This document shows, one piece after another, positions 1 to 64,000 of a DNA stretch of 64,000 bases. The DNA comes from Maritalea myrionectae DSM 19524 (GTDB taxonomy: Bacteria > Pseudomonadota > Alphaproteobacteria > Rhizobiales > Devosiaceae), in NCBI RefSeq assembly GCF_000423365.1, contig NZ_AUHV01000002.1, forward strand, positions 310,001-374,000. The letters are read 5' to 3'. Position 1 is the first letter of the stretch, and every line of letters starts with the position of its first letter. Position numbers and translations under genes: made by a program. The notes beneath the pieces are model-generated. The model did no database searches. It was not told where the DNA came from and saw nothing but the letters and a program-made list of their open reading frames with translations.

Positions 1-1397
1 AGCGGATGGACAAAATCCATTTGCTTGATCAGGGCAAGCAAGTGATTGGTTTTCCCGGGTCCACCCTCTTCTCGCTTGAAAAGCTATTGGCGCCGCTCGG
101 CCGCGAGCCGCATTCGGTGATCGGCTCATCCTGCATCGGCGCATCCATCGTTGGCGGCGTGTGCAACAATTCTGGTGGCTCGTTGGTTGAACGCGGGCCC
201 GCCTACACCGAATTGTCGCTGTTTGCGCAGATTGATGCGGATGGTCAGCTTCAATTGGTCAATCATTTGGGGATCGATTTAGGGGAAACACCCGAGGAGA
301 TACTCACGCGGCTGGAACAGGGCGACTTCGACAAAAACCCGGCCGAGACCAACCGCAAAGCCTCGGCCACAGACTATGCGGACCATGTGCGTGCTGTCGA
401 TGCGGATACGCCAGCCCGCTTCAATGCCGACAAAAAACGGCTGCACGAAGCCTCAGGCTGCGCTGGGAAGATGGCGATATTCGCGGTGCGCCTCGACAGC
501 TACCCCCAGCCGGAAAAGCAAAAGACATTTTATATCGGCACCAACAATACCGAAGATCTCACCACATTGCGTCGGCATATCCTGGCGCATTTTGACTCAT
601 TGCCTGTCTCTGGCGAATATATGGAACGCGAAGTGTTTGATCTGACCGAACGCTACGGCAAAGACACGGTGATGATGATCGATTGGTTGGGCACAGACCG
701 CTTGCCGACCTTCTTCGCCTTAAAAGGCGCGATCGATTCGCGGTTGCGCAATGTTCCCGGCTTCGCCAATTTGACCGACCGTCTCATGCAACTGTTTGCC
801 CGCCTCACCCCGCGCGTTTTGCCCAAACGGATGATGGAATTTCGCCAACGCTATCGCCATCATTTGATTCTGAAGATGCGCGATGAGGGTGTCGACGAGG
901 CGGCAGCATATTTGGCCAAGCTGTTTGCCGATCGTGATGGTGATTCTTTCGAATGCAGCGCACGGGAAGCCAAGTTGGCGGGGCTACATCGGTTTGCCGC
1001 CGCCGGCGCTGCTGTGCGTTATATGGCGATCCATGGGACCGAGGTTGAAGAGATTATCCCGCTGGATATTGCCCTGCAGCGCAATGATCTGGATTGGTAT
1101 GAACAATTGCCGCCAGAAATTGACGAGCAATTGGTGCATAAGCTCTATTACGGGCACTTCTTCTGCCATGTCCTGCACCAGGATTATATCGTCAAAAAAG
1201 GCGCAGACCTCAAGGCGTTGAAGGCGCAGATGCTTGAGTTGCTGGACCAGCGCGGCGCTGAATATCCCGCCGAACATAATGTGGGGCATCTTTACGTGGC
1301 CAAACCCGATTTGGCGGCGCATTATCAGTGCTGTGACCCGACCAATTCATTCAATCCGGGCATCGGCAAAATGTCGAAGAAAAAGCATTACGGTTAA
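1..1397 (+). CDS. dld: Quinone-dependent D-lactate dehydrogenase, 5' end outside window
   Basis: Membrane-associated FAD enzyme that oxidises D-lactate to pyruvate and passes electrons to quinone. The reading frame is open to the left edge and the ATG at 6 is internal: the preceding codon (Arg) and following residues continue the family alignment, so about 100 N-terminal residues lie outside. Visible parts are the end of the FAD-binding PCMH domain (GREPHSVIGSSCIGAS, then NNSGGS and RGPAYTE) and the long Dld-specific membrane-binding/cap domain (FAAAGAAVRY, EWYEQLPPEID-like segment, LVHKLYYGHF, AEHNVGHLY, DPTNSFNPGIGK). It resembles E. coli Dld closely along its whole length from memory. It stops at TAA 1395-1397 and is followed by a converging tRNA gene. 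No oddity is seen. Confidence 0.95.
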   Translation, partial: RMDKIHLLDQGKQVIGFPGSTLFSLEKLLAPLGREPHSVIGSSCIGASIVGGVCNNSGGSLVERGPAYTELSLFAQIDADGQLQLVNHLGIDLGETPEEILTRLEQGDFDKNPAETNRKASATDYADHVRAVDADTPARFNADKKRLHEASGCAGKMAIFAVRLDSYPQPEKQKTFYIGTNNTEDLTTLRRHILAHFDSLPVSGEYMEREVFDLTERYGKDTVMMIDWLGTDRLPTFFALKGAIDSRLRNVPGFANLTDRLMQLFARLTPRVLPKRMMEFRQRYRHHLILKMRDEGVDEAAAYLAKLFADRDGDSFECSAREAKLAGLHRFAAAGAAVRYMAIHGTEVEEIIPLDIALQRNDLDWYEQLPPEIDEQLVHKLYYGHFFCHVLHQDYIVKKGADLKALKAQMLELLDQRGAEYPAEHNVGHLYVAKPDLAAHYQCCDPTNSFNPGIGKMSKKKHYG

Positions 1398-1487
1398 GCC
1401 TCAAACCGAAGCAGCTCACCGACAAAAAACGCAGTTTCGTCGCCTGCAAAATGCTGCGGATTCAAATCAATAATTTTGGAAAGATGA

Positions 1488-1562
<75 letters not shown>

Positions 1563-1597
1563 GTATGTTCGTCAAATAAATGACTGAACGGTGTCGG

Positions 1598-1626
1598 TAT
1601 ATATGCGTTTTCATTTGGATGTGCAA
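1598..1626 (-). promoter_or_regulatory. Sigma70-type promoter of tRNA-Gln
   Basis: On the minus strand a -35 box TTGCAC (1626-1621) and a -10 box TATATA (1603-1598) are separated by 17 nt, placing transcription start near 1591, about 28 nt before the tRNA. The rest of the 1563-1874 gap holds no convincing gene. Confidence 0.55.
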
Positions 1627-1874
1627 CCTTTGAAAACCACCTTTTTCAAACTTTTTGCACAAACTTGCCTTTAGGCGGCCAAAGCGGTGCAAAAGGGGTC
1701 AACTATTGGTCATTTATCGAGAATTTGACGACCAGCCAAGCGCTTGGACAAGTCTAAACTAGCTCTGGCCAATTCACACACAATTTGACTCAATTGCCCA
1801 TTGTTGCAGTCTTTTGGAATTGCCCCTACTAATTAAGCCCTCTTACGCATTATCCGCTCAACGCCAAGGCGAAC

Positions 1875-2801
1875 ATGACTTTGCAACAGCAAACTGCACC
1901 CAGCTATCAAACAGACTTTTCGCCCAAAATTGGTGAGGCGGAAAGCGTTGCGCCTTTTGTTGAGCGAATCGTTGCGCCAAATGCGTCGCCCTACACGTTC
2001 ACGGGCACCAATTGCTTTTTGGTGGGCCAAGACGAGTTGGCCATCATTGACCCCGGCCCCGACGTGCAAGCGCATATTAACGCCATCGACAGGGCGCTAA
2101 ATGGGCGCAAAGTTGTTGCCATATTGCTCACCCACACTCACCGCGATCATTCGGCCGTGGCCCCCAAGCTGGCCCATAAATATGATGTGCCGCTGATGTT
2201 TGGCGGCCCGCATCGGCCCGCGCGTGCCTTGCGCCTATTTGAAATCGACCCGATGAGACGATCAGGGCATTACGGGTTACGGCCTGATCGGACCTTGAAA
2301 CAAGGCGACATTATTCGGCTTGGTGCGGTGGAAATCGAAGTGATCGAAACGCCCGGGCATTGTGCCAACCATATTTGCTTTGCGTTATCGGACCGGGCGC
2401 ACATTCTCACTGGTGACCACATCATGGGGTGGAACTCCACGCTCATTGCCGATCCGGATGGCGCCTTGGCCCCCTATTTGGAATCGATAGACTTTTTATT
2501 GGCTTGCCCGGGACAAATATATCTTCCCGCCCATGGCGACCGAATCGTAAAGGGCAAAAAGTTTGCCAAAGCGCTCAAAGGGCATCGCCTTCAACGCAAC
2601 GCGCAAATTATTGACCTGCTTAAAGAAAATGCAAAGCTCTCCGCTTGGCAGTTGACGGATAAAATGTATCCCGACGTGTCGATGGCAGTGAAAGGCGCTG
2701 CACTGCTCACGGTGAAGGCGCATCTGCATTTTTTGACTGAACAGGACAAACTGCGAAAGCACACGCGGCTGTTGCGGCAGCCGGTTTATAGCACAGCCTA
2801 G
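1875..2801 (+). CDS. MBL-fold metallo-hydrolase, LACTB2/RNase Z-like
   Basis: 308-residue metallo-beta-lactamase-fold hydrolase. The zinc motif THTHRDH lies at residues 86-92, followed by a PGHCANH segment (third ligand), GDH (bridging Asp) and PAHGD near residue 220. The C-terminal 75 residues (from about GHRLQRNAQI) look like the winged-helix domain found in LACTB2-type members, which act on thioester or nucleic-acid substrates. The ATG is preceded by AAGGCG with 6-nt spacing. The substrate cannot be told from sequence. It converges with the DUF1499 gene, with stops overlapping by 4 nt. Confidence 0.85.
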   Translation: MTLQQQTAPSYQTDFSPKIGEAESVAPFVERIVAPNASPYTFTGTNCFLVGQDELAIIDPGPDVQAHINAIDRALNGRKVVAILLTHTHRDHSAVAPKLAHKYDVPLMFGGPHRPARALRLFEIDPMRRSGHYGLRPDRTLKQGDIIRLGAVEIEVIETPGHCANHICFALSDRAHILTGDHIMGWNSTLIADPDGALAPYLESIDFLLACPGQIYLPAHGDRIVKGKKFAKALKGHRLQRNAQIIDLLKENAKLSAWQLTDKMYPDVSMAVKGAALLTVKAHLHFLTEQDKLRKHTRLLRQPVYSTA

Positions 2802-3601
2802 TCCGCCTCCTCAGTCGATGGTTCCTCTTGCAAAGGCGCGGCGCGGCTTAGGTCCAAGAGTTTCTTGCGCACGGCGCTATCCAAATCTGCCAAGAAGGAT
2901 TGTATGCGCCGTCCATTGGTGCCCAAATCCGCTTCACCAAAATAGGAAGCAGACCGCATATCGATTTCGCTCTGGTTTTGATCGTAAATTGCACGAATGG
3001 AAACGCGATCTTTAAAACCCAACCATGTCTTAACATCGCCCATGTACAGCGTTTCCGTCTCGGTCGCTGATTGGCGGTTCACATTGTCCCACCCCTTTGC
3101 CGCGATCTGTCGTTCAAGCAGGGGCAGTATATCGTTGGGTCCAAGTGGGTAGGCACGGGTCACGGCGGTGGGAAAGCTAATCGCCACTTCCTGCGCCATT
3201 TGCTCAAGCTCAGCCTGTTTGGCCGGCGTTTCGAGCGACGGTGCCCCCAAAGGTGGTGGATTATTGATGTTGGTCGTCACCTGGTTGGTTTGCGGGTGTT
3301 GGGTGGCCAACAGCACTGTGAGCCCCAAAAGACCAGCCACAGCAATGCCGACCAAATTGGCCCAACTGGCCATGCCCCATCCATGATCGCCTGTGTACCA
3401 CAAGCGTATAAAGGCAATGAGGCCCACCGCCAGCGCGGCCATCCCCAATATGGTGGCCAACGCAAACATGGTGACGAAAATTGGGCCATCAATTAGTTCG
3501 ATATGATGCGCCAACACCGACACCACATAGAGCGGAATGACAAGGCGCGCCAAACGCGCCGCCCAAACGGCCCAAGCTGAGGTTTTGATGAAAATGCGCA
3601 C
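2798..3601 (-). CDS. DUF1499 membrane protein
   Basis: 267 residues. The N-terminal third has three hydrophobic segments (about residues 8-30, 40-65 and 78-100), then a Pro/Asn-rich linker and a soluble C-terminal DUF1499 domain whose hallmark IDMRSASYFGEADLG is followed by an NGRRI motif near residue 230. DUF1499 proteins are common in alphaproteobacteria and have no defined biochemical function. The GTG start at 3601 lies 12 nt after the pdxH stop, so it is probably the last gene of the minus-strand run that starts at 6554. A later in-frame start is possible. Confidence 0.8.
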   Translation of the reverse strand: MRIFIKTSAWAVWAARLARLVIPLYVVSVLAHHIELIDGPIFVTMFALATILGMAALAVGLIAFIRLWYTGDHGWGMASWANLVGIAVAGLLGLTVLLATQHPQTNQVTTNINNPPPLGAPSLETPAKQAELEQMAQEVAISFPTAVTRAYPLGPNDILPLLERQIAAKGWDNVNRQSATETETLYMGDVKTWLGFKDRVSIRAIYDQNQSEIDMRSASYFGEADLGTNGRRIQSFLADLDSAVRKKLLDLSRAAPLQEEPSTEEAD

Positions 3602-3613
3602 GTGCTATTTTAC

Positions 3614-4264
3614 CTAAGGGTTCAGGCGCTGGCGTTGCCACTCGCCATTTTTGTTTTTCGTAAATCGAACCCGGTCGTGCAGGCGAAATTCGCCATCACA
3701 CCAAAATTCAATCTCACTCGGCAAAACCGTATAGCCTGACCAATGATCGGGACGCGGCACGTCCTGACCTTCATATTTTTCTGTCAGCTCTTCCACCCGA
3801 TCGATCAGTTCTTGACGCGACGCCAATGGCTTTGATTGATCTGAGGCATGGGCACCAATTTGCGACCCGCGTGGGCGTGACGCATAATATGCGTCTGCGC
3901 GCTCTTCGCTCACAGGCTGCACCTTGCCGCGCACGCGCACTTGCCATTCCAGGGACTTCCAATAAAAGCCAAGCGCCGCCTTTGGATGCTTGGCCAGTTC
4001 ATCACCTTTGGCACTGGTTGTGTTGGTATAAAAGGTGAAGCCGTCATCTTCACGTTCTTTAAGCAGCACAATGCGGATATTGGGCAGCCCGTCAGCGTCC
4101 AGCGTGGCCAGCGACATGGCATTGGCGTTGCGTGGTTCTTTTTCCCACGCCAATTCCAGCCAGCGATCAAACAATTCATAAGGGTCAATTTCCCCTTTGA
4201 ATGCGGGGTCGAATAGCTCTTTGTTGCGAGATTTCACCAAGGCTTCGATATTGTCCTGCGCCAT
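3614..4264 (-). CDS. pdxH: Pyridoxamine 5'-phosphate oxidase
   Basis: 216-residue cytosolic FMN oxidase that converts PNP or PMP to pyridoxal phosphate. Family features include MSLATLDADGLPNIRIVLLK (FMN-binding strand), FYTNTTSAKGDEL, a YYASRPRGSQIGAHAS segment and the C-terminal RLHDRVRF plus WQRQRLNP ending typical of PdxH. The length is normal. The ATG has AAAGGAA upstream. Its position directly behind a class V PLP enzyme and 43 nt downstream of that gene suggests cofactor and apoenzyme are co-transcribed, which is an inference from spacing. Confidence 0.95.
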   Translation of the reverse strand: MAQDNIEALVKSRNKELFDPAFKGEIDPYELFDRWLELAWEKEPRNANAMSLATLDADGLPNIRIVLLKEREDDGFTFYTNTTSAKGDELAKHPKAALGFYWKSLEWQVRVRGKVQPVSEERADAYYASRPRGSQIGAHASDQSKPLASRQELIDRVEELTEKYEGQDVPRPDHWSGYTVLPSEIEFWCDGEFRLHDRVRFTKNKNGEWQRQRLNP

Positions 4265-4307
4265 TTATGCCGTTCCTTTTTTAGAGTCGGCATGGAGCAG
4301 TACCTGC

Positions 4308-5762
4308 CTAGCCGACCGCTTGCAGCCCCTCCGCCTTATGGCAAAAAATGCCAGATTGCGGATCAAGCTGATATTGATCCAGATATGTGCCCGCACTATT
4401 GGCCAATTCGTCAACCTTATCAATGATGAATTGGGTTTTTCGATCATCAAAGAGGTAGCTGAAATTCAGCCGCACCCATCCGGGCTTTGCTAGTGCGTTC
4501 CCCTGCTTTATCTCATTGCGCACCTGTTCGGATTGATGCTGATCAATATTCAACAAATGGTGGCCATATGGTCCGGCGCACGCACAGCCACCGCGCGCTT
4601 GAATGCCGTAAAGATCGGACAGTGCCCGGGTGAAAAAATTATGCGGCACGGGCATCCCTTCATTGTCGGTGACGATGAAGGAGAAAATCGGGATGCGGTG
4701 GGCGTCCAGATTTCCCAACAAATGAATATTGGGGTTATTGCTCCAGCGCGCCATGGCCATGCGCACAAACTGTTGCTGACGGGTGGCGATCATGTCGGCA
4801 TCCAGCGCCTCTTTGGTCAAGAAGCACAGGGCAGCGCGTATATCGCCGATAATATTGGGTGTGCCCGCCTCTTCGCGTTCAGCGATCGAATCCACATAGT
4901 CACGGTCCCATTCGGACACATAGGTGACTGTGCCGCCACCCGGCCATGAAGGCACATTGCGCCGCACAACTTCATCTTTCACCGCCAAAATGCCTGAAGC
5001 GGCAGGGCCGCCGGCAAATTTATGGGCTGACATGAAGATGGCATCAATTTCCAAGCCTGGCGCTGGGGTAAGGCTCACCGGGAGGTACGGCGCGCCGCCA
5101 GCATAATCCCAAAAGCTGAGCGCCCCTTTTTCCTTGAGCAATTGCGTGGTGGCGACAACATCCGTGGTGATGCCCGTAACGTTGGACGCGGCAGAAAAGC
5201 TGCCGATGCGCAAACAATGGTGGGCATATTGATCAAGCAGGTTAGAAAGCGCATGCAAATCCAACCCACCTTCCTCGGCTTCGGGCACATAGACAATTTT
5301 TGCGCCCGATTCGACCCAGGGTAAAATGTTGGAATGGTGTTCATATGGCCCCAAAAATACGACTGGCACTTGATCCGCCCGCACCAGATCCTCCAGCCCC
5401 ACCAACTTGACCAAACGATTGATCGCCGCTGTCGCACCAGCCCCAGTAAAAATCACCGAATGCTCGCGGCCCGCGTCGATTATGCGGGCAATTTCGGCCC
5501 GGCCAGCTTCGCGCATAGCGGTCATTTTCTCCCCGCAATAGGACGCGCGGGTATGCGAATTGGCGTAATAGGGCAGCACCTCTTCCGCGACGAAATCTTC
5601 AATCACCCGCAAGGCGCGCCCGGACGCAACATAATCTGCGTAGACCATTTTTTGTGGCCCGAATGGCCCCTCGATCATCACATTATCGCCAATTAGTTGA
5701 TCACGCAGAAATGCAGGAAGATCGTTTTGGACAGCCAGTTTTTGTGTAAATTTCTCAAACAT
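4308..5762 (-). CDS. Class V aminotransferase-fold PLP enzyme
   Basis: 484-residue fold-type I PLP enzyme of the NifS/SufS/isopenicillin-N-epimerase class. The Schiff-base lysine is K248 in FMSAHKFAGGPAAS, and the cofactor aspartate is D219 in SFWDYAGG. A cysteine-rich loop RGGCACAGPYG near residue 400 resembles the active-site cysteine loop of desulfurases, so a C-S lyase or desulfurase activity is conceivable. It starts on the base directly after the amidotransferase stop (5763), so the two are translationally coupled. No sulfur-cluster genes are nearby. The substrate is unknown. Confidence 0.8.
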   Translation of the reverse strand: MFEKFTQKLAVQNDLPAFLRDQLIGDNVMIEGPFGPQKMVYADYVASGRALRVIEDFVAEEVLPYYANSHTRASYCGEKMTAMREAGRAEIARIIDAGREHSVIFTGAGATAAINRLVKLVGLEDLVRADQVPVVFLGPYEHHSNILPWVESGAKIVYVPEAEEGGLDLHALSNLLDQYAHHCLRIGSFSAASNVTGITTDVVATTQLLKEKGALSFWDYAGGAPYLPVSLTPAPGLEIDAIFMSAHKFAGGPAASGILAVKDEVVRRNVPSWPGGGTVTYVSEWDRDYVDSIAEREEAGTPNIIGDIRAALCFLTKEALDADMIATRQQQFVRMAMARWSNNPNIHLLGNLDAHRIPIFSFIVTDNEGMPVPHNFFTRALSDLYGIQARGGCACAGPYGHHLLNIDQHQSEQVRNEIKQGNALAKPGWVRLNFSYLFDDRKTQFIIDKVDELANSAGTYLDQYQLDPQSGIFCHKAEGLQAVG

Positions 5763-6554
5763 TTAGGCCACCTTTTCAAATAGGAATGATTGGGACATCT
5801 GGACCTGCCCATCTTTGGTCAGCTGGGCATGAACGAGCGAATTGGGCGGTACCTCGCGCCAATTGTCTTCAATGTCATCGAGGGGTTCTGAGGCCAGCAA
5901 AAAATGATCGCACTGCAGCCGTTGATAGAGCGATGGGGCGTGGGCGTCGTTTGACCAGCGGATGGCCCAGACATTTTCACCATCGGCTAAAGCGAAAGTA
6001 GCGCGGAAAGGCGCTTTGACACCTGTGTGGCGCATATGATCCAGAATTTGATCTATTGTCGCTTCAATCGCCTGCACCGGATCGCGCCTTAAGCCATTGG
6101 TGCACAGCAAAGCAAAAATCAGTTCGCTATCCGTATCGCCTTGGCGCATTTGGTAGCTTTGGTCATCGAGCTTTTGCTCAAGCGGTCGTTTGACCTTTTC
6201 GAAATCGCCGATTTGGCCGTTATGCATAAACAGCCAATTTTCGCAGCGAAACGGATGGCAATTCACAAAGATGTTCGGCGCGCCAGTGGACGCCCGCACA
6301 TGCGCAAAAAACAGATTGCTTTCCAACTGCGAGGTGATCTCGCGCAGGTTTGGATCGCTCCACGCGGGACCCGCATTGCGATAAAGGCCAGGAAAGGGCT
6401 TTCGGCTATACCAACCTAAGCCACCGCCATCGCCATGGACACCAAGCTTGGCTTGATAGGATTTTTGCGCCTGCCCGCAAAGAGCATGCTCCCCATCATA
6501 TAGATAATCTTCCATATGGGTCGGTTGACCCAAATAAGCGATCCAACGGCACAT
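5763..6554 (-). CDS. Class II glutamine amidotransferase (COG0121, YafJ/EgtC-like)
   Basis: 263-residue Ntn-hydrolase. Cys2 (MCRWIAYLG) would be the nucleophile after Met removal. Further motifs are GLGWYSRKPFPGLYR, AHVRAST, NCHPF, FMHNGQIGDF and a TDSE loop, as in stand-alone GATase II proteins. These hydrolyse glutamine or gamma-glutamyl amides. EgtC, in ergothioneine synthesis, belongs to the same group and works with a class V PLP lyase (EgtE). Here the next gene is a class V PLP enzyme, but no egtB or egtD is visible in the window. It is the first gene of a minus-strand run and is divergent from an Lrp regulator. Confidence 0.8.
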   Translation of the reverse strand: MCRWIAYLGQPTHMEDYLYDGEHALCGQAQKSYQAKLGVHGDGGGLGWYSRKPFPGLYRNAGPAWSDPNLREITSQLESNLFFAHVRASTGAPNIFVNCHPFRCENWLFMHNGQIGDFEKVKRPLEQKLDDQSYQMRQGDTDSELIFALLCTNGLRRDPVQAIEATIDQILDHMRHTGVKAPFRATFALADGENVWAIRWSNDAHAPSLYQRLQCDHFLLASEPLDDIEDNWREVPPNSLVHAQLTKDGQVQMSQSFLFEKVA

Positions 6555-6593
6555 TTTGACCCTCTTTCGATCTCGAATATCTATTACTGCGCG

Positions 6594-6620
6594 AATTTAG
6601 TGAGAAATTCTCTCTAAATT
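6594..6620. promoter_or_regulatory. Palindromic operator in divergent GATase/lrp intergenic
   Basis: Two 13-nt arms (AATTTAGTGAGAA and TTCTCTCTAAATT) around a single A pair at 12 of 13 positions. The A/T centre and overall size fit an Lrp/AsnC-type site. It lies between the divergent starts at 6554 and 6622/6658, so the adjacent Lrp protein is the likely ligand (inference). Confidence 0.5.
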
Positions 6621-6642
6621 TATGGACAAAGTGATCAATATT

Positions 6643-6656
6643 TGGTCAAATGACCA
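6643..6656. promoter_or_regulatory. Second short palindrome before lrp
   Basis: TGGTCA-AA-TGACCA is a perfect 6-bp inverted repeat ending one base before the ATG at 6658. If 6658 is the true start it covers the ribosome binding region and could serve as a secondary regulator site. Confidence 0.3.
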
Positions 6657-6657
6657 C

Positions 6658-7122
6658 ATGAATGGACATAAACTCGATCATTATGATTGTGCTATATTGC
6701 GACACATGCAGCGCGATGCGTCTCTGACGCAGCGTGATTTGGCCGATTTGGTCCATTTGAGCCAAAATGCATGTTGGCGTCGGTTGCAAAATCTCAAAGC
6801 CGCAGGCTTTATCAAAGGCTCAACGATTTTGCTGGATCGCGATGATCTGGGCTTTGGGTTGGTGGTCTTTGTTATGCTGCGCACCCGGCACCACTCGGCC
6901 GATTGGCTCGAAAAGTTTCGGGCGCATGTCTCAACCATCCCTGAGGTGATCGACTTTTTCCGCATTGGTGGCGACTATGACTATTTCCTGAAAGTGGTGA
7001 CGCAGGACATGTCGAGCTATGATGATGTTTACCAGCGACTCATATCGAAGGTGGAACTCGATTCGGTCACTTCATATTTCGCCATGGAGGCGATTGAAGA
7101 GCAGCGCCCCTTGCCAATATAG
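6658..7122 (+). CDS. Lrp/AsnC family transcriptional regulator
   Basis: Small DNA-binding regulator with an N-terminal winged helix-turn-helix (LDHYDCAILRHMQ, then TQRDLADLVHLSQNACWRRL) and a C-terminal RAM ligand-binding domain (VPEVIDFFRIGGDYDYFLKV-type segment). The ATG at 6658 gives 154 residues and the usual short lead before the LDxxD motif. The ATG at 6622 would add 12 residues and overlap the upstream palindrome. It is divergent from the amidotransferase-PLP enzyme-pdxH run and probably controls it and itself. The ligand is unknown; an amino acid is usual for the family. Confidence 0.85.
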   Translation: MNGHKLDHYDCAILRHMQRDASLTQRDLADLVHLSQNACWRRLQNLKAAGFIKGSTILLDRDDLGFGLVVFVMLRTRHHSADWLEKFRAHVSTIPEVIDFFRIGGDYDYFLKVVTQDMSSYDDVYQRLISKVELDSVTSYFAMEAIEEQRPLPI

Positions 7123-7257
7123 TTTTTGACCGGAAAATGAGGGCTTTTCACCGCCAAAAGCTGGACATTGTCGGTGCCCATCTCCATATATGAAGCAAAT
7201 GTAAAATCGCGTTGATAGAGAATTTCGATCAACGCCAATTTTGGAGTGACTCGTTTT

Positions 7258-8196
7258 ATGCGTGATCCCTATAGCGTTTTGGGTGTGGCGCGCTCGGCGA
7301 GCGATCAGGAGATCAAGTCTGCCTATCGTAAACTGGCGAAGACCTATCACCCGGACCAAAATAAAGAACCGAAGGCTCAGGAAAAATTTGCTGAAGCCAC
7401 GAATGCTTATGACTTTTTGTCTGATAAGCAGAAGCGCCAGCAATATGACCGCGGTGAAATAGATGCCGATGGCAACCCTAAAATGGCCGGATTTGATTTT
7501 TCCGGCTTTGGCGGGGGTGGCGCGCGCGGTGGTGGCCAGCAAAGCTCTGGGGTCAACCCTGAGGATATCTTAAAAGAATTTATGGGCGGCCTTGGCGGCG
7601 GCTTCGGTGGCCGTGGCGGCGCTGGTCCCATGGGTATGGGCAGCGCCCGCAACTTTTCCACTGGTGCCCGCAATCGCCCCAAAGGCGAAGACGTCAAGGT
7701 ACGCCTGAATGTGACCTTGGAAGAAATTCATGCGCGTGAACCGGTGCCAGTGACTCTGCCAAATGGCAAGGTGCTGTCGGTCAACTTGCCATATCCGCTT
7801 AATGACGGGCAGCAAGTGCGCCTGAAAGGTCAAGGCGAAGCCTCTCCTATGGGAGGTAAGCGCGGTGACGTGTTGGTGCAGGTCAAAGTGAAAAAGCACA
7901 AGCATTTCCGCAAGGATGGCGACGACTTGCGCGTGGATGTACCGATCACGCTTTATGAAGCCGTGTTGGGCGGCAAAGTGCGTGTACCTACCCTATCCGG
8001 CGCAGTTGAGCTCAAAGTCCAACCGGGCATGGACACGTCAAAATCCTTGCGCCTCAAAGGCAAAGGGTTGTTTGGCGAAGGTGATCTCTACGTCAATTTG
8101 CGGATTGTGCTGCCAGAGAAAAAAGATCCCGACCTTGAAAGCTTGATGCGGTTTTGGCGTGATCAAAAGCCCTATACGCCGCGCGAAGAAAGCTAA
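7258..8196 (+). CDS. DnaJ-type co-chaperone, CbpA-like (no zinc finger)
   Basis: J domain at residues 1-65 with the HPD motif (YHPDQNK), a Gly-rich linker (about 75-145, with G/R/M repeats), then the two beta-sandwich substrate-binding domains of DnaJ C ([36 protein letters not shown]). The cysteine-rich zinc domain is absent, so it is closer to CbpA than to DnaJ. It stimulates Hsp70 ATPase. I prefer ATG 7258 ([10 protein letters not shown]) with GGAG 11 nt upstream. A GTG at 7246 would add 4 residues. It converges with tsaC, with stop codons overlapping. Confidence 0.88.
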
Positions 8197-9146
8197 TTGC
8201 GGTCTGCAGCGGCGCGGCGCAAGCGGTCATTGATCGCTTCGCCCAACCCATCCGCTGGAATTGGGGCCACTGCAATGGTGCGCACCCCCTGCTGATCCGC
8301 CTGCCGTAAAAAGCTAAACAAATTGCGCGCTGCTTCCGCCAAATCACCACTTGGCGAGAGGTTGAGCGTTGCATGCTTGCTTTCAAGGCCACTTGCGCCA
8401 AAGTTCAGCGCCGCTTCCCCATCATGACAATCCACAGCATTTAAGCGTACAGCGGCGTTGGGCGCATAGTGCGACAGCAACATGCCCGGCGCTTTGATGG
8501 TTTTGTCTTGCGGATCGAGCACTGGCATATTGGTCGCTTCTGCAAGCTGTGAACGCGCGATCGTGCCGGGCCGCAACAGCACCAATTGATCATCGCTAAC
8601 GGCGACGATGGTGGATTCCACTCCCTCTTCCGCAGGACCGCCATCAACCACTGGCACACGCCCTTCAAACCCATCCAGCACATGTTGTGCTGTTGTAGGC
8701 GATAGTTTGCCGGACGGATTGGCCGACGGCGCCGCCACGGGAAAACCTGCCGCTGTAATCAATTCACGCGCCAAATGATGTTTGGGCATGCGAATGGCGA
8801 TTGTGTCTAAACCTGCCGTCACCAAGTCTGAAACTGGTGCATCGACCCGCTTGGGCAACACCATGGTAAGTGGGCCAGGCCAAAACTGATCGGCCAGTTT
8901 TTGCGCCAACTCGGGGAATATCGCGAGCCGCTGCACCATTTCCAAATCCGCGCAATGCACAATCAGCGGGTTGAAGCGCGGGCGGGCCTTGGTTTCAAAA
9001 ATCTCCAACACCGCATCATCGCGCGCCGCGTCGCCCGCCAGCCCATAGACAGTTTCGGTGGGCATCGCCACCACATGGCCGTCCCGTAAAATTCGGGCAG
9101 CTTGTTCAATTTTAACTAAATGTGTGCTATCGCGCGGCTCTCTCAT
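8193..9146 (-). CDS. tsaC: L-threonylcarbamoyladenylate synthase (Sua5/YwlC type)
   Basis: 317-residue enzyme making the threonylcarbamoyl-AMP intermediate of tRNA t6A37 from threonine, bicarbonate and ATP. The YrdC fold shows [21 protein letters not shown] (Lys/Arg ATP-bicarbonate site) and SANPSG. Length and the C-terminal part after residue 205, including LLSHYAPNA, show a Sua5 domain, as in the long Sua5 subfamily. The ATG at 9146 (MREPRDSTH) is chosen; an upstream extension to 9230 has no family similarity. It is divergent from the HDAC-like gene. Confidence 0.92.
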
Positions 9147-9223
9147 CGGTGCTGTTTGACAAGGCTTTGCAAGAAGGTCAAGAATCAAGTTCAGCAAACG
9201 CAAGTAAAGGCGAAACAAATTAG

Positions 9224-10216
9224 ATGGCATGTTTGCTTATCCAACACCCGCAAGGTGCACAGCACCAAATGCCAAAAGGGCATCCAGAAAGCCCTGACCG
9301 CCTGCATTATCTCGACTTGCTTTTCAACCATGCGCAGTTCGCTGGTTTTGACAAAAGTGAAGCCAAATATGCCGATTTGGGGTTGGTGGAGCTGGCCCAT
9401 TCCCAACAACATATTCAGTTGGTGAAATCGCGCCGCCCTGTTGAAAGCATTGCAGAGATTGATGGCGACACCTTTATTGCGGCCAACAGCTTTGAAGCTG
9501 TGATGAGCGGCATGGGCGGGGCCATGGACGCGGTGGAAAGCGTGATGTTGGGCCACCATCAAAATGGCTTTTGCGCCATTCGCCCGCCTGGCCACCACGC
9601 CGAACATGATCGCCCCATGGGGTTTTGCCTGTTCAACACCATTGCCATCACCGCGCTTTGGGCGCGCGAAAAATATGGGCTGGAACGTGTGGCGATTGTC
9701 GATTTCGACGTGCATCACGGCAATGGCACACAAGACATTTTCTACAATGATCGCAATATGTTTTATGGCTCCACCCACGAAATGCCCTTATTTCCGGGCA
9801 CGGGACAAAAGCGCGAAACGGGCGCTGGCAATATTTATAATGCGCCGCTTTCTCAAGGCACGAATGGTGCGACGATGCGCGAAGCGTACAATGATCGTAT
9901 TTTGCCCGCGCTTGATCGGTTTAACCCCGATCTGATTTTGCTCTCTGCCGGATTTGATGCCGACCAGCGCGACCCGCTCGCCTCCCTCAATTGGGAGCCG
10001 CGGGACTTTGCGTGGGTCACTGGCAAAATTATGGATATTGCTGACAAAAGATGTGACAACAGAATCGTATCCCTATTAGAAGGTGGATATCATCTAAATG
10101 CATTGGCTGAAGGTGTTGCGGCGCATATCAATATGCTAGAGCATGGAGAAATGGGCGCGCCCTTTGATGCAGCAAAAGAACTAGAAGGAATTTGGCGTGA
10201 GCGAGAAAACGCATAG
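9224..10216 (+). CDS. Histone deacetylase family protein (AcuC/AphA-like)
   Basis: 330-residue zinc deacetylase of the arginase/deacetylase fold. Signature blocks are GHPESPDRL, RPPGHHAEHD (His pair), DFDVHHGNGTQD (zinc ligands), SAGFDADQRDPLA (zinc Asp) and LEGGYH. Bacterial members deacetylate acetylpolyamines, acetyl-CoA synthetase or small amides. The target here is unknown. Its 3' end overlaps xseB by 20 nt, a pairing I recall as common in Rhizobiales. Confidence 0.88.
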   Translation: MACLLIQHPQGAQHQMPKGHPESPDRLHYLDLLFNHAQFAGFDKSEAKYADLGLVELAHSQQHIQLVKSRRPVESIAEIDGDTFIAANSFEAVMSGMGGAMDAVESVMLGHHQNGFCAIRPPGHHAEHDRPMGFCLFNTIAITALWAREKYGLERVAIVDFDVHHGNGTQDIFYNDRNMFYGSTHEMPLFPGTGQKRETGAGNIYNAPLSQGTNGATMREAYNDRILPALDRFNPDLILLSAGFDADQRDPLASLNWEPRDFAWVTGKIMDIADKRCDNRIVSLLEGGYHLNALAEGVAAHINMLEHGEMGAPFDAAKELEGIWRERENA

Positions 10217-10445
10217 CGATATTGCCGAGATGGATTTTGAAACCGCGCTGACCGAGCTTGAGCAAATTGTGGGCAAGCTTGAAGCTGGCCGTGCGCCCTT
10301 GCAGGAAAGCATTGAGGTTTATGAGCGCGGCGGTCTGCTGAAGGCCCATTGTGAGAAATTGCTGAAACAGGCCGAAGCCCGGATCGAAAAAATCACGCTA
10401 GACGGCAATAGCCAGCCGCAGGGCACTGAGCCACTCGACAGCTAG
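10197..10445 (+). CDS. xseB: Exodeoxyribonuclease VII small subunit
   Basis: 82-residue helical subunit that assembles on XseA to form the single-strand nuclease. The family pattern is clear: FETALTELEQIVGKLEAG, then PLQESIEVYERG and CEKLLKQAEARIEKI. The GTG start at 10197 lies inside the HDAC-like gene with AGAAGGAA 7-14 nt upstream, so translation is probably coupled. xseA is not in the window. Confidence 0.92.
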   Translation: MSEKTHSDIAEMDFETALTELEQIVGKLEAGRAPLQESIEVYERGGLLKAHCEKLLKQAEARIEKITLDGNSQPQGTEPLDS

Positions 10446-10458
10446 AAAGCCCCACAAA

Positions 10459-10677
10459 ATGCGCGATAGCTTGCGGCTAAAGGCCGTTGAAGTGTGCGAC
10501 AAAAAGATCGCCCAAAAGGGCGATAATGTCGGCATTTCTTTTTATGCTTTTTTCAAAAACAAAAATGATACGCCGGAAATCCTGATGGAAGCCGCGCGCT
10601 GGTGGATTGAAACCCATCGGCTGGACCATTTTGAAAAGGCGGTTAAAATCAAATCCATGATCGAAAAAGGCGAATAA
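10459..10677 (+). CDS. Small conserved protein (possibly DUF6500)
   Basis: 72 residues, soluble, mixed charge, with KKIAQKGDNVGISFYAFFKN and a C-terminal WWIETHRLDHFEKAVKI block. It starts 13 nt after xseB and is likely in the same transcript. The sequence looks like the small DUF6500 family from memory, but this is not certain and no function is known. Confidence 0.65.
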   Translation: MRDSLRLKAVEVCDKKIAQKGDNVGISFYAFFKNKNDTPEILMEAARWWIETHRLDHFEKAVKIKSMIEKGE

Positions 10678-10828
10678 CGCCATAGTCTTAATTGACTTTA
10701 TTCATAAATAGAGTCGGCAACTTCACACATTGATTCAAATAAATGCTGCAAGGACGATGGGTCGCATCGCCTTTACAAGGGCTTGGATTTAGGTTTCAAA
10801 CGAGTCCAAGCTGAGTTGGAGATACATC

Positions 10829-11428
10829 ATGAGCCTCGCACGTGTGCGCCTAATCCTATGGGCACTTGTTTTAATTGTCGGCGTCACTGCCACCATTTTC
10901 ACCCTTTATCGCCAAACTTTACCCGCTTCAGAAACCGTGCGTTTTGGCGGCGATTTTGAATTGGTGAGCACCAAGGGCGAGACCTTCACGCAGGATGATT
11001 TGGCCGGCGAACCGACCATGATGTTTTTCGGTTACACGTTCTGCCCAGACGTTTGCCCCACCACGCTCTATGAAAGCAATGTTTGGCGCCAGGCGCTTGA
11101 TCTGACCAGCGAGGACATCAAAACCGTTTTTGTGACAGTTGATCCAGAGCGGGATACGCCAGAACAATTGGACGCCTATCTCAGCTCGTTTGGCGAGGAC
11201 ATTATCGGCCTGACTGGCACGCCAGAGCAAGTTGACGAGATCAAATCCAAATATGGCATTTTTTCCGAAAAAGTGACCGATGAAGATAGCTCCGACTATT
11301 TGGTCAACCACACGGCAACGCTCTATCTTTTGGACGAGAATGGCGTCTTTGCAGGCACCATTGCATATGGCGAAGGCAAGGAAAGCGCCGTGGCCAAACT
11401 CAAGCGCTTGTTGAATATTGAAGGCTGA
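10829..11428 (+). CDS. SCO1/SenC family copper-binding protein
   Basis: 199 residues: an N-terminal membrane anchor (about 7-27) and a thioredoxin-fold domain exposed to the periplasm. Copper ligands are the CPDVC cysteines (near residue 73) and the His in NHTATLYLL. SCO proteins deliver copper or reduce the CuA site of cytochrome oxidase. No cox genes are adjacent. TlyA follows after 2 nt, so the two are co-transcribed. The family resemblance is strong along the full length. Confidence 0.92.
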   Translation: MSLARVRLILWALVLIVGVTATIFTLYRQTLPASETVRFGGDFELVSTKGETFTQDDLAGEPTMMFFGYTFCPDVCPTTLYESNVWRQALDLTSEDIKTVFVTVDPERDTPEQLDAYLSSFGEDIIGLTGTPEQVDEIKSKYGIFSEKVTDEDSSDYLVNHTATLYLLDENGVFAGTIAYGEGKESAVAKLKRLLNIEG

Positions 11429-11430
11429 AC

Positions 11431-12162
11431 TTGAAGCGGCTGGATCAGTTCTTAGACGAAAATGATTTGTGTCGTTCGCGCGCGCGTGCGCGCGACGCCA
11501 TTTTGCGCGGCTGCGTCACCGTTAATGGGCGCCCCGCCGCCAAAGCGGGGTTAAAGATCTCCGACAAAGATGTGGTGGAAATTGATGACCCCACCGCCCC
11601 TTATGTATCGCGCGCTGCACTCAAACTGTTGGCGGGCATAAAAGCAAGCGGCATTGAGGTCACGGGCAAAACCTGCCTCGACCTGGGGGCATCCACGGGC
11701 GGCTTTACGCAGGTATTGTTGGAGCAGGAAGCGGAAACCGTGTTCGCGGTGGATGTGGGGCGCAACCAGCTCGCCGATGAAATCAAAACCGCGCCGCAGG
11801 TGGTGAACCTCGAAAACACCAATGCAACGCTTCTTTCCGATGAAATTGTGCCCAAGCCGATTGAGCTTTTGGTGAGCGACATCAGCTTTGTTTCCCTCAC
11901 CAAGGTCATCGCGCCCGCGCTGGCGCTTTGCACATCGGGTGCAGATGCGCTGTTGCTGGTGAAGCCTCAATTTGAGGTGGGCCGGGAGAAAGTTGGCAAA
12001 GGCGGCATTGTGAAAGATGTGGCAGCCATTGAGGCGGCACGCCGACGGGTCGACAATTTTGTGGTGCAACAGAATTGGGAAAAACGCGCAGAGGTCCCCT
12101 CACCCATAGCGGGTGGCGACGGCAACCAGGAGTTCATTCACTGGTACCGCAAAACGGGTTAG
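11431..12162 (+). CDS. tlyA: TlyA family rRNA 2'-O-methyltransferase/hemolysin-like
   Basis: 243 residues. An N-terminal S4 RNA-binding domain (MKRLDQFLDENDLCRSRARARD, then GCVTVNGRPA) is followed by an FtsJ/RrmJ-like SAM domain with LDLGASTGGFTQVLL, VSDISFVSL and LVKPQFEVGREKVGKGGIV. TlyA proteins methylate cytidine 2'-OH in 16S and/or 23S rRNA. The start is TTG at 11431, two bases after the SCO1 stop. The C-terminal GGDGNQEFI ending is typical. Confidence 0.9.
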   Translation: MKRLDQFLDENDLCRSRARARDAILRGCVTVNGRPAAKAGLKISDKDVVEIDDPTAPYVSRAALKLLAGIKASGIEVTGKTCLDLGASTGGFTQVLLEQEAETVFAVDVGRNQLADEIKTAPQVVNLENTNATLLSDEIVPKPIELLVSDISFVSLTKVIAPALALCTSGADALLLVKPQFEVGREKVGKGGIVKDVAAIEAARRRVDNFVVQQNWEKRAEVPSPIAGGDGNQEFIHWYRKTG

Positions 12163-12285
12163 CATGCTGAACAATCCTGTGAAATAAAGCATATATCTGC
12201 AATTAGAGCTTTCAATCACATTGATTATTTGGCAGATTTTAATAGTTATTTTTTAAATCAAAATTGTTGAATATTTACGAGCTCT

Positions 12286-12531
12286 ATGGAAAAAATTCTC
12301 AAGAACACTCCACCAATCCTTATTATATACGGATTCATTTCTTCTCTGGCGTCAATTCTTGCTACTTACGTGAATCAAAATATGAGCACCGTCGGCATGA
12401 ACACGGTCGACCAATACATCATTTTGATCGACAATTACCTGTTTGCGGCAGACCAGTTTTTCTATTACACGGCATTTGCCGGTGTGATTTGGGCAGGCTC
12501 AAAATTGTATAGCGAACTCAAAAAAAGATAG
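12286..12531 (+). CDS. Small hydrophobic protein, unknown
   Basis: 81 residues with two hydrophobic stretches (about 10-26 and 49-68) separated by a short loop, so probably a small inner-membrane protein; the C-terminus is basic (KKR). No family is recognised and the ribosome binding site is weak (GAGCTC). The preceding 120 nt are much more A/T-rich than the surroundings. An overlapping frame (12264-12512) was judged less likely because its protein is not hydrophobically organised. Confidence 0.5.
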   Translation: MEKILKNTPPILIIYGFISSLASILATYVNQNMSTVGMNTVDQYIILIDNYLFAADQFFYYTAFAGVIWAGSKLYSELKKR

Positions 12532-12613
12532 CGCGATTTAGTTCGCCAATGCATTTTTGCATAGCGTTAGTCAACTGCGCCCACATTTATGTAGTTGGCA
12601 AATACAGTTCGAG

Positions 12614-13720
12614 CTAAAATCCAATCCCGCCCTCGCGGCCTGTCTGGCCGCGGTGGCGCAAGAAATGATCCGCCAATACCAGCGCCATCATCGCTTCGCC
12701 CACAGGTACGGCGCGTATACCGACACAAGGATCGTGACGGCCCTTGGTGATGATGTCGGCATTTTCATTAGTTTTGGTGACGGTTTCGCGCGGCACCAGA
12801 ATGGAGCTGGTGGGCTTCACCGCAAAGCGCACCACAACCGGGTCGCCGTTGGAAATGCCGCCCAGAATGCCGCCCGCTTTATTGCTCTTGAAATAGGGTG
12901 CATTTTCGCCAGCCCGCATTTCGTCGGCGTTTTCAATGCCTGTCATTTCCGCCGTATCAAATCCAGCCCCGATCTCCACAGCTTTCACCGCATTGATGGA
13001 CATCATGGCTGAGGCCAAGTCCTGATCGAGCTTGCCATATACGGGCGCGCCGAGGCCGACAGGTACATTTTCAGCCACCACTTCGATAATTGCACCGACA
13101 GACGAACCAGCCTTGCGGATCCCATCGAGATAGGTCGCCCATTCTTCCGCCGCTACTGGATCAGCGCAGAAGAAGGGATTGTTGTTCACTTCGTCCCAAT
13201 CAAACCGATCATAGTCGATTTTGTGTGGGCCAACCTGCACTAGGCTGGCGCGGATTTTGATGTCCGGCACCACCAATTGGGCCACGGCCCCAGCCGCCAC
13301 ACGTGCCGCAGTTTCCCGCGCCGAGGAACGACCTCCGCCGCGATAATCGCGGATGCCATATTTTTGCTCATAGGTAAAATCCGCGTGCCCCGGACGGAAC
13401 TTGTCGCGAATGTCGCCGTAATCTTTGGAGCGCTGATCGGTATTTTCGATCATCAGTGAGATCGGCGTGCCTGTGGTGCGCAGCCCGTCGGTGCGTTCAT
13501 CCTCGAATGTACCAGACAGGATTTTCACCTGATCAGGTTCACGCCGTTGGGTGGTATATTTGGATTGACCCGGTTTGCGGCGGTCTAGTTTTTCCTGGAT
13601 CATCGGTTCTGAAATGGCCAAACCCGCAGGGCACCCATCAATCACCACGCCTAACGCTGGTCCATGGCTTTCACCCCAAGTGGTGAAGCGGAAAAGTTGA
13701 CCAAAGCTGTTGTGCGACAT
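12614..13720 (-). CDS. aroC: Chorismate synthase
   Basis: 368-residue FMN-dependent enzyme that makes chorismate from EPSP, the last common step of aromatic synthesis. Hallmarks: [13 protein letters not shown] (N-terminal signature), [28 protein letters not shown] and the C-terminal [13 protein letters not shown] block. Length is standard. It is the last gene of the fabI-phosphatase-aroC run, 60 nt after the phosphatase stop. Confidence 0.97.
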
Positions 13721-13780
13721 GGTGCATCCTAAAGGTTTGAGATTGCTGCCGACAATTTTGCGAGAGACCGCAACAATTGT

Positions 13781-14395
13781 CTAGGCTGCATATTCGGTAA
13801 ATTGTCCATTCTCAAAGCGAAACACCGCTTCTTGAGACGGCGCCCATTTATCGAGCACATCGCCGGGCTCGCCCGTCACCAGATGGCGGAAGGTGCGCGC
13901 CACGCCGCCATGGGCCACCACAACTGTCGGGCGCGTGATATGCTCGTGCATAAACTCATTCACACGCTCGATCACTTCGGCATAGCTTTCGCCATCTTTT
14001 GGGCGGTGCCGCCACTTGCTTTGCGACCGCTTCTCGTGCTCTTCCGGAAAATCCCTTTGCACATCGCTGGCCAGGATGCCTTCGAGATGACCAAAGGAGA
14101 TTTCACGCAACCGATCATCGAAAGTGACTTCAGGCAAATCAGCATCAAACTGCTGGCGCACAATCTCCATGGTTTCACGCGTGCGCCCGAGCGGCGAGCA
14201 GAACCAATCAAACTGGTCGGGCGACCCACCATCGCGGGTCACCAACTCATTTAAAATCTCACCACTCAGCTTGGCCTGATTGCGCCCATGATCGTTTAGC
14301 GGCACATCGCGTTGGCCCTGAAATCGGCTTGCGCGATTCCAGTCGGTTTGCCCGTGCCGCACGAAATAAATCAACGGCCAGTTTTGATGTGCCAT
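13781..14395 (-). CDS. Histidine phosphatase family protein (phosphoglycerate mutase-like)
   Basis: 204 residues. The catalytic motif VRHGQTDWNR starts near residue 12; a second arginine is in CSPLGRTRET, and the second catalytic histidine in VVVAHGGVAR. Members dephosphorylate a range of small phosphates, and the substrate cannot be inferred. The neighbourhood (between fabI and aroC) is conserved in Rhizobiales as I recall. Confidence 0.88.
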   Translation of the reverse strand: MAHQNWPLIYFVRHGQTDWNRASRFQGQRDVPLNDHGRNQAKLSGEILNELVTRDGGSPDQFDWFCSPLGRTRETMEIVRQQFDADLPEVTFDDRLREISFGHLEGILASDVQRDFPEEHEKRSQSKWRHRPKDGESYAEVIERVNEFMHEHITRPTVVVAHGGVARTFRHLVTGEPGDVLDKWAPSQEAVFRFENGQFTEYAA

Positions 14396-14430
14396 AGGTC
14401 TAAACGCTCTTAAGTGCTGCGGTGGTTTGC

Positions 14431-15228
14431 TTATTCCTGACTATCGAGTACGCGCATGCCCATCACATTGTAGCCGCTGTCCACATGGTGCACTTCACCT
14501 GTGGTGCCTGACGAAAGGTCAGACAGCAGATAAAGGCCAGCATTGCCCACTTCGTCGATCGACACATTGCGACGCAATGGTGAGTTGGCTTCGCCGTAAG
14601 ACAACATTTTGCGGAAGTCGCCAATGCCTGACGCGGCCAGTGTTTTAATCGCACCGGCAGAAATGGCGTTCACGCGGATGCCTTCTGGACCAAGATCGGC
14701 CGCCAGATAGCGCACGGATGCTTCCAGTGCGGCCTTGGCCACGCCCATTACGTTATAATTTGGCACCACTTTTTCAGACCCGTAATAAGTCAGGGTCACC
14801 ATTGAGCCGCCTTCATTCATGATTTTGCGGGCCCGCTTGGCCACGGCAACCAAAGAATAAACCGAAATGTTCATGGAGTTCTGGAAGTTACCTGGCGTTG
14901 TGTCGATAAAGCGACCTTCGAGCTCGCTCTTGTCTGAAAAGGCAATCGCGTGGACCAAGAAGTCAATCTTGCCCCATTTTTCTTCGATGGCGGCAAAGGC
15001 TTTGTCCAGCGCCGCTTCGTCGGTGACATCGGCCTCGATCACCAGATCCGAGCCAGCTTCTGCCGCTAGGGGCTCCACACGACGCTTCAATGCTTCACCT
15101 TGGTAGGTGAAGGCAAGCTCTGCGCCTTGGCTCGCAACTGCCTTGGCGATACCCCAACCGATTGACCGGTTGTTGGCCACGCCCATGATTACGCCCCGTT
15201 TGCCTTGCATCAGGTTGCCGCTGGTCAT
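14431..15228 (-). CDS. fabI: Enoyl-[acyl-carrier-protein] reductase (NADH)
   Basis: 265-residue SDR-fold reductase for the last step of fatty-acid elongation. It shows the FabI-type cofactor motif GVANNRSIGWGIAKA and the YNVMGVAKAALE active-site Tyr/Lys (spacing Y-x6-K), preceded by TLTYYGSEKVVP. The ATG at 15228 is chosen because AGGAGT lies 7 nt upstream and the protein then begins as FabI proteins do. An open frame continuing to 15585 has no family similarity. It heads the fabI-phosphatase-aroC run. Confidence 0.95.
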   Translation of the reverse strand: MTSGNLMQGKRGVIMGVANNRSIGWGIAKAVASQGAELAFTYQGEALKRRVEPLAAEAGSDLVIEADVTDEAALDKAFAAIEEKWGKIDFLVHAIAFSDKSELEGRFIDTTPGNFQNSMNISVYSLVAVAKRARKIMNEGGSMVTLTYYGSEKVVPNYNVMGVAKAALEASVRYLAADLGPEGIRVNAISAGAIKTLAASGIGDFRKMLSYGEANSPLRRNVSIDEVGNAGLYLLSDLSSGTTGEVHHVDSGYNVMGMRVLDSQE

Positions 15229-15345
15229 AAATGCACTCCTTGAGAAAAACCTTTGAATTGGGTTTTGACACAGCCGGGGAAAACGGGCAAGTTTTTGTAT
15301 CAGTTTTCTACTGTTCCGTTTCCTCAAATTAGAGCAAAGTGTTCC

Positions 15346-16758
15346 ATGACCCCGGCGCAACCATTTGATAAACTTCTTGAAATTGTTGGCGATGCAAATT
15401 TTCACCAAGACGATGCCGCCATGGTGCGCTTTTTGGATGAGCCCCGCGATTTGTTTCATAGAGGCGCGCGCTGTGCCGTGACGCCGACCTCTGTCGCGAT
15501 GGTGCAAAAGGTGATGCAATTTGCCTATCAGAACGGTGTTTCTGTGGTGCCCCAGGGGGGTAATACTGGTCTTGTGGGTGGCCAAGTGCCCGCCAATGGC
15601 AATGAGATCATTCTCAGCTTAGCTAAAATGCGGCAAGTGCGCGATATAGATGCCTCTACCAATGTGATGACGCTTGAAGCTGGCGTTACGGTGTTGGAAG
15701 CCCAAAAACATGCAGAAGGGGCCAATCGCCTGTTCCCGCTTTCGCTCGGGTCAGAAGGCACGTGCCAAATTGGTGGCATTTTGTCCACGAATGCGGGGGG
15801 AACCGCCGTTCTGGCTTATGGCAACTCACGCGACCTTTGCATGGGCGTTGAGGCCGTGTTGGCAGACGGGCGCATCTACAATGGCCTTTCGAAACTGCGC
15901 AAGGACAATACGGGCTATGATCTCAAAGATTTGCTGGTCGGCGCCGAAGGCACATTAGGCATCATCACGGCAGCGTCGATGAAAATGTTTCCGCGTCCCC
16001 GCGCGTTCGAGACGGCATTGTTGAATATCGCGTCACCACAAGTTGGTGTTGATGTGTTTGAAATTGTGCGTGAGCGCAGCGGCAACCGCCTCACTTCCTT
16101 TGAATTGCTACCAACCATCGGCATTGATTTACAAATGAAGCACGACCTCATTGGCCGTGACCCGCGTTCCCAGGATACACCGTCTAACTGGCATATCTTG
16201 ATGGAGCTTTCGCTGTTTGAAGGCGACCAAGATGGTGCGCTGATGGCTGTGCTGGAGGAGTTGGTCGAAAAAGGGCTGGTCGAAGATGCTTCAGTCTGCA
16301 ACTCGCTGGGCGATCGGCAGTTGATGTGGCTGATGCGGGAAAACTATTCCGAATGTCAAAAGCGCGAGGGGGATTCCATCAAGCACGATATTTCGGTGGC
16401 GATTCGCGATATTCCCACCTTGATTGAAGAGGTGGACGCTGTTGCAGAAGAAATTCTGCCGGGCATCCGCTCTGTCGCGTTTGGGCATATGGGCGATGGC
16501 AATATCCACTATGATTTCCTCGCGCCGGAAGGCTATGAAGGCGATTTGCAGGCCTCCGCCCCGGCCATTCATGCAGCAACTTACGAAATTTTGGCGCGCC
16601 TTAATGGGTCTATTTCAGCCGAGCACGGCATTGGGCAACTGAAAGCTGATTTGTTGGCGCAAAAGAAAGACCCAACGGCATTGGATATGATGAAGAGCAT
16701 CAAGCTGGCGCTTGATCCGAAAAATATACTCAATCCCGGTAAAATCGTACGCCCTTAA
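15346..16758 (+). CDS. FAD-binding oxidase (D-2-hydroxyacid dehydrogenase/GlcD type)
   Basis: 470 residues. A PCMH FAD domain (VPQGGNTGLVGGQVP, GSEGTCQIGGILSTNAGG, LLVGAEGTLGIIT) is followed by the FAD-oxidase C domain with the metal-site GHMGDGNIHYDF and SAEHGIGQLK. This architecture is shared by D-2-hydroxyglutarate dehydrogenase, D-lactate dehydrogenase and GlcD; the sequence alone does not decide among them. ATG 15346 is preferred to the in-frame ATG at 15253, whose product starts with unrelated sequence. It converges with the HMCES gene (stops overlap by 4 nt). Confidence 0.85.
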   Translation: MTPAQPFDKLLEIVGDANFHQDDAAMVRFLDEPRDLFHRGARCAVTPTSVAMVQKVMQFAYQNGVSVVPQGGNTGLVGGQVPANGNEIILSLAKMRQVRDIDASTNVMTLEAGVTVLEAQKHAEGANRLFPLSLGSEGTCQIGGILSTNAGGTAVLAYGNSRDLCMGVEAVLADGRIYNGLSKLRKDNTGYDLKDLLVGAEGTLGIITAASMKMFPRPRAFETALLNIASPQVGVDVFEIVRERSGNRLTSFELLPTIGIDLQMKHDLIGRDPRSQDTPSNWHILMELSLFEGDQDGALMAVLEELVEKGLVEDASVCNSLGDRQLMWLMRENYSECQKREGDSIKHDISVAIRDIPTLIEEVDAVAEEILPGIRSVAFGHMGDGNIHYDFLAPEGYEGDLQASAPAIHAATYEILARLNGSISAEHGIGQLKADLLAQKKDPTALDMMKSIKLALDPKNILNPGKIVRP

Positions 16759-17486
16759 AACAGATCAAGCTGTGTCGACTTTTTAGATTTCGGCACTGCT
16801 TTTTCCTTGGATTTTTCTTCAAAGCTGACCTCTTTAATCAACTCTGCCCCTTCATTACGGGCATTGTTGACGGCTTTCGACACCGGAAAGCTGGTCACGC
16901 CCTGTTTGATGAGCGGGCGCACCAGTTTCAACGCGCTTTGCGCATTAACATTTTTGGTGTCGAGCCAATCTTCCATATCCTCTTTGGGCACATGTACAGG
17001 GGTGCGGTGATGAATATCGGCCAACTCGCCTGTCGCCTCTTGGGTCAGGATTGCAAAGCTGTCGATCTCTTCTCCATTCGGCCCCTCCCACGTGGCGTAA
17101 AGTCCGGCCAACGCCAGCAATGAGCCATCCTCTTTGTGGATATGAAAGGGTTGTTTTTCGCCATCTTTGCGCAACCATTCATAATAGCCGCTGGCGGGCA
17201 CCAAGCAGCGTTGGTTTTTCAACGAGCTTTTGAACGCTGGCTTTTCCGCCACTGTTTCCACGCGCGCATTGGCCAACACAGTGAACTCGCGCGGGTCTTT
17301 TACCCAGTGCGGCACAAGGCCCCAACGCATTAGATGGGCCTCATTGCCGCGGCCTTGATTGATGATGCTCAAAACGGGCTGGGTGGGCGGAATGTTATAG
17401 CGGGCTGGGAATTTGTCCAACTCGTTCAGTTTAAACAAATTCAGCAATTCCTCTTGTGGATGATGTAGATCCAGTCGCCCGCACAT
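16755..17486 (-). CDS. SOS response-associated peptidase (YedK/HMCES family)
   Basis: 243-residue SRAP domain protein that forms a thiazolidine cross-link to abasic sites in single-stranded DNA through Cys2 (MCGRLDLHH). Other active-site elements visible are the ARYNIPPTQPV loop (Asn), RCLVPASGYYEW (Glu) and IHHRTPV (His). The last 20 residues are Lys/Ser-rich. Length is normal. Confidence 0.92.
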   Translation of the reverse strand: MCGRLDLHHPQEELLNLFKLNELDKFPARYNIPPTQPVLSIINQGRGNEAHLMRWGLVPHWVKDPREFTVLANARVETVAEKPAFKSSLKNQRCLVPASGYYEWLRKDGEKQPFHIHKEDGSLLALAGLYATWEGPNGEEIDSFAILTQEATGELADIHHRTPVHVPKEDMEDWLDTKNVNAQSALKLVRPLIKQGVTSFPVSKAVNNARNEGAELIKEVSFEEKSKEKAVPKSKKSTQLDLF

Positions 17487-17501
17487 ATGATTTGCCTATC
17501 C

Positions 17502-18410
17502 TTATTTTGCGGGCAGTTTAGCCGCATTTGTCCGGTCGATAAAGGGAACGCGCCAGCGCAGTGTCATCGCGGCAGCGCCAAACAAGATCGCCGCAGACCC
17601 GACCCATTGCAGCCATGTCAGTTGACGGTCAAATGCCAGATAATCAACAAGAATCGCGGCAATAGGATAGATAAAGGCCAACGCACCGGTCATTGTGGTT
17701 TCCAGGCGCTGAATGCCATCATACATGATGATGTACATCAGCACCGTACACACCAACCCCAGCGCCAGAATGGCGCCCCATTCGGTTTGCCCCTCAGGCA
17801 TGATCTGCCACTGCATCAATGGCAACAACATAATGGTGCCGACACTCACATGGGTCAGCGCCACCAGATGTGGAGGAACCCCAGTTAGCTTTTTCACCAA
17901 CAAAACGGTTGTCGCATAGAGCATGGCTGCGCCAAACGCCATGATCACGCCCATCAAATAGTCGGTGCCAGTGTCGGTTGAGATGTCTCTGGCGCTGACC
18001 ACAGCAATCATGCCGACAAAGGCAAAGAGTAACCAAAAGATTTTGGAAAAATTAAGCTTTTCGCCCAAAAAGGCGACGCCCATCATCGCCAAAATGATCG
18101 GCTGCGTGTGGTAGACCACGGTCGAAATGGTGATTGAGGCTTTGGAGAACGACCCGAAAAGCAATATCCAGTTGGTGACGACTGCCACCCCGCTTAACAC
18201 AGCCAAGGTAATGTTCCGCTTGGTGAAATACTCACGCTTAAACATGCCAAGAGATGCACAAACAATGCCGAGCCCCACGGCACCGATGATGCAGCGCGAG
18301 AACACCACGTTAAAGGTGGGTTGGTTGGAGACCACGACGAAAAAGCCGATGGTCCCAGAAATCATCATGGCGGTGACGAGTTCCACCACCCCTATCCAAT
18401 TGCGTTGCAT
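17502..18410 (-). CDS. EamA/DMT-superfamily permease
   Basis: 302-residue inner-membrane protein with about ten hydrophobic helices arranged as two EamA repeats, as in metabolite exporters (RhaT/YdcZ-like). It lies divergent from an Lrp regulator with a palindrome between them, which is a common arrangement for amino-acid exporters under Lrp-type control, so an amino-acid or metabolite exporter is the best guess. Substrate residues cannot be identified. Confidence 0.85.
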   Translation of the reverse strand: MQRNWIGVVELVTAMMISGTIGFFVVVSNQPTFNVVFSRCIIGAVGLGIVCASLGMFKREYFTKRNITLAVLSGVAVVTNWILLFGSFSKASITISTVVYHTQPIILAMMGVAFLGEKLNFSKIFWLLFAFVGMIAVVSARDISTDTGTDYLMGVIMAFGAAMLYATTVLLVKKLTGVPPHLVALTHVSVGTIMLLPLMQWQIMPEGQTEWGAILALGLVCTVLMYIIMYDGIQRLETTMTGALAFIYPIAAILVDYLAFDRQLTWLQWVGSAAILFGAAAMTLRWRVPFIDRTNAAKLPAK

Positions 18411-18481
18411 ATTTCTTCTCTTTCAAGCTCTTTGTAATCCGGTTTAACGCTAAACCCAAGCCGCAGAGTTGCACATATGAA

Positions 18482-18513
18482 TATTTCGGCTAAAATACAT
18501 ATTTACCGAAATA
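18482..18513. promoter_or_regulatory. Inverted repeat between DMT exporter and lrp
   Basis: TATTTCGG (18482-18489) and CCGAAATA (18506-18513) form a perfect 8-bp inverted repeat with a 16-nt A/T-rich spacer, in the 127-nt divergent intergenic region. It is a likely binding site for the neighbouring Lrp-type protein (inference). Confidence 0.4.
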
Positions 18514-18537
18514 AATTAGGTGAATTGGCGATTTCAT

Positions 18538-18969
18538 ATGGATAATGCAGATAGACTTCTGATTGAAACTCTTTTTGAAAATGGAAAAACGCCACTAAAA
18601 GAGCTTGCCGCGAAAGTTGGACTTTCCGCCCCCAGCACATCAGAGCGCCTAAAGCGACTTGAAGAGCGCGGGCTGATCAAGGGGTACACTTTAAATGTGG
18701 TGCCGGAGCAAATTGGCTATCCGCTACGTGCCATTGTTCGGGTCAGCCCGATGCCAGGACAATTGCAAAAGGTCACCAAGCTGATCCAGCAAACGGCGGA
18801 GATTACCGAATGTGACAAGGTGACTGGCGAAGACTGCTTTGTGTGCAAGATCCATTTGAAGTCGATCGAACAGCTCGACCTGATTCTCGACGGCATCAGC
18901 CAATATGCGGCCACCAACAGTTCCATTGTGAAAAGCTCGCCAGTCAAACGTCGGTTGCCGCCCTTATGA
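18538..18969 (+). CDS. Lrp/AsnC family transcriptional regulator
   Basis: 143 residues: winged helix-turn-helix (MDNADRLLIETL, LKELAAKVGLSAPSTSERLKR) plus RAM domain (ITECDKVTGEDCFVCKIHL). ATG 18538 is preferred over an upstream GTG at 18520, since it begins with the usual LD-type opening. The Nudix gene starts within its stop codon (ATGA), so the pair is translationally coupled. It probably regulates the divergent exporter. Confidence 0.88.
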   Translation: MDNADRLLIETLFENGKTPLKELAAKVGLSAPSTSERLKRLEERGLIKGYTLNVVPEQIGYPLRAIVRVSPMPGQLQKVTKLIQQTAEITECDKVTGEDCFVCKIHLKSIEQLDLILDGISQYAATNSSIVKSSPVKRRLPPL

Positions 18970-19355
18970 GCAAATTGGTCAATGTGGTCAGTGCCGCCTT
19001 GTTTGATGGCGACAATGTTTTGCTGGTGCAACGCAAACACCCGCCCTTTCAGCATTATTGGTCCCTGCCCGGCGGTCGCATGCAACCTGACGAATCTGCC
19101 AAGGATGCGATCCAACGCGAGATCAGGGAAGAGACCGGGCTCAGCGTTTCCCAGTTCCACGAGGTGCAAAAACACGCATCGGCGGGTTACACGCTGCAAG
19201 TTTTCGTCGCCCATGCCGACATCGCAAATGCCCAGGCGCTTGATGATGCGGCGGCGGTGCAAATCGCTTCGCTGCATGAGGTGCCGGACCTTACATATAC
19301 GCCAGATTTGTGGACCATCATTCGTGCAGCCCACCAACGCCTCACCGAACTGTGA
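18966..19355 (+). CDS. Nudix hydrolase
   Basis: 129-residue pyrophosphohydrolase. The Nudix box starts at the GGRMQPDE segment (about residue 37) and ends in REIREETGL, matching GX5EX7REUXEEXGU. It is short and lacks extra domains, so the nucleotide substrate is not predictable. Its start overlaps the lrp stop by 4 nt. Confidence 0.9.
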   Translation: MSKLVNVVSAALFDGDNVLLVQRKHPPFQHYWSLPGGRMQPDESAKDAIQREIREETGLSVSQFHEVQKHASAGYTLQVFVAHADIANAQALDDAAAVQIASLHEVPDLTYTPDLWTIIRAAHQRLTEL

Positions 19356-19419
19356 GCGCATTTGATTGGCTCCCCTAAGTCTAATGCGGCAAGCTGCAGG
19401 CAGATTTTGGGAGACAAAT

Positions 19420-20427
19420 ATGCGACAACTCATCTTCAATGTTTTGATTGCCGCCGCGCTGGTGGCCGGCGCTCCTGCGATTTTGGCGCAAGAGTTGCAA
19501 CCCGACCAAGACGTGCCCCAACGTTGGGCAGCGGAAGGCTGGGAAACAGACTTTTCCAAAGCCACCGTAAGCTACAACGAAGTGATCGATGTGATTGGCC
19601 GCGACAATATCCCATCAATTGATGATCCTCAGTTCAAACCCGTGGCGGAAGAAGCCGGCATTCCAGGCAATGAGCCTGTTATCGGACTTGAACTGAATGG
19701 GGATGCCCGCGCCTATCCGCTGCGGATTATGATGTGGCACGAAATCGTCAATGACGAGGTTGGCGGCGTGCCCGTTGCGGTCACCTATTGCCCGCTGTGC
19801 AACACATCTATTGTGTTTGACCGTCGCGTCGGCGGCGATGCAGTTGAATTCGGCACCACTGGCAAGCTGCGCCATTCAGATTTGATCATGTATGATCGGG
19901 CGGAGCAAAACTGGTGGCAGCAATTCAATGGGGAAGCGATCGCAGGTGATCGCGCGGGTGAAGAGCTTAAGGCATATCCTTCCCGCTTGATGAGCCTTGA
20001 TTTGTTCCGCGAGTTGCATCCCGATGGCGACATCTTGGTGCCTGATCCGCGCCGCATTCAACAATTGGGTCGCAATCCCTATGTTGGCTATGACAGTTCC
20101 GCCCGCCCGTTCCTTTTCCGTGGCGAAATTCCCGACGATATCAATCCCATGATGCGCGTGGCGTTGGTGCAATCCCCCACCCCGATTGGGGTTGCCCTGC
20201 CGCTGCTGCAGGAGAAAGGCGAAGTGGTTCACAACGACCTGATCTTTCGTTGGTCCGCCGGGCAAGCCTCGGCATTGGACCGGAGCGAAATCAGCCAAGG
20301 GCGTGATGTCGGCAACATCGAAGTGGTGCGCAAAACGGCTACGGGTGAGGACGAGCCTGTGGTGCATGAAATCACATTTGCCTTCGCCGCACGCGCCTTT
20401 ATGAGCGACCTGACCATATTGCAGTAA
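19420..20427 (+). CDS. DUF3179 exported protein
   Basis: 335 residues with an N-terminal signal peptide (MRQLIFNVLIAAALVAGAPAI, cut near ILAQ). The DUF3179 region carries PVAVTYCPLCNTSIVFDRRV, with a CPLC pair suggestive of metal or redox function, and GTTGKLRHSDLIMYDR. The ATG at 19420 has GGGAGAC upstream and gives a clean signal peptide; an in-frame upstream ATG (19366) would bury it. The function of the family is unknown. It is followed by a terminator. Confidence 0.85.
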   Translation: MRQLIFNVLIAAALVAGAPAILAQELQPDQDVPQRWAAEGWETDFSKATVSYNEVIDVIGRDNIPSIDDPQFKPVAEEAGIPGNEPVIGLELNGDARAYPLRIMMWHEIVNDEVGGVPVAVTYCPLCNTSIVFDRRVGGDAVEFGTTGKLRHSDLIMYDRAEQNWWQQFNGEAIAGDRAGEELKAYPSRLMSLDLFRELHPDGDILVPDPRRIQQLGRNPYVGYDSSARPFLFRGEIPDDINPMMRVALVQSPTPIGVALPLLQEKGEVVHNDLIFRWSAGQASALDRSEISQGRDVGNIEVVRKTATGEDEPVVHEITFAFAARAFMSDLTILQ

Positions 20428-20453
20428 ATACGACCTCCCTAGTTGCCTACTTT

Positions 20454-20490
20454 GCGGCATCGTTTTAAGACTGACGGTGCCGCATTTTTT
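20454..20490 (+). terminator. Rho-independent terminator after DUF3179 gene
   Basis: GCGGCATCG and CGGTGCCGC form a 9-bp stem with one wobble and a 12-nt loop, followed by ATTTTTT. Confidence 0.7.
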
Positions 20491-20501
20491 AGGAGACGAT
20501 T

Positions 20502-20876
20502 TTGCGCATAAAAACGGCCAGATATTTATCCGTGCTTTTGCTTTGTCTTGGCAGTGCTCTGCCGGCAAAAGCCATTGATCCGGCCTATCAACCGCAAATG
20601 GAGCGGTTGGCCGAAATTATGGGCGCGCTTTATCATCTGGATGATCTGTGCATGCGCTCTGGCGTTGATTGGCGGTTGCAATTGGCAGAGCTGATGGATT
20701 TGGACGAGGTGGATGATGATCGCCGCGCACGTTTGGCGGGTGCATTTAATGCCAATTACACCGATTTCCAGCAAACCTACAGCCGCTGCACCGACTCAGC
20801 GAACATGTTGACTGGCCGTTTTCTCGATGAGGGGGCCAAGATCAGCTACGATATCCACATCCGTTACGCCGAATAA
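20502..20876 (+). CDS. TIGR02301 family exported protein
   Basis: 124 residues: a signal peptide (residues 1-24, ending ALPAKA), then the Rhizobiales TIGR02301 pattern (MERLAEIMGALYHLDDLC, WRLQLAELM, RARLAGAFNANYTDFQ, and a second Cys in SRCTDSA). Two cysteines may form a periplasmic disulfide. The start is TTG with AGGAGACG 6-13 nt upstream. The function is unknown. Confidence 0.85.
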   Translation: MRIKTARYLSVLLLCLGSALPAKAIDPAYQPQMERLAEIMGALYHLDDLCMRSGVDWRLQLAELMDLDEVDDDRRARLAGAFNANYTDFQQTYSRCTDSANMLTGRFLDEGAKISYDIHIRYAE

Positions 20877-20895
20877 TGTGGATTTCTCGCTCAAA

Positions 20896-20909
20896 TTAAC
20901 CTTTATTAA
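20896..20909. promoter_or_regulatory. CtrA-like TTAA-N6-TTAA motif
   Basis: TTAACCTTTATTAA lies 59 nt upstream of the 20968 gene. The spacing is one short of the classical CtrA TTAA-N7-TTAA, so this is only a possible site. Confidence 0.25.
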
Positions 20910-20967
20910 AGAACCTTGATGTCCGCGCCCTAAACCCATGTTACAGCTTGGATGTCAGGAGAACTAA

Positions 20968-21228
20968 ATGTTTGAATATTCACGCACACAATCGCTTTTT
21001 GAACGCGATGATGAGGAGCGCCAACTGGCGCTGCAATATCTGGCCGAAGCATGGCGTAATGCCGATGTGGAAGGCGTTGAAAAAGAAGCCCTTGCCCATG
21101 CTGCCTTGTTTGCAGCCATCGCCACACTTGTTGAGCAATATGGCGAAGCCCCAATTGCCAAGTTGTTGGAAAAATTGCCTGGTCAAGTTGAGCTGGGTGA
21201 ATATACGGTTGATCGTACCATTCAATAA
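20968..21228 (+). CDS. Small conserved protein, unknown
   Basis: 86 residues, acidic and Ala/Glu/Leu-rich, predicted mostly helical, no signal peptide. It has a good ribosome binding site (CAGGAGA, 5 nt before ATG). Not recognised by family; similar-looking small proteins occur in Rhizobiales. It lies 30 nt upstream of an exported protein gene and may share its transcript. Confidence 0.65.
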   Translation: MFEYSRTQSLFERDDEERQLALQYLAEAWRNADVEGVEKEALAHAALFAAIATLVEQYGEAPIAKLLEKLPGQVELGEYTVDRTIQ

Positions 21229-21258
21229 TTTAGTCCTTTGACGGAAGGCTGCATCATC

Positions 21259-21930
21259 ATGGCCAAGCTATTAGCTCCAAGCGCCTTGACCATGGCCCTT
21301 TGCCTGGGTGCCCTCACCGCACCCGCATTTGCCACCACAACCGACAATAGCAGCCCTGCCAACAGCGATATTTCCTCGCAGTTCGGCGATCAGGACGTGA
21401 CGGATGATCAAATCATCATCCCGCCCAATGAAAATGCCGATGCGCGGGCCGCGGCCTACGACAATCTTGATCCGCAGCGCGATTTGGCCATTCTGCCCAG
21501 CACAGTGGCGAAAACGCGCGATCAATTGATGGATGCGGCCCGATCCGGCGATGTCGAGAAATTTCGCCCCATTATCGATGCGCAGCCAGAGGTGCCGCAA
21601 CTCAGCTTTGGGGTGGTGGATCAACCCATCCAATATCTACGCGACAGCTCCAATGATGGCGAAGGCCTCGAGCTGATGGCCATTATGCTCGAGCTGCTCG
21701 AGGCGCCTTACGCGGTGCAAGATTTTGGTGATGGCCGTCCAAAAATGTTTGTCTGGCCCGCCTATGCGACCCACAATTTGCAAGAGCTTAACCCGCAAGA
21801 GCTGGTTGAAGTCTACAAAATTGTCAGTCATCTCGACGTTGAAGAAATGCGCCTTTACGGCGGCTGGTACTTCTTCCGCGTCGGAATTGACGAAAACGGC
21901 GTTTGGCGCTTTTTCGTCGCTGGTGATTAA
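21259..21930 (+). CDS. Exported protein, unknown
   Basis: 223 residues with a signal peptide (MAKLLAPSALTMALCLGALTA, cut near PAFA). An acidic low-complexity stretch (about 25-70) precedes a folded C-terminal domain with FVWPAYATHNL, LNPQELVEVYKIV and a WYFFRVGIDENGVWRFFVAGD end. It is probably periplasmic. ATG 21259 is chosen for its signal peptide and GGAAGG upstream; a TTG at 21238 is in frame. A strong terminator follows. Confidence 0.72.
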   Translation: MAKLLAPSALTMALCLGALTAPAFATTTDNSSPANSDISSQFGDQDVTDDQIIIPPNENADARAAAYDNLDPQRDLAILPSTVAKTRDQLMDAARSGDVEKFRPIIDAQPEVPQLSFGVVDQPIQYLRDSSNDGEGLELMAIMLELLEAPYAVQDFGDGRPKMFVWPAYATHNLQELNPQELVEVYKIVSHLDVEEMRLYGGWYFFRVGIDENGVWRFFVAGD

Positions 21931-21936
21931 GAGAAT

Positions 21937-21963
21937 GCCTCGGTTTTGCCGAGGCTTTTTTTG
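21937..21963 (+). terminator. Rho-independent terminator
   Basis: GCCTCGG/CCGAGGC stem with a 5-nt loop followed by seven T. It closes the exported-protein gene. Confidence 0.88.
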
Positions 21964-22124
21964 TTGGACCTGGGAAAGTCTGCGCGACAATTTGCGTTTT
22001 GTAACAGTATGTTGAGCGGCAGGTGTGCGACCCAACTCAATAATTACATGATTTCTGAAATGGGCGGGGAGCGGAAGTTCGCCGCAAGCGCGAGCCGACA
22101 TTCACACAGTCTTTAAACTGGGCG

Positions 22125-23099
22125 TTATCTGCCTTGGGAACCTCTGCGCAGCCACTCATGAACGAAGGCAAGCTTTTCCTGTGCTGCAGGGGAAATGATA
22201 AAGGGGTAAATATCCGCCAAGCCCATGGAACGATTGATGTGGTTGACCCCCGTAACGACAGAGACCGCTACCCTAAGTAGGGCGTTGGCGTCTGGCTCCG
22301 CATAAGGATCCCAGTTGGGATGCGGGAAGTCTGGCGACGAAAAGCCTGCCGATACCGCGCTATCCGTAATATCAGTCAGATGCAGCAGATGCGCGGTCGT
22401 TTCGGCCCAATCCTCGTGCGGATGAGCAGATGCATAACTGGTCAGGTAGTTCTGGTTCCAATATTCTGGTGGACCATTGCTGTAGTGGCGTTGCAGCGCC
22501 GCAGAATAGTCCTCGCGTTCGTCGCCAAATACGGCACGAAAAGCATCGAGGAAATCGGCGCGCAAACTGAGGCGCCACCAGAGCATATGGGCGATTTCAT
22601 GCCGCATGTGACCAATCATGGTCCGGTAGGGTTCGTCGAGCGCTTCGCGACGTGTTGTGCTGAGGACTGGATCGGCTTCAGCCACGCTGATGGTAACCAC
22701 GCCATCCACATGCCCCATGGCAACGGGAGTTGGCCCATCATCGAGCATGTGAAACGTCGGAGGTGCGCCTAGATCCTCCGGGCGAAACCAATGCCAGCGG
22801 CCAAGATTGTCCAAGGCCCACCGCTTCGCTGCCTCGGTCCGCGCCCAGTTCGAAAGCGTGACTGGATTCGAGATGTCCGGCGAAACAGTTGTCATGGCAC
22901 ATGAGCGACAAAGGGCACCAGGCTTCGCTGCGATCCAGTTGCACCCGATGATCTCACGATTAGCGCAAAATGGTGGGGTTGGAATGAACGCGCGGGCCTG
23001 AGGATCATAGCCTACCGGGGTTCCATCTGCCGTAGCCAGATTGTGAAACCAAAGCGAGCCTGCCCCGACAGGATTGGAAAAAACGTACATGTAGAACAA
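22125..23099 (-). CDS. Putative zinc-binding metallopeptidase (Peptidase_Mx-like)
   Basis: 324 residues. The catalytic motif HEIAH is at 167-171 (GHMRHEIAHMLWW), with an EDWAETTAHLLH helix downstream that probably supplies the third ligand, as in the Peptidase_Mx/DUF2248 family. A zinc-ribbon remnant with C45, C53, C64 and C67 precedes it. Relatives usually start with an additional CPxCG-type knuckle; here the corresponding N-terminal stretch (residues 4-22) has no cysteines. The flanking DNA is gene-poor and it may be part of an acquired segment. No partner gene suggests its target. Confidence 0.75.
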   Translation of the reverse strand: MFYMYVFSNPVGAGSLWFHNLATADGTPVGYDPQARAFIPTPPFCANREIIGCNWIAAKPGALCRSCAMTTVSPDISNPVTLSNWARTEAAKRWALDNLGRWHWFRPEDLGAPPTFHMLDDGPTPVAMGHVDGVVTISVAEADPVLSTTRREALDEPYRTMIGHMRHEIAHMLWWRLSLRADFLDAFRAVFGDEREDYSAALQRHYSNGPPEYWNQNYLTSYASAHPHEDWAETTAHLLHLTDITDSAVSAGFSSPDFPHPNWDPYAEPDANALLRVAVSVVTGVNHINRSMGLADIYPFIISPAAQEKLAFVHEWLRRGSQGR

Positions 23100-23537
23100 G
23101 CTCCAAAAATTCGTTCACGCGGCGCAAGTCATCAACCGAAGATCACACAACCAAGGGTGTAGACTGTGTTTTCTGCAGCCTTAGGAAAGACATACAACCG
23201 ATGCTTTAACAACACCCAAACCAGCCAAAGAAAGCTGTCGGCTTCCAACCGCAATCTTGGGCAATTGTAATGAATAAGATGAAAAAGCCTATACCCGTCT
23301 CACGTCTCGCCACCAAACCTAACGTTGACCTTCATTGGAAACAACCACCATTCGGTAAAATCTGTGCGCGACCACATATATCAATACATATTTATGCTTA
23401 GCGCCGCCCTCCAACCAGCAAAACCGGGGCTAGTTTGACAGTATGGAAGTCGGGCACGTACCCTAATTGCAAGAAAAACTGCTGACGGAACCAATCGAAC
23501 GTCGGCGCGTTACCATTGTAGTAAAGGAGAATGCCCT
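23100..23537. other. Gene-poor gap with promoter, 438 nt
   Basis: No supported gene. A 43-codon ATG frame at 23270-23401 lacks a ribosome binding site and lies upstream of the promoter described separately. Composition is less G/C-rich than the flanks. It may contain the divergent promoters of the metallopeptidase and ATP-grasp genes. Confidence 0.5.
23435..23464 (+). promoter_or_regulatory. Sigma70-type promoter before ATP-grasp gene
   Basis: A consensus -35 TTGACA (23435-23440), 18-nt spacer and a -10 TACCCT (23459-23464) predict a start near 23471, giving a leader of about 65 nt before the AAGGAG at 23524. Confidence 0.45.
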
Positions 23538-24845
23538 ATCTTAAAATCATCAGAAGCCCCAATAGCCAACGACGTCGCGGACTGGACCGACCCAACGCTT
23601 GATTCTGTTCGCGGAACGGAAACGCCTAAAGACCCGAACAAAGGCTATGTCGCCTTGCTGGGCTGGAGCGTCAACGCCATCAAAGCCGCCCAGAAGTTCG
23701 ACCGTCGTTATATTGTGGTTGCGCCCGATTGGGCCGCTGACTTTTGTGAAGCGAATAATATTCCATACATTCCATGGGACTTCGCGCGGCTAGACGACAC
23801 GTCCATAAAGATTGCCCAACGGCTCAAGGATGAGGGTGTCGATGTCGCCATTCCCTTGTTCGAAGAAACTGTCGAGTGGTCTGGCGCCATCAACTCGGTG
23901 CTTATGGATCAGCCCCGTATGTATGGGCAATCCGTCTTGTTTCGGGATAAGGCACTGATGAAACGTCGCGCCCAGCTGGGTGGTATACGTGTAGGTATTT
24001 TCGAGGAAGCTCACGAAAAAGATGACATCATTCGCTTCATGAAGCGGGTTAACCAGACGCTGCTGAAGCTCGACGGCGATGCGGACGATCCAATCCATGT
24101 AAAGGCCTTCGATAAGGCCGGTTGCCTTGGACACCGCATGATCCGTGACATCGAAGACATCGATAAAATCCCGCTGGAAGAATATCCCCTGCTGATGGAA
24201 AGCCACCTAGACGGCTGGGAGTTTGCGGTCGAGGCTTGGATCCACGACGGCGAAATCAAGTTTTTGAACATCTCGGAATATGTCACGCTCGGTTATTCTG
24301 TCTTTGTGCCCGCGACAAAAGAGCTGGAAAGCTGGCGCGAAGCGATCACCAAGCAGATCGAAAAATTGATCAAGACCTTTGACATCAAATTTGGCCAGAT
24401 TCACCCGGAATACTTCGTGACGTCCGACGGGGAAATGTACTTTGGCGAGGTTGCTTATCGCCCACCTGGTTTCAAAGCGTTTGAGTTGATTGAGAGAGCC
24501 TACGGCTTCAATGCCTACCAGGCCTCTATCCTGGTCTTTGATCCCAAGAGCACCAAGGAAGAGGTGGATGCCTTTTTCCCTCGCGCGGTGGAAGACGCGA
24601 AGGGTTACGCGGGCTGCTTTGGTGTGTATCCACGGCGTCGTGTGGTCAGCAAGCTCGAGATGCCGAAAGAAACCACCGAACACCCGTATTTTGACAACCA
24701 CGAGTTGATTGAACCCGCGCAAGAAACCGTGCCGGATCGGTCTGCCTTCGGGACCCACTGGGGATTGGTATTTTTCTTTGGGGATGATCCGATCAAGCTG
24801 CGCGATCTGCTCAAAGCGCAGGAAGAGTTGGACTTTTATGTCTAG
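23538..24845 (+). CDS. ATP-grasp carboxylate-amine ligase-like protein, unusual start
   Basis: About 435 residues. The opening strand (GYVALLGWSVNAIKAA) begins the pre-ATP-grasp fold, then LLMESHLDGWEFAVEAWI (ATP-grasp core) and FGEVAYRPPGFKAFEL (metal-site Glu loop). Family members ligate a carboxylate to an amine using ATP. The product is unknown and the gene is solitary. The frame is open upstream to 23439 without ATG, GTG or TTG before TTG 23652, which would remove the first strand. ATC 23538 lies 8 nt after AAGGAG and is taken provisionally. Alternatively ATG 23531 with a one-base slip or error in the AAAA run (23543-23546) would restore one frame. Confidence 0.7.
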   Translation: MLKSSEAPIANDVADWTDPTLDSVRGTETPKDPNKGYVALLGWSVNAIKAAQKFDRRYIVVAPDWAADFCEANNIPYIPWDFARLDDTSIKIAQRLKDEGVDVAIPLFEETVEWSGAINSVLMDQPRMYGQSVLFRDKALMKRRAQLGGIRVGIFEEAHEKDDIIRFMKRVNQTLLKLDGDADDPIHVKAFDKAGCLGHRMIRDIEDIDKIPLEEYPLLMESHLDGWEFAVEAWIHDGEIKFLNISEYVTLGYSVFVPATKELESWREAITKQIEKLIKTFDIKFGQIHPEYFVTSDGEMYFGEVAYRPPGFKAFELIERAYGFNAYQASILVFDPKSTKEEVDAFFPRAVEDAKGYAGCFGVYPRRRVVSKLEMPKETTEHPYFDNHELIEPAQETVPDRSAFGTHWGLVFFFGDDPIKLRDLLKAQEELDFYV

Positions 24846-25125
24846 GCAGGTTGATGACGCAGTCGCAATATCTGCTTAAACATTTCAGAGCCGATGACTG
24901 GCCTGCGTCAGTGACTCTGTTCTTTGAGCAGTAGCCGAATATATACATGTGGACATTCACTCACATGGAAGCGAGTGTCCACTTTGGGCCGGGGGTAACG
25001 GTCGACCCGAAAGACCAATTGTCTTAAACGGACTTATAGCGGAGATCGGATTCATGCAGAAAGTGAACTTCGCACTTCCACATAACCCCCGTTTTGCGTC
25101 AAAATGCGCCGGAGGATAAACTCAT

Positions 25126-26457
25126 TTATCCCGCCATGCTTTCAGCGAAGCGCATTGGCTCGCCCTTGTGCGCATCAACCAGTTCGCCTTCCCACATCAC
25201 GCGATTGCCGCGCAAAATGGTGCCCACTGGCCAACCTTTCACCTTTACGCCGTCATATGGCGTCCAGCCTGGCTTGGAGGCGATCCACACATTGGTGATG
25301 GTCTGTTCGCGGTTCATGTCAACGATCGTGAAGTCCGCGTCATAGCCCACGGCAATGCGGCCTTTATTGTTGATTTGGAACAGACGGTTGGGACCATGGC
25401 TGGTCAAATCGACAAAACGCTCAAGGCTCATGCGGCCCGCATTCACATGGTCCAGCATCACCGGCACCAAGGTTTGCACGCCCGTCATGCCCGAAGGGGA
25501 GTTTGGATAAGGCTGGTCTTTTTCCTCGCGGGTGTGCGGCGCGTGGTCTGATCCGAGCACATCCACGATGCCCAGATCAACGCCGCGCCAGATACCAGCC
25601 CGATGCTCTGCGTTGCGCACGGGTGGGTTCATTTGCACATAGGTGCCCAACCGTTCATAGGCGGTTTCGTCAAGCGTAAGGTGGTGCGGCGTCACTTCAA
25701 CTGTGGCGACATCTTTGTTGGCCGCCAAAATATCCATTTCATCCGCCGTGGAAATGTGCAGCACATGGATGCGTTTGCCTGTTTTGCGGGCGATTGCCAG
25801 CAAACGCTTGGTGCATTTCACTGCCGCTTCCACATCGCGCCACACAGGATGGCTCGAAGGGACATTTTCAACCCGCAAATGCTTGCGTTCGTTCAGACGT
25901 GGCTCATCTTCAGAGTGGAACGCCGCGCGTCGGGTGATGGCGGACAGGATTTTTTCCACCCCATCGTCATCCTCCACCAAAAGCGATCCAGTTGAGGAGC
26001 CCATGAATACCTTCACGCCGGCACAGCCGGGAAGTTTTTCAAGTATTGGCAACTCATCCACATTGTCGTGCGTGCCGCCAATATAGAACGCGAAGTCACA
26101 GTGCATACGGTGGGTGGCGCGCTTGATTTTATCTTCAAAATTGGCGCGATCAATGGTGAGCGGGTTGGTGTTGGGCATTTCAAAAACGCCTGTGACGCCC
26201 CCCATCACAGCGGCGAGCGATCCGGTTTCCAAGTTCTCTTTATGCTCGGCTCCGGGCTCGCGGAAATGCACCTGTGTGTCGATGACGCCTGGGAGAATGT
26301 GCAACCCCTTGCAATTGATGGTCTCTTTCGCGTCGGCGCTTTGCAGATCGCCAATATGGGCGATGCGGCCATCGATTACGCCGACATCTGCCTGATGCAC
26401 CCCATCATGATTGACCAGCGTTGCGTTGATAAAAATTTTGTCAAATTGCGCATTCAT
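25126..26457 (-). CDS. pyrC: Dihydroorotase (class I type)
   Basis: 443-residue amidohydrolase that cyclises carbamoyl aspartate in pyrimidine synthesis. Visible sites: GVIDTQVHFREPG (metal-site strand), AGVKVFMGSS (lysine candidate for carbamylation), FHSEDE, VLHISTADE (metal His), GSDHAPH (catalytic Asp) and PSGMTGVQT. The first metal motif reads QxH rather than HxH; from memory this is shared by the alphaproteobacterial subgroup. ATG 26457 is chosen since family homology starts there; an in-frame start at 26493 adds 12 residues. It diverges from ygfZ. Confidence 0.9.
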   Translation of the reverse strand: MNAQFDKIFINATLVNHDGVHQADVGVIDGRIAHIGDLQSADAKETINCKGLHILPGVIDTQVHFREPGAEHKENLETGSLAAVMGGVTGVFEMPNTNPLTIDRANFEDKIKRATHRMHCDFAFYIGGTHDNVDELPILEKLPGCAGVKVFMGSSTGSLLVEDDDGVEKILSAITRRAAFHSEDEPRLNERKHLRVENVPSSHPVWRDVEAAVKCTKRLLAIARKTGKRIHVLHISTADEMDILAANKDVATVEVTPHHLTLDETAYERLGTYVQMNPPVRNAEHRAGIWRGVDLGIVDVLGSDHAPHTREEKDQPYPNSPSGMTGVQTLVPVMLDHVNAGRMSLERFVDLTSHGPNRLFQINNKGRIAVGYDADFTIVDMNREQTITNVWIASKPGWTPYDGVKVKGWPVGTILRGNRVMWEGELVDAHKGEPMRFAESMAG

Positions 26458-26543
26458 GGTGGTGTGCTCTTTTTTAGATGTTATGTAATTCATATCGGTT
26501 TAACGCGATGCCCCCATGAAGGGCAAGCCAAGTGAGAGGCCCT

Positions 26544-27353
26544 ATGCCAACTATTTTCAAACTTGATCGCAAATTAATTTCCTTTTCTGGCCCGGACGCT
26601 GAAAAGCTGCTGCATGATACGCTGACCGCCAATGTGCGCGCGCTCGAGGAGAAAACCTGCCAATGGTTTGCGCTGCTGTCACCGCAAGGCAAGATCATGT
26701 TTGAGGGGCAAATTTTCCGCAAAGACGATGTGTTTTACGCTGATCTCGATTCGGCGCTGGTCGATGATTTTTTTAAGCGGATGCGGCTCTATAAAATGCG
26801 CGCCAACGTGGAAATGTCATTGGCAGACGATTTGGCAGTGGGCTGGTCGAGCGACGCAACCAACAGCGCTTTTAAAGATATCCGCCCCGGCATGGGCTTT
26901 CGCCACTATGAAGCAGCGGATGCGGCGTCCGCTTGGGCGGATGGCACATCAGCCTACACGCAAACACGTTTCGACAATGGCATTGCCGCCTGCCCTGCCG
27001 ACTTTGAAACCAACAGCTTTTTCGCCCACGATATCGGCATGGATTTGCTGCCCGGCGCCATTGATTTCAAAAAAGGGTGTTATATCGGCCAAGAGGTGGT
27101 GTCACGCATGCAGCATCGCGGCACGGCGCGCAAGCGGGTGATGATTGCCAGTGCCGACGGGCCAATCGGCGCCCCTGCTGAAATTGAAGCCGATGGGAAA
27201 AAAGTGGGCGACATGCTGAACACGCAAGGCCAAACCGGCCTCGCCCTTGTGCGCATCGACAAAGCAAAACAAGGGGGCACATTTTTGCACCACGGCACCC
27301 CAATCCAACTTGCGGCACCAAACTGGGCAAGCTACGATTTGAGCGATTCTTAG
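26544..27353 (+). CDS. ygfZ: YgfZ/GcvT-domain folate-binding protein
   Basis: 269-residue tetrahydrofolate-binding protein linked to repair or assembly of certain Fe-S enzymes. The diagnostic KGCYIGQEVVSRMQHRG segment, with its conserved Cys, is at about residues 175-191. ATG 26544 follows GAGAGG by 5 nt; a GTG at 26532 is in frame. It is divergent from pyrC, and an HD hydrolase follows after 38 nt. Confidence 0.92.
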   Translation: MPTIFKLDRKLISFSGPDAEKLLHDTLTANVRALEEKTCQWFALLSPQGKIMFEGQIFRKDDVFYADLDSALVDDFFKRMRLYKMRANVEMSLADDLAVGWSSDATNSAFKDIRPGMGFRHYEAADAASAWADGTSAYTQTRFDNGIAACPADFETNSFFAHDIGMDLLPGAIDFKKGCYIGQEVVSRMQHRGTARKRVMIASADGPIGAPAEIEADGKKVGDMLNTQGQTGLALVRIDKAKQGGTFLHHGTPIQLAAPNWASYDLSDS

Positions 27354-27391
27354 ATCCCGCGCAATTTTCTAGACTTCGGAGCGTCCGTTCA

Positions 27392-28006
27392 ATGGCGAAA
27401 ACTCAACCCCGTGCATGGCAGCGTATGCTGTCTGGCCGCCGTTTGGATTTGTTGGACCCTTCGCCACTGGATATTGAGCTGAGTGATATTGCCCATGGTT
27501 TGGCGCGTGTGGCGCGTTGGAACGGGCAAACAAATGGCGATTATGCCTTTTCAGTAGCGCAGCACTCTGTTTTGGTGATGCAACTGGCCGCGGCGGCCAA
27601 TCCGAAGTTTGATGGCTCTGCCCGGCTTTATGCCCTGTTGCACGACGCGCCCGAATATGTGATGGGCGACATTATCTCCCCTCTGAAAGCGGCAATGGGT
27701 GGCGAATATAAGCAGCTTGAAAACCGGCTACTCGGCGCGATACATGTGCGTTTTTCGCTGCCAGCAAATCCGACAGCGCAGGTGGTCAAGCAGATTAAGA
27801 AGGCCGATCAACAAGCGGCCTATTTCGAAGCGGTGAATTTAGCGGGTTTTGAGCCCGCTGAAGCGCGCAAGCTTTTTGGCGAGCCCAGCCTTGCCAGTTT
27901 CGACATGCCTGATTTTGAAAACCTGATCCGGCCCTGGCCCATTCATGTGGCGCATGAAGAGTTTATGAGCCACTTTTCTAAGATTTCGGGCCCGGCCGCC
28001 CGATAG
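27392..28006 (+). CDS. HD-domain hydrolase (YfbR-like)
   Basis: 204 residues with a HD metal site: H in FSVAQHSVLV, HD in LYALLHDAPEYVMGD and a later Asp in KKADQQAAYFEA. This is the pattern of small HD phosphohydrolases that act on nucleotides such as dNMPs. Substrate not determined. It follows ygfZ closely and is probably co-transcribed. Confidence 0.85.
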   Translation: MAKTQPRAWQRMLSGRRLDLLDPSPLDIELSDIAHGLARVARWNGQTNGDYAFSVAQHSVLVMQLAAAANPKFDGSARLYALLHDAPEYVMGDIISPLKAAMGGEYKQLENRLLGAIHVRFSLPANPTAQVVKQIKKADQQAAYFEAVNLAGFEPAEARKLFGEPSLASFDMPDFENLIRPWPIHVAHEEFMSHFSKISGPAAR

Positions 28007-28077
28007 CCTCTTTCCAACGACGCTGTAACCCACACTTCTTCTTTTGCCGCGCCCACCGTCCCGTTTTGGCACGAATA

Positions 28078-28092
28078 TTAACCATTTCTTAA
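28078..28092. promoter_or_regulatory. Perfect CtrA-type box TTAA-N7-TTAA
   Basis: TTAACCATTTCTTAA matches both the full CtrA motif and the TTAACCAT form. It lies 68 nt upstream of the 28160 start and just upstream of a TTGACG (28101-28106)/TAAATC (28125-28130) promoter with an 18-nt spacer. Confidence 0.6.
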
Positions 28093-28159
28093 GCATTGTT
28101 TTGACGCTCCACCCCAATGGTTGATAAATCCTTAATCAGCATTTTTAAGGAGATTCATC

Positions 28160-28666
28160 ATGGGCAAATTGCCATTTTCAAACTTCCACTACGGTCCGCT
28201 GGCGTTCCTGCTGGCGATCACGGGCGGTTTTGCCTTGGCGGAAATGGCCCCTGAGTTTGTGCGCTCTGTTCAAGCTGGTGTTGATGAAATCCAAAATGGC
28301 GACGAGCCCAAGCCAATCGACATGTCCCAATTTGTGCGGATTGATGACGAGCATTTCCGCATCACAGCCAATGAGAATGTTGATATGGAGCCGTTTGCCA
28401 GCGTAACAGTGCGCAAAGTAGGCTATGGTAATGAAACGGACGTGCGGATCGCTTACACAAGCACCGGCACCTATTCCACAGACGGCTTTGCATCACCAAA
28501 TGTGAATTATCCTGGCATCAAAGTTGAAAAGGTCTTCCCCTTGGTGCCCGGCATTCAAAGTGGCTCAATGATCTATTTTACAAAGTCCGAACTGCATCAT
28601 CGCCGCATCTCTTTGATGCATAGCCCATCATCGATTGTCCGCTATTACCAGACCATGGCGAAATAG
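28160..28666 (+). CDS. Exported or anchored protein, unknown
   Basis: 168 residues: an N-terminal hydrophobic segment (about 11-28) that is either a signal anchor or a signal peptide, then a soluble beta-rich domain. AAGGAGA is 6 nt before the ATG. No family is recognised. The upstream CtrA-type box suggests cell-cycle control (inference). It converges with the cell-wall hydrolase gene. Confidence 0.7.
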   Translation: MGKLPFSNFHYGPLAFLLAITGGFALAEMAPEFVRSVQAGVDEIQNGDEPKPIDMSQFVRIDDEHFRITANENVDMEPFASVTVRKVGYGNETDVRIAYTSTGTYSTDGFASPNVNYPGIKVEKVFPLVPGIQSGSMIYFTKSELHHRRISLMHSPSSIVRYYQTMAK

Positions 28667-28683
28667 TCCGCCACGGCCTCTCG

Positions 28684-29724
28684 TTAGCCTCGCTTGAAGC
28701 GATAGAAAATGTGGGTGCCGATTTTGGTCATGCGACGTAAGCGCGAAGCCCAATGCGGGTTGACGTAAGTTGCATGATAGTGCGTTGAGTTCGCCACTTC
28801 AGGCAAATAGATATCGCCGCGAATAACTTTTCCGGCGATTTCTTCCGCTGTTGCCCACGCACCTTTTTCATTCACCCGCTCTGGAATGCCATCACACGCA
28901 AATGAGAACTGGCAACGATTGCGCCACGTCTGATTTTGGAAAACCACGCCGCAGATAGAATTGGGGTAGGCTTTGTGCTTCACCCGATTGCGCACCACTT
29001 GTGCAACCGCCACCTGTCCGCGGTATTTTTCGCCCCGCGCTTCGAAATAAATGGCCGTGGCCATGCACCATTCTTCCCGCGCATTCGCTTCCATCGACGC
29101 TTGGGTCAATGGCGCGCTTAGATCTTTGGTTTTCGGCGCATTGTCACGCGCATAGGCCAATTTCGTGGGCACAGAAACGGGGAAAGGCAGTTTCGGATCA
29201 CGATCAACTGCGTCGGCATCACCCGAAATCGCGTCAATCGCGTCGAGGGCGGCCATTTGCGGCATATCTTGCGGTTTTGCCACCAGTTCCACATCTGCCG
29301 CCGGGCTAGACTTGGTTTTCTTAGGCGCATTATCAATGGATGCGACCATCACAGGATCGGGCATCGTCAGCACTTTGGGCGCCCGCGCCTCAGCAATCTG
29401 GAAGCGGCTGGCGGTGAAGCTCTGCGCAATCTCCATGGCAGATGGCCCTTGGCGCCGATCCGTTTTGGCATCACGATTGGGCCCCACAAATGCGGCAGCA
29501 ACAGAGAAATTTTCTAGAGATGGGATCGCTTTACGTGAGGCAATCAGCGCATCAATCTCCATCGGATCAATGAACAGCTCAGCGCTTTCGTCCAGCCGTT
29601 CTAACGAAACGTTGGTGAAAGCTACCATCACAACTGTAAAGCTCAATATCGCGCAAAAGCCCTTATAGAGTGGCCCATTCTTTGCGCGCCCCTGCCCTTT
29701 CGGGCCAGCCAATTTAAAACTCAT
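28684..29724 (-). CDS. Cell wall hydrolase, SleB/Hydrolase_2 family
   Basis: 346 residues. A transmembrane segment (about 25-42) is followed by a 170-residue Pro/Ala/Asp-rich linker and a C-terminal Hydrolase_2 (SleB-like) domain: ATAIYFEARGEKYRGQVAVA (catalytic Glu), VRNRVKHKAYPNSICGVV, CQFSFACDG and a HYHATYVNPHW end. Such proteins cut peptidoglycan glycan strands, here in the periplasm, anchored by the N-terminus. Its start faces a 159-nt gap to the PPDK-like gene. Confidence 0.88.
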   Translation of the reverse strand: MSFKLAGPKGQGRAKNGPLYKGFCAILSFTVVMVAFTNVSLERLDESAELFIDPMEIDALIASRKAIPSLENFSVAAAFVGPNRDAKTDRRQGPSAMEIAQSFTASRFQIAEARAPKVLTMPDPVMVASIDNAPKKTKSSPAADVELVAKPQDMPQMAALDAIDAISGDADAVDRDPKLPFPVSVPTKLAYARDNAPKTKDLSAPLTQASMEANAREEWCMATAIYFEARGEKYRGQVAVAQVVRNRVKHKAYPNSICGVVFQNQTWRNRCQFSFACDGIPERVNEKGAWATAEEIAGKVIRGDIYLPEVANSTHYHATYVNPHWASRLRRMTKIGTHIFYRFKRG

Positions 29725-29883
29725 TCTTTACTCGATGCTACTCAACGGCATTAACGCGCCGTGAGGCTATTATGTCGAATCTTGGTTTATGGGGAGTAAA
29801 CGCGGATCACGTTCTGAATGTGACCCGTTTGAAGCACAAAAATGGAGTTTATTTGACCAAAGTTAGATGTTGCTATTCAGCAA

Positions 29884-32199
29884 CTAGATCGCGGCCTGCG
29901 CAAGGGCAAGACGGGCGATGGGAATACGGAACGGCGAACAGCTCACATAATCCACATTCAAGCCAGCAAAAAACTTCAGGCTTTCTGGATCGCCCGCATG
30001 CTCGCCACAGATGCCAATTTTCAGATCGGGGTTGGAAGCGCGACCACGCCGAATTGCCGTGCGGATCAACTCGCCCACTCCCTTTTTGTCGATGGTGACA
30101 AAAGGGTCGCCATCATAAAGCTTCTTGCGCTGGTAGGCAGCCAGGAAGGCTGGCGCATCATCGCGTGAAATGCCAAAGGTGGTTTGCGTCAAATCGTTGG
30201 TGCCGAACGAGAAGAAATCGACATGCTTGGCAATCTCGCCCGCCCGGATCGCTGCCCGCGGCAATTCAATCATCGTGCCAACAGAATATTTGAAGGATTC
30301 CGAGGGTGAAACACCCAATTGCTCCATAAGCGCGAGTATGTGCGTACGTACCCAGCTTACCTCACGGGAGGAGGAGACAAACGGCACCATAATCTCCAGA
30401 TTGATCGGCACATCATTGGTTTGGATGGCTGCCTGGGCGCCAGCGACCAAGGCCTTAATCTGCATTTCCAGAATTTCCGGGTGCGAAATTGCGAGGCGAC
30501 AGCCACGGTGACCCAGCATCGGGTTCACTTCGATCATACGCTCTAGGCGCCGTTCGAAATCAACGATTTTAAGGCCCAAGGATGCCGCGGTTTCCTCAAT
30601 TTCTTCTTCGGTTCGTGGCAAAAATTCATGCAATGGGGGATCGAACAGTCGAACCGTGATTGGCCGCCCTTCCATAACCGAAAACAATTGCGCGTAATCA
30701 TTGGCTTGATATTCCACCAGACCATGAAGCGCTTCCACGCGGTCGTCCAAATCCTGGCTAAACATCATGCGGCGCAGGGCCACCATGCGTTCGGCGGAAA
30801 AGAACATATGCTCAGAACGGGCAAGGCCAATGCCTTCTGCGCCAAAGGAGAGCGCAGTTTTGGCCCCCTCGATGGTTTCCACATTGGTGCGCACTTCGAT
30901 GGTGCGGCTGCCGTCAGCCCAATCCAAAAGCTTGCCCAGCGCGCCGCCAATATTCGGTTGATTGAGGGGTAGCGCGCCAGCATAGACCTCGCCCGAATTG
31001 CCATCGATCGTCATTTCTGCGCCTTGGATCAGTGTGCGGTCGCCAAGCTGCAGGGTGCGCTTGTCTGCATCAATGACCAGCGAACGCACACCCGATACGC
31101 ACGGCTTGCCTGTCACCCGCGCAATCACAGCCGCATGGCTGGTGATGCCGCCACGGGCGGTCAAAATCCCATTTGCGGCCTGCATGCCTTCAATGTCGGC
31201 AGGGCCCGTTTCCAGGCTCACCAGAATGCAATCTTTGCCGCGTGCCTGATAGCGCGATGCATCTTCAGCGGAAAACACAATGGCGCCACTTGCGGCCCCC
31301 GGCGACACGCCCATGCCAACGGCCAATGGCGACGCCCGCTTTTTCCCCTTCAATCGCGCGTGCAATAATTGCGGCAAGCGACCGGGGTCGACATGGCTCA
31401 CCGCCTGTCGCGGTGTCCAAATACCACGCGCCACGCGATCGCATGCCGCTTCTAAAATCGCGGAAATGGGTGCTTGCATTGGCCGGGCCGACAAAAACAC
31501 GACCTTTTTGCCCGAAAGCGCGGTGAGGCAAACCATGTGCGTGCCGGCCAGCTGATCAAGGCTGGCGCACAATTCTTGCGCCGCAGCACCTTTGAAAGCC
31601 TCAGGCAGCGCTCGTTCGCCGTTCACCGACAATGGCCCCATCATGCCCGTATTGGTGTCTCTGGTTTGCATTTGCAGCACGGGCTGATCAAAAGCGGCCT
31701 GCACAATTACTATCTGCTCATCTTTAAAGTCAGAGCTGCTTTCATCGGCCCAAACCGGCGTGCCGCCCTTATAGGAATCAAATGCGCGTTGAATGGCGCG
31801 CCCCAGCGGCTTTTTTACGTCGATGGCGTCCTTATCGGTTGCAGGCGCGTCTATCGCGCCGCGCACCCGCGCCAGCCCTGCCAAATGTGTGTGTGCGGCC
31901 GTACGTACTACCAACTTTGGCGGCTTATGCCCTTTTTGCACCAGCTTGAATAGGGTGGCCACCCAATGCGCGGCGATAGGACTGGACACATCGGCGGTTT
32001 TCAAGGTTTCCCAAGCCCGCCCGGTCAGACAAATTGTGGGCGCAGTGGGCACCCCGGTTTGCGCCATTGCGTAAATCCACGCAGCTTTACCCACAACCAA
32101 GCGCTCCTGCTCTTTCGTCAGGCGCGGCGGCTCATTTGCCGGCGCAAGCGCAAAGATTTGCTGGTTGATGGAACGTGGCACAATATTCACCCAAGACAA
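29884..32199 (-). CDS. ppdK: Pyruvate, phosphate dikinase-like protein with eroded ATP-binding domain
   Basis: 771 residues versus about 880-890 for canonical PPDK. The phosphohistidine domain is intact ([19 protein letters not shown], His355), as is the PEP/pyruvate barrel ([42 protein letters not shown], catalytic C731 in CGEHAGDP). The N-terminal nucleotide-binding region (1-250) is short and divergent: the VRSGA-SMPGMMD block reads [13 protein letters not shown], and the ATP-site Gln of the LQTRNGK-type motif is replaced in [11 protein letters not shown]-driven phosphorylation may be impaired. The start cannot be much further upstream, because the ispH leader is there. Rhizobiales usually place ppdK near glyS. 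Confidence 0.8.
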
Positions 32200-32298
32200 A
32201 CAGATTCACATTTATTACTATGCGGTTCAAATCAGTTCAGGGCAACTCGACATGTGTCCAGACTTGACTTCACCACAAATAGAACGCATCTCACCAGT

Positions 32299-33249
32299 AT
32301 GACAAAAAAACGACCATTGGAAATAATACTTTGTGCGCCGCGCGGATTTTGCGCTGGTGTGGACCGTGCGATACAGATTGTTGAGCTGGCGCTGGAAAAA
32401 TATGGCGCGCCGGTTTATGTGCGGCATGAGATTGTGCACAACAAATATGTGGTGGATGGCCTGCGGGAAAAAGGCGCTGTTTTTGTTGAGGAATTGGATG
32501 AAATTCCCGAAACAGATGCGCCCGTAATTTTCTCTGCGCATGGGGTGCCCAAATCGGTTCCCGCGAATGCGCAAGAGCGGAAAATGTTTTATCTTGATGC
32601 CACCTGCCCGCTGGTCTCTAAGGTGCATGTGGAAGCGCAACGCCATCATGATGAAGGCAAAGAGATTGTGTTGATTGGCCATGCTGGTCACCCAGAAGTG
32701 ATCGGCACCATGGGTCAATTGCCTGATGGCGCGATCACATTGATCGAAACCGTCGCTGATGCAGAGAAATATGAGCCAAAATCGCCAGATGATTTGGCCT
32801 TTGTCACCCAAACGACATTGTCCGTTGATGACACTGCGGCCATCGTCGCTGCATTGCAAAAGCGATTCCCCACGATCAGTGCGCCGCACAAAGAAGATAT
32901 TTGCTACGCCACCACCAACCGCCAGGAAGCTGTAAAGCAAGTGGCACCCCATGTGGATGCCATGGTGGTTGTCGGTGCGCCCAATTCGTCAAACTCAATG
33001 CGTTTGGTTGAAGTGGCTGAGCGTGCTGGTTGTCCAAAATCTGGTTTGATCCAACGCGCCAGCGATATTGTGTGGTCAGACTTTGACGGCGTCGAAAAAC
33101 TTGGCATTTCTGCGGGCGCATCGGCTCCGGAAGAATTGGTCAATGAAATCATCGACCGCTTTGCCGAGCATTATGACCTGACCGTTTCCACGGAAGTGAC
33201 CGCCGAGGAAAACATCGCCTTCAACGTACCGCGCGAATTGCGAGCCTGA
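32299..33249 (+). CDS. ispH: 4-hydroxy-3-methylbut-2-enyl diphosphate reductase
   Basis: 316-residue Fe-S enzyme for the last step of the MEP isoprenoid pathway, giving IPP and DMAPP. The three cluster cysteines sit in [25 protein letters not shown] and ICYATTNRQ. Other marks: HEIVHN, FSAHGV and [14 protein letters not shown] 32299 (MTKKRPLEI) is chosen; a long open frame upstream to 31966 is antisense to the PPDK-like gene. It heads an operon with GNAT, rnhA and DUF4260. ispE of the same pathway lies at 45.6 kb. Confidence 0.96.
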
Positions 33250-33254
33250 TCACG

Positions 33255-33782
33255 ATGGACGGCCAACCTTTATTTGAGAGCGAACGCTTGGTGTTCAGCA
33301 CGTGGACACCCGATCAGCTTGAGGATGTGTTTCGCTTGCACGATGATGAGGAAGTTGGTCGCTACTTAATGGGCCGCGCGGAAACCCGCGAGGATGCGCA
33401 AAAACGCATGGATGAGTGGGCAGACCATTACGCTAAATTCGGTTTCTGCAAATTTCGCCTGACTCGAAAGTCTGATGGTGCCTTTGTTGGTCGCGCTGGC
33501 TTTGGCACACATGGCCCTGAAAACACGCCTGAACTTGGCTATGCCATTTTAAGATCAGAATGGCGCAAAGGCTATGCCAGTGAGGCCGCGATTGCCATTC
33601 GAGACTGGCTGTTTCGCGAAACAGATCATGATTTTTGCTGGGGATTTGCCTACTCCGCCAACACGCCTTCCATCAAGATTTTACGGTCAATCGGAATGGA
33701 ATTTACCCATACCGAAATTGAGCCAGAGACCAATCAAGAACTGACATTTCATAAATATACGCGAGATATGTGGCATGGGTGA
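33255..33782 (+). CDS. GNAT family N-acetyltransferase (RimJ/RimL-like)
   Basis: 175 residues of the Acetyltransf_3 type. It starts [20 protein letters not shown], has a [21 protein letters not shown] acetyl-CoA loop and ends with a [12 protein letters not shown] block. Substrates range from ribosomal proteins to small amines. The start lies 5 nt after ispH and its end overlaps rnhA by 8 nt, so it is co-transcribed. Confidence 0.88.
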
Positions 33783-34215
33783 TCGGGTAACGATTTTCAC
33801 TGACGGGGCGTGCTCAGGCAATCCTGGCCCCGGCGGTTGGGGCGCGTTGTTGCGCTTTAATGGCAAGGAAAAAGAATTGTGTGGTGGCGAAGCGCTTACC
33901 ACCAACAATCGCATGGAGTTGATGGCGGCCATCAATGCGCTGACCACGCTCAAACGTGATTGCGCGGTGGACCTTTATACCGACAGCCAATATGTCAAAG
34001 GCGGCATCACAGGGTGGATTTCCAACTGGAAACGCAATGGCTGGCGCACCGCTGCCAAAAAGCCGGTGAAAAACGAAGATTTGTGGCGACAACTCGACGC
34101 TGCCCTTGCCCAACATGATGTCAATTTTCATTGGGTAAAAGGCCATGCGGGCCATGAAGGCAATGAGCGCGCTGATCAATTGGCCAATCAAGGCATGGCC
34201 CCGTTTAAAGGATAA
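33775..34215 (+). CDS. rnhA: Ribonuclease HI
   Basis: 146-residue endonuclease that removes RNA from RNA-DNA hybrids. Catalytic carboxylates are D in [18 protein letters not shown] in [11 protein letters not shown] in [10 protein letters not shown] and the late D in [11 protein letters not shown]. The ATG at 33775 lies within the GNAT gene. Standard length. A second RNase H (rnhB) is at 58.9 kb. Confidence 0.96.
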
Positions 34216-34220
34216 GACTG

Positions 34221-34571
34221 ATGCCCTTATATACAAAGTATCTACTGCGTTTAGAGGGCGCCCTGGTCGCGGGCTTGGCGCTTTGGGCCTATACCACCTA
34301 TTTTGGCAATTGGTGGCTGTTTGCCGCGCTTATCCTGTTGCCTGATCTTTGCTTGATTGTTTTCTTGCTGAACCAAAAAATCGGCATCCGCACTTACAAT
34401 GTAGCGCACAGCTATTTGGTGCCAGCGGCGTTGGCCGCGCTCGGCTTTGCGCTTGCGCAAAACTGGCTTTTGCTTTTGGCGGTAGTCTGGACGACGCATA
34501 TCGGCGTCGATCGTTTGTTTGGTTATGGCCTAAAATCTGACGATGACCATAAGCGCACGCATTTGAGTTGA
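34221..34571 (+). CDS. DUF4260 membrane protein
   Basis: 116 residues with about three to four hydrophobic helices and the DUF4260 pattern: LLRLEGALVAGLALWAY, LLPDLCLI, YNVAHSYLVPA, THIGVDRLFGYGLK and a THLS end. The family's function is unknown. It starts 5 nt after rnhA and ends the ispH operon. Confidence 0.88.
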   Translation: MPLYTKYLLRLEGALVAGLALWAYTTYFGNWWLFAALILLPDLCLIVFLLNQKIGIRTYNVAHSYLVPAALAALGFALAQNWLLLLAVVWTTHIGVDRLFGYGLKSDDDHKRTHLS

Positions 34572-34575
34572 GCGC

Positions 34576-34866
34576 TTAATTGACAGCGCAGATCGCAGCA
34601 CCATCCTTTACGATGATCAATTGCTGGCCATCATAGCGACGCTGCTGCACCGCATCGAATGAGCCCGTGGACATCCAGATTTCGTTTGAACAGAAATAGG
34701 CAGAGGTGCAATTGGCGCTGGCTAATGCTTCACAATCGGCTTGGGCCGACCACCCTTTTTCATTGCCGTTTTGAGCTTGTACTTCAAAGCTTGATGCCAG
34801 GGCCCAACTGGGCAAAAGCGCAAAGGCGATCACTAAAAAAATTCTACGCAACTTCATCACTCTCAT
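34576..34866 (-). CDS. Small exported protein, unknown
   Basis: 96 residues with a signal peptide (MKLRRIFLVIAFALLPSWALA) and a short mature part with four cysteines (CEALASANCTSAYFC and a C-terminal CAVN), suggesting disulfides in the periplasm. Two starts are possible, ATG 34866 or ATG 34857; the latter gives the cleaner signal peptide. No family is recognised. It converges with DUF4260, with only 4 nt between them. Confidence 0.65.
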   Translation of the reverse strand: MRVMKLRRIFLVIAFALLPSWALASSFEVQAQNGNEKGWSAQADCEALASANCTSAYFCSNEIWMSTGSFDAVQQRRYDGQQLIIVKDGAAICAVN

Positions 34867-34954
34867 TTCTCACAAACTCATCAACAATTAGATTAGGCAT
34901 TCTGCATATGTGCGTCTAGCCATTTATGATTAATGAAGTGTTTACATTTGTTCA

Positions 34955-34995
34955 AAATGAAACAAAACGCCGCAAACCATAGGCTTGCGGCGTTT
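34955..34995 (-). terminator. Rho-independent terminator after glyS
   Basis: Minus strand: AAACGCCGCAA pairs perfectly with TTGCGGCGTTT across a 9-nt loop, then TTTTGTTT. It lies 38 nt after the glyS stop. Confidence 0.85.
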
Positions 34996-35032
34996 ACTAA
35001 ATCAGCAATTTGGCCAAACTTTGGAGCTGAAC

Positions 35033-37126
35033 TCAGCCCTCAAGCTTGGAGAAATTGGCAATCAAGTGCATGGTTTCACGCAGCTTGGCCAACAAATTGA
35101 GGCGATTGACGCGCACGGCCGGGTCCTCATCATTGACCAAGACGTTTTCAAAAAACGCGTCCACAGGCTTGCGCAATGATGACAATTCATTGATGGCCGT
35201 GGCGAAATCATCTGCAGCAATATTGGCCGCCACAGCTTCATTGACCACTTCAATGGCGGTCGCCAGCTTTTCCTCGTCGTCGGTTTTGAACAGCTTGTGG
35301 TCCACCTCGTCGCGATAGGAACGCCCGTCTTTTTTCTCTTCGGCGCGCAAGATGTTGGCAGCACGGCGGTAGCCCGCGATCAGGCTTTCGCCCTGTTCGC
35401 TTTTGACCAGACCGTTCAGCTCAACCGCACGGGCGGCGATATTGACGAGGCTGATGCCCTTGGCCAAACCGTTCTTATAGAGCACGGCGCTCAACACATC
35501 GTGGGCAATGCCCTGCTCGCGCATTTGCACGGTCAGGCGATCTTCAATGAAGCCGCAAAGAGACTGCAAGATTTCCGTCGCATCGCCTGCCAAGTTGAAC
35601 TTGCTCAAATGCTCGGCCAGCAATTTGTCCATGGCGAAATCGAGTTTGTTTTCCAAACAGATGCGGATCACGCCGAGTGCCGCGCGGCGCAAGGCAAAGG
35701 GATCTTTCGACCCGGTGGGCTTCTCGTCAATGGCCCAAAAACCGGTCAGCATATCCAGCTTATCTGCGAGCGCCACTGTGGCAGCGGTCAGCTCTTCGGG
35801 CACGCGATCGCTCGGGCCAACTGGCTTATAATGATCTTGCAGCGCGGCAGCGACATTGTCTTTTTCGCCTTGGGCTTCCGCGTAGTAGCGGCCCATCAAG
35901 CCTTGCAATTCCGGGAATTCAAACACCATGTCGGTGACAAGATCGGCTTTGGCCAATTTGGCGGCACGCGTTGCATCCGCAGTTGACGCGCCAATCTTTG
36001 TCGCAATGGTTTCGCTCAGCTCGACCAGCCGTTCTACGCGGGCGCTTTGTGTGCCCAGCTTTTCGTGGAACACCATATTGTCGAGCTTTGACAAGCGGCT
36101 TTCAAGCGGCACATTCAAATCTGTGTCATAGAAGAATTTCGCATCTGACAAGCGGGCTTTAATCACCCGCTCATTGCCGCCCACAATGGTTTTGCCGCCA
36201 TCTTCAGCTTCCAAGTTCGACACGAGAATGAAGTGGTTCGCCAGCTTGCCTGTCGTCGCGTCGCGCAAATTGAAGCATTTCTGGTGCGCACGAATGGCAG
36301 TGATCACCACCTCTTCGGGCAGTGAGAGGAACTTCTCGTCAAAGCGTCCCATCATGGTTTGTGGCCATTCCACCAGCCCGGCAACTTCGTCCAGCAGCCC
36401 CTCGTCTTCGATCACATTGAGATTTTGAGCGAAGGCCAAATTGGCAGCGTCGGCGCGGATCATTTCCTTGCGGCGTTCAAAGTCGAGCACCACTTTGTTT
36501 TGTTCCAGCGCGTGCGCGTAATCATCAAAGCGGCGCACCTTGATTGCGTCAGGCGCCATGAAGCGATGACCATAAGTGATATCGCCAGACTTGAGGCCAT
36601 CTACTTCAAAATTGATAATTTCGGGGTCTTCGCCTTCATGGCCAAATGTCGCGGTGATCGCGCGCAAGGGGCGAATCCAGCTCAGCTTGCCTTTGCCCCA
36701 GCGCATGGATTTTGGCCAAGGGAATTTCTCAATGGTGCCCGGCAATAAATCGGCGAGAATGTCGGTGGTCAGTTCACCTTTTTTCTCGATCACGGCCACA
36801 TAGAAATCGCCCTTTTTCGGGTCCGTTTGCACCTCAGCTTCATCTACTGAGTTGAGGCCCGCGGCGCGCAAAAAGCCAGCAATCGCCTTTTCCGGTGCAT
36901 CGGTGCGGGGGCCCTTGCGTTCAGTCTTCACATCTTCGGATGCCTTGGGCAGGCCTGCGATATGAAGGGCCAAGCGGCGTGGCGTGGCGTGGGCCACTGC
37001 GCCCTCATACAGCACGCCTTTTTCCACCAATTGGTCGGTGATCAGTTTTTTGAGGTTTTCAGCGGCGCGGCGTTGCTGGCCGGCCGGAATTTCTTCTGAA
37101 AACAGTTCAAGCAAAAGTTCAGGCAT
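35033..37126 (-). CDS. glyS: Glycine--tRNA ligase beta subunit
   Basis: 697 residues, normal for the beta chain of the alpha2beta2 enzyme. It opens with MPELLLELFSEEIPAGQQ and contains the family blocks RRLALHIAGLP, KSMRWGK and GYRRAANIL, with a C-terminal anticodon-binding-type region (VNVEDPAVR-like, LLAKLRETMHLIANFSKLE). It works with GlyQ (40074-41000), which here is separated by three unrelated genes rather than adjacent as in many bacteria. A terminator follows. Confidence 0.96.
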   Translation of the reverse strand: MPELLLELFSEEIPAGQQRRAAENLKKLITDQLVEKGVLYEGAVAHATPRRLALHIAGLPKASEDVKTERKGPRTDAPEKAIAGFLRAAGLNSVDEAEVQTDPKKGDFYVAVIEKKGELTTDILADLLPGTIEKFPWPKSMRWGKGKLSWIRPLRAITATFGHEGEDPEIINFEVDGLKSGDITYGHRFMAPDAIKVRRFDDYAHALEQNKVVLDFERRKEMIRADAANLAFAQNLNVIEDEGLLDEVAGLVEWPQTMMGRFDEKFLSLPEEVVITAIRAHQKCFNLRDATTGKLANHFILVSNLEAEDGGKTIVGGNERVIKARLSDAKFFYDTDLNVPLESRLSKLDNMVFHEKLGTQSARVERLVELSETIATKIGASTADATRAAKLAKADLVTDMVFEFPELQGLMGRYYAEAQGEKDNVAAALQDHYKPVGPSDRVPEELTAATVALADKLDMLTGFWAIDEKPTGSKDPFALRRAALGVIRICLENKLDFAMDKLLAEHLSKFNLAGDATEILQSLCGFIEDRLTVQMREQGIAHDVLSAVLYKNGLAKGISLVNIAARAVELNGLVKSEQGESLIAGYRRAANILRAEEKKDGRSYRDEVDHKLFKTDDEEKLATAIEVVNEAVAANIAADDFATAINELSSLRKPVDAFFENVLVNDEDPAVRVNRLNLLAKLRETMHLIANFSKLEG

Positions 37127-37223
37127 GATGTAGATCGCTTGGTTGAATGAAGTTTGAATTTATGGGCTTGATAACGGGCTTGGCTGGGCTTGTCCATGAC
37201 AAATCCGCTCACAAACAAGTGGC

Positions 37224-39186
<1,963 letters not shown>

Positions 39187-39200
<14 letters not shown>

Positions 39201-39747
39201 TCGGGACAGCGCGATCCAATTCATTTTCAAGCTCAAAATACTCTTCTTGGCTGAAGCTGAACATGTTAGCAACGATGTTAGAGGGGAAGCTTTCCACGCT
39301 CACATTCAAATTGCGCACGGTGCCGTTATAATAACGGCGGGCCAGCTGAATTTCTTCTTCCACTTGCTGCAGCGCCTCTTGAAACTCAATAAAGGAACTG
39401 TCGGCTCTCAACTCTGGATAATCTTCCGCCACGGCAAATAGTCGGCCCAGTGCGCCAGACAAAATGCCTTCCAGCTTGCCGCGTTCCTGCGGCGAGGCAT
39501 CGCCAGCGTTTTGCACGGCGGCCCGTGCCTGGGTTACCGCTTCAAGCGTTTCACGCTCATGGGTCACATAGCCCTTTACGGTTTCCAGCAGGTTGGGAAT
39601 TAAATCAGCACGGCGCTTCAATTGCACATCAATGCCAGACCAGCCTTCGCGCACCAATTGGCGAAGTTTCACCAGCTTGTTGTACGTTATAATCCCGAAG
39701 AAAACGACGGCGCCACTCAGCGCCAAAATAATCTGCAAAAAGTCCAT
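39187..39747 (-). CDS. lemA: LemA family protein
   Basis: 186 residues: an N-terminal transmembrane helix (about 3-22) then a long helical bundle with the LemA pattern (YNKLVKLRQLVREGWSGIDV, LKRRADLIPNLLETVKGY, EFQEALQQVEEEIQLARRYYN, FPSNIVANMFSF). The N-terminus is outside and the bundle cytoplasmic in described members. GAGGG lies 5 nt before ATG 39747. It is translationally overlapped by the DUF2207 gene. Confidence 0.93.
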
Positions 39748-39767
39748 ATCCCTCTTCCACCACCTTG

Positions 39768-39783
39768 TTTGGCAATTGCCAAA
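39768..39783. promoter_or_regulatory. 16-bp perfect palindrome upstream of lemA
   Basis: TTTGGCAATTGCCAAA lies 20 nt upstream of the lemA ATG. No gene product is known to bind it; it could be an operator. Confidence 0.35.
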
Positions 39784-39802
39784 TTTCCAACTTTTTCAAC
39801 AT

Positions 39803-40015
39803 CTAAGCGCAAACATCGCAGAAAATAAAGGGGCCGTCCATATAGGCAAAACAAAAGGGCGACTGATCTGCATCATATCGCCCTTTTCTAAATTTTACCT
39901 TGCGCGTGTAGCGCAGTTTTTTCTCGACTATTTTGGGACTGAACCGCTTATCCCCCAAGGCCTTTGCAGGAATATTTTGAGGTTTAATCAGCGCCCCTGC
40001 TTGCTTCTTGCGCAT
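39803..40015 (-). CDS. Small basic protein, candidate ArfA-type ribosome-rescue factor
   Basis: 70 codons. ATG 40015 is preceded by AAAGGAG with 8-nt spacing. The N-terminal 55 residues are strongly basic; N14, L20, D22, F25, K28 and a following K-rich stretch fall at the same positions as N14, L20, D22, F25, R28 and the basic segment of E. coli ArfA, whose full length is 72. The last 17 residues (FCFAYMDGP, FIFCDVCA) are hydrophobic with cysteines, like the unstable tail of full-length ArfA. An intrinsic terminator occupies codons 43-57. It lies between glyQ and lemA. The ArfA assignment is an inference; it could be an unrelated short ORF in front of the glyQ terminator. Confidence 0.6.
   Translation of the reverse strand: MRKKQAGALIKPQNIPAKALGDKRFSPKIVEKKLRYTRKVKFRKGRYDADQSPFCFAYMDGPFIFCDVCA
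39845..39887 (-). terminator. Intrinsic terminator inside the small basic ORF
   Basis: Minus strand: AAAAGGGCGA and TCGCCCTTTT (39887-39878 and 39862-39853) form a perfect 10-bp stem; the 15-nt loop contains a further TGAT/ATCA pair. TTTTGTTTTGCC provides the U-tract. It sits in codons 43-57 of the 39803-40015 ORF, before its stop. Confidence 0.85.
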
Positions 40016-40073
40016 TGTGAGGCTCCTTTGTTTGCCCGCCTGATATAGGCGCAACACCCCAAAGGTTCAAGAC

Positions 40074-41000
40074 TTAAGCGCCGCCGGCCTCCGTATTGAG
40101 CCATGCGCCACCGCAGGCCTTTGCCAGCTCACGCACCCGCAAAATATAGCTTTGACGTTCAGTTACAGAGATCACACCGCGTGCATCAAGCAAATTGAAA
40201 ATGTGTGAAGCCTTGATGCACTGCTCATAGGCGGGCATCGCCATTTTGTGCTGATTGCCTTGGTCGCCCGCCTCAAGAATGGCGCGGCATTCCGCTTCTG
40301 CATCCTTAAAGTGCTGGAACAACATGTCGGTGTTGGCCTGCTCGAAATTGTAGCGCGAGAATTCTTGCTCAGCTTGCAAAAACACATCAGCATAGGTGAC
40401 CTTCTCGTCGCCCTCGCGGCCATTGAAGTTCAATTCCATGATGCTGTCCACGTCCTGCAAATAACAGGCAATCCGCTCGAGCCCGTAGGTCAATTCGCCG
40501 GAAACAGGGGAACATTCAAAGCCAGCCACTTGTTGGAAATAGGTGAATTGGCTTACTTCCATGCCATCGCACCAGCATTCCCAGCCAAGGCCCCACGCGC
40601 CAAGGGTTGGGCTTTCCCAATCATCTTCCACGAAGCGCAAATCATGCAGTTTCGGATCGATGCCAATGGCGTAGAGCGATTGCAGATAAAGCTCTTGCAG
40701 GTTTTCCGGGCTTGGCTTCAGCAAAACTTGGAACTGGTAATAATGCTGCAAGCGGTTCGGGTTTTCACCATAGCGGCCATCGGTTGGGCGGCGGCAGGGC
40801 TGCACATAGGCAGCGCGCCACGGCTTTGGCCCCAAAGAGCGCAATGTTGTTGCCGGGTGGAACGTACCCGCACCCATTTCCATGTCATAAGGTTGTAAAA
40901 TCACACAGCCTTGGGCAGCCCAGAAATTTTGCAATGTCAAAATCAGCCCTTGGAAGGACTGTTTTGGGTCCAGATGGGCTGGCACTTTTTGTTCGCTCAT
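40074..41000 (-). CDS. glyQ: Glycine--tRNA ligase alpha subunit
   Basis: 308 residues, standard for the alpha chain holding the catalytic core. Marks: [71 protein letters not shown] and [17 protein letters not shown] 41000 has AAAGGTC upstream; an in-frame start at 41048 adds 16 unrelated residues. The partner glyS is 3 kb away on the same strand. Confidence 0.97.
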
Positions 41001-41129
41001 AAACTTGACCTTTGGCATCCGCTGATAAGTTTCAACTAACTTATCCAATCGCGCTGCAACCTAATTGCGCCGTGCCGAATTATCAAGCGGCAGGTGAACA
41101 TTGCGGCAAACTAATTTTCACGAAGGCGA

Positions 41130-42398
41130 TCAGTGCTTATCGTGCAATTGTCGAATATGGCGCATGGCAAGCCAAGTGAGCGCCAACACAAAGGGCGCAG
41201 CCACCGCCAACATAAGTGATTTTGAGGGGAACGCGCCCAACTGCATGCCCGCTAGAATATAGCCCAACACACCGAGCGCATAATAGGTGATGGCGATGGT
41301 GGATAGCCCCTCCACAGTGGTTTGCAGCTTATATTGACTGACCGAGGTGTCTGAGATGGCCTTGAGCGCATCTTGGTTTTGCTTATGGATTTCAATCGCC
41401 ACTTTGGTGTTGAGCAACTCCGTCGCCCGCGTCAATCGATCGGTCAGCGCGTTCAGTCGGTTTTGCAGCGCGGCGCAGGTGGCCATGGCGGGGTCCATAC
41501 GATTGCTGAGATAGCGGGCCATATTGGTGTGGCCTGTGATGCGCTTTTCCTCAAGCAATCCCAACCTGTGCCGCACCAGCTGATCATACGAGTAGCTGGC
41601 CGCAAACAGTGCATTGGTTTCGCCATGAAAATGCGTGGTTTCCAGCGCCAGCTTGTTCAGCTCATTTAATAGCTCTTCAATAATCTGCGGATCTGTTTCA
41701 TTGTTCAGCCGCTTCAAAATGTTTTCTAAGCCGCGCTCCACATTATCGACATTGGGCGCAATATCCTGCGCCACAGGCAACGCCAAAAGCGCAAGCGACC
41801 GGAAGGTTTCAATTTCCAGCAGATAGCGGGCGATCACCCCGCGCCGCACATCAGTGATCCCTGCCCCGGCAAATTCCAGCCGCGTAAACCCGTCATTGTC
41901 CGGCAAAAAGTCCGTCGCGATTTCGGCCAGCCCTTCTTCCACCTTGGCGTAAGACAGGCTGGCGCGGCGAAACCCTTTGAGCGCTTCTTCGTGGACGGTT
42001 TCCGCGTCGATCAGATCCACACGGGTTGTCACCAACAATTTGGCGGCAGTGATGGCCTCTAAACCAATATTTTCGGGCCACGGTTCGTCCAGCGTACTGG
42101 GGGCCATCCACGTGATCGACGCATGTTCGGAATGCAATTGCCAAGTGGCGGCGATTTCGCCCACTTGGTAACGCGCTTGGCGGTCGGTCATAAAGGTGGG
42201 TTTGATCTGGTTTTTGTGACACCAGGAGGCAAACTCCTCCCGCATCTGATCGTGCCGCCCCGGCTCGCGGCCAAAATAGGTTGCGACACGGCGCAAGCGG
42301 CCTTTGGGGCCAAGCGGTTGAACCGGACGAGCGTGAATTTCTCCCAATGCCTGGGCGCGGAATGGATGATCGACAAACTGCATTTTTGTGCTCTGCAT
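41130..42398 (-). CDS. DUF3422 family protein
   Basis: 422 residues. The N-terminus (FVDHPFRAQALGEIHARPVQPL) and the EHASITWM and LLVTTRVDL blocks are typical of DUF3422. Long helices follow, then two C-terminal membrane segments (about 365-385 and 392-412) and a short basic tail. The family is frequent in alphaproteobacteria and uncharacterised; a role at the membrane is likely from topology. Confidence 0.85.
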   Translation of the reverse strand: MQSTKMQFVDHPFRAQALGEIHARPVQPLGPKGRLRRVATYFGREPGRHDQMREEFASWCHKNQIKPTFMTDRQARYQVGEIAATWQLHSEHASITWMAPSTLDEPWPENIGLEAITAAKLLVTTRVDLIDAETVHEEALKGFRRASLSYAKVEEGLAEIATDFLPDNDGFTRLEFAGAGITDVRRGVIARYLLEIETFRSLALLALPVAQDIAPNVDNVERGLENILKRLNNETDPQIIEELLNELNKLALETTHFHGETNALFAASYSYDQLVRHRLGLLEEKRITGHTNMARYLSNRMDPAMATCAALQNRLNALTDRLTRATELLNTKVAIEIHKQNQDALKAISDTSVSQYKLQTTVEGLSTIAITYYALGVLGYILAGMQLGAFPSKSLMLAVAAPFVLALTWLAMRHIRQLHDKH

Positions 42399-42477
42399 TC
42401 GCGTTTGCCCCTATAGGGCTTTTTTTAATCTGATCGCGAATGGGCGGGGCAAAACAAGTGCAGTTTTGCGTTAAACG

Positions 42478-42687
42478 TTAGTCTTTTTTGTCTTTGGGCT
42501 TATAGACGCCAGTTTTTTTATCTCGTTCGAGATCAACTATATTGCCGCGCGCGCGATCCGATTGATCACGCGCCTTCTTTTGCTCATCTATATCTTTGAA
42601 ATGCCGATTGATATTATCGCGAATGCTCCTGATGCCATAATAGACCAGCACCACCAGCAAAACGAAAACAGCGATACGTAGCAGCAA
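42478..42687 (-). CDS. Small single-pass membrane protein
   Basis: 69 residues: one hydrophobic helix (about 4-20) and a charged, Lys/Asp-rich cytoplasmic tail ending KPKDKKD. It starts 13 nt after the S49 peptidase stop, so is co-transcribed. A gene of this type at this place is common in Rhizobiales as I recall. The function is unknown. Confidence 0.72.
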   Translation of the reverse strand: MLLRIAVFVLLVVLVYYGIRSIRDNINRHFKDIDEQKKARDQSDRARGNIVDLERDKKTGVYKPKDKKD

Positions 42688-42699
42688 TTTCTATTCCTC

Positions 42700-43566
42700 T
42701 TACAGTCCGAAACGCGACCAATGGGCCTGCGCTTTAAGGGTTGAAAGCACATCATCACTTAAAGATTGCTGGCCGATTTGCCCGCCCAAAAAAGGAACGC
42801 GCGGCATGGAGAATAGCGAGCGCCTCTCCTCAATCTTGACCAGCTTGACCTTCTTACCATAGCGCTTTTGCAAAGTCTCATATATGTCGCCGAGCGCGTC
42901 AACCAGGCCAAACTCAATGGCCGATTTTCCGGTCCAGAATTCGCCAGAGAACAAGCCTTCCTTATCCAAATCCAGTTTGTCGCCGCGGCGTTCTTTCACA
43001 AAGTCTTTGAACACTTCATGCACATCGAGCTGCAAGCGTTTCAATCGCTCCACATCTTTAGGGTCTTCGGGCAAAAATGGGTCGAGCGTGGATTTGTTTT
43101 CGCCAGCGGTGTAAACGCGGCGGCTCACGCCAAGTTTTTCAATCGCGTCCACAAAGCCAAAAGTGGCAGAGATCACGCCAATGGAGCCCACGATGGAGCT
43201 CGGGTCAGCAATAATCTCGTCCCCTGCCGTGGCGATGAAATAGCCACCGGATGCGGCAACATCTTCGATAAAGACCAACACCTTTTTATTTTTCTCTTTC
43301 GCGAGGTCACGAATATACTTGGCCACCAAGCGCGATTGAACCGGTGAACCGCCGGGAGAATTGATGATGATGGCAACCGCTGGTGCCTGCTTATTCTTAA
43401 ACGCACGTTTCAATAACGGCGCGGCATTGGCGATATTGATCCGGTCTGGTTTTTGGCTCGCTTCAATTGTGCCGCTTAACCGCACCACAGGGATTTGCAC
43501 ATTATCGCGGCCCAAAAGTCGGGCGTGCCATGGCGCTTTAATTTTATCGGTCAGATCGTCGTGCAT
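42700..43566 (-). CDS. S49 family serine peptidase (SppA-like)
   Basis: 288 residues, the short SppA form. Catalytic Ser lies in VAASGGYFIATA and the Lys in the GENKSTLDPFLPEDP segment; INSPGGSPVQSRLVAKYI forms the oxyanion region. No clear N-terminal transmembrane helix is seen, unlike many SppA, so it may be cytoplasmic or peripheral. The family digests signal peptides and other membrane-derived peptides. It is upstream of the small membrane protein gene. Confidence 0.9.
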   Translation of the reverse strand: MHDDLTDKIKAPWHARLLGRDNVQIPVVRLSGTIEASQKPDRINIANAAPLLKRAFKNKQAPAVAIIINSPGGSPVQSRLVAKYIRDLAKEKNKKVLVFIEDVAASGGYFIATAGDEIIADPSSIVGSIGVISATFGFVDAIEKLGVSRRVYTAGENKSTLDPFLPEDPKDVERLKRLQLDVHEVFKDFVKERRGDKLDLDKEGLFSGEFWTGKSAIEFGLVDALGDIYETLQKRYGKKVKLVKIEERRSLFSMPRVPFLGGQIGQQSLSDDVLSTLKAQAHWSRFGL

Positions 43567-43636
43567 AAATTTCCCTGCTTACGCTTTTGGCGCGTTTTGT
43601 TCATCTTAGTTCACAATGTAGGAGGTAAAATACAAA

Positions 43637-44422
43637 CTACCAGTGTAATTTGTCATTTCCCATTAAAATGGCTTGCAATTGCGGCGTAAATTCTCGCCCC
43701 TCAGTGCCATGTAATGAGAGAGGCGACAAGAGCTTGCAGGGTGCTTTTGATCCCTTATAGCCGCGCACGAGCACGCGGCTGGCTTGCTGGCCGGGGCGCG
43801 ACACGATGGGCAGGATGGTGATGTTGCCCAATCGGCGGTCGTAATATTTCATCAGTTTTTGCAGTTCAGCAGCGCGATGTATGAAGATCACTTCGCCGCC
43901 AGCGCGCGCGCAACTGACCGCCGCTTTCACCCAACGCTCCAAGCAATCAATACCGTGGGCGTGCGCCCGCTTGCCATAATTGTCGTTGGGAAGTGAAACG
44001 GTCTTTTCATCAAAATATGGCGGGTTGGCGATCACACTGTCGAAATGATCCTGCACCATGCCCGCGGTGACGCGTTCCGGACCGGGGGCCATGATGTCGA
44101 TTTGGCAATATTCTGCCCGATCAACATATCCATTATGTCTCAGATTTTGTTTGCCCAGATCGACAATTTCATCATCAATTTCGGCGAGAAGCGCGGTCAG
44201 GCCGGGGCAATATGTTAGCGCCGTCATGGAGGCAACGCCAACGCCTGCGCCCAGTTCCAGCAGGGTTTTGGGTGCATCATCCACCGCCGCGCCGAGCAAA
44301 ACGCTATCCACACCTGCACGGAAGCCTTTTTCGGGCTGGCACACACTGAGTTTACCGCCTAAAAAAGCGTCAGATGTGACACAATGGTGTTTTACTTTCC
44401 CTTGCGGGTGGTCTACGGACAT
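43637..44422 (-). CDS. tRNA1(Val) (adenine-N6)-methyltransferase-like (TrmN6/YfiC)
   Basis: 261-residue SAM-dependent methyltransferase: LLELGAGVGVASMTAL (SAM motif I) and the N6-adenine catalytic motif in SVIANPPYFDE. The opening DAFLGGKLSVCQPEKGFRAGVDSVLL is the usual TrmN6 start. It probably modifies tRNA A37; the exact base is unproven. ATG 44422 is preferred; GTG 44428 adds two residues. It is divergent from the polyprenyl synthase. Confidence 0.85.
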   Translation of the reverse strand: MSVDHPQGKVKHHCVTSDAFLGGKLSVCQPEKGFRAGVDSVLLGAAVDDAPKTLLELGAGVGVASMTALTYCPGLTALLAEIDDEIVDLGKQNLRHNGYVDRAEYCQIDIMAPGPERVTAGMVQDHFDSVIANPPYFDEKTVSLPNDNYGKRAHAHGIDCLERWVKAAVSCARAGGEVIFIHRAAELQKLMKYYDRRLGNITILPIVSRPGQQASRVLVRGYKGSKAPCKLLSPLSLHGTEGREFTPQLQAILMGNDKLHW

Positions 44423-44557
44423 AAGCACATATATGAATCTTGTTATCGAATAGAGTTATCTTGTCCGACGATGAGCAACAAGTTTTCTTGAGTTTGTCAC
44501 AAGATTACAGCAAAAATTCGATTAAGCGAATTGGGACATTTGTCCATGGGGCGAAAA

Positions 44558-45574
44558 ATGAGTGGTGCGCAGGCAGTGACTGATCAGGTCAAACCGAAAG
44601 ATGTGGTTGATGAGCTGGTTGAGTTTACCCGCAAGGACATGGAAGCGGTGAACGAAATGCTGTTGGCCCGTGTGGGCAGCCGCGTTGAAATGGTCCCTGA
44701 AATTGCCTCCTATCTGATTGACGCTGGTGGCAAGCGCTTGCGCCCTATGCTCACCATCGCTGCCGCCCAATTGTTTACCCCACAAAACAGTCATCACATT
44801 AATTACGCAGCGGCGGTTGAGTTTATGCACACCGCCACCTTGTTGCATGATGATGTGGTGGATGAGAGTTCAAAACGGCGCGGCAAACTAGCCGCGCGCA
44901 TGGTCTGGGGCAATGCCGCATCTGTGCTGGTTGGCGACTTTTTGCTGGGCCAAGCCTTTATGATGATGGTGGAAACCCGTGATGTGGACGCGCTGGGTGT
45001 GCTGTCGCAAGCCGCGGCGATTATCGCTGAAGGCGAAGTTTTCCAACTTTCAAAAGCCAACGACCTCAGCACCCAGGTGGACGAGTATTTTGCGGTCATC
45101 AAAGCGAAAACAGCCGCACTGTTTGAGGCGGCCACTGAAGTTGGCGCCATGGCGGGCGGCGCTACTGAAGCGCAACGCAAAGCGCTGAAGAGTTTTGGCG
45201 CTGAACTGGGCATTGCGTTCCAGATTGTCGACGACGTTTTGGATTATGGTGGCGCAAGCGGCACCATTGGCAAAAATGTGGGCGACGATCTGCGCGAGGG
45301 CAAGATGACGCTGCCAATTCTGCATGCCCTGCAAAATGCCAGCGAGAGCGATCGCGATTTCATCAAAACCAATTTGGGCGATCCTGAAGCGAGCGCTGAA
45401 ACGGTCAGCAAAGTTGTTGAGATTTTACAGAGCACAAACGCCTTGGCCGACGCACTCACGCGGGCGCAACAGCATGCTGAACACGCCAAGGCACATTTGA
45501 AAGAATTTGCCCACCTCCCCGGTGGTCGTATTCTCATCGATGTGGCTGATTATTGCGTTGAACGCGCGTACTAA
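44558..45574 (+). CDS. Polyprenyl diphosphate synthase (octa-/decaprenyl)
   Basis: 338-residue trans-prenyltransferase making the side chain of ubiquinone. The first Asp-rich motif is in TLLHDDVVDESSKRRG and the second in FQIVDDVLDYGG; GGKRLRPML gives the diphosphate-binding Lys/Arg. Chain length (C40 versus C50) is not readable. Start options are ATG 44558, ATG 44546 or TTG 44531. A GGACA-TT-TGTCC palindrome lies at 44534-44545. It relies on the MEP pathway encoded by ispH and ispE in this window. Confidence 0.92.
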   Translation: MSGAQAVTDQVKPKDVVDELVEFTRKDMEAVNEMLLARVGSRVEMVPEIASYLIDAGGKRLRPMLTIAAAQLFTPQNSHHINYAAAVEFMHTATLLHDDVVDESSKRRGKLAARMVWGNAASVLVGDFLLGQAFMMMVETRDVDALGVLSQAAAIIAEGEVFQLSKANDLSTQVDEYFAVIKAKTAALFEAATEVGAMAGGATEAQRKALKSFGAELGIAFQIVDDVLDYGGASGTIGKNVGDDLREGKMTLPILHALQNASESDRDFIKTNLGDPEASAETVSKVVEILQSTNALADALTRAQQHAEHAKAHLKEFAHLPGGRILIDVADYCVERAY

Positions 45575-45584
45575 CGCACGTTGA

Positions 45585-46454
45585 TCACAAGGTCGCGGAT
45601 TGGGCCACCCAAGCCTGTGGCCAATTTTTTCGAAACGATTGTGCAGCCAACATGGCTTCGCCAGCGGTGCCGAATAGGCCGAATATGGTGGCACCGGAAC
45701 CGGACATGCGCGATAGCAAACATCCCTTTTGTTGCCCCAAATCTGCGAGCATATCGGTGATTTCAGGAACGTGTTCTATCGCCGGTTTTTGCAGATCATT
45801 GCGCGTACCTTCAAGCCACATTGCGATAGCGGAAATATGCGCAAAATCTGCGGCATCGCGTTGGATCGGCGGATTGTCCTTGTCCACGAGCTTTCGGAAG
45901 ATTTCAGCGGTTGAGACCGCCTTACCGGGATTTGCCAGCACCATTTGAAATGTCGGAAACTCCGGAATCGGCGTGAGTTGCTCCCCCACCCCGCTCACAA
46001 AGGCGGTGCGCGAGAGGAGGCACATGGGCACATCTGCCCCAAGTTCCAGCGCCATCCCCATCAAATCATTCAAGTCCAAGTTCAAGCCTGAGATGCGGTT
46101 GGCCAGCCGCAACATTGCCGCAGCGTCGGCCGAGCCCCCGCCAATTCCCGCCGCGACCGGCAGAGCCTTATCCAGTTCGATCTTAAGCCCTGGGGGCAAC
46201 TTGTCGGGAAAGCGCGTTCGAAACAAAGTAAGCGCCTTGAGCACAATATTTGACCGCTCACCACGTAGTGCGTTGCCGAAAGGACCCGTGAGCTCCACTT
46301 CATCTTTGTCGGCGGGCGTAGCTGTCAGTTCGTCACACAGTTCGGTGAACACGCAAAGGCTTTCAAGCTCGTGATAGCCATTGCTGCGCTGGCCCACAAT
46401 GTGCAGTGCCAAATTGATTTTGGCCGGGGCCGGCTCGAGCCATTCAACGGTCAT
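45585..46454 (-). CDS. ispE: 4-diphosphocytidyl-2-C-methyl-D-erythritol kinase
   Basis: 289-residue GHMP kinase of the MEP pathway. The substrate-side lysine is in PAPAKINLALHIVG, and the ATP loop is PVAAGIGGGSADAAAML; the C-terminal RMSGSGATIFGLF block is typical. It lies 3 nt after the TPR gene and is surely co-transcribed with it. It converges with the polyprenyl synthase gene. Confidence 0.96.
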   Translation of the reverse strand: MTVEWLEPAPAKINLALHIVGQRSNGYHELESLCVFTELCDELTATPADKDEVELTGPFGNALRGERSNIVLKALTLFRTRFPDKLPPGLKIELDKALPVAAGIGGGSADAAAMLRLANRISGLNLDLNDLMGMALELGADVPMCLLSRTAFVSGVGEQLTPIPEFPTFQMVLANPGKAVSTAEIFRKLVDKDNPPIQRDAADFAHISAIAMWLEGTRNDLQKPAIEHVPEITDMLADLGQQKGCLLSRMSGSGATIFGLFGTAGEAMLAAQSFRKNWPQAWVAQSATL

Positions 46455-46457
46455 AGA

Positions 46458-48185
46458 CTAGTTGCTCAGTTCAGCGACGCGATTGAGGGCGGAAAAATTC
46501 CCGTCAAGTTTCTCGCGGATTTCCTCGATCAGTTCTTCATCATCTTCGTCGGTGAGCTCCAAGGCAATTGCCCATTGGAATTTGGCTTCCCGTTTGCGAT
46601 CAACCTGCCAGTAGGCATCGCCCAAATGGTCGTTGATGGTCGGATCGCTAGGGCTTAGGCGCGCGGCGCGTTCCAATGTTTCCACAGCCTCTTCAAACCG
46701 CTCCAGCCGATAATAGGCCCAGCCCAAGCTATCGACGATATAGCCATCCTCAGGACGCAAAGAGACCGCCTGCTCAATCATTTCCAGCGCCCGTTCCAGC
46801 TGCATTTCCTGATCTACCCAGCTATAGCCCAAATAGTTTAGCACCTGGGGTTGATCGGGATTGAGTTCGAGTGCTTTCAAGAAATCGCTTTCGGCCTTTT
46901 CCCAAACACCATCACGTTCGTTCGCAATGCCGCGCACATAATAGAGATGCCAATCGATTGGCCGCTCGCCGCCGGTCATCTCCAGCGCTTTGTCATATGC
47001 CTTTGCCGCTTCGTTATAGCGCTTATCGCGCCGCAACGCATCGCCAAGGGCAATCACAGCGGTCAGATTATCTGGCATGGTGTTGGCCAAATTAGAAAGC
47101 TTGCGAATGGCCTCGCCAATATCGCCAATTTCCTGTAAATTTTCGGCCGTACGCACCAGCGCTTGGCCGTGCAATGGCGATTTGCGATCTACCCGGCCAT
47201 AGAGCTGATTGGCGATTTCATAGCGTTCGGCCCGCTCCATGAGATCGGCGATGGAAAATGTAATCAGGTCTGATTTGGGGTGCAAAAAGCTCGCCAACCG
47301 CATCAACACAATGGAGATGTCAGACGCTTGTTCGCGCGACAACGCAGACGACAGGCCACGCAGCGTTTCCGCCGCGCCTTGCTGCACATTATCGGCCATG
47401 CGGCCCGGGCGCTTCTTGGCCGCGAGATTTGCTGCCAACGTATCAATATTCACATGGCTGAGGCCACGATCATAGTAACGTTGGATAACGTCCTTTGCAT
47501 CATCGTGCCGCCCCTGATTGCCCAAAAAGCGCGCATAGGCTTCAACAATGCGAAACACAAACGGATCGGCTTCATATGCCTGTTGGTACAGCTTGTCGGC
47601 CAGTTCGGCATTGCCGGACAGATCTGCCATCAAAGCAGATTGGAATACTAAAAAGTTTTTGAAGCCAGGCTGGCTGATCGGTTCCAGATTTTCAACGGCG
47701 GCGCGCCCATCAACTTCTTCAACAATCGCCCAAGACCAGATCACATTGCCCGTGATGCCAAACAAGGAATCCTTTGACATGCCTTCAAGCGATTTAAGCG
47801 CTGAAGCGTAACGGCGTTCCTTAAGCGCCACCACGCCAACGGCGATGCGGGCAAGCTCGTTTTCAGGCTCAATACTCAGCAATTGCTTTGCGACCGTTTC
47901 AGCCTCTTCGATGCGGCCAGCAGAGACCAGCGCAACAAAGGCTCGGTCCAACAGCGCAATATTGCCCCAATCTGCCTCCAATGCGTCGAGGAAATAGGAG
48001 GCGGCCAAATCATTTTCACGGTCTTCAAACGCGCCACGACCCGCCAAATAGCTGCCCGAAATTGACGGATGATAAAGCGAAAATTGTTCAAGATTAATTG
48101 TGTCTTGCGCTTGCGCATGCACGTTTAGTCCCAACACCATTGCTGAAGCCAGAAAAAGGTGTTGCAGTTTTTTTGAACAATTCAT
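46458..48185 (-). CDS. Exported TPR-repeat protein
   Basis: 575 residues: a signal peptide (LFLASAMVLGLNVHAQAQ), then tetratricopeptide repeats through most of the length; clear units are seen between about 370 and 560, such as KRYNEAAKAYDKAL, WEKAESDFLKALELNPDQP and LGWAYYRLERFEEAVETLERA. It is probably a periplasmic or outer-membrane-associated scaffold. A TPR gene before ispE is a conserved Rhizobiales arrangement. ATG 48185 is taken; GTG 48188 is also in frame. Confidence 0.88.
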   Translation of the reverse strand: MNCSKKLQHLFLASAMVLGLNVHAQAQDTINLEQFSLYHPSISGSYLAGRGAFEDRENDLAASYFLDALEADWGNIALLDRAFVALVSAGRIEEAETVAKQLLSIEPENELARIAVGVVALKERRYASALKSLEGMSKDSLFGITGNVIWSWAIVEEVDGRAAVENLEPISQPGFKNFLVFQSALMADLSGNAELADKLYQQAYEADPFVFRIVEAYARFLGNQGRHDDAKDVIQRYYDRGLSHVNIDTLAANLAAKKRPGRMADNVQQGAAETLRGLSSALSREQASDISIVLMRLASFLHPKSDLITFSIADLMERAERYEIANQLYGRVDRKSPLHGQALVRTAENLQEIGDIGEAIRKLSNLANTMPDNLTAVIALGDALRRDKRYNEAAKAYDKALEMTGGERPIDWHLYYVRGIANERDGVWEKAESDFLKALELNPDQPQVLNYLGYSWVDQEMQLERALEMIEQAVSLRPEDGYIVDSLGWAYYRLERFEEAVETLERAARLSPSDPTINDHLGDAYWQVDRKREAKFQWAIALELTDEDDEELIEEIREKLDGNFSALNRVAELSN

Positions 48186-48360
48186 CACGTTTGGGACAGC
48201 CCTTATTTGATTTGGATTCGGTCAAACATATTTATGGCGCATAGATTGGCGATTTTATGGCTAATACGCAAGGATATGCGTTTAAAAATCAGGTAAAAAA
48301 CCGTTCAATTCTGACGGGAAACGCTATGCGGCACCCCAATGATGGGCTATTAGTAATTTT

Positions 48361-49302
48361 ATGAGCGAAAATGCCCCACCACCAAATGATGAGACCGATC
48401 GCGGCGCCTTCGCACCGGTGCCCGGCGCTGCCTATTTGGATGCAGATTCGGCCAGTCTTGCGGGTCTGTTGGAATGGTATGAGGCAATGGGTGTGGATTT
48501 GGCGCTTGAAGATGAGGCCATTGATCGGTTCGCCGCCCCGAAAATTTCGCATAGTGCACAACCAGTGGCTGCATCGCCCAGCGCCCCGCAACAACCTGCT
48601 TCGAGCGGTTCACCGCAGGGCACTTCAACCGGCTTGATCTCAAATCCTCTTTTACAAGAGGACACCAAAAAACCTGTGGTGCGACAGCAAAACTTGGCTG
48701 GCAAAGCTGAAATTGAAGTGGCGCAAAAAACAGCAGCAAGCGCCAATAGTCTTGATGAATTGCGCGACGCCCTTGCCCATTTTGATGCGTGTCCGCTAAA
48801 GCGCCATGCAGACAAACTTGTGTTTGGCGAAGGGCCCGCGGATGCCAAAATCATGGTGGTTGGCGGCGCGCCGCGCACGCAGGATGATTTGGCCGGCCTG
48901 CCCTTCCAAGGCAATGAAGGGGCATTGTTGCAAAAGATTTTGGCCGCAATTCAACTCGATATTGAAACGGTTTATCGCACCAATATTTTGCCATGGCGCC
49001 CGGCAGGGGACCGTCGCCCCTCGCCGATTGAACGTGACATCTGCCTGCCCTTTTTCCAGCGGCAAGTGGGGCTGATCAAACCGCAATTTATCCTTTGTTT
49101 GGGCGAACAGGCGGCCCATGCCGTACTCAACCAAAAGGGCAGCATTTTGCGCCTGCGCGGTCAGGCCCATGCGGTCGAAATTGATGGCCACGCTGCCAAT
49201 GCCTTTGCCACGCTCAACCCCTCGCATTTGCTCAACAAACCCGCACAAAAAGCGTTGGTTTGGCATGACATGTTGAAATTAAAACGCGCGCTCAGCGCCT
49301 AA
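48361..49302 (+). CDS. Uracil-DNA glycosylase family protein, degenerate catalytic motif
   Basis: 313 residues. An N-terminal extension of about 130 residues (Ala/Ser/Pro-rich) precedes a family 4/5-type UDG fold: KLVFGEGPADAKIMVVGGAP, LAGLPFQGNEGALL, TNILPWRPAGDRRPSP and ILCLGEQAA. The usual GEAPG motif reads GGAPR (168-172), losing the catalytic Glu, and the late HPAYLL-type motif reads NPSHLL. The protein may bind rather than excise uracil, or use another residue. It overlaps no neighbour; moaB follows after 11 nt. Confidence 0.8.
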   Translation: MSENAPPPNDETDRGAFAPVPGAAYLDADSASLAGLLEWYEAMGVDLALEDEAIDRFAAPKISHSAQPVAASPSAPQQPASSGSPQGTSTGLISNPLLQEDTKKPVVRQQNLAGKAEIEVAQKTAASANSLDELRDALAHFDACPLKRHADKLVFGEGPADAKIMVVGGAPRTQDDLAGLPFQGNEGALLQKILAAIQLDIETVYRTNILPWRPAGDRRPSPIERDICLPFFQRQVGLIKPQFILCLGEQAAHAVLNQKGSILRLRGQAHAVEIDGHAANAFATLNPSHLLNKPAQKALVWHDMLKLKRALSA

Positions 49303-49313
49303 TGCTGTGAGTT

Positions 49314-49865
49314 ATGATGTTCAAGTTCAAAATTGACGAAACCAAAACCCTGATCCCGCTGCATATTGCCATTTTGGCCGTGTCTGACACGCGCACGCTG
49401 GAAAATGACGATAGCGGCGCGCTGTTGAAATCGATGATTGAGGAAAGCGGCCACAAAGTTCTGGATCGGCAAATCGTCAAAGACGATGTGGACGCTATTC
49501 GCGGCGTGGTGGAGTCATGGCTCGCGGATGAAAACATTGATGTGGTGATCACCACAGGCGGCACGGGCTTTGCCAAGCGTGACGTGACCCCGGAGGCGCT
49601 GGAGCCACTGTTCGATAAACGCATTGATGGCTTTTCCGTGCTGTTCCACCAATATTCAGCCGCGCAGATTGGCACTTCCACTTTGCAAAGTCGCGCGACC
49701 GCGGGTTTGGCGCGGGACACGCTGGTGTTCTGCCTGCCCGGCTCCAAAGGTGCCTGTCGCGATGGCTGGCAGGGCGTGATTCATTATCAATTGGATAGCC
49801 GCCACAAGCCGTGCAATTTCATTGATAATATCCCCCGCCTAAATATGGCGCCAGACCATGATTGA
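49314..49865 (+). CDS. moaB: Molybdenum cofactor biosynthesis protein B
   Basis: 183 residues of the MoaB/MogA fold, which adenylates molybdopterin. The diagnostic TTGGTGFAKRDVTPEAL is near residues 80-96, with AVSDTRT early and FCLPGSKGACRDGW late. ATG 49314 or ATG 49317 are equally possible. No other moco genes are adjacent. Confidence 0.93.
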   Translation: MMFKFKIDETKTLIPLHIAILAVSDTRTLENDDSGALLKSMIEESGHKVLDRQIVKDDVDAIRGVVESWLADENIDVVITTGGTGFAKRDVTPEALEPLFDKRIDGFSVLFHQYSAAQIGTSTLQSRATAGLARDTLVFCLPGSKGACRDGWQGVIHYQLDSRHKPCNFIDNIPRLNMAPDHD

Positions 49866-49884
49866 CGGGGTCTTGCCCCGTTTC
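49865..49884 (+). terminator. Possible weak terminator after moaB
   Basis: ACGGGG/CCCCGT stem with a 5-nt loop starts in the moaB stop codon; only TTTCC follows, so termination may be weak. Confidence 0.35.
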
Positions 49885-50011
49885 CGGCGCGGTTGAATTT
49901 CTTAAAATCGCGTTAAATGTTCTTTTTTTGTTCTCATTTCTGTGCTAAGAATCGGTTCTGAACTGATTTGAACTGAGCGCGCTTGTTTGCGCCAAAGGCA
50001 CGGAGACTAAA

Positions 50012-51166
50012 ATGGGAATGAACGCAGTATTTCCGCCCTCACCGGAAAGCCTGGCGCGCATTGCGAAAAGCGGCGATGCGGATGTGTTGTCGCGCACCAT
50101 TATCGCACCACATCTTAATCGCGGGCGCGGCGCACAATCCAACCAGACCTCAAAGTTCGAGCCTTATAGCCGCGAAGCCGTTGATGATGGCTGGGGCAAT
50201 CTTGAGGCGCTTGTGTCCGTCAAAACCAATGTGCGGGACGAAAAGTCCAAATCGATCATCACCAAAAATGACTCGCCAGACATTCATTTTGATCGCTCGA
50301 TCAACCCCTATCGCGGGTGTGAGCATGGCTGCGTTTATTGCTTTGCCCGCCCCACCCACACTTATCTGGGCCATTCGGCAGGGTTGGATTTTGAGCGTGA
50401 GCTTTATGCCAAAACCAATGCGGCTGATCGGCTTTATGAAGCATGGCTGAATAAGAAATACAGCGTGAAGCCCATTGCCATTGGCACCAATACGGATCCT
50501 TACCAGCCGATTGAGCGCGACAAGAAGATCATGCGCGCTTTGCTCGAAAAGTTCGTGGCACATAAGCACCCGATCACCATCACCACCAAATCCAGCCTGA
50601 TTGTGCGGGATTTGGATTTATTGACCGAGTTGGCCAAGCAAAATCTGGTGCATGTCACCATGTCCATCACCTCGCTGGATCATATCCTGTCGCGGAAGTT
50701 GGAGCCTCGTGCGTCCTCACCCGCACGGCGGCTGGAAGCGGTGGAATTGCTCACGGCGGCGGGCATCCCCGTTTCTGTGGCAGTGGCCCCCATCATTCCG
50801 GCGATCAATGATGCGGAGATTGAGAAGATTTTGGCCGCGGCCTCTGCCAATGGGGCAAGTGGCGCCGCGATGATCATGTTGCGCCTGCCCGGCGAAGTGC
50901 GGCAATTGTTCCGCGAGTGGCTATTGCGGCACTATCCGGATCGGTTACGTCACGTGCTCAATCTGGTGCGCGATGTGCGTCAGGGCCGCGAAAATGATCC
51001 GCGCTTTCATTCGCGCATGGCGGGGCAAGGCCCCTATGCCTTCTCGCTACAACGCCGATTTGATCTGGCGGTGGAGCGCTATGGCATGAAAAAACGCCTG
51101 CCGCATTTGCGCACGGACCTGTTCACACCTCCAAAAGTGGAAGACCCGCAGCTAAGTCTGTTTTAG
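50012..51166 (+). CDS. PA0069-family radical SAM protein
   Basis: 384 residues with the radical SAM cluster motif CEHGCVYC (in NPYRGCEHGCVYCFARP, about residue 100-116), as in the PA0069/Rv2578c group related to spore photoproduct lyase. Other marks: IGTNTDPYQPIE, TKSSLIVRD and a C-terminal LRTDLF tail. The substrate is unknown. GGAGAC lies upstream of ATG 50012. Confidence 0.88.
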   Translation: MGMNAVFPPSPESLARIAKSGDADVLSRTIIAPHLNRGRGAQSNQTSKFEPYSREAVDDGWGNLEALVSVKTNVRDEKSKSIITKNDSPDIHFDRSINPYRGCEHGCVYCFARPTHTYLGHSAGLDFERELYAKTNAADRLYEAWLNKKYSVKPIAIGTNTDPYQPIERDKKIMRALLEKFVAHKHPITITTKSSLIVRDLDLLTELAKQNLVHVTMSITSLDHILSRKLEPRASSPARRLEAVELLTAAGIPVSVAVAPIIPAINDAEIEKILAAASANGASGAAMIMLRLPGEVRQLFREWLLRHYPDRLRHVLNLVRDVRQGRENDPRFHSRMAGQGPYAFSLQRRFDLAVERYGMKKRLPHLRTDLFTPPKVEDPQLSLF

Positions 51167-51247
51167 GATTCCCCTATCCTTTGGCCCGCTAGCCAACAGA
51201 CTTAGCTTCCCTACCAGAGTGACCGCCCCAATTGTCGTGCCCCGCAC

Positions 51248-51263
51248 GGTACTCCAACGCTTT
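51248..51263 (+). repeat. Direct repeat copy A flanking the CPBP gene
   Basis: GGTACTCCAACGCTTT; 15 of 16 bases match copy B at 52286-52301. Confidence 0.45.
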
Positions 51264-51348
51264 TGGGGTGGCACTCTGGATATTTTTGGATGCGCTTTGG
51301 GCAGCACGCTGCGCACATCGCATTCTTTTAAATGCATTGACGCACAAA

Positions 51349-52197
51349 CTAGGTGGTTTCAGGAATGACTCTGACCACCGCATTGCTTCGGGAGAACATT
51401 TCGCCGCGATAAAACCAGGTGACCAATGCGGCGATGCCAACAAGAATGTATGTGTCCCAAGGCTGTCCATCGGGCCAGAACGGAATGTTGAGCTGCCAGT
51501 GCAGGAGAACTGGCAACAGTAGCGAACCTTTGGATCTGTTAAAGATGGGCGTCACCAAAACAGCAGCCGCCATGCAGCCCACAAGGAATGTAGCGAAATC
51601 CCAACTTGAATGGACGACGCCCGCTAGGAAAAAGGCCGGTAGGTGCCAAACGCCCCACACCAGGCCAATCAATATACCAACCCAAAATGGTGCTATGAAT
51701 CGTTGAAGCAGCGGCTGGGCCACCCCGCGCCACCCCAATTCTTCCATCGGGCCGAGAAACAGCATAACCGCAGTGATCAGGAAAGCCACGGCAAGCCCCT
51801 CTTCGGGCAACTCAGCCAAAATCCCGCCGCCCTTGATCAGTGATCCAATGACAAAGAGCAGCGGCAAGCCGAACAGGATCAACAGCCACCAATGCAGAGC
51901 GGTGCGCCAGAGCAGCAGCCGCGACAGAAAAGCCCGCAGGCCTTTCAGCCCCGTAAAGGCCAAAACCAGAATGACGCCAGCAATAGCCGGCCCCCACGTC
52001 CCGATCACAAAGAGCGGATGCAGGCCCGTCAGTTCCCCAAACCTCGGCTCCATCCAATCAGGGAAATAAATGTAGGCCCCACCAATTCCCCAAGTGATCG
52101 CAAAGGTCAGAATGACAAACATGAGAATTGCACCCGACGGCAAGTCGCCTGTGGGCTGGTGTGAACCGCCAAATTCGCGTGATGAGTTTTGCGCCAT
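51349..52197 (-). CDS. CPBP family intramembrane metalloprotease
   Basis: 282 residues, about eight hydrophobic segments. The Abi/CPBP motifs are visible: EELGWRG with the Glu pair and Arg (MEELGWRGVAQPLL), and GVWHLPAF with a His. Such proteins are CAAX-type proteases or bacteriocin-immunity proteins. ATG 52197 with GGGGA 8 nt upstream is chosen; ATG 52203 is close by. The gene is flanked by short repeats and a REP-like cluster, so may be a recent insertion. Confidence 0.85.
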   Translation of the reverse strand: MAQNSSREFGGSHQPTGDLPSGAILMFVILTFAITWGIGGAYIYFPDWMEPRFGELTGLHPLFVIGTWGPAIAGVILVLAFTGLKGLRAFLSRLLLWRTALHWWLLILFGLPLLFVIGSLIKGGGILAELPEEGLAVAFLITAVMLFLGPMEELGWRGVAQPLLQRFIAPFWVGILIGLVWGVWHLPAFFLAGVVHSSWDFATFLVGCMAAAVLVTPIFNRSKGSLLLPVLLHWQLNIPFWPDGQPWDTYILVGIAALVTWFYRGEMFSRSNAVVRVIPETT

Positions 52198-52285
52198 TGT
52201 CATTGTCCCCCGCACCAACACTGCCCCATGATTGCAGGCTAGGCCCTTGCTGGCCTTGACTTCGATCAAATGGCAAATTGTGCTC

Positions 52286-52301
52286 GGCACTCCAACGCTT
52301 T
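52286..52301 (+). repeat. Direct repeat copy B flanking the CPBP gene
   Basis: GGCACTCCAACGCTTT, in the same orientation as copy A, 1,038 nt away. Confidence 0.45.
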
Positions 52302-52373
52302 CGCGCAAACGGTTGGGTACTCTTTGGGGGGAGATTTTCCGCTCACGGTTGAGCCGCGGCTCTTCTCCTCACA

Positions 52374-52388
52374 CCGGACTTGATCCGG
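52374..52388. repeat. REP-like palindrome 1
   Basis: CCGGA-CTTGA-TCCGG, a perfect stem with the CTTGA loop seen in common alphaproteobacterial intergenic repeats. Confidence 0.5.
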
Positions 52389-52439
52389 GCTCAGTTTAGT
52401 GCTGGTGATCATGGCACCGTTTGGACCGCCTCCACCACC

Positions 52440-52470
52440 GTCATCCTCGGGCTTGACCCGGGGATCCAGG
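52440..52470. repeat. REP-like palindrome 2
   Basis: The core CTCGGGCTTGACCCGGGG sits between GTCATC and ATCCAG, the familiar frame of intergenic REP-like repeats. The CTTGA loop is shared with element 1. Confidence 0.6.
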
Positions 52471-52521
52471 CAAGCGCTATTCAAGTCCCCACTGTTTCAG
52501 ATTTGCGGTGTTGAAACTCCT

Positions 52522-52550
52522 ATCTGGATTCCCGCCTTCGCGGGAATGAC
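52522..52550. repeat. REP-like palindrome 3
   Basis: ATTCCCGC-CTTC-GCGGGAAT, a perfect 8-bp stem flanked by CTGG and GAC. It is the widespread GTCATTCCCGCGAAGG-type repeat in reverse orientation. Confidence 0.65.
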
Positions 52551-52641
52551 GATGTATATCCATGTATAAAACCAAAACTACAGCGCTACCCCTGAGCCGC
52601 ACCAACCTAAACCCAGTGTCGCAGCGGAGCTCGCCTCCCCC

Positions 52642-53376
52642 TCAAATCGTCTGATAAAACGGCCGATAGATCCCGGTAAACACCTCTTTCGGGCGCAAGG
52701 TGAAACTGCCCTCCACCAACCTCGCTTGTTTAATCCGATCTATACGGAAAACGCGGGAATTGTCGCGGAGATGGTCCCAGGCGATAATGTACCAGATCGG
52801 CCAGTTGAGCAGGATGAATTGCGCTTCGATCACGCGTGTGCGGCGCTCCATTGCTTCGTTTTGATAGTCAATCTCCAGCAGGTTTTGCTGCAAAAACGCT
52901 TCGGCGATGCGTTCTGAGATGTGCTGTGGTGGGGGCGCATATTCGGAGAGCATAAATTTATTGGCGTTATCGCCAATCATCACGCGTTTGCGGATATTGC
53001 TGATGGCACTGCGTTGCTTTTGTGGAAAGGCCTGAAACAGCTTTTGCTTGATGGCTTTCAGATTGCCGGTGAGCAGCGGCGATTGCAGGCTTTCCACGAT
53101 GGCCAGAGAAAGGATCAGCTCGATCACTTCATAATGGCTCAGATTCAGCCGCTCGACGCCCCATCTACCATCCAGTCGAATGCCGCCGCCGCGCCCCCTG
53201 TCCGACTCGATGGGGTAGCCTGCCTCTTTCAACGCCGCCAGTTCCCGCATCAAGGTGCGTTGGCTGATGCCCAATTGCGCCCGCAAATCGTCGGTCGTCC
53301 AATGATCATCGGATCGCAGAAGCCCCAAAAGGCGCGCGCGCCGTTCGGCCCGTTTTTCAAAATTGCTATCGCTCAT
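52642..53376 (-). CDS. WYL-domain HTH transcriptional regulator (YafY-like)
   Basis: 244 residues: an N-terminal HTH_11 (WTTDDLRAQLGISQRTLMREL), a central linker and a WYL domain (EAQFILLNWPIWYIIAWDHL, RVFRIDRIKQ). The strict WYL tripeptide is replaced by WYI. Such proteins sense a ligand, often nucleic-acid related. It is divergent from the epoxide-hydrolase-like gene, which it probably regulates. ATG 53376 is preferred; 53412 is in frame. Confidence 0.88.
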   Translation of the reverse strand: MSDSNFEKRAERRARLLGLLRSDDHWTTDDLRAQLGISQRTLMRELAALKEAGYPIESDRGRGGGIRLDGRWGVERLNLSHYEVIELILSLAIVESLQSPLLTGNLKAIKQKLFQAFPQKQRSAISNIRKRVMIGDNANKFMLSEYAPPPQHISERIAEAFLQQNLLEIDYQNEAMERRTRVIEAQFILLNWPIWYIIAWDHLRDNSRVFRIDRIKQARLVEGSFTLRPKEVFTGIYRPFYQTI

Positions 53377-53490
53377 CAAACTAATATGCCAGAAAATGGC
53401 ATATTTTTCCATAGTGTCCTATCAGCGAAGTAGTTCGCGGTGAAATAAGACCAAGCGCCCTGATGTGGAGCAGAACGAGCAGGTAGACAA

Positions 53491-54444
53491 ATGGACACGA
53501 TGATTAAATCAACCGAATTTCCGAACCCCACGATGATTGCTGTAAATGGTGTGGAACTGGAGGTGTTTGAAGCCGGGCAGGACAATAAGGGCAACCCGAT
53601 TGTGCTTTGCCATGGTTGGCCCGAACATGCCTTTGCCTGGCGGCATCAAGTGCCCGCCCTCGTGGCGGCGGGGTATCATGTCATCGTGCCCAATCAGAGG
53701 GGATATGGCAATTCATCCTGCCCCGCAGAGGTGACCGCCTATGACATTGCGCACCTCACCGACGACCTCGCCGCACTGCTCGATCATTATGGGTATGATG
53801 ACGCGATTTTTGTTGGCCATGATTGGGGCGCCAATGTGGTGTGGTGCATGGCCCAGTTACACCCGAAGCGTGTGCGCAAGATCATCAATTTGGCCCTGCC
53901 CTATCAGGCGCGGACGGAAAAGCCATGGATCGAATTTTTGGAAGAGATATTTGGCGGCGATCATTATTTTGTGCATTTCAACCGTCAACCAGGCGTGGCG
54001 GATGCGGTACTGGATCAAAATACCAAACGCTTCCTCAGCAATTTGTTCCGCAAAAATGTGCCGCTTGCCCCGCCGGAACCGGGCAATATGATGATCAACC
54101 TTGCCGAGGCCGAAGATGCCCCGGGCGATCCTCTATTGAACGAGGATGAATTGGCGGTGCTGGTAGATGCCTTTGAGCAAAATGGCTTCACCAGCAGCAT
54201 CAATTGGTATCGCAATATGGACCGCAACTGGCACTTACTCGCCGATGTCGACCCGATCATGCAGCAGCCGACATTGATGATTTATGGCGAGCGGGACATG
54301 ATCCCGAAGGCTGAAAATCTAACAGACTTCGTGCCCAATCTGGATGTTGTGAGCCTTGATTGCGGCCACTGGATTCAGCAGGAAAAGCCAGAAGAAACCA
54401 ACCAAGCCATTTTGAATTGGCTTGAAACGCAAAGCGCCAGCTAG
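53491..54444 (+). CDS. Alpha/beta hydrolase, epoxide hydrolase-like
   Basis: 317 residues. The oxyanion motif HGWPE is near residue 45, and the nucleophile elbow GHDWGAN has Asp, as in epoxide hydrolases and haloalkane dehalogenases. A cap-domain Tyr (SSINWYRN) and the late His in DCGHWIQQEKPEE complete the expected set. It is probably a soluble epoxide hydrolase; the substrate is unknown. ATG 53500 is an alternative start. Confidence 0.88.
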   Translation: MDTMIKSTEFPNPTMIAVNGVELEVFEAGQDNKGNPIVLCHGWPEHAFAWRHQVPALVAAGYHVIVPNQRGYGNSSCPAEVTAYDIAHLTDDLAALLDHYGYDDAIFVGHDWGANVVWCMAQLHPKRVRKIINLALPYQARTEKPWIEFLEEIFGGDHYFVHFNRQPGVADAVLDQNTKRFLSNLFRKNVPLAPPEPGNMMINLAEAEDAPGDPLLNEDELAVLVDAFEQNGFTSSINWYRNMDRNWHLLADVDPIMQQPTLMIYGERDMIPKAENLTDFVPNLDVVSLDCGHWIQQEKPEETNQAILNWLETQSAS

Positions 54445-54460
54445 GCGCGCTGGCTTCGCA

Positions 54461-54490
54461 AAAAGCCCGCCGGTTTTCCGGCGGGCTATT
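54461..54490. terminator. Bidirectional terminator between epoxide hydrolase and mscS
   Basis: AGCCCGCCGG/CCGGCGGGCT, a perfect 10-bp stem with TTTT loop, between convergent genes. On the minus strand it is followed by TTTTTG; the plus side has ATTGCTTT. Confidence 0.8.
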
Positions 54491-54507
54491 GCTTTGGCCG
54501 ATTGGTC

Positions 54508-55314
54508 TTAGCCTTCTTTTTGAATTTCCACAGAGTGGGGATATGGAATGGAGATGCCGTCCTTGTCGAACGCTTCTTTCACCGCCTTGGTCATCGCAAA
54601 TTTGAGGTTCCAGTAATCTGCGGTATTGCACCAAAGCCGCGCCGTGATGTCGACGCTGCTGTCACCCAGATTGGTCACGCGAAACCACGGTTCCGGCGTG
54701 TCCAGAACGCGCCCATCGGCCTTGGCCACATCTTCAATAATCTTCATCGCCTTATCCGCATCATCACCATAATCAATGCCAAAGGTCAGGTCGCAGCGGC
54801 GGGTTTTATGGTGTGAATAGTTGGTGATGATCGCGCCCCAGGCTTGGCCATTGGGAATGATGATTTGCACATTGTCGGGCGTCACAAGTTCGGTCACAAA
54901 CAGATTTATGTCGACCACTGTGCCTGCCGTGCCGGCCACATCAACAAATTGTCCGTTTTTGTAGGGCCGGAAAATAATCAGCATAAAACCAGCGGCCAAA
55001 TCAGACAGGGTGCCTTGTAGCGCAAGGCCGATGGCCAAGGTGGCCGCGCCCATAACGGCCACAAGCGACGTGGCTTCGATGCCGAACAGCCCGAGCACGG
55101 CGATCAGCACCATTAAAAGGATGACCCATTTAACAATGGCGGCGGCAAAATTGCCGATCGTGTCGTCAATGCGGGGGTTTGCGGCCACATTTTTGCGCAC
55201 CAGTCCGGAAACGGCGCCAGCCACGATCCACCCCACAATCAGGATGATCAGTGCTTTGATTGCATTGAACACTATCGGGCCGTAGCCCATCGCCATTTCA
55301 GACACCTGATCCAT
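54508..55314 (-). CDS. Small-conductance mechanosensitive channel (MscS family)
   Basis: 268 residues: three membrane helices (about 15-35, 58-80, 88-115, the last the Gly/Ala-rich pore helix GAATLAIGLALQGTLSDLAAG), then the beta domain (GQFVDVAGTAGTVVDINLF, IIPNGQAWGAIITNYS) and an alpha/beta C-terminal domain. It releases solutes under hypo-osmotic stress. AAGGAGA lies 7 nt before the ATG. Confidence 0.93.
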   Translation of the reverse strand: MDQVSEMAMGYGPIVFNAIKALIILIVGWIVAGAVSGLVRKNVAANPRIDDTIGNFAAAIVKWVILLMVLIAVLGLFGIEATSLVAVMGAATLAIGLALQGTLSDLAAGFMLIIFRPYKNGQFVDVAGTAGTVVDINLFVTELVTPDNVQIIIPNGQAWGAIITNYSHHKTRRCDLTFGIDYGDDADKAMKIIEDVAKADGRVLDTPEPWFRVTNLGDSSVDITARLWCNTADYWNLKFAMTKAVKEAFDKDGISIPYPHSVEIQKEG

Positions 55315-55652
55315 ATTTATTTCTCCTTAGTTCTTGGCTCGTCTCAGACTTGGTCTTGATTTGTATCGATACGTTATCAGCCGGCAAATCGGTTTGAAAG
55401 TCGCTCACGATTGCTTTCAGCGACCCTGTTGCCGCTCTCCATGACACATAGGGATATAGGTACCAGCATGATCCATTGCCCTTCAAAATCCAATCTATTC
55501 GGCGGCTCACGACGAGCGTATTTTGGGTGGCGCGCACCGGGCGATGGAATGATTTGCTAATAAAGATTCTTCGGATTCTCACATGTGTGATATAGGTGGT
55601 GACCTAGCGCGCAATCGTGCGCGCCTGTTCCGATACTGATTGGACTTACATC
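55315..55652. other. 338-nt intergenic region
   Basis: Divergent starts of mscS and a small protein gene. A 94-codon minus-strand frame here is not convincing. A CACATGTG palindrome and a GCGCGC-AATCGT-GCGCGC hairpin (near 55607-55624) are seen; no regulator can be named. Confidence 0.4.
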
Positions 55653-56003
55653 ATGCAATTGCCAACATGGACGAAACCTGCGCTTTGGGGCGCGGGCGCG
55701 GGAGCTATTACTTTAGCCTTTGTGGGGTTTACCTGGGGAGGCTGGGTCACTGGCGCGAGCGCAGAGGATTTGGCGACCGAGATGACCGAGACCGCAGTCG
55801 CAGAAGTGCTAACACCATATTGCGTACGAAGCTCAAAAACAGACCCGAAAGCTAAAGAAATATTTGTTCAGTATGAAGAAGCGAGTGCCTATCAGCGCCG
55901 CCAGATTATTGAAAAAGCTGGCTGGGCAACCCCGTTAGGTGCTGAAGAGCCCAATCGGGAATTAGTCAAAACTTGTCAAATTGAGATAAGCAAAGACATG
56001 TAG
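55653..56003 (+). CDS. Small membrane-anchored protein, unknown
   Basis: 116 residues: one hydrophobic segment (about 10-30, Gly-rich) and a soluble part (ASAEDLATEMTETAVAEVLTP, RRQIIEKAGWATPLG) with two cysteines, C56 and C108. Similar small anchored proteins are common in Hyphomicrobiales as I recall, without known function. ATG 55653 gives the anchor near the N-terminus. Confidence 0.65.
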   Translation: MQLPTWTKPALWGAGAGAITLAFVGFTWGGWVTGASAEDLATEMTETAVAEVLTPYCVRSSKTDPKAKEIFVQYEEASAYQRRQIIEKAGWATPLGAEEPNRELVKTCQIEISKDM

Positions 56004-56072
56004 CCCGTCTCTGTCGCTGATTTCAGCGGCATTCGCCATATATTGGCGCGCACTAAAGTGCGGATAAGCTGA

Positions 56073-56109
56073 TTTGTGGGATCAGGCGAGCATCTCGCCG
56101 CCCCACAAA
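56073..56109 (+). promoter_or_regulatory. Strong hairpin upstream of DUF1611 gene
   Basis: TTTGTGGG/CCCACAAA outer stem (8 bp, perfect) encloses GGCGAG-CAT-CTCGCC (6 bp). No T-run follows on either strand, so it is not a standard terminator. It may be an RNA element or operator. Confidence 0.35.
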
Positions 56110-56204
56110 ACGCTTCAGCCGCTATTTTCAAACTGACTTGAGAGCTTTTATCCGTTTCGCTGGCGCGGTTTTGTTGCCAGCAAAAATCTATTTTTGGGAA
56201 CAAA

Positions 56205-57404
56205 ATGACCGATAATTTTGAAATGAAAAGACAAACTCCACCCATGCAACCTGACCCAAATCGCAGCCAGCATGCCGCAAACGAGGTTTTCGAACCGGCC
56301 GAACATGGCCTTTCGATGACCACAAATACGGCCCTTGTTTATTGCGAGGGGAACTTCGGCGCTTTGGACGGGAAAACTGCAAATGGGCTTGTCCGACATT
56401 CAGAAAAATATGACGTTCGCGGTGTTATCGACAGCGAACTGGCTGGCCAAGATAGCGGCATGGTGCTGGATGGTATTAACAACACTATTCCCATTTACCG
56501 TGATTTGGCCGACGCACTGGAAAACATGGCAGGCACGCCAGACTATTTCATTTTTGGCATGGCACCAGCCAGCGGCATGTTGTCTGCGCGTGAGCGTAGC
56601 TTGCTTATTGAAGCGATGAGCTACGGCATGGATATCGTGAATGGTTTGCACGAATTTCTGAATGAAGATCCAGTTTTTATCGCCGCAAGCGCTGCTCATG
56701 GTGTTAGCATCATTGATGTGCGCAAGCCGCGCGACAAGAAGCATTTGAGAATGTTCAGCGGGCGGATCGCTGAAGTGACTTGCCCGGTTATCGCGGTGCT
56801 TGGCACTGATGGCGCCATTGGCAAGCGCACAACATCAACGATCCTCACCAACGCGCTTGTAGCCCATGGCATTAAAGCCATTATGATCGGAACCGGCCAA
56901 ACGGGCTTGATCCAAGGCGCGCGATACGGCATTGCCATCGACGCAATCCCCGCTCAGTTCTGCTCCGGCGAAATGGAATCCACAATTGTTGATGCATTCG
57001 AACGCGAGAACCCCGATGTCATCATCGTAGAAGGTCAAGGTGCGCTTAGTCACCCGGCCTACCTGACATCGACCTTTATTCTGCGCGGCAGTCAGCCAGA
57101 CGGTGTGATTTTACAACACGCGCCAGGCCGCAGCCATTTGGGCGATTTTCCAGACACCAAAATGCCAACGGCAAAGAGCGAGATCAATCTGATCGAGACA
57201 TTTTCGGACACGAAGGTCATTGGCGTGACCATCAACCACGAAAATATGAGCGACGAAGACGTGAGCGCTGCAATCAAGTCCAATTCGAGTGAGTTGGGTA
57301 TTCCTGTAACGGATGCCCTAACCCGATCGACGGATTTTCTGGTCGATATGGTTGTTGGCGCATTTCCAGAGCTCGCGATCAAACGTGCCGTCAATTCCCA
57401 TTGA
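56205..57404 (+). CDS. DUF1611 family protein (DgcN-like)
   Basis: 399 residues. The C-terminal two thirds carry a P-loop-like GTDGAIGKRTTSTILTNAL and IGTGQTG, and the VEGQGALSHPAY block typical of DUF1611. DgcN, a member, N-acetylates D-glutamate in marine bacteria. The N-terminal 37 residues look like an extension, and ATG 56316 (MTTNTALVYCEG) is an alternative start; GGGAAC precedes 56205. It overlaps the racemase gene by 4 nt and is thus one operon. Confidence 0.75.
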   Translation: MTDNFEMKRQTPPMQPDPNRSQHAANEVFEPAEHGLSMTTNTALVYCEGNFGALDGKTANGLVRHSEKYDVRGVIDSELAGQDSGMVLDGINNTIPIYRDLADALENMAGTPDYFIFGMAPASGMLSARERSLLIEAMSYGMDIVNGLHEFLNEDPVFIAASAAHGVSIIDVRKPRDKKHLRMFSGRIAEVTCPVIAVLGTDGAIGKRTTSTILTNALVAHGIKAIMIGTGQTGLIQGARYGIAIDAIPAQFCSGEMESTIVDAFERENPDVIIVEGQGALSHPAYLTSTFILRGSQPDGVILQHAPGRSHLGDFPDTKMPTAKSEINLIETFSDTKVIGVTINHENMSDEDVSAAIKSNSSELGIPVTDALTRSTDFLVDMVVGAFPELAIKRAVNSH

Positions 57405-58498
57405 CCGCGCCTCGGCTTGAGATTGACCTAAGCAAAATTCGGCACAACGCGCAGGTGCTTGTCAAAAAACTGGCAGATCGTGGCATTGGTGTTTCAGGTG
57501 TTACAAAGGCAATGCTTGGTAACCCGCTATTTGCCAATACCCTGCTGTCTGCCGGCATAAGGGGCTTGGCAGACTCTCGTGTTGAAGACATTGAAAACAT
57601 GCGCAAAGCGGGCGTTGATGGGCAGATGGAACTCATTCGTTCCCCCATGCTGAGCCAGGCCGCCCGCGTGGTTAAATCCGCGAACATAAGTTTAAACACT
57701 GAGCTTGAGACCATTGCCGCACTTTCTGCGGCGGCTTGTGCGCAGAATTGTGTTCACGGCATTTTGCTAATGGTCGAATTGGGGGACTTGCGCGAGGGCA
57801 TAATGCCCTCAGACCTTGAGGATATGGTGCGTAGAACACTGGCTTTCCCCAATATCAGGCTTGATGGTATTGGCACCAACTTGGCCTGCCAGAATGGCGT
57901 TGTGCCTGACGCACGAAATATGGGTGAACTTTCCGCACTCGCGGATGCTATCGATGCCACATTCGACAGAACATTCCCCGTCGTCTCCGGCGGCAACTCC
58001 GCCAATTTGAATTGGGCGTTGGGCGAAGGGAAAAAAGGGCGCATTAACAATCTACGATTGGGCGAGGCCATTTTACTCGGCTGCGAACCACTCCACCGTC
58101 AACCGCTAGATGGGCTTTATGCCGACGCCTTTGTGCTTGTCGCTGAAGTTATCGAATGCAAAACCAAGCCATCTCAACCGACGGGTACAATCGGGCAGAC
58201 CGCATTTGGATCAGCCAAATCAGCCGCAAACAGTGGGCCCATACGACAAGCGCTGTTGGCGATTGGCCATGCAGACACGGACCCAACTGGCCTTGCGCCC
58301 ATCCATCAAGACTTAAAGGTTTTGGGGGCGAGCAGCGACCACCTCATCCTGGACACACAGGATCAAACTTGCCCAATTGGGTCAGAAGTGGCCTTCTCCC
58401 TCAACTATAGCGCATTGATCCACGCCATGGCTTCGCCCTTCGTCACAAAACAATATCACCAGAATAGCGCGTCGCGCGATTCGATCGCCGCCGCGTGA
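57401..58498 (+). CDS. Alanine racemase-like PLP enzyme (ornithine racemase type)
   Basis: 365 residues of fold-type III: LEIDLSKIRHNAQVLVKK at the N-terminus, PLP-lysine in GVSGVTKAMLGNP (K36), VVSGGNSANLNWAL and RLGEAILLGCEP (cofactor phosphate region). This is the Orr-like group within the alanine racemase family. The start is TTG 57401, four bases overlapping the DUF1611 stop. It is probably an amino-acid racemase acting with its partner; the substrate is unproven. Confidence 0.82.
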   Translation: MTAPRLEIDLSKIRHNAQVLVKKLADRGIGVSGVTKAMLGNPLFANTLLSAGIRGLADSRVEDIENMRKAGVDGQMELIRSPMLSQAARVVKSANISLNTELETIAALSAAACAQNCVHGILLMVELGDLREGIMPSDLEDMVRRTLAFPNIRLDGIGTNLACQNGVVPDARNMGELSALADAIDATFDRTFPVVSGGNSANLNWALGEGKKGRINNLRLGEAILLGCEPLHRQPLDGLYADAFVLVAEVIECKTKPSQPTGTIGQTAFGSAKSAANSGPIRQALLAIGHADTDPTGLAPIHQDLKVLGASSDHLILDTQDQTCPIGSEVAFSLNYSALIHAMASPFVTKQYHQNSASRDSIAAA

Positions 58499-58511
58499 AG
58501 GTTGTATTTAG

Positions 58512-58745
58512 CTAGTCCAGTAGCTCTGGCGGCAGCGTGCCATGTTTGGAAAGAACCTTTGGTTCGTCGTAGCAATCGGTTTCGACATCAATTTCCTGAG
58601 AAAACGAAATCGCCCCGTCACGCGACAGAAAAACCCGTTCTGCCAGCGCAATCGCAGCGTCTGCTGTCTTGGCGGATTGCATCGGATCCGCGACCAAAGC
58701 ACGGCCCTTTTGTCGAAAGCTCATCACTGCAAATCGGATGACCAT
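58512..58745 (-). CDS. Small conserved protein, unknown
   Basis: 77 residues, soluble, with FRQKGRALVADPMQSAKTAD and AIALAERVFLSRDGAISF, ending in a Asp/Leu-rich tail. Similar short proteins are annotated as hypothetical in Rhizobiales as I recall. It stands alone, with its 3' end facing the racemase. No ribosome binding site is strong. Confidence 0.55.
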   Translation of the reverse strand: MVIRFAVMSFRQKGRALVADPMQSAKTADAAIALAERVFLSRDGAISFSQEIDVETDCYDEPKVLSKHGTLPPELLD

Positions 58746-58894
58746 AACTACCTCAATTCAAAGAAAAAAGATTAGCACGGTTTGCGAAAATGCCTGCATC
58801 TATTCCGAGGGCTGGGTAGAATAAAATTACCCGGCACACACCTTGATAATTGCGGGTCATCGATGTTCATCCTGCTTTCCTTAAGCCAATCACT

Positions 58895-59569
58895 ATGGCA
58901 CAAAACACCATGGCCAAACGCGACTCATCATCGACTTCACAATCAGATCTATTCGGCAGTCCCGATCTGTCGCTGGAGGACGCGTTCCGCGCGCAAGGTA
59001 AAATTGTATGCGGCGTGGATGAAGCTGGGCGTGGCCCTCTTGCCGGGCCAGTGGTTGCGGCGGCAGTGATCCTTGATCCTGAAAACGTGCCGGATGGGCT
59101 GAATGACAGCAAGAAACTGACGGTGAAGGTGCGGGATCGGCTTTATGATGAGATCTTCGCCAGTGCTCAAGTTGGCATTGCCAGTGCGCCGCCGGAGATG
59201 ATCGCCACCCACAATATTCGTGGCGCCACCCTGTTGGCCATGCGGCGTGCCGTGGAAGCTCTGGCGCAACAACCGGATGTCGCCCTGATTGACGGGCGGG
59301 ACGTGCCACCTCACCTGCCCTGCGCCGGGCACTCTTTGATCAAGGGGGATAGCCGCTCGCTCTCCATTGCCGCGGCCTCCATCATTGCCAAGGTTAGTCG
59401 GGATCGCGCCTGTGAAATTATGGAGCGGGACGCGCCGCATTTCGGGTTTTTGAAGCATAAGGGCTATGGCACAAAACAGCATTTGACCGCATTGATTGAC
59501 CATGGGGCCTGCGATCATCATCGCAAAGATTTCAAGCCGATCGCAGAAATAATTGCCAAAGAAAACTGA
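58895..59569 (+). CDS. rnhB: Ribonuclease HII
   Basis: 224 residues. The N-terminal motif VCGVDEAGRGPLAGPVV gives the DEx catalytic pair; LNDSKKLT, ATLLAMRRAVEAL, IKGDSRSLSIAAASIIAKVSRD and HKGYGTKQH follow. It removes single ribonucleotides from DNA. ATG 58895 or ATG 58910 are possible; an upstream in-frame ATG at 58850 is less likely. It precedes ccrM as in many Rhizobiales. Confidence 0.95.
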   Translation: MAQNTMAKRDSSSTSQSDLFGSPDLSLEDAFRAQGKIVCGVDEAGRGPLAGPVVAAAVILDPENVPDGLNDSKKLTVKVRDRLYDEIFASAQVGIASAPPEMIATHNIRGATLLAMRRAVEALAQQPDVALIDGRDVPPHLPCAGHSLIKGDSRSLSIAAASIIAKVSRDRACEIMERDAPHFGFLKHKGYGTKQHLTALIDHGACDHHRKDFKPIAEIIAKEN

Positions 59570-59637
59570 TTCAAAACAGTGCTTTAGCGGCGCAATCTCA
59601 TTGTTTACTTTTGGTTTACCATAAGATTTAAAGCTCG

Positions 59638-59688
59638 CTTAACCCTAACAAATTACAACTGGCGAGGTAGTATTGCGTTAGGGTTAAG
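59638..59688. promoter_or_regulatory. 12-bp inverted repeat around the ccrM start region
   Basis: CTTAACCCTAAC (59638-59649) and GTTAGGGTTAAG (59677-59688) are perfect inverse copies with a 27-nt spacer; the second ends 3 nt before the ccrM ATG. The arms contain TTAA half-sites, as in CtrA boxes; a TTTACCAT (CtrA-like, one mismatch) lies near 59616 and a GATTC methylation site at 59568. Confidence 0.55.
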
Positions 59689-59691
59689 TAA

Positions 59692-60837
<1,146 letters not shown>

Positions 60838-60867
60838 CCTCCAGTACTGCATACAGGCAACCTCGAT

Positions 60868-60903
60868 GCCGCTGGTCTAAGTCAGATCAGCGGCTTTTTC
60901 TTT
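60868..60903 (+). terminator. Rho-independent terminator after ccrM
   Basis: GCCGCTGGTCT/AGATCAGCGGC stem (11 bp, one wobble), 5-nt loop, then TTTTTCTTT. Confidence 0.85.
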
Positions 60904-60959
60904 GGGCAGGTGAAATCGGGGTAAAAACTCCAAAAAGTTTTAGATTATTTCAGCAAATT

Positions 60960-61577
60960 TCAGTTTTCTCTGACTGCATTAATATAGCCGTGTGCCAAAA
61001 ATCGTGCGCGGGTGAAGATTTGGTCCGCATCTGCGTTTTGCGTGGCCAAAATCCCCTCGATTAATCCGTTTAAGGCGAAGATTAAATCACGCGCCACCAT
61101 ATCCGCATTCGGCACTGAGAATTTGGCGAGCAATGTCGAAATGATGTCGGTGAGTTCGCGCTTGAAGTTGAAGCTTTCATCTGCGAGAGGCAGGAAGCTC
61201 TCGGCATAATCGAGCGTGCGCCCCACCATCGGCCAGCGCAATTGGTGGGCGATGGTCACGCGCAACAGATTGTCCAATGCCTGTTCCGGCGTCAGTTCAG
61301 CAGATGAAGCCGCTGCTTCAGCCAATGCATCGCGCAATTGGCTGCGCTTTTGCCGGATCAGTTCGATTAAGATTGCGTCCTTGCTTGGGAAATACTGATA
61401 GAGCGTGCCCACGCTGACCCCGGCCACATCGGCGATGTGGTTGGTGTTGAATTTCTCCAACCCGTGCGTTTGTAAAATGCGAGTGCTGCCCTGCAAAATT
61501 GCATCGACAGTGGCGCGAGCTCGGGCTTGGCGCGGCTGTTTGCGGGGGCTGGCGGGTTGTTTGGCGAGTGAAGACAA
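60960..61577 (-). CDS. TetR family transcriptional regulator
   Basis: 205 residues. The N-terminal HTH spans about 20-65 (RATVDAILQGSTRIL, IADVAGVSVGTLYQYFPSKDAIL), followed by a helical ligand domain. It is divergent from an SDR gene with about 70 nt between starts, and probably represses it and itself. The ligand is unknown. Confidence 0.9.
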   Translation of the reverse strand: MSSLAKQPASPRKQPRQARARATVDAILQGSTRILQTHGLEKFNTNHIADVAGVSVGTLYQYFPSKDAILIELIRQKRSQLRDALAEAAASSAELTPEQALDNLLRVTIAHQLRWPMVGRTLDYAESFLPLADESFNFKRELTDIISTLLAKFSVPNADMVARDLIFALNGLIEGILATQNADADQIFTRARFLAHGYINAVREN

Positions 61578-61649
61578 ATGCGAGTTTCCAAAGCTGAGTA
61601 ATTGCTCAATTATCGCACCGAACGACTTGATTGTAAATGAGGTGTGGTG

Positions 61650-62399
61650 ATGGGATTTGACTTTTCGGGCAGCAAGGCGCTGGTGACCGGCGGTGCGCGG
61701 GGCATAGGGCTGGAGATTTCAAAGCTGCTGATCGCGCAGGGAGCTCAACTTATTGTGGTGGGTCGCAATGAAGACGATTTGCGGCGGCTGCAACAGCAAT
61801 TCCCGCAAGCGGTGACACCCTATGTCTGTGACCTTGCGGAGGCCAAAGCGGTTGACCAGTTGATTGAGCATCTGCTGACCAACCATCCGGACCTGAATGT
61901 GCTGATCAATAATGCCGCGCGGCAGGTTGAGATGAATGTGCTTGCTGGCAACACAGCACAGAACATTGCGGAAGGGCGCAATGAAATTGCTCTCAATCTT
62001 GATGCGCTTATCTCTTTGAGCCTTGGGCTGCTGCCGCAGTTCGCGCGGCAAGAGCGAGCGCTGATCTGCAATATCAGCACCGGGCTAGCGATTGCGCCGA
62101 AAGCGGCTTCCCCCGTTTATTGCGCCACCAAGGCGGGGGTGCGCCATTTCACCCGCGCGATCCGCTATCAATGTGAGGATGAAGCGTCGCAAGTTCAGAT
62201 CAGCGAAGCGGTGATGGCGCTGGTAGATACGGAAATGACCAGAGGCCGTGGCACCGGAAAGATTTCGCCGGAACAGGCAGCGCAAGAAGTGGTGATTGGG
62301 CTTGGCCGGGGGCAAAATGAAATCTGGGTGGGCAAGGCCAAGTTGCTTCGGTTTTTAAACCTGCTGGCCCCGCCCATCGCCGCGAAGATTTTGCGCTAA
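61650..62399 (+). CDS. SDR family oxidoreductase (DltE-like)
   Basis: 249 residues. NAD(P)-binding TGGARGIGLEI near residue 13, NNAARQ (NNAG-type), active-site Ser in ICNISTG and YCATKAG (YxxxK). The C-terminal extension after residue 205 is short. ATG 61650 follows GAGGTG by 5 nt; two GTG codons just before are in frame. It is divergent from the TetR gene, and its stop abuts the mutY stop. Confidence 0.88.
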   Translation: MGFDFSGSKALVTGGARGIGLEISKLLIAQGAQLIVVGRNEDDLRRLQQQFPQAVTPYVCDLAEAKAVDQLIEHLLTNHPDLNVLINNAARQVEMNVLAGNTAQNIAEGRNEIALNLDALISLSLGLLPQFARQERALICNISTGLAIAPKAASPVYCATKAGVRHFTRAIRYQCEDEASQVQISEAVMALVDTEMTRGRGTGKISPEQAAQEVVIGLGRGQNEIWVGKAKLLRFLNLLAPPIAAKILR

Positions 62400-62402
62400 G
62401 AG

Positions 62403-63473
62403 CTATTTCAATGCCTTTTGCAGCACTTTTTTGAAGGCGGTGGGCAAGGCTTCGCCCTCGACGGTTTCACCCGGTTGCCACCACCCTTCTGCCGCTGGCG
62501 GCGTGTCGCTTTGGATGAACCAGACGGTCACCTCTAAGGCGAAGTGGGTAAACACATGGTCGATGGTGCCGCGCTTGTGCCAATCGCCAGTGAAGGGAAA
62601 TTCGGGTTCGGTGCGCTCACCAATCCATTCGCTGCCGGGCACTTCTGTCATGGCGGCCAAGAGGCCTTTTTCCGGGCGCTGGCGCAGGAAGATGTCGCCC
62701 TCCTGGTTTTGCACCACGAAGGCATGGCCAAACCGCTGGGGTTTTGGCTTTTTGGGCGCGGCCACCGGATAGTTTTCCGGTACGCCGGATTTACGGCCCG
62801 CGCAATTCTCGGCGATGGGGCAAATCAAGCAGTTGACGCGTTTTGGGGCGCAGATGGTGGCGCCCAAATCCATCAGGCTTTGGGCAAAGTCCCCGGCCCG
62901 CTTGGGTACCGACCGCGCCACCACTTCGCGCACAAACGGCTTTTGATCGCGCACTGGCGTGTCCAAAGCGGTATAGCGCGCCACCACCCGGTCCACATTG
63001 CCATCCACCACGGCCACCTGCTCATCAAAACAAATCGCGGCGATGGCGGCGCTGGTGTAGGGCCCGATGCCGGGCAGCTTCTGCAATTCTTCGGCGCTGG
63101 CGGGGAAGATGCCATTATGCTCATCCACCAAAACCTGAGCGCAGGCATGCAGATTGCGGGCGCGGGCATAATAGCCTAGGCCCGCCCAGGCTTTGAGCAC
63201 ATCGTCGCGCGGGGCGGCGGCGAGATCAAAAATGGTCGGCCACTGCGAAGTGAACGCGGCGAAATATTTCCCCACCGTCGGCACAGTGGTTTGCTGCAAC
63301 ATAATCTCCGACAGCCAGACGAAATAGGGGTTGGGCAACACCCCTTCTGCCCGCGCGTGCGGCCCTACGCGCCAAGGCAGGGTGCGGGCTGAGCGATCAT
63401 ACCACTCCAGCATCGCTTCCGCGTCTAAGGTGGGGGCGTTTTTACCCCTAGTTTTTGAGATTTTTTCATGCAT
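62403..63473 (-). CDS. mutY: Adenine DNA glycosylase (A/G-specific)
   Basis: 356 residues; excises adenine opposite 8-oxoguanine. The helix-hairpin-helix and catalytic Asp are in LPGIGPYTSAAIAAICFDEQ and VVDGNVDRVVAR; MLQQTTVPTVGKYF is the MutY signature. Fe-S cysteines are in CAPKRVNCLICPIAENC. The C-terminal NUDIX-like 8-oxoG-recognition domain follows (FLRQRPEKGLLAAMTEVPG, VFTHFALEV). ATG 63473 is the best start; no ribosome binding site is evident. DUF721 diverges upstream. Confidence 0.95.
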   Translation of the reverse strand: MHEKISKTRGKNAPTLDAEAMLEWYDRSARTLPWRVGPHARAEGVLPNPYFVWLSEIMLQQTTVPTVGKYFAAFTSQWPTIFDLAAAPRDDVLKAWAGLGYYARARNLHACAQVLVDEHNGIFPASAEELQKLPGIGPYTSAAIAAICFDEQVAVVDGNVDRVVARYTALDTPVRDQKPFVREVVARSVPKRAGDFAQSLMDLGATICAPKRVNCLICPIAENCAGRKSGVPENYPVAAPKKPKPQRFGHAFVVQNQEGDIFLRQRPEKGLLAAMTEVPGSEWIGERTEPEFPFTGDWHKRGTIDHVFTHFALEVTVWFIQSDTPPAAEGWWQPGETVEGEALPTAFKKVLQKALK

Positions 63474-63554
63474 GATGGGCGGCACTGTACTGCGTTGCGT
63501 CGCTGGCTCAAGCCAAAAGCACCATTTGTGCGCAACATATTTGAACGGGCACCC

Positions 63555-64000
63555 ATGGCAGACAAAAAAAAGACCAGAGCCTATAAGCATTTCAAGCGCG
63601 CGATGTCGATTTCGGAATTGGCAGAACGGGCGATTGAACCGCTGGCGCAAAAGCGCGGCTTTGCTAATGCCGAATTGTTGACCCGTTGGGCACATATTGT
63701 GCCTGAACCGTTTGATCAATCGGTGATCCCCGACCAGCTCAAATGGCCCCATTCCGGGCAGATTGAAGGCGCCGCCGGCGCGATACTCACCGTGAGCGTC
63801 GACCCGATCTACGCCCTCGCCTTCACCCACGAGACCGACATGATCAAAGGCGCGATCAACCGCTATTTCGGCTTTTATCTGGTGGATAAAATCAAACCCT
63901 CCCGCCGCCCGTTTTTGCCGCAGCAGCAAGAGGATACCCGGCCTCAGTTAAGACCGCTGACGCCGAAGGTTGAGGCGGAACTGAATGCGGAGCTGGATGG
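63555..64000 (+). CDS. DUF721 domain protein (DciA-like), 3' end outside window
   Basis: At least 148 residues, open to the right edge. It begins MADKKKTRAYKHFKRAMSI, followed by ISELAERAIEPLAQKRGF and LLTRWAHIVPEPFDQ, then LTVSVDPIYALAFTHETD. DUF721 proteins include DciA, the helicase-loading partner of DnaB, and many alphaproteobacterial versions of unknown role. The mutY-DUF721 divergent pair is common in Rhizobiales as I recall. Only the N-terminal part is visible. Confidence 0.85.
   Translation, partial: MADKKKTRAYKHFKRAMSISELAERAIEPLAQKRGFANAELLTRWAHIVPEPFDQSVIPDQLKWPHSGQIEGAAGAILTVSVDPIYALAFTHETDMIKGAINRYFGFYLVDKIKPSRRPFLPQQQEDTRPQLRPLTPKVEAELNAELD

What the first reader, a model, noticed from the sequence alone, without database searches (positions are those of the whole stretch)
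39803..40015. Candidate ArfA-type ribosome-rescue gene with an intrinsic terminator inside the ORF
A 70-codon ORF with a strong AAAGGAG site contains a perfect 10-bp terminator hairpin with U-tract in codons 43-57, before its stop. Transcripts ending there would lack a stop codon and encode a basic peptide of about 55 residues. Readthrough would add a hydrophobic Cys-containing tail. This is the known control logic of enterobacterial arfA: normally tagged by tmRNA and degraded, produced when trans-translation fails. N14, L20, D22, F25 and the Lys-rich stretch line up by position with E. coli ArfA. I know of no well-described arfA in this group, so it could be a new alphaproteobacterial version.
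Basis: partly seen in the sequence, partly recalled or inferred. Interest (0 to 1): 0.85.

Follow-up and report, generated by a model that had tools for sequence, protein, structure and literature searches.

The report
Alphaproteobacterial ArfA-like ribosome-rescue gene
A short gene in a marine alphaproteobacterium looks like a distant relative of E. coli ArfA, which frees stuck ribosomes, and carries a transcription-stop hairpin inside its own reading frame as a likely built-in switch, in a bacterial class that published surveys say has no ArfA.

Summary
In detail: a 70-codon ORF (minus strand 40015-39803) with a ribosome-binding site and a perfect 10-bp hairpin plus U-tract inside the frame. 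It is a real gene: 27 of 30 loci of its family (probably Devosiaceae) have glyQ or lemA beside it, codons before the hairpin evolve like protein, and hairpin nucleotides change less. In-frame terminator-like hairpins occur in 26 of 69 members versus a mean of 1.95 after synonymous recoding. The family is homologous to ArfA: its profile finds only ArfA in the PDB with significance (E = 7.9e-6), and five of seven hand-picked members pass Pfam's ArfA cut-off. The window protein alone does not. Pfam DUF7230 matches 17 of 22 members. ArfB is missing in 10 of 27 family genomes with the gene and 1 of 23 without; class-wide this holds only with a genome-size cut. Two papers state that Alphaproteobacteria lack arfA (PMC11633108, PMC10070815). 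Most likely it is a divergent ArfA made from non-stop mRNA and held down by tmRNA. Activity is untested.

The parts
40065..40070 (-). -35-like TTGAAC
   Evidence: 17 nt before TATATC; TTGAAC also in L060 and L064, TTTAAx in the three other genus members. Not listed by the consensus scan; inferred promoter
40042..40047 (-). -10-like TATATC (CCTATATC)
   Evidence: CCTATAT in all 6 genus sequences and in L069, L034, L066 of 19 upstream stretches printed
40023..40029 (-). ribosome-binding site AAAGGAG
   Evidence: sequence
39803..40015 (-). ArfA-like ORF, 70 codons plus TAG
   Evidence: orthologues, codon substitution pattern, family profile match to ArfA
39851..40015 (-). part likely translated from the terminated mRNA: codons 1-55, net charge +13
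   Evidence: stem ends in codon 55; exact 3' end inferred
39853..39887 (-). terminator-type hairpin inside the ORF, 10-bp perfect stem, loop 15 with further inner pairs in the MFE fold
39848..39856 (-). U-tract TTTTGTTTT
   Evidence: sequence
39806..39850 (-). read-through tail FAYMDGPFIFCDVCA, GRAVY +1.15
   Evidence: similar only in L060 and L064 among 26 hairpin-bearing members
40074..41048 (-). upstream neighbour glyQ
   Evidence: ORF list; name recalled/recognised; synteny by tblastn
39187..39747 (-). downstream neighbour lemA
   Evidence: ORF list; name recalled/recognised; synteny by tblastn

Best explanation
The gene is a divergent alphaproteobacterial ArfA. Shown by sequence: a conserved small basic protein homologous, at family level, to ArfA, with a terminator-type hairpin inside its frame. 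Inferred: its own promoter makes a short mRNA that mostly ends at the hairpin and so has no stop codon. When tmRNA-SmpB works, the roughly 55-residue product is tagged (ANDNIAEARLAA) and degraded. When trans-translation is overloaded or absent, the untagged peptide accumulates, enters the empty mRNA channel of stalled ribosomes with its Y-x-R-K basic segment, and recruits RF2 through its F25 region to release the nascent chain. It would back up tmRNA and in some lineages stand in for ArfB.
For: Homology: a family profile against 177,635 distinct PDB sequences puts all six ArfA sequences first, E = 1.1e-3 (A1) and 7.9e-6 (A4), next best 0.066 and 0.86. hhalign of hairpin-bearing members against ArfA from other classes: E = 7.7e-11, score 47.1; 1,500 column permutations gave at most 19.2 except one value of 133. 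Five of seven hand-picked members pass the PF03889 cut-off. An HMM from 18 non-alphaproteobacterial ArfA sequences finds 38 of 70 family members at E <= 1 among 8,677 six-frame ORFs, with one decoy. Anatomy: strict in-frame hairpin in 26 of 69 members, synonymous recodings mean 1.95, max 7. Codons 2-42: pN/pS 0.08-0.44 in ten pairs. Nucleotide differences are 5-19% in codons 43-56 against 22-39% in codons 2-42 (seven pairs); two-sided stem changes in L061/L062, L067/L068 and L124/L134. Partners in the genome: tmRNA, SmpB, RF2. ArfB absent in 10 of 27 family genomes with the gene versus 1 of 23 without, p = 0.006.
Against: The window protein alone is not found by PF03889 nor by the ArfA HMM even at E 100. 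In 22 family members scanned, PF03889 matched 6 at E <= 0.05, best 0.004. It has KF where ArfA has KH, and lacks three residues of the KGKGSY loop; the helix register to E. coli ArfA is ambiguous by one residue. 43 of 69 members have no strict in-frame hairpin. In the 15 pairwise stem comparisons, seven showed one or two broken pairs (one of the two members unpaired), and two had different geometry. The class-wide ArfB association is not significant without a genome-size cut chosen afterwards (p = 0.19; p = 0.002 at 2 Mb or more), and relatedness is uncorrected. This genome keeps ArfB. The promoter-like sequence is not a consensus-scan hit. No expression or activity data.
Confidence: 0.85

Rival explanations
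1. The hairpin is simply the terminator of glyQ or of a short transcript, and the ORF is spurious or unimportant.
For: The hairpin lies between glyQ and lemA on the same strand, and in 23 of 26 hairpin-bearing members no further terminator-like hairpin was found within 150 nt after the stop (the window's own gene has one, 7 pairs).
Against: Third-position-biased substitution before the hairpin and pN/pS well under 1; orthologues kept as proteins beside lemA even without the hairpin; ribosome-binding site and promoter-like elements between glyQ and the ORF.
Confidence: 0.04
2. ArfA homologue with another job now: a small basic ribosome- or RNA-binding protein that no longer recruits RF2.
For: Hairpinless, often acid-tailed members with normal stops are common; the window protein is divergent and has KF for KH.
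Against: Invariant columns fall in the helix (N14, A17, A19, L20) as well as in the basic segment (Y36, R38, K39), with F25 nearly invariant; ArfB missing mainly where the gene is present in its family; hairpin kept.
Confidence: 0.09
3. Same protein, but the hairpin acts as an RNase III site rather than a terminator; review PMC8012679 (passages) gives both routes for E. coli arfA.
For: Some stems are 14-17 bp, and L120/L122 have only 4-5 T in 8.
Against: The 15 hairpins in the window's family have 5-7 T in 8 at the stem end. Either route gives a non-stop mRNA, so this is a variant of the best explanation.
Confidence: 0.2

Closest known systems
ArfA (YhdL), Pfam PF03889, gamma- and betaproteobacteria
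   Same: F25, V/I29 and Y-x-R-K-x-K aligned; short basic functional part; hairpin inside the coding region before the stop; tmRNA and RF2 in the genome
   Different: Window protein below Pfam detection; three residues shorter before the channel segment; KF for KH; terminator-like hairpin; found in Alphaproteobacteria, where a survey lists arfA in 0 of 2,376 genomes (PMC11633108, Table 1)
BrfA of Bacillus subtilis
   Same: Works alike as described in PMC8012679, section 7 part 2: rho-independent terminator before the stop codon, control by trans-translation, RF2-dependent
   Different: No sequence relation detected: no BrfA chain among PDB profile hits at E <= 10
DUF7230 (PF23876)
   Same: Matches 17 of 22 family members at E <= 0.05, best 2.5e-12, and overlaps the ArfA match in two proteins scanned
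   Different: Annotated as unknown function; window protein below its cut-off (14.3-15.3 of 27 bits)
ArfB (YaeJ)
   Same: Rescues the same non-stop ribosomes; encoded separately in this genome
   Different: GGQ-domain enzyme, unrelated in sequence
ArfT of Francisella
   Same: Small RF-dependent rescue factor
   Different: Described as almost without homology to ArfA and without the RNase III site (PMC8874680, passage)
ArfA-domain protein of pelagiphage HTVC027P (gp30)
   Same: PF03889 domain in a phage of an alphaproteobacterium, SAR11 (PMC12753301, passage)
   Different: Phage gene, named from its Pfam hit; sequence not compared here

Membership tests
ArfA | PF03889 match above the curated cut-off, window protein | tested here: not met
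   no hit in own genome or by hmmscan
ArfA | Homology to ArfA by profile, family level | tested here: met
   five of seven hand-picked members over the PF03889 cut-off
ArfA | N-terminal minidomain with Ala18, Leu19, Leu24, Phe25 (residues from PMC5378476, passages) | tested here: inconclusive
   F25 aligned in both alignments and nearly invariant. A19-L20 pair with A18-L19 only in the gapped alignment; the ungapped one pairs N14 and L20 instead. No counterpart of Leu24
ArfA | Basic C-terminal segment for the mRNA channel including the KH motif (PMC8012679) | tested here: inconclusive
   YTRKVKFRKG: basic segment present, H replaced by F in the window, L060 and L064; KH in 11 of the other 12 A1 sequences, the twelfth being cut off before it
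ArfA | Hairpin inside the coding region before the stop codon | tested here: met
ArfA | Non-stop mRNA and tmRNA-dependent degradation | not testable with these tools
   needs 3'-end mapping and tag detection; tmRNA and SmpB genes present
ArfA | RF2-dependent release on non-stop ribosomes | not testable with these tools
   RF2 gene with SPF, GGQ and IGWG present (equivalence of this W to Trp319 recalled)
DUF7230 | PF23876 match above the cut-off, window protein | tested here: not met
   14.3-15.3 of 27 bits
BrfA | Sequence similarity to BrfA | tested here: inconclusive
   not among PDB profile hits at E <= 10; I did not check that the BrfA chain is in that set

The most novel reading that the evidence does not exclude
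ArfA with its in-frame hairpin switch is widespread and probably old in Alphaproteobacteria, hidden under DUF7230 and unannotated ORFs; ArfA and ArfB replace one another across the class, and some lineages lost the hairpin to make an unregulated ArfA with a normal stop codon.
Probability: 0.5. Interest if true: 0.78.

Novelty: new variant of a known kind. Interest (0 to 1): 0.7.

Why it matters
Published surveys place ArfA in gamma- and some betaproteobacteria (plus the Bacillus factor), and one argues it arose after the Proteobacteria divided (PMC10070815). Ribosome rescue in Alphaproteobacteria is thus thought to rest on tmRNA and ArfB. A hidden ArfA branch would explain how alphaproteobacteria without ArfB cope, would give DUF7230 a function, and offers orthologues with and without the non-stop switch near one locus to test why the switch exists.

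Tried and rejected
PF03889 and PF23876 against the own genome: no significant hit at this locus. NCBIfam: nothing for the window protein or 22 family members. Rfam: only a tRNA in the window. A spurious ORF and a plain glyQ terminator were considered and rejected (see rivals). A conserved hydrophobic degron tail was rejected: tail GRAVY runs from -1.55 to +2.47. ArfB against gene presence at class level without size cut: 8 of 30 versus 15 of 33, p = 0.19; size cuts were chosen after seeing the data, and genomes are related, so p-values are only indicative.

Rows dropped before counts. The family set of 70 is 68 places plus L146 and L147. Left out: G503, G009 and G008 (no locus given), G091 (contig end), L047 (looked spurious), L128 (same as L127), L142 (stop inside, contig edge), G886 and G1114 (no locus). 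L145 had no Y-motif, hence 69; one search used 65. Start codons were chosen partly by ribosome-binding site, so site counts there are biased. hits that looked like chance (L020, L022, L024, L026, L027, L029, L030 and the rows without a locus) were dropped. In one search I gave 50 genomes of the family; G004, G008, G012, G039, G501 and G506, which had hits, were not given. G009 and G503 were counted as carriers on their profile hits, but a pattern check of their fetched loci (L150, L149) printed no match. G024 was counted as ArfB-positive (one RF gene plus an ArfB-like hit). In one search I gave 80 handles (36 carriers, 44 others); ArfB was read from 3 or more PF00472 hits, not verified one by one; genomes under 90% complete or with fewer than 2 hits were dropped.

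Artefact not proven: one permuted alignment of 1,500 scored 133 and one permuted hairpinless alignment of 300 scored 132.8, there over 10 columns, above the real 44.1.

Full report
Observation. On the minus strand, an ATG at 40015 opens 70 codons ending in TAG at 39803, with AAAGGAG seven bases before it. A perfect 10-bp stem, AAAAGGGCGA/TCGCCCTTTT, followed by GTTTT, lies at 39887-39853, inside codons 43-57. The fold is -20 kcal/mol, z = -5.1, none of 200 shuffles as stable. With amino acids kept and codons redrawn, none of 200 versions was as stable. One other place in the 64-kb window has a comparable perfect stem.

It is a gene. A search of 101 genomes found homologues in all five other genomes of the genus shown, and in several other genera of the family. 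Of 30 loci of the family, 27 have glyQ or lemA in the roughly 1.5-kb flanks, and in 11 the gene lies between both. Between close relatives the first 42 codons differ mostly at third positions, for example 4, 3 and 20 differences at positions 1, 2 and 3 for L031/L063, and pN/pS is 0.08-0.44 in ten pairs, with dS near saturation in several. In codons 43-56 nucleotide differences are 5-19% against 22-39% before, in seven pairs, as expected if the RNA stem is selected. Changes on both sides that keep a pair occur twice in L061/L062, once in L067/L068 and twice in L124/L134; of 15 comparisons, seven also show one or two pairs broken in one member, and two had different geometry.

The hairpin belongs to the gene. 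Among 69 family members with a recognisable Y-x-R-K motif, 26 have a strict terminator-like hairpin wholly before the stop; 300 synonymous recodings gave a mean of 1.95 and a maximum of 7. By folding energy, 19 of those 26 have z below -2 against recodings, and 9 of the 39 others examined. Stem sequences and positions differ between lineages, so the element is kept while its letters change. L138, L140 and L147 have imperfect hairpins that the strict rule misses. Many other members end soon after the motif with a normal stop and often an acidic tail. In genus g11, 11 of 14 such loci lie beside lemA, so the hairpin was gained or lost within the family.

Homology to ArfA. The window protein alone is not recognised by PF03889. 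The family is. A profile of 15 sequences against 177,635 distinct PDB sequences returns six ArfA sequences first, E = 1.1e-3, next 0.066; a profile of 22 gives 7.9e-6, next 0.86. Profile-profile comparison of hairpin-bearing members with 18 ArfA sequences from other classes gives E = 7.7e-11, score 47.1. Permuting the columns 1,500 times gave at most 19.2 except one value of 133, which I regard as an artefact without proof. Five of seven hand-picked members exceed the Pfam ArfA cut-off: L147, L146, L138, L136 and L118; among the 22 members of alignment A4, six match at E <= 0.05, best 0.004. PF03889 over 398 genomes of the phylum hit 50, two of them in this class, G800 and G830. An HMM from the 18 sequences found 38 of 70 members, and one decoy at E 0.53, among 8,677 ORFs, but not the window's ORF even at E 100. 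DUF7230, without known function, matches 17 of 22 members and overlaps the ArfA match in two proteins; it is very likely the same superfamily.

Mechanism. For E. coli ArfA, the short helix 15-24 touches the decoding centre, F25 and Q27-E30 contact RF2, and residues 31-48 lie in the mRNA channel (PMC8012679 section 7 part 2; PMC5378476 passages). F25 and the basic segment align with F25 and YTRKVKFRKG here. The helix register is uncertain: one alignment pairs N14 and L20, another A18-L19 with A19-L20. The H of the KH motif is F in the window. The genome has tmRNA with tag ANDNIAEARLAA, SmpB, RF1, an RF2 with SPF, GGQ and IGWG, and ArfB. A promoter-like TTGAAC-17-TATATC directly after glyQ is kept in the genus, though a consensus scan does not list it. 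This suggests a short mRNA that ends in codon 55-56. Tagging, and accumulation when trans-translation fails, are inferred by analogy with ArfA and BrfA.

A functional hint. If the protein rescues ribosomes, ArfB should be dispensable where it is present. In the window's family, ArfB was missing in 7 of 13 genomes with the hairpin gene and in 10 of 27 with any form, but in 1 of 23 without it, a draft with only one RF-type hit. Three ArfB-less carriers of the hairpin gene are single-contig genomes (G006, G010, G021). Across the class, ArfB was present in 8 of 30 carriers and 15 of 33 non-carriers (p = 0.19); for genomes of at least 2 Mb, 8 of 27 and 15 of 19 (p = 0.002). Small genomes often lack both. 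The size cut was made afterwards and relatedness is not corrected.

Novelty. Table 1 of PMC11633108 (section 5 read) lists arfA in 0 of 2,376 alphaproteobacterial genomes. [quoted passage not shown] Searches of the held open-access papers showed no report of a chromosomal alphaproteobacterial ArfA; of the papers that searches listed I saw passages, of the other two only the listing. The nearest is a pelagiphage gene named ArfA from its PF03889 hit (PMC12753301, passage). From memory, unread here, Schaub et al. 2012 showed that the Neisseria arfA hairpin is a terminator. So the control logic is known; the branch, its host class and the DUF7230 link appear new.

Verdict. A divergent alphaproteobacterial ArfA is the best explanation. 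Not shown: any transcript end, any peptide, any rescue activity.

Noticed in passing
window 54464-54487: Perfect 10-bp G+C-rich inverted repeat with a T-rich flank on both strands, probably a bidirectional terminator.
   Followed up: no
L070-L074, L076-L082, L084, L085 (genus g11; L075, genus g8, is similar): Hairpinless orthologues, 11 of 14 in g11 beside lemA, mostly with short acidic tails and normal stops, 11 of 14 without a clear ribosome-binding site: perhaps a constitutive or coupled form of ArfA.
   Followed up: partly
L146 (G830) and L143 (G1046): Two 1.2-Mb single-contig genomes of one alphaproteobacterial family carry a 35-45 residue ArfA-like ORF with a normal stop and only two RF-type genes, so no ArfB; the ORF of L146 passes the Pfam ArfA cut-off.
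   Followed up: partly
Pfam PF23876 (DUF7230): Family of unknown function that overlaps ArfA matches in the same proteins.
   Followed up: partly
L107 (G852): An ArfA from another class of the phylum with a short hairpin right after the channel segment, much like the alphaproteobacterial layout.
   Followed up: no
PMC12753301, pelagiphage HTVC027P gp30: A phage of SAR11 is reported to carry and highly express a PF03889 ArfA-domain gene (passage); a phage-borne ArfA could have moved between alphaproteobacteria.
   Followed up: no
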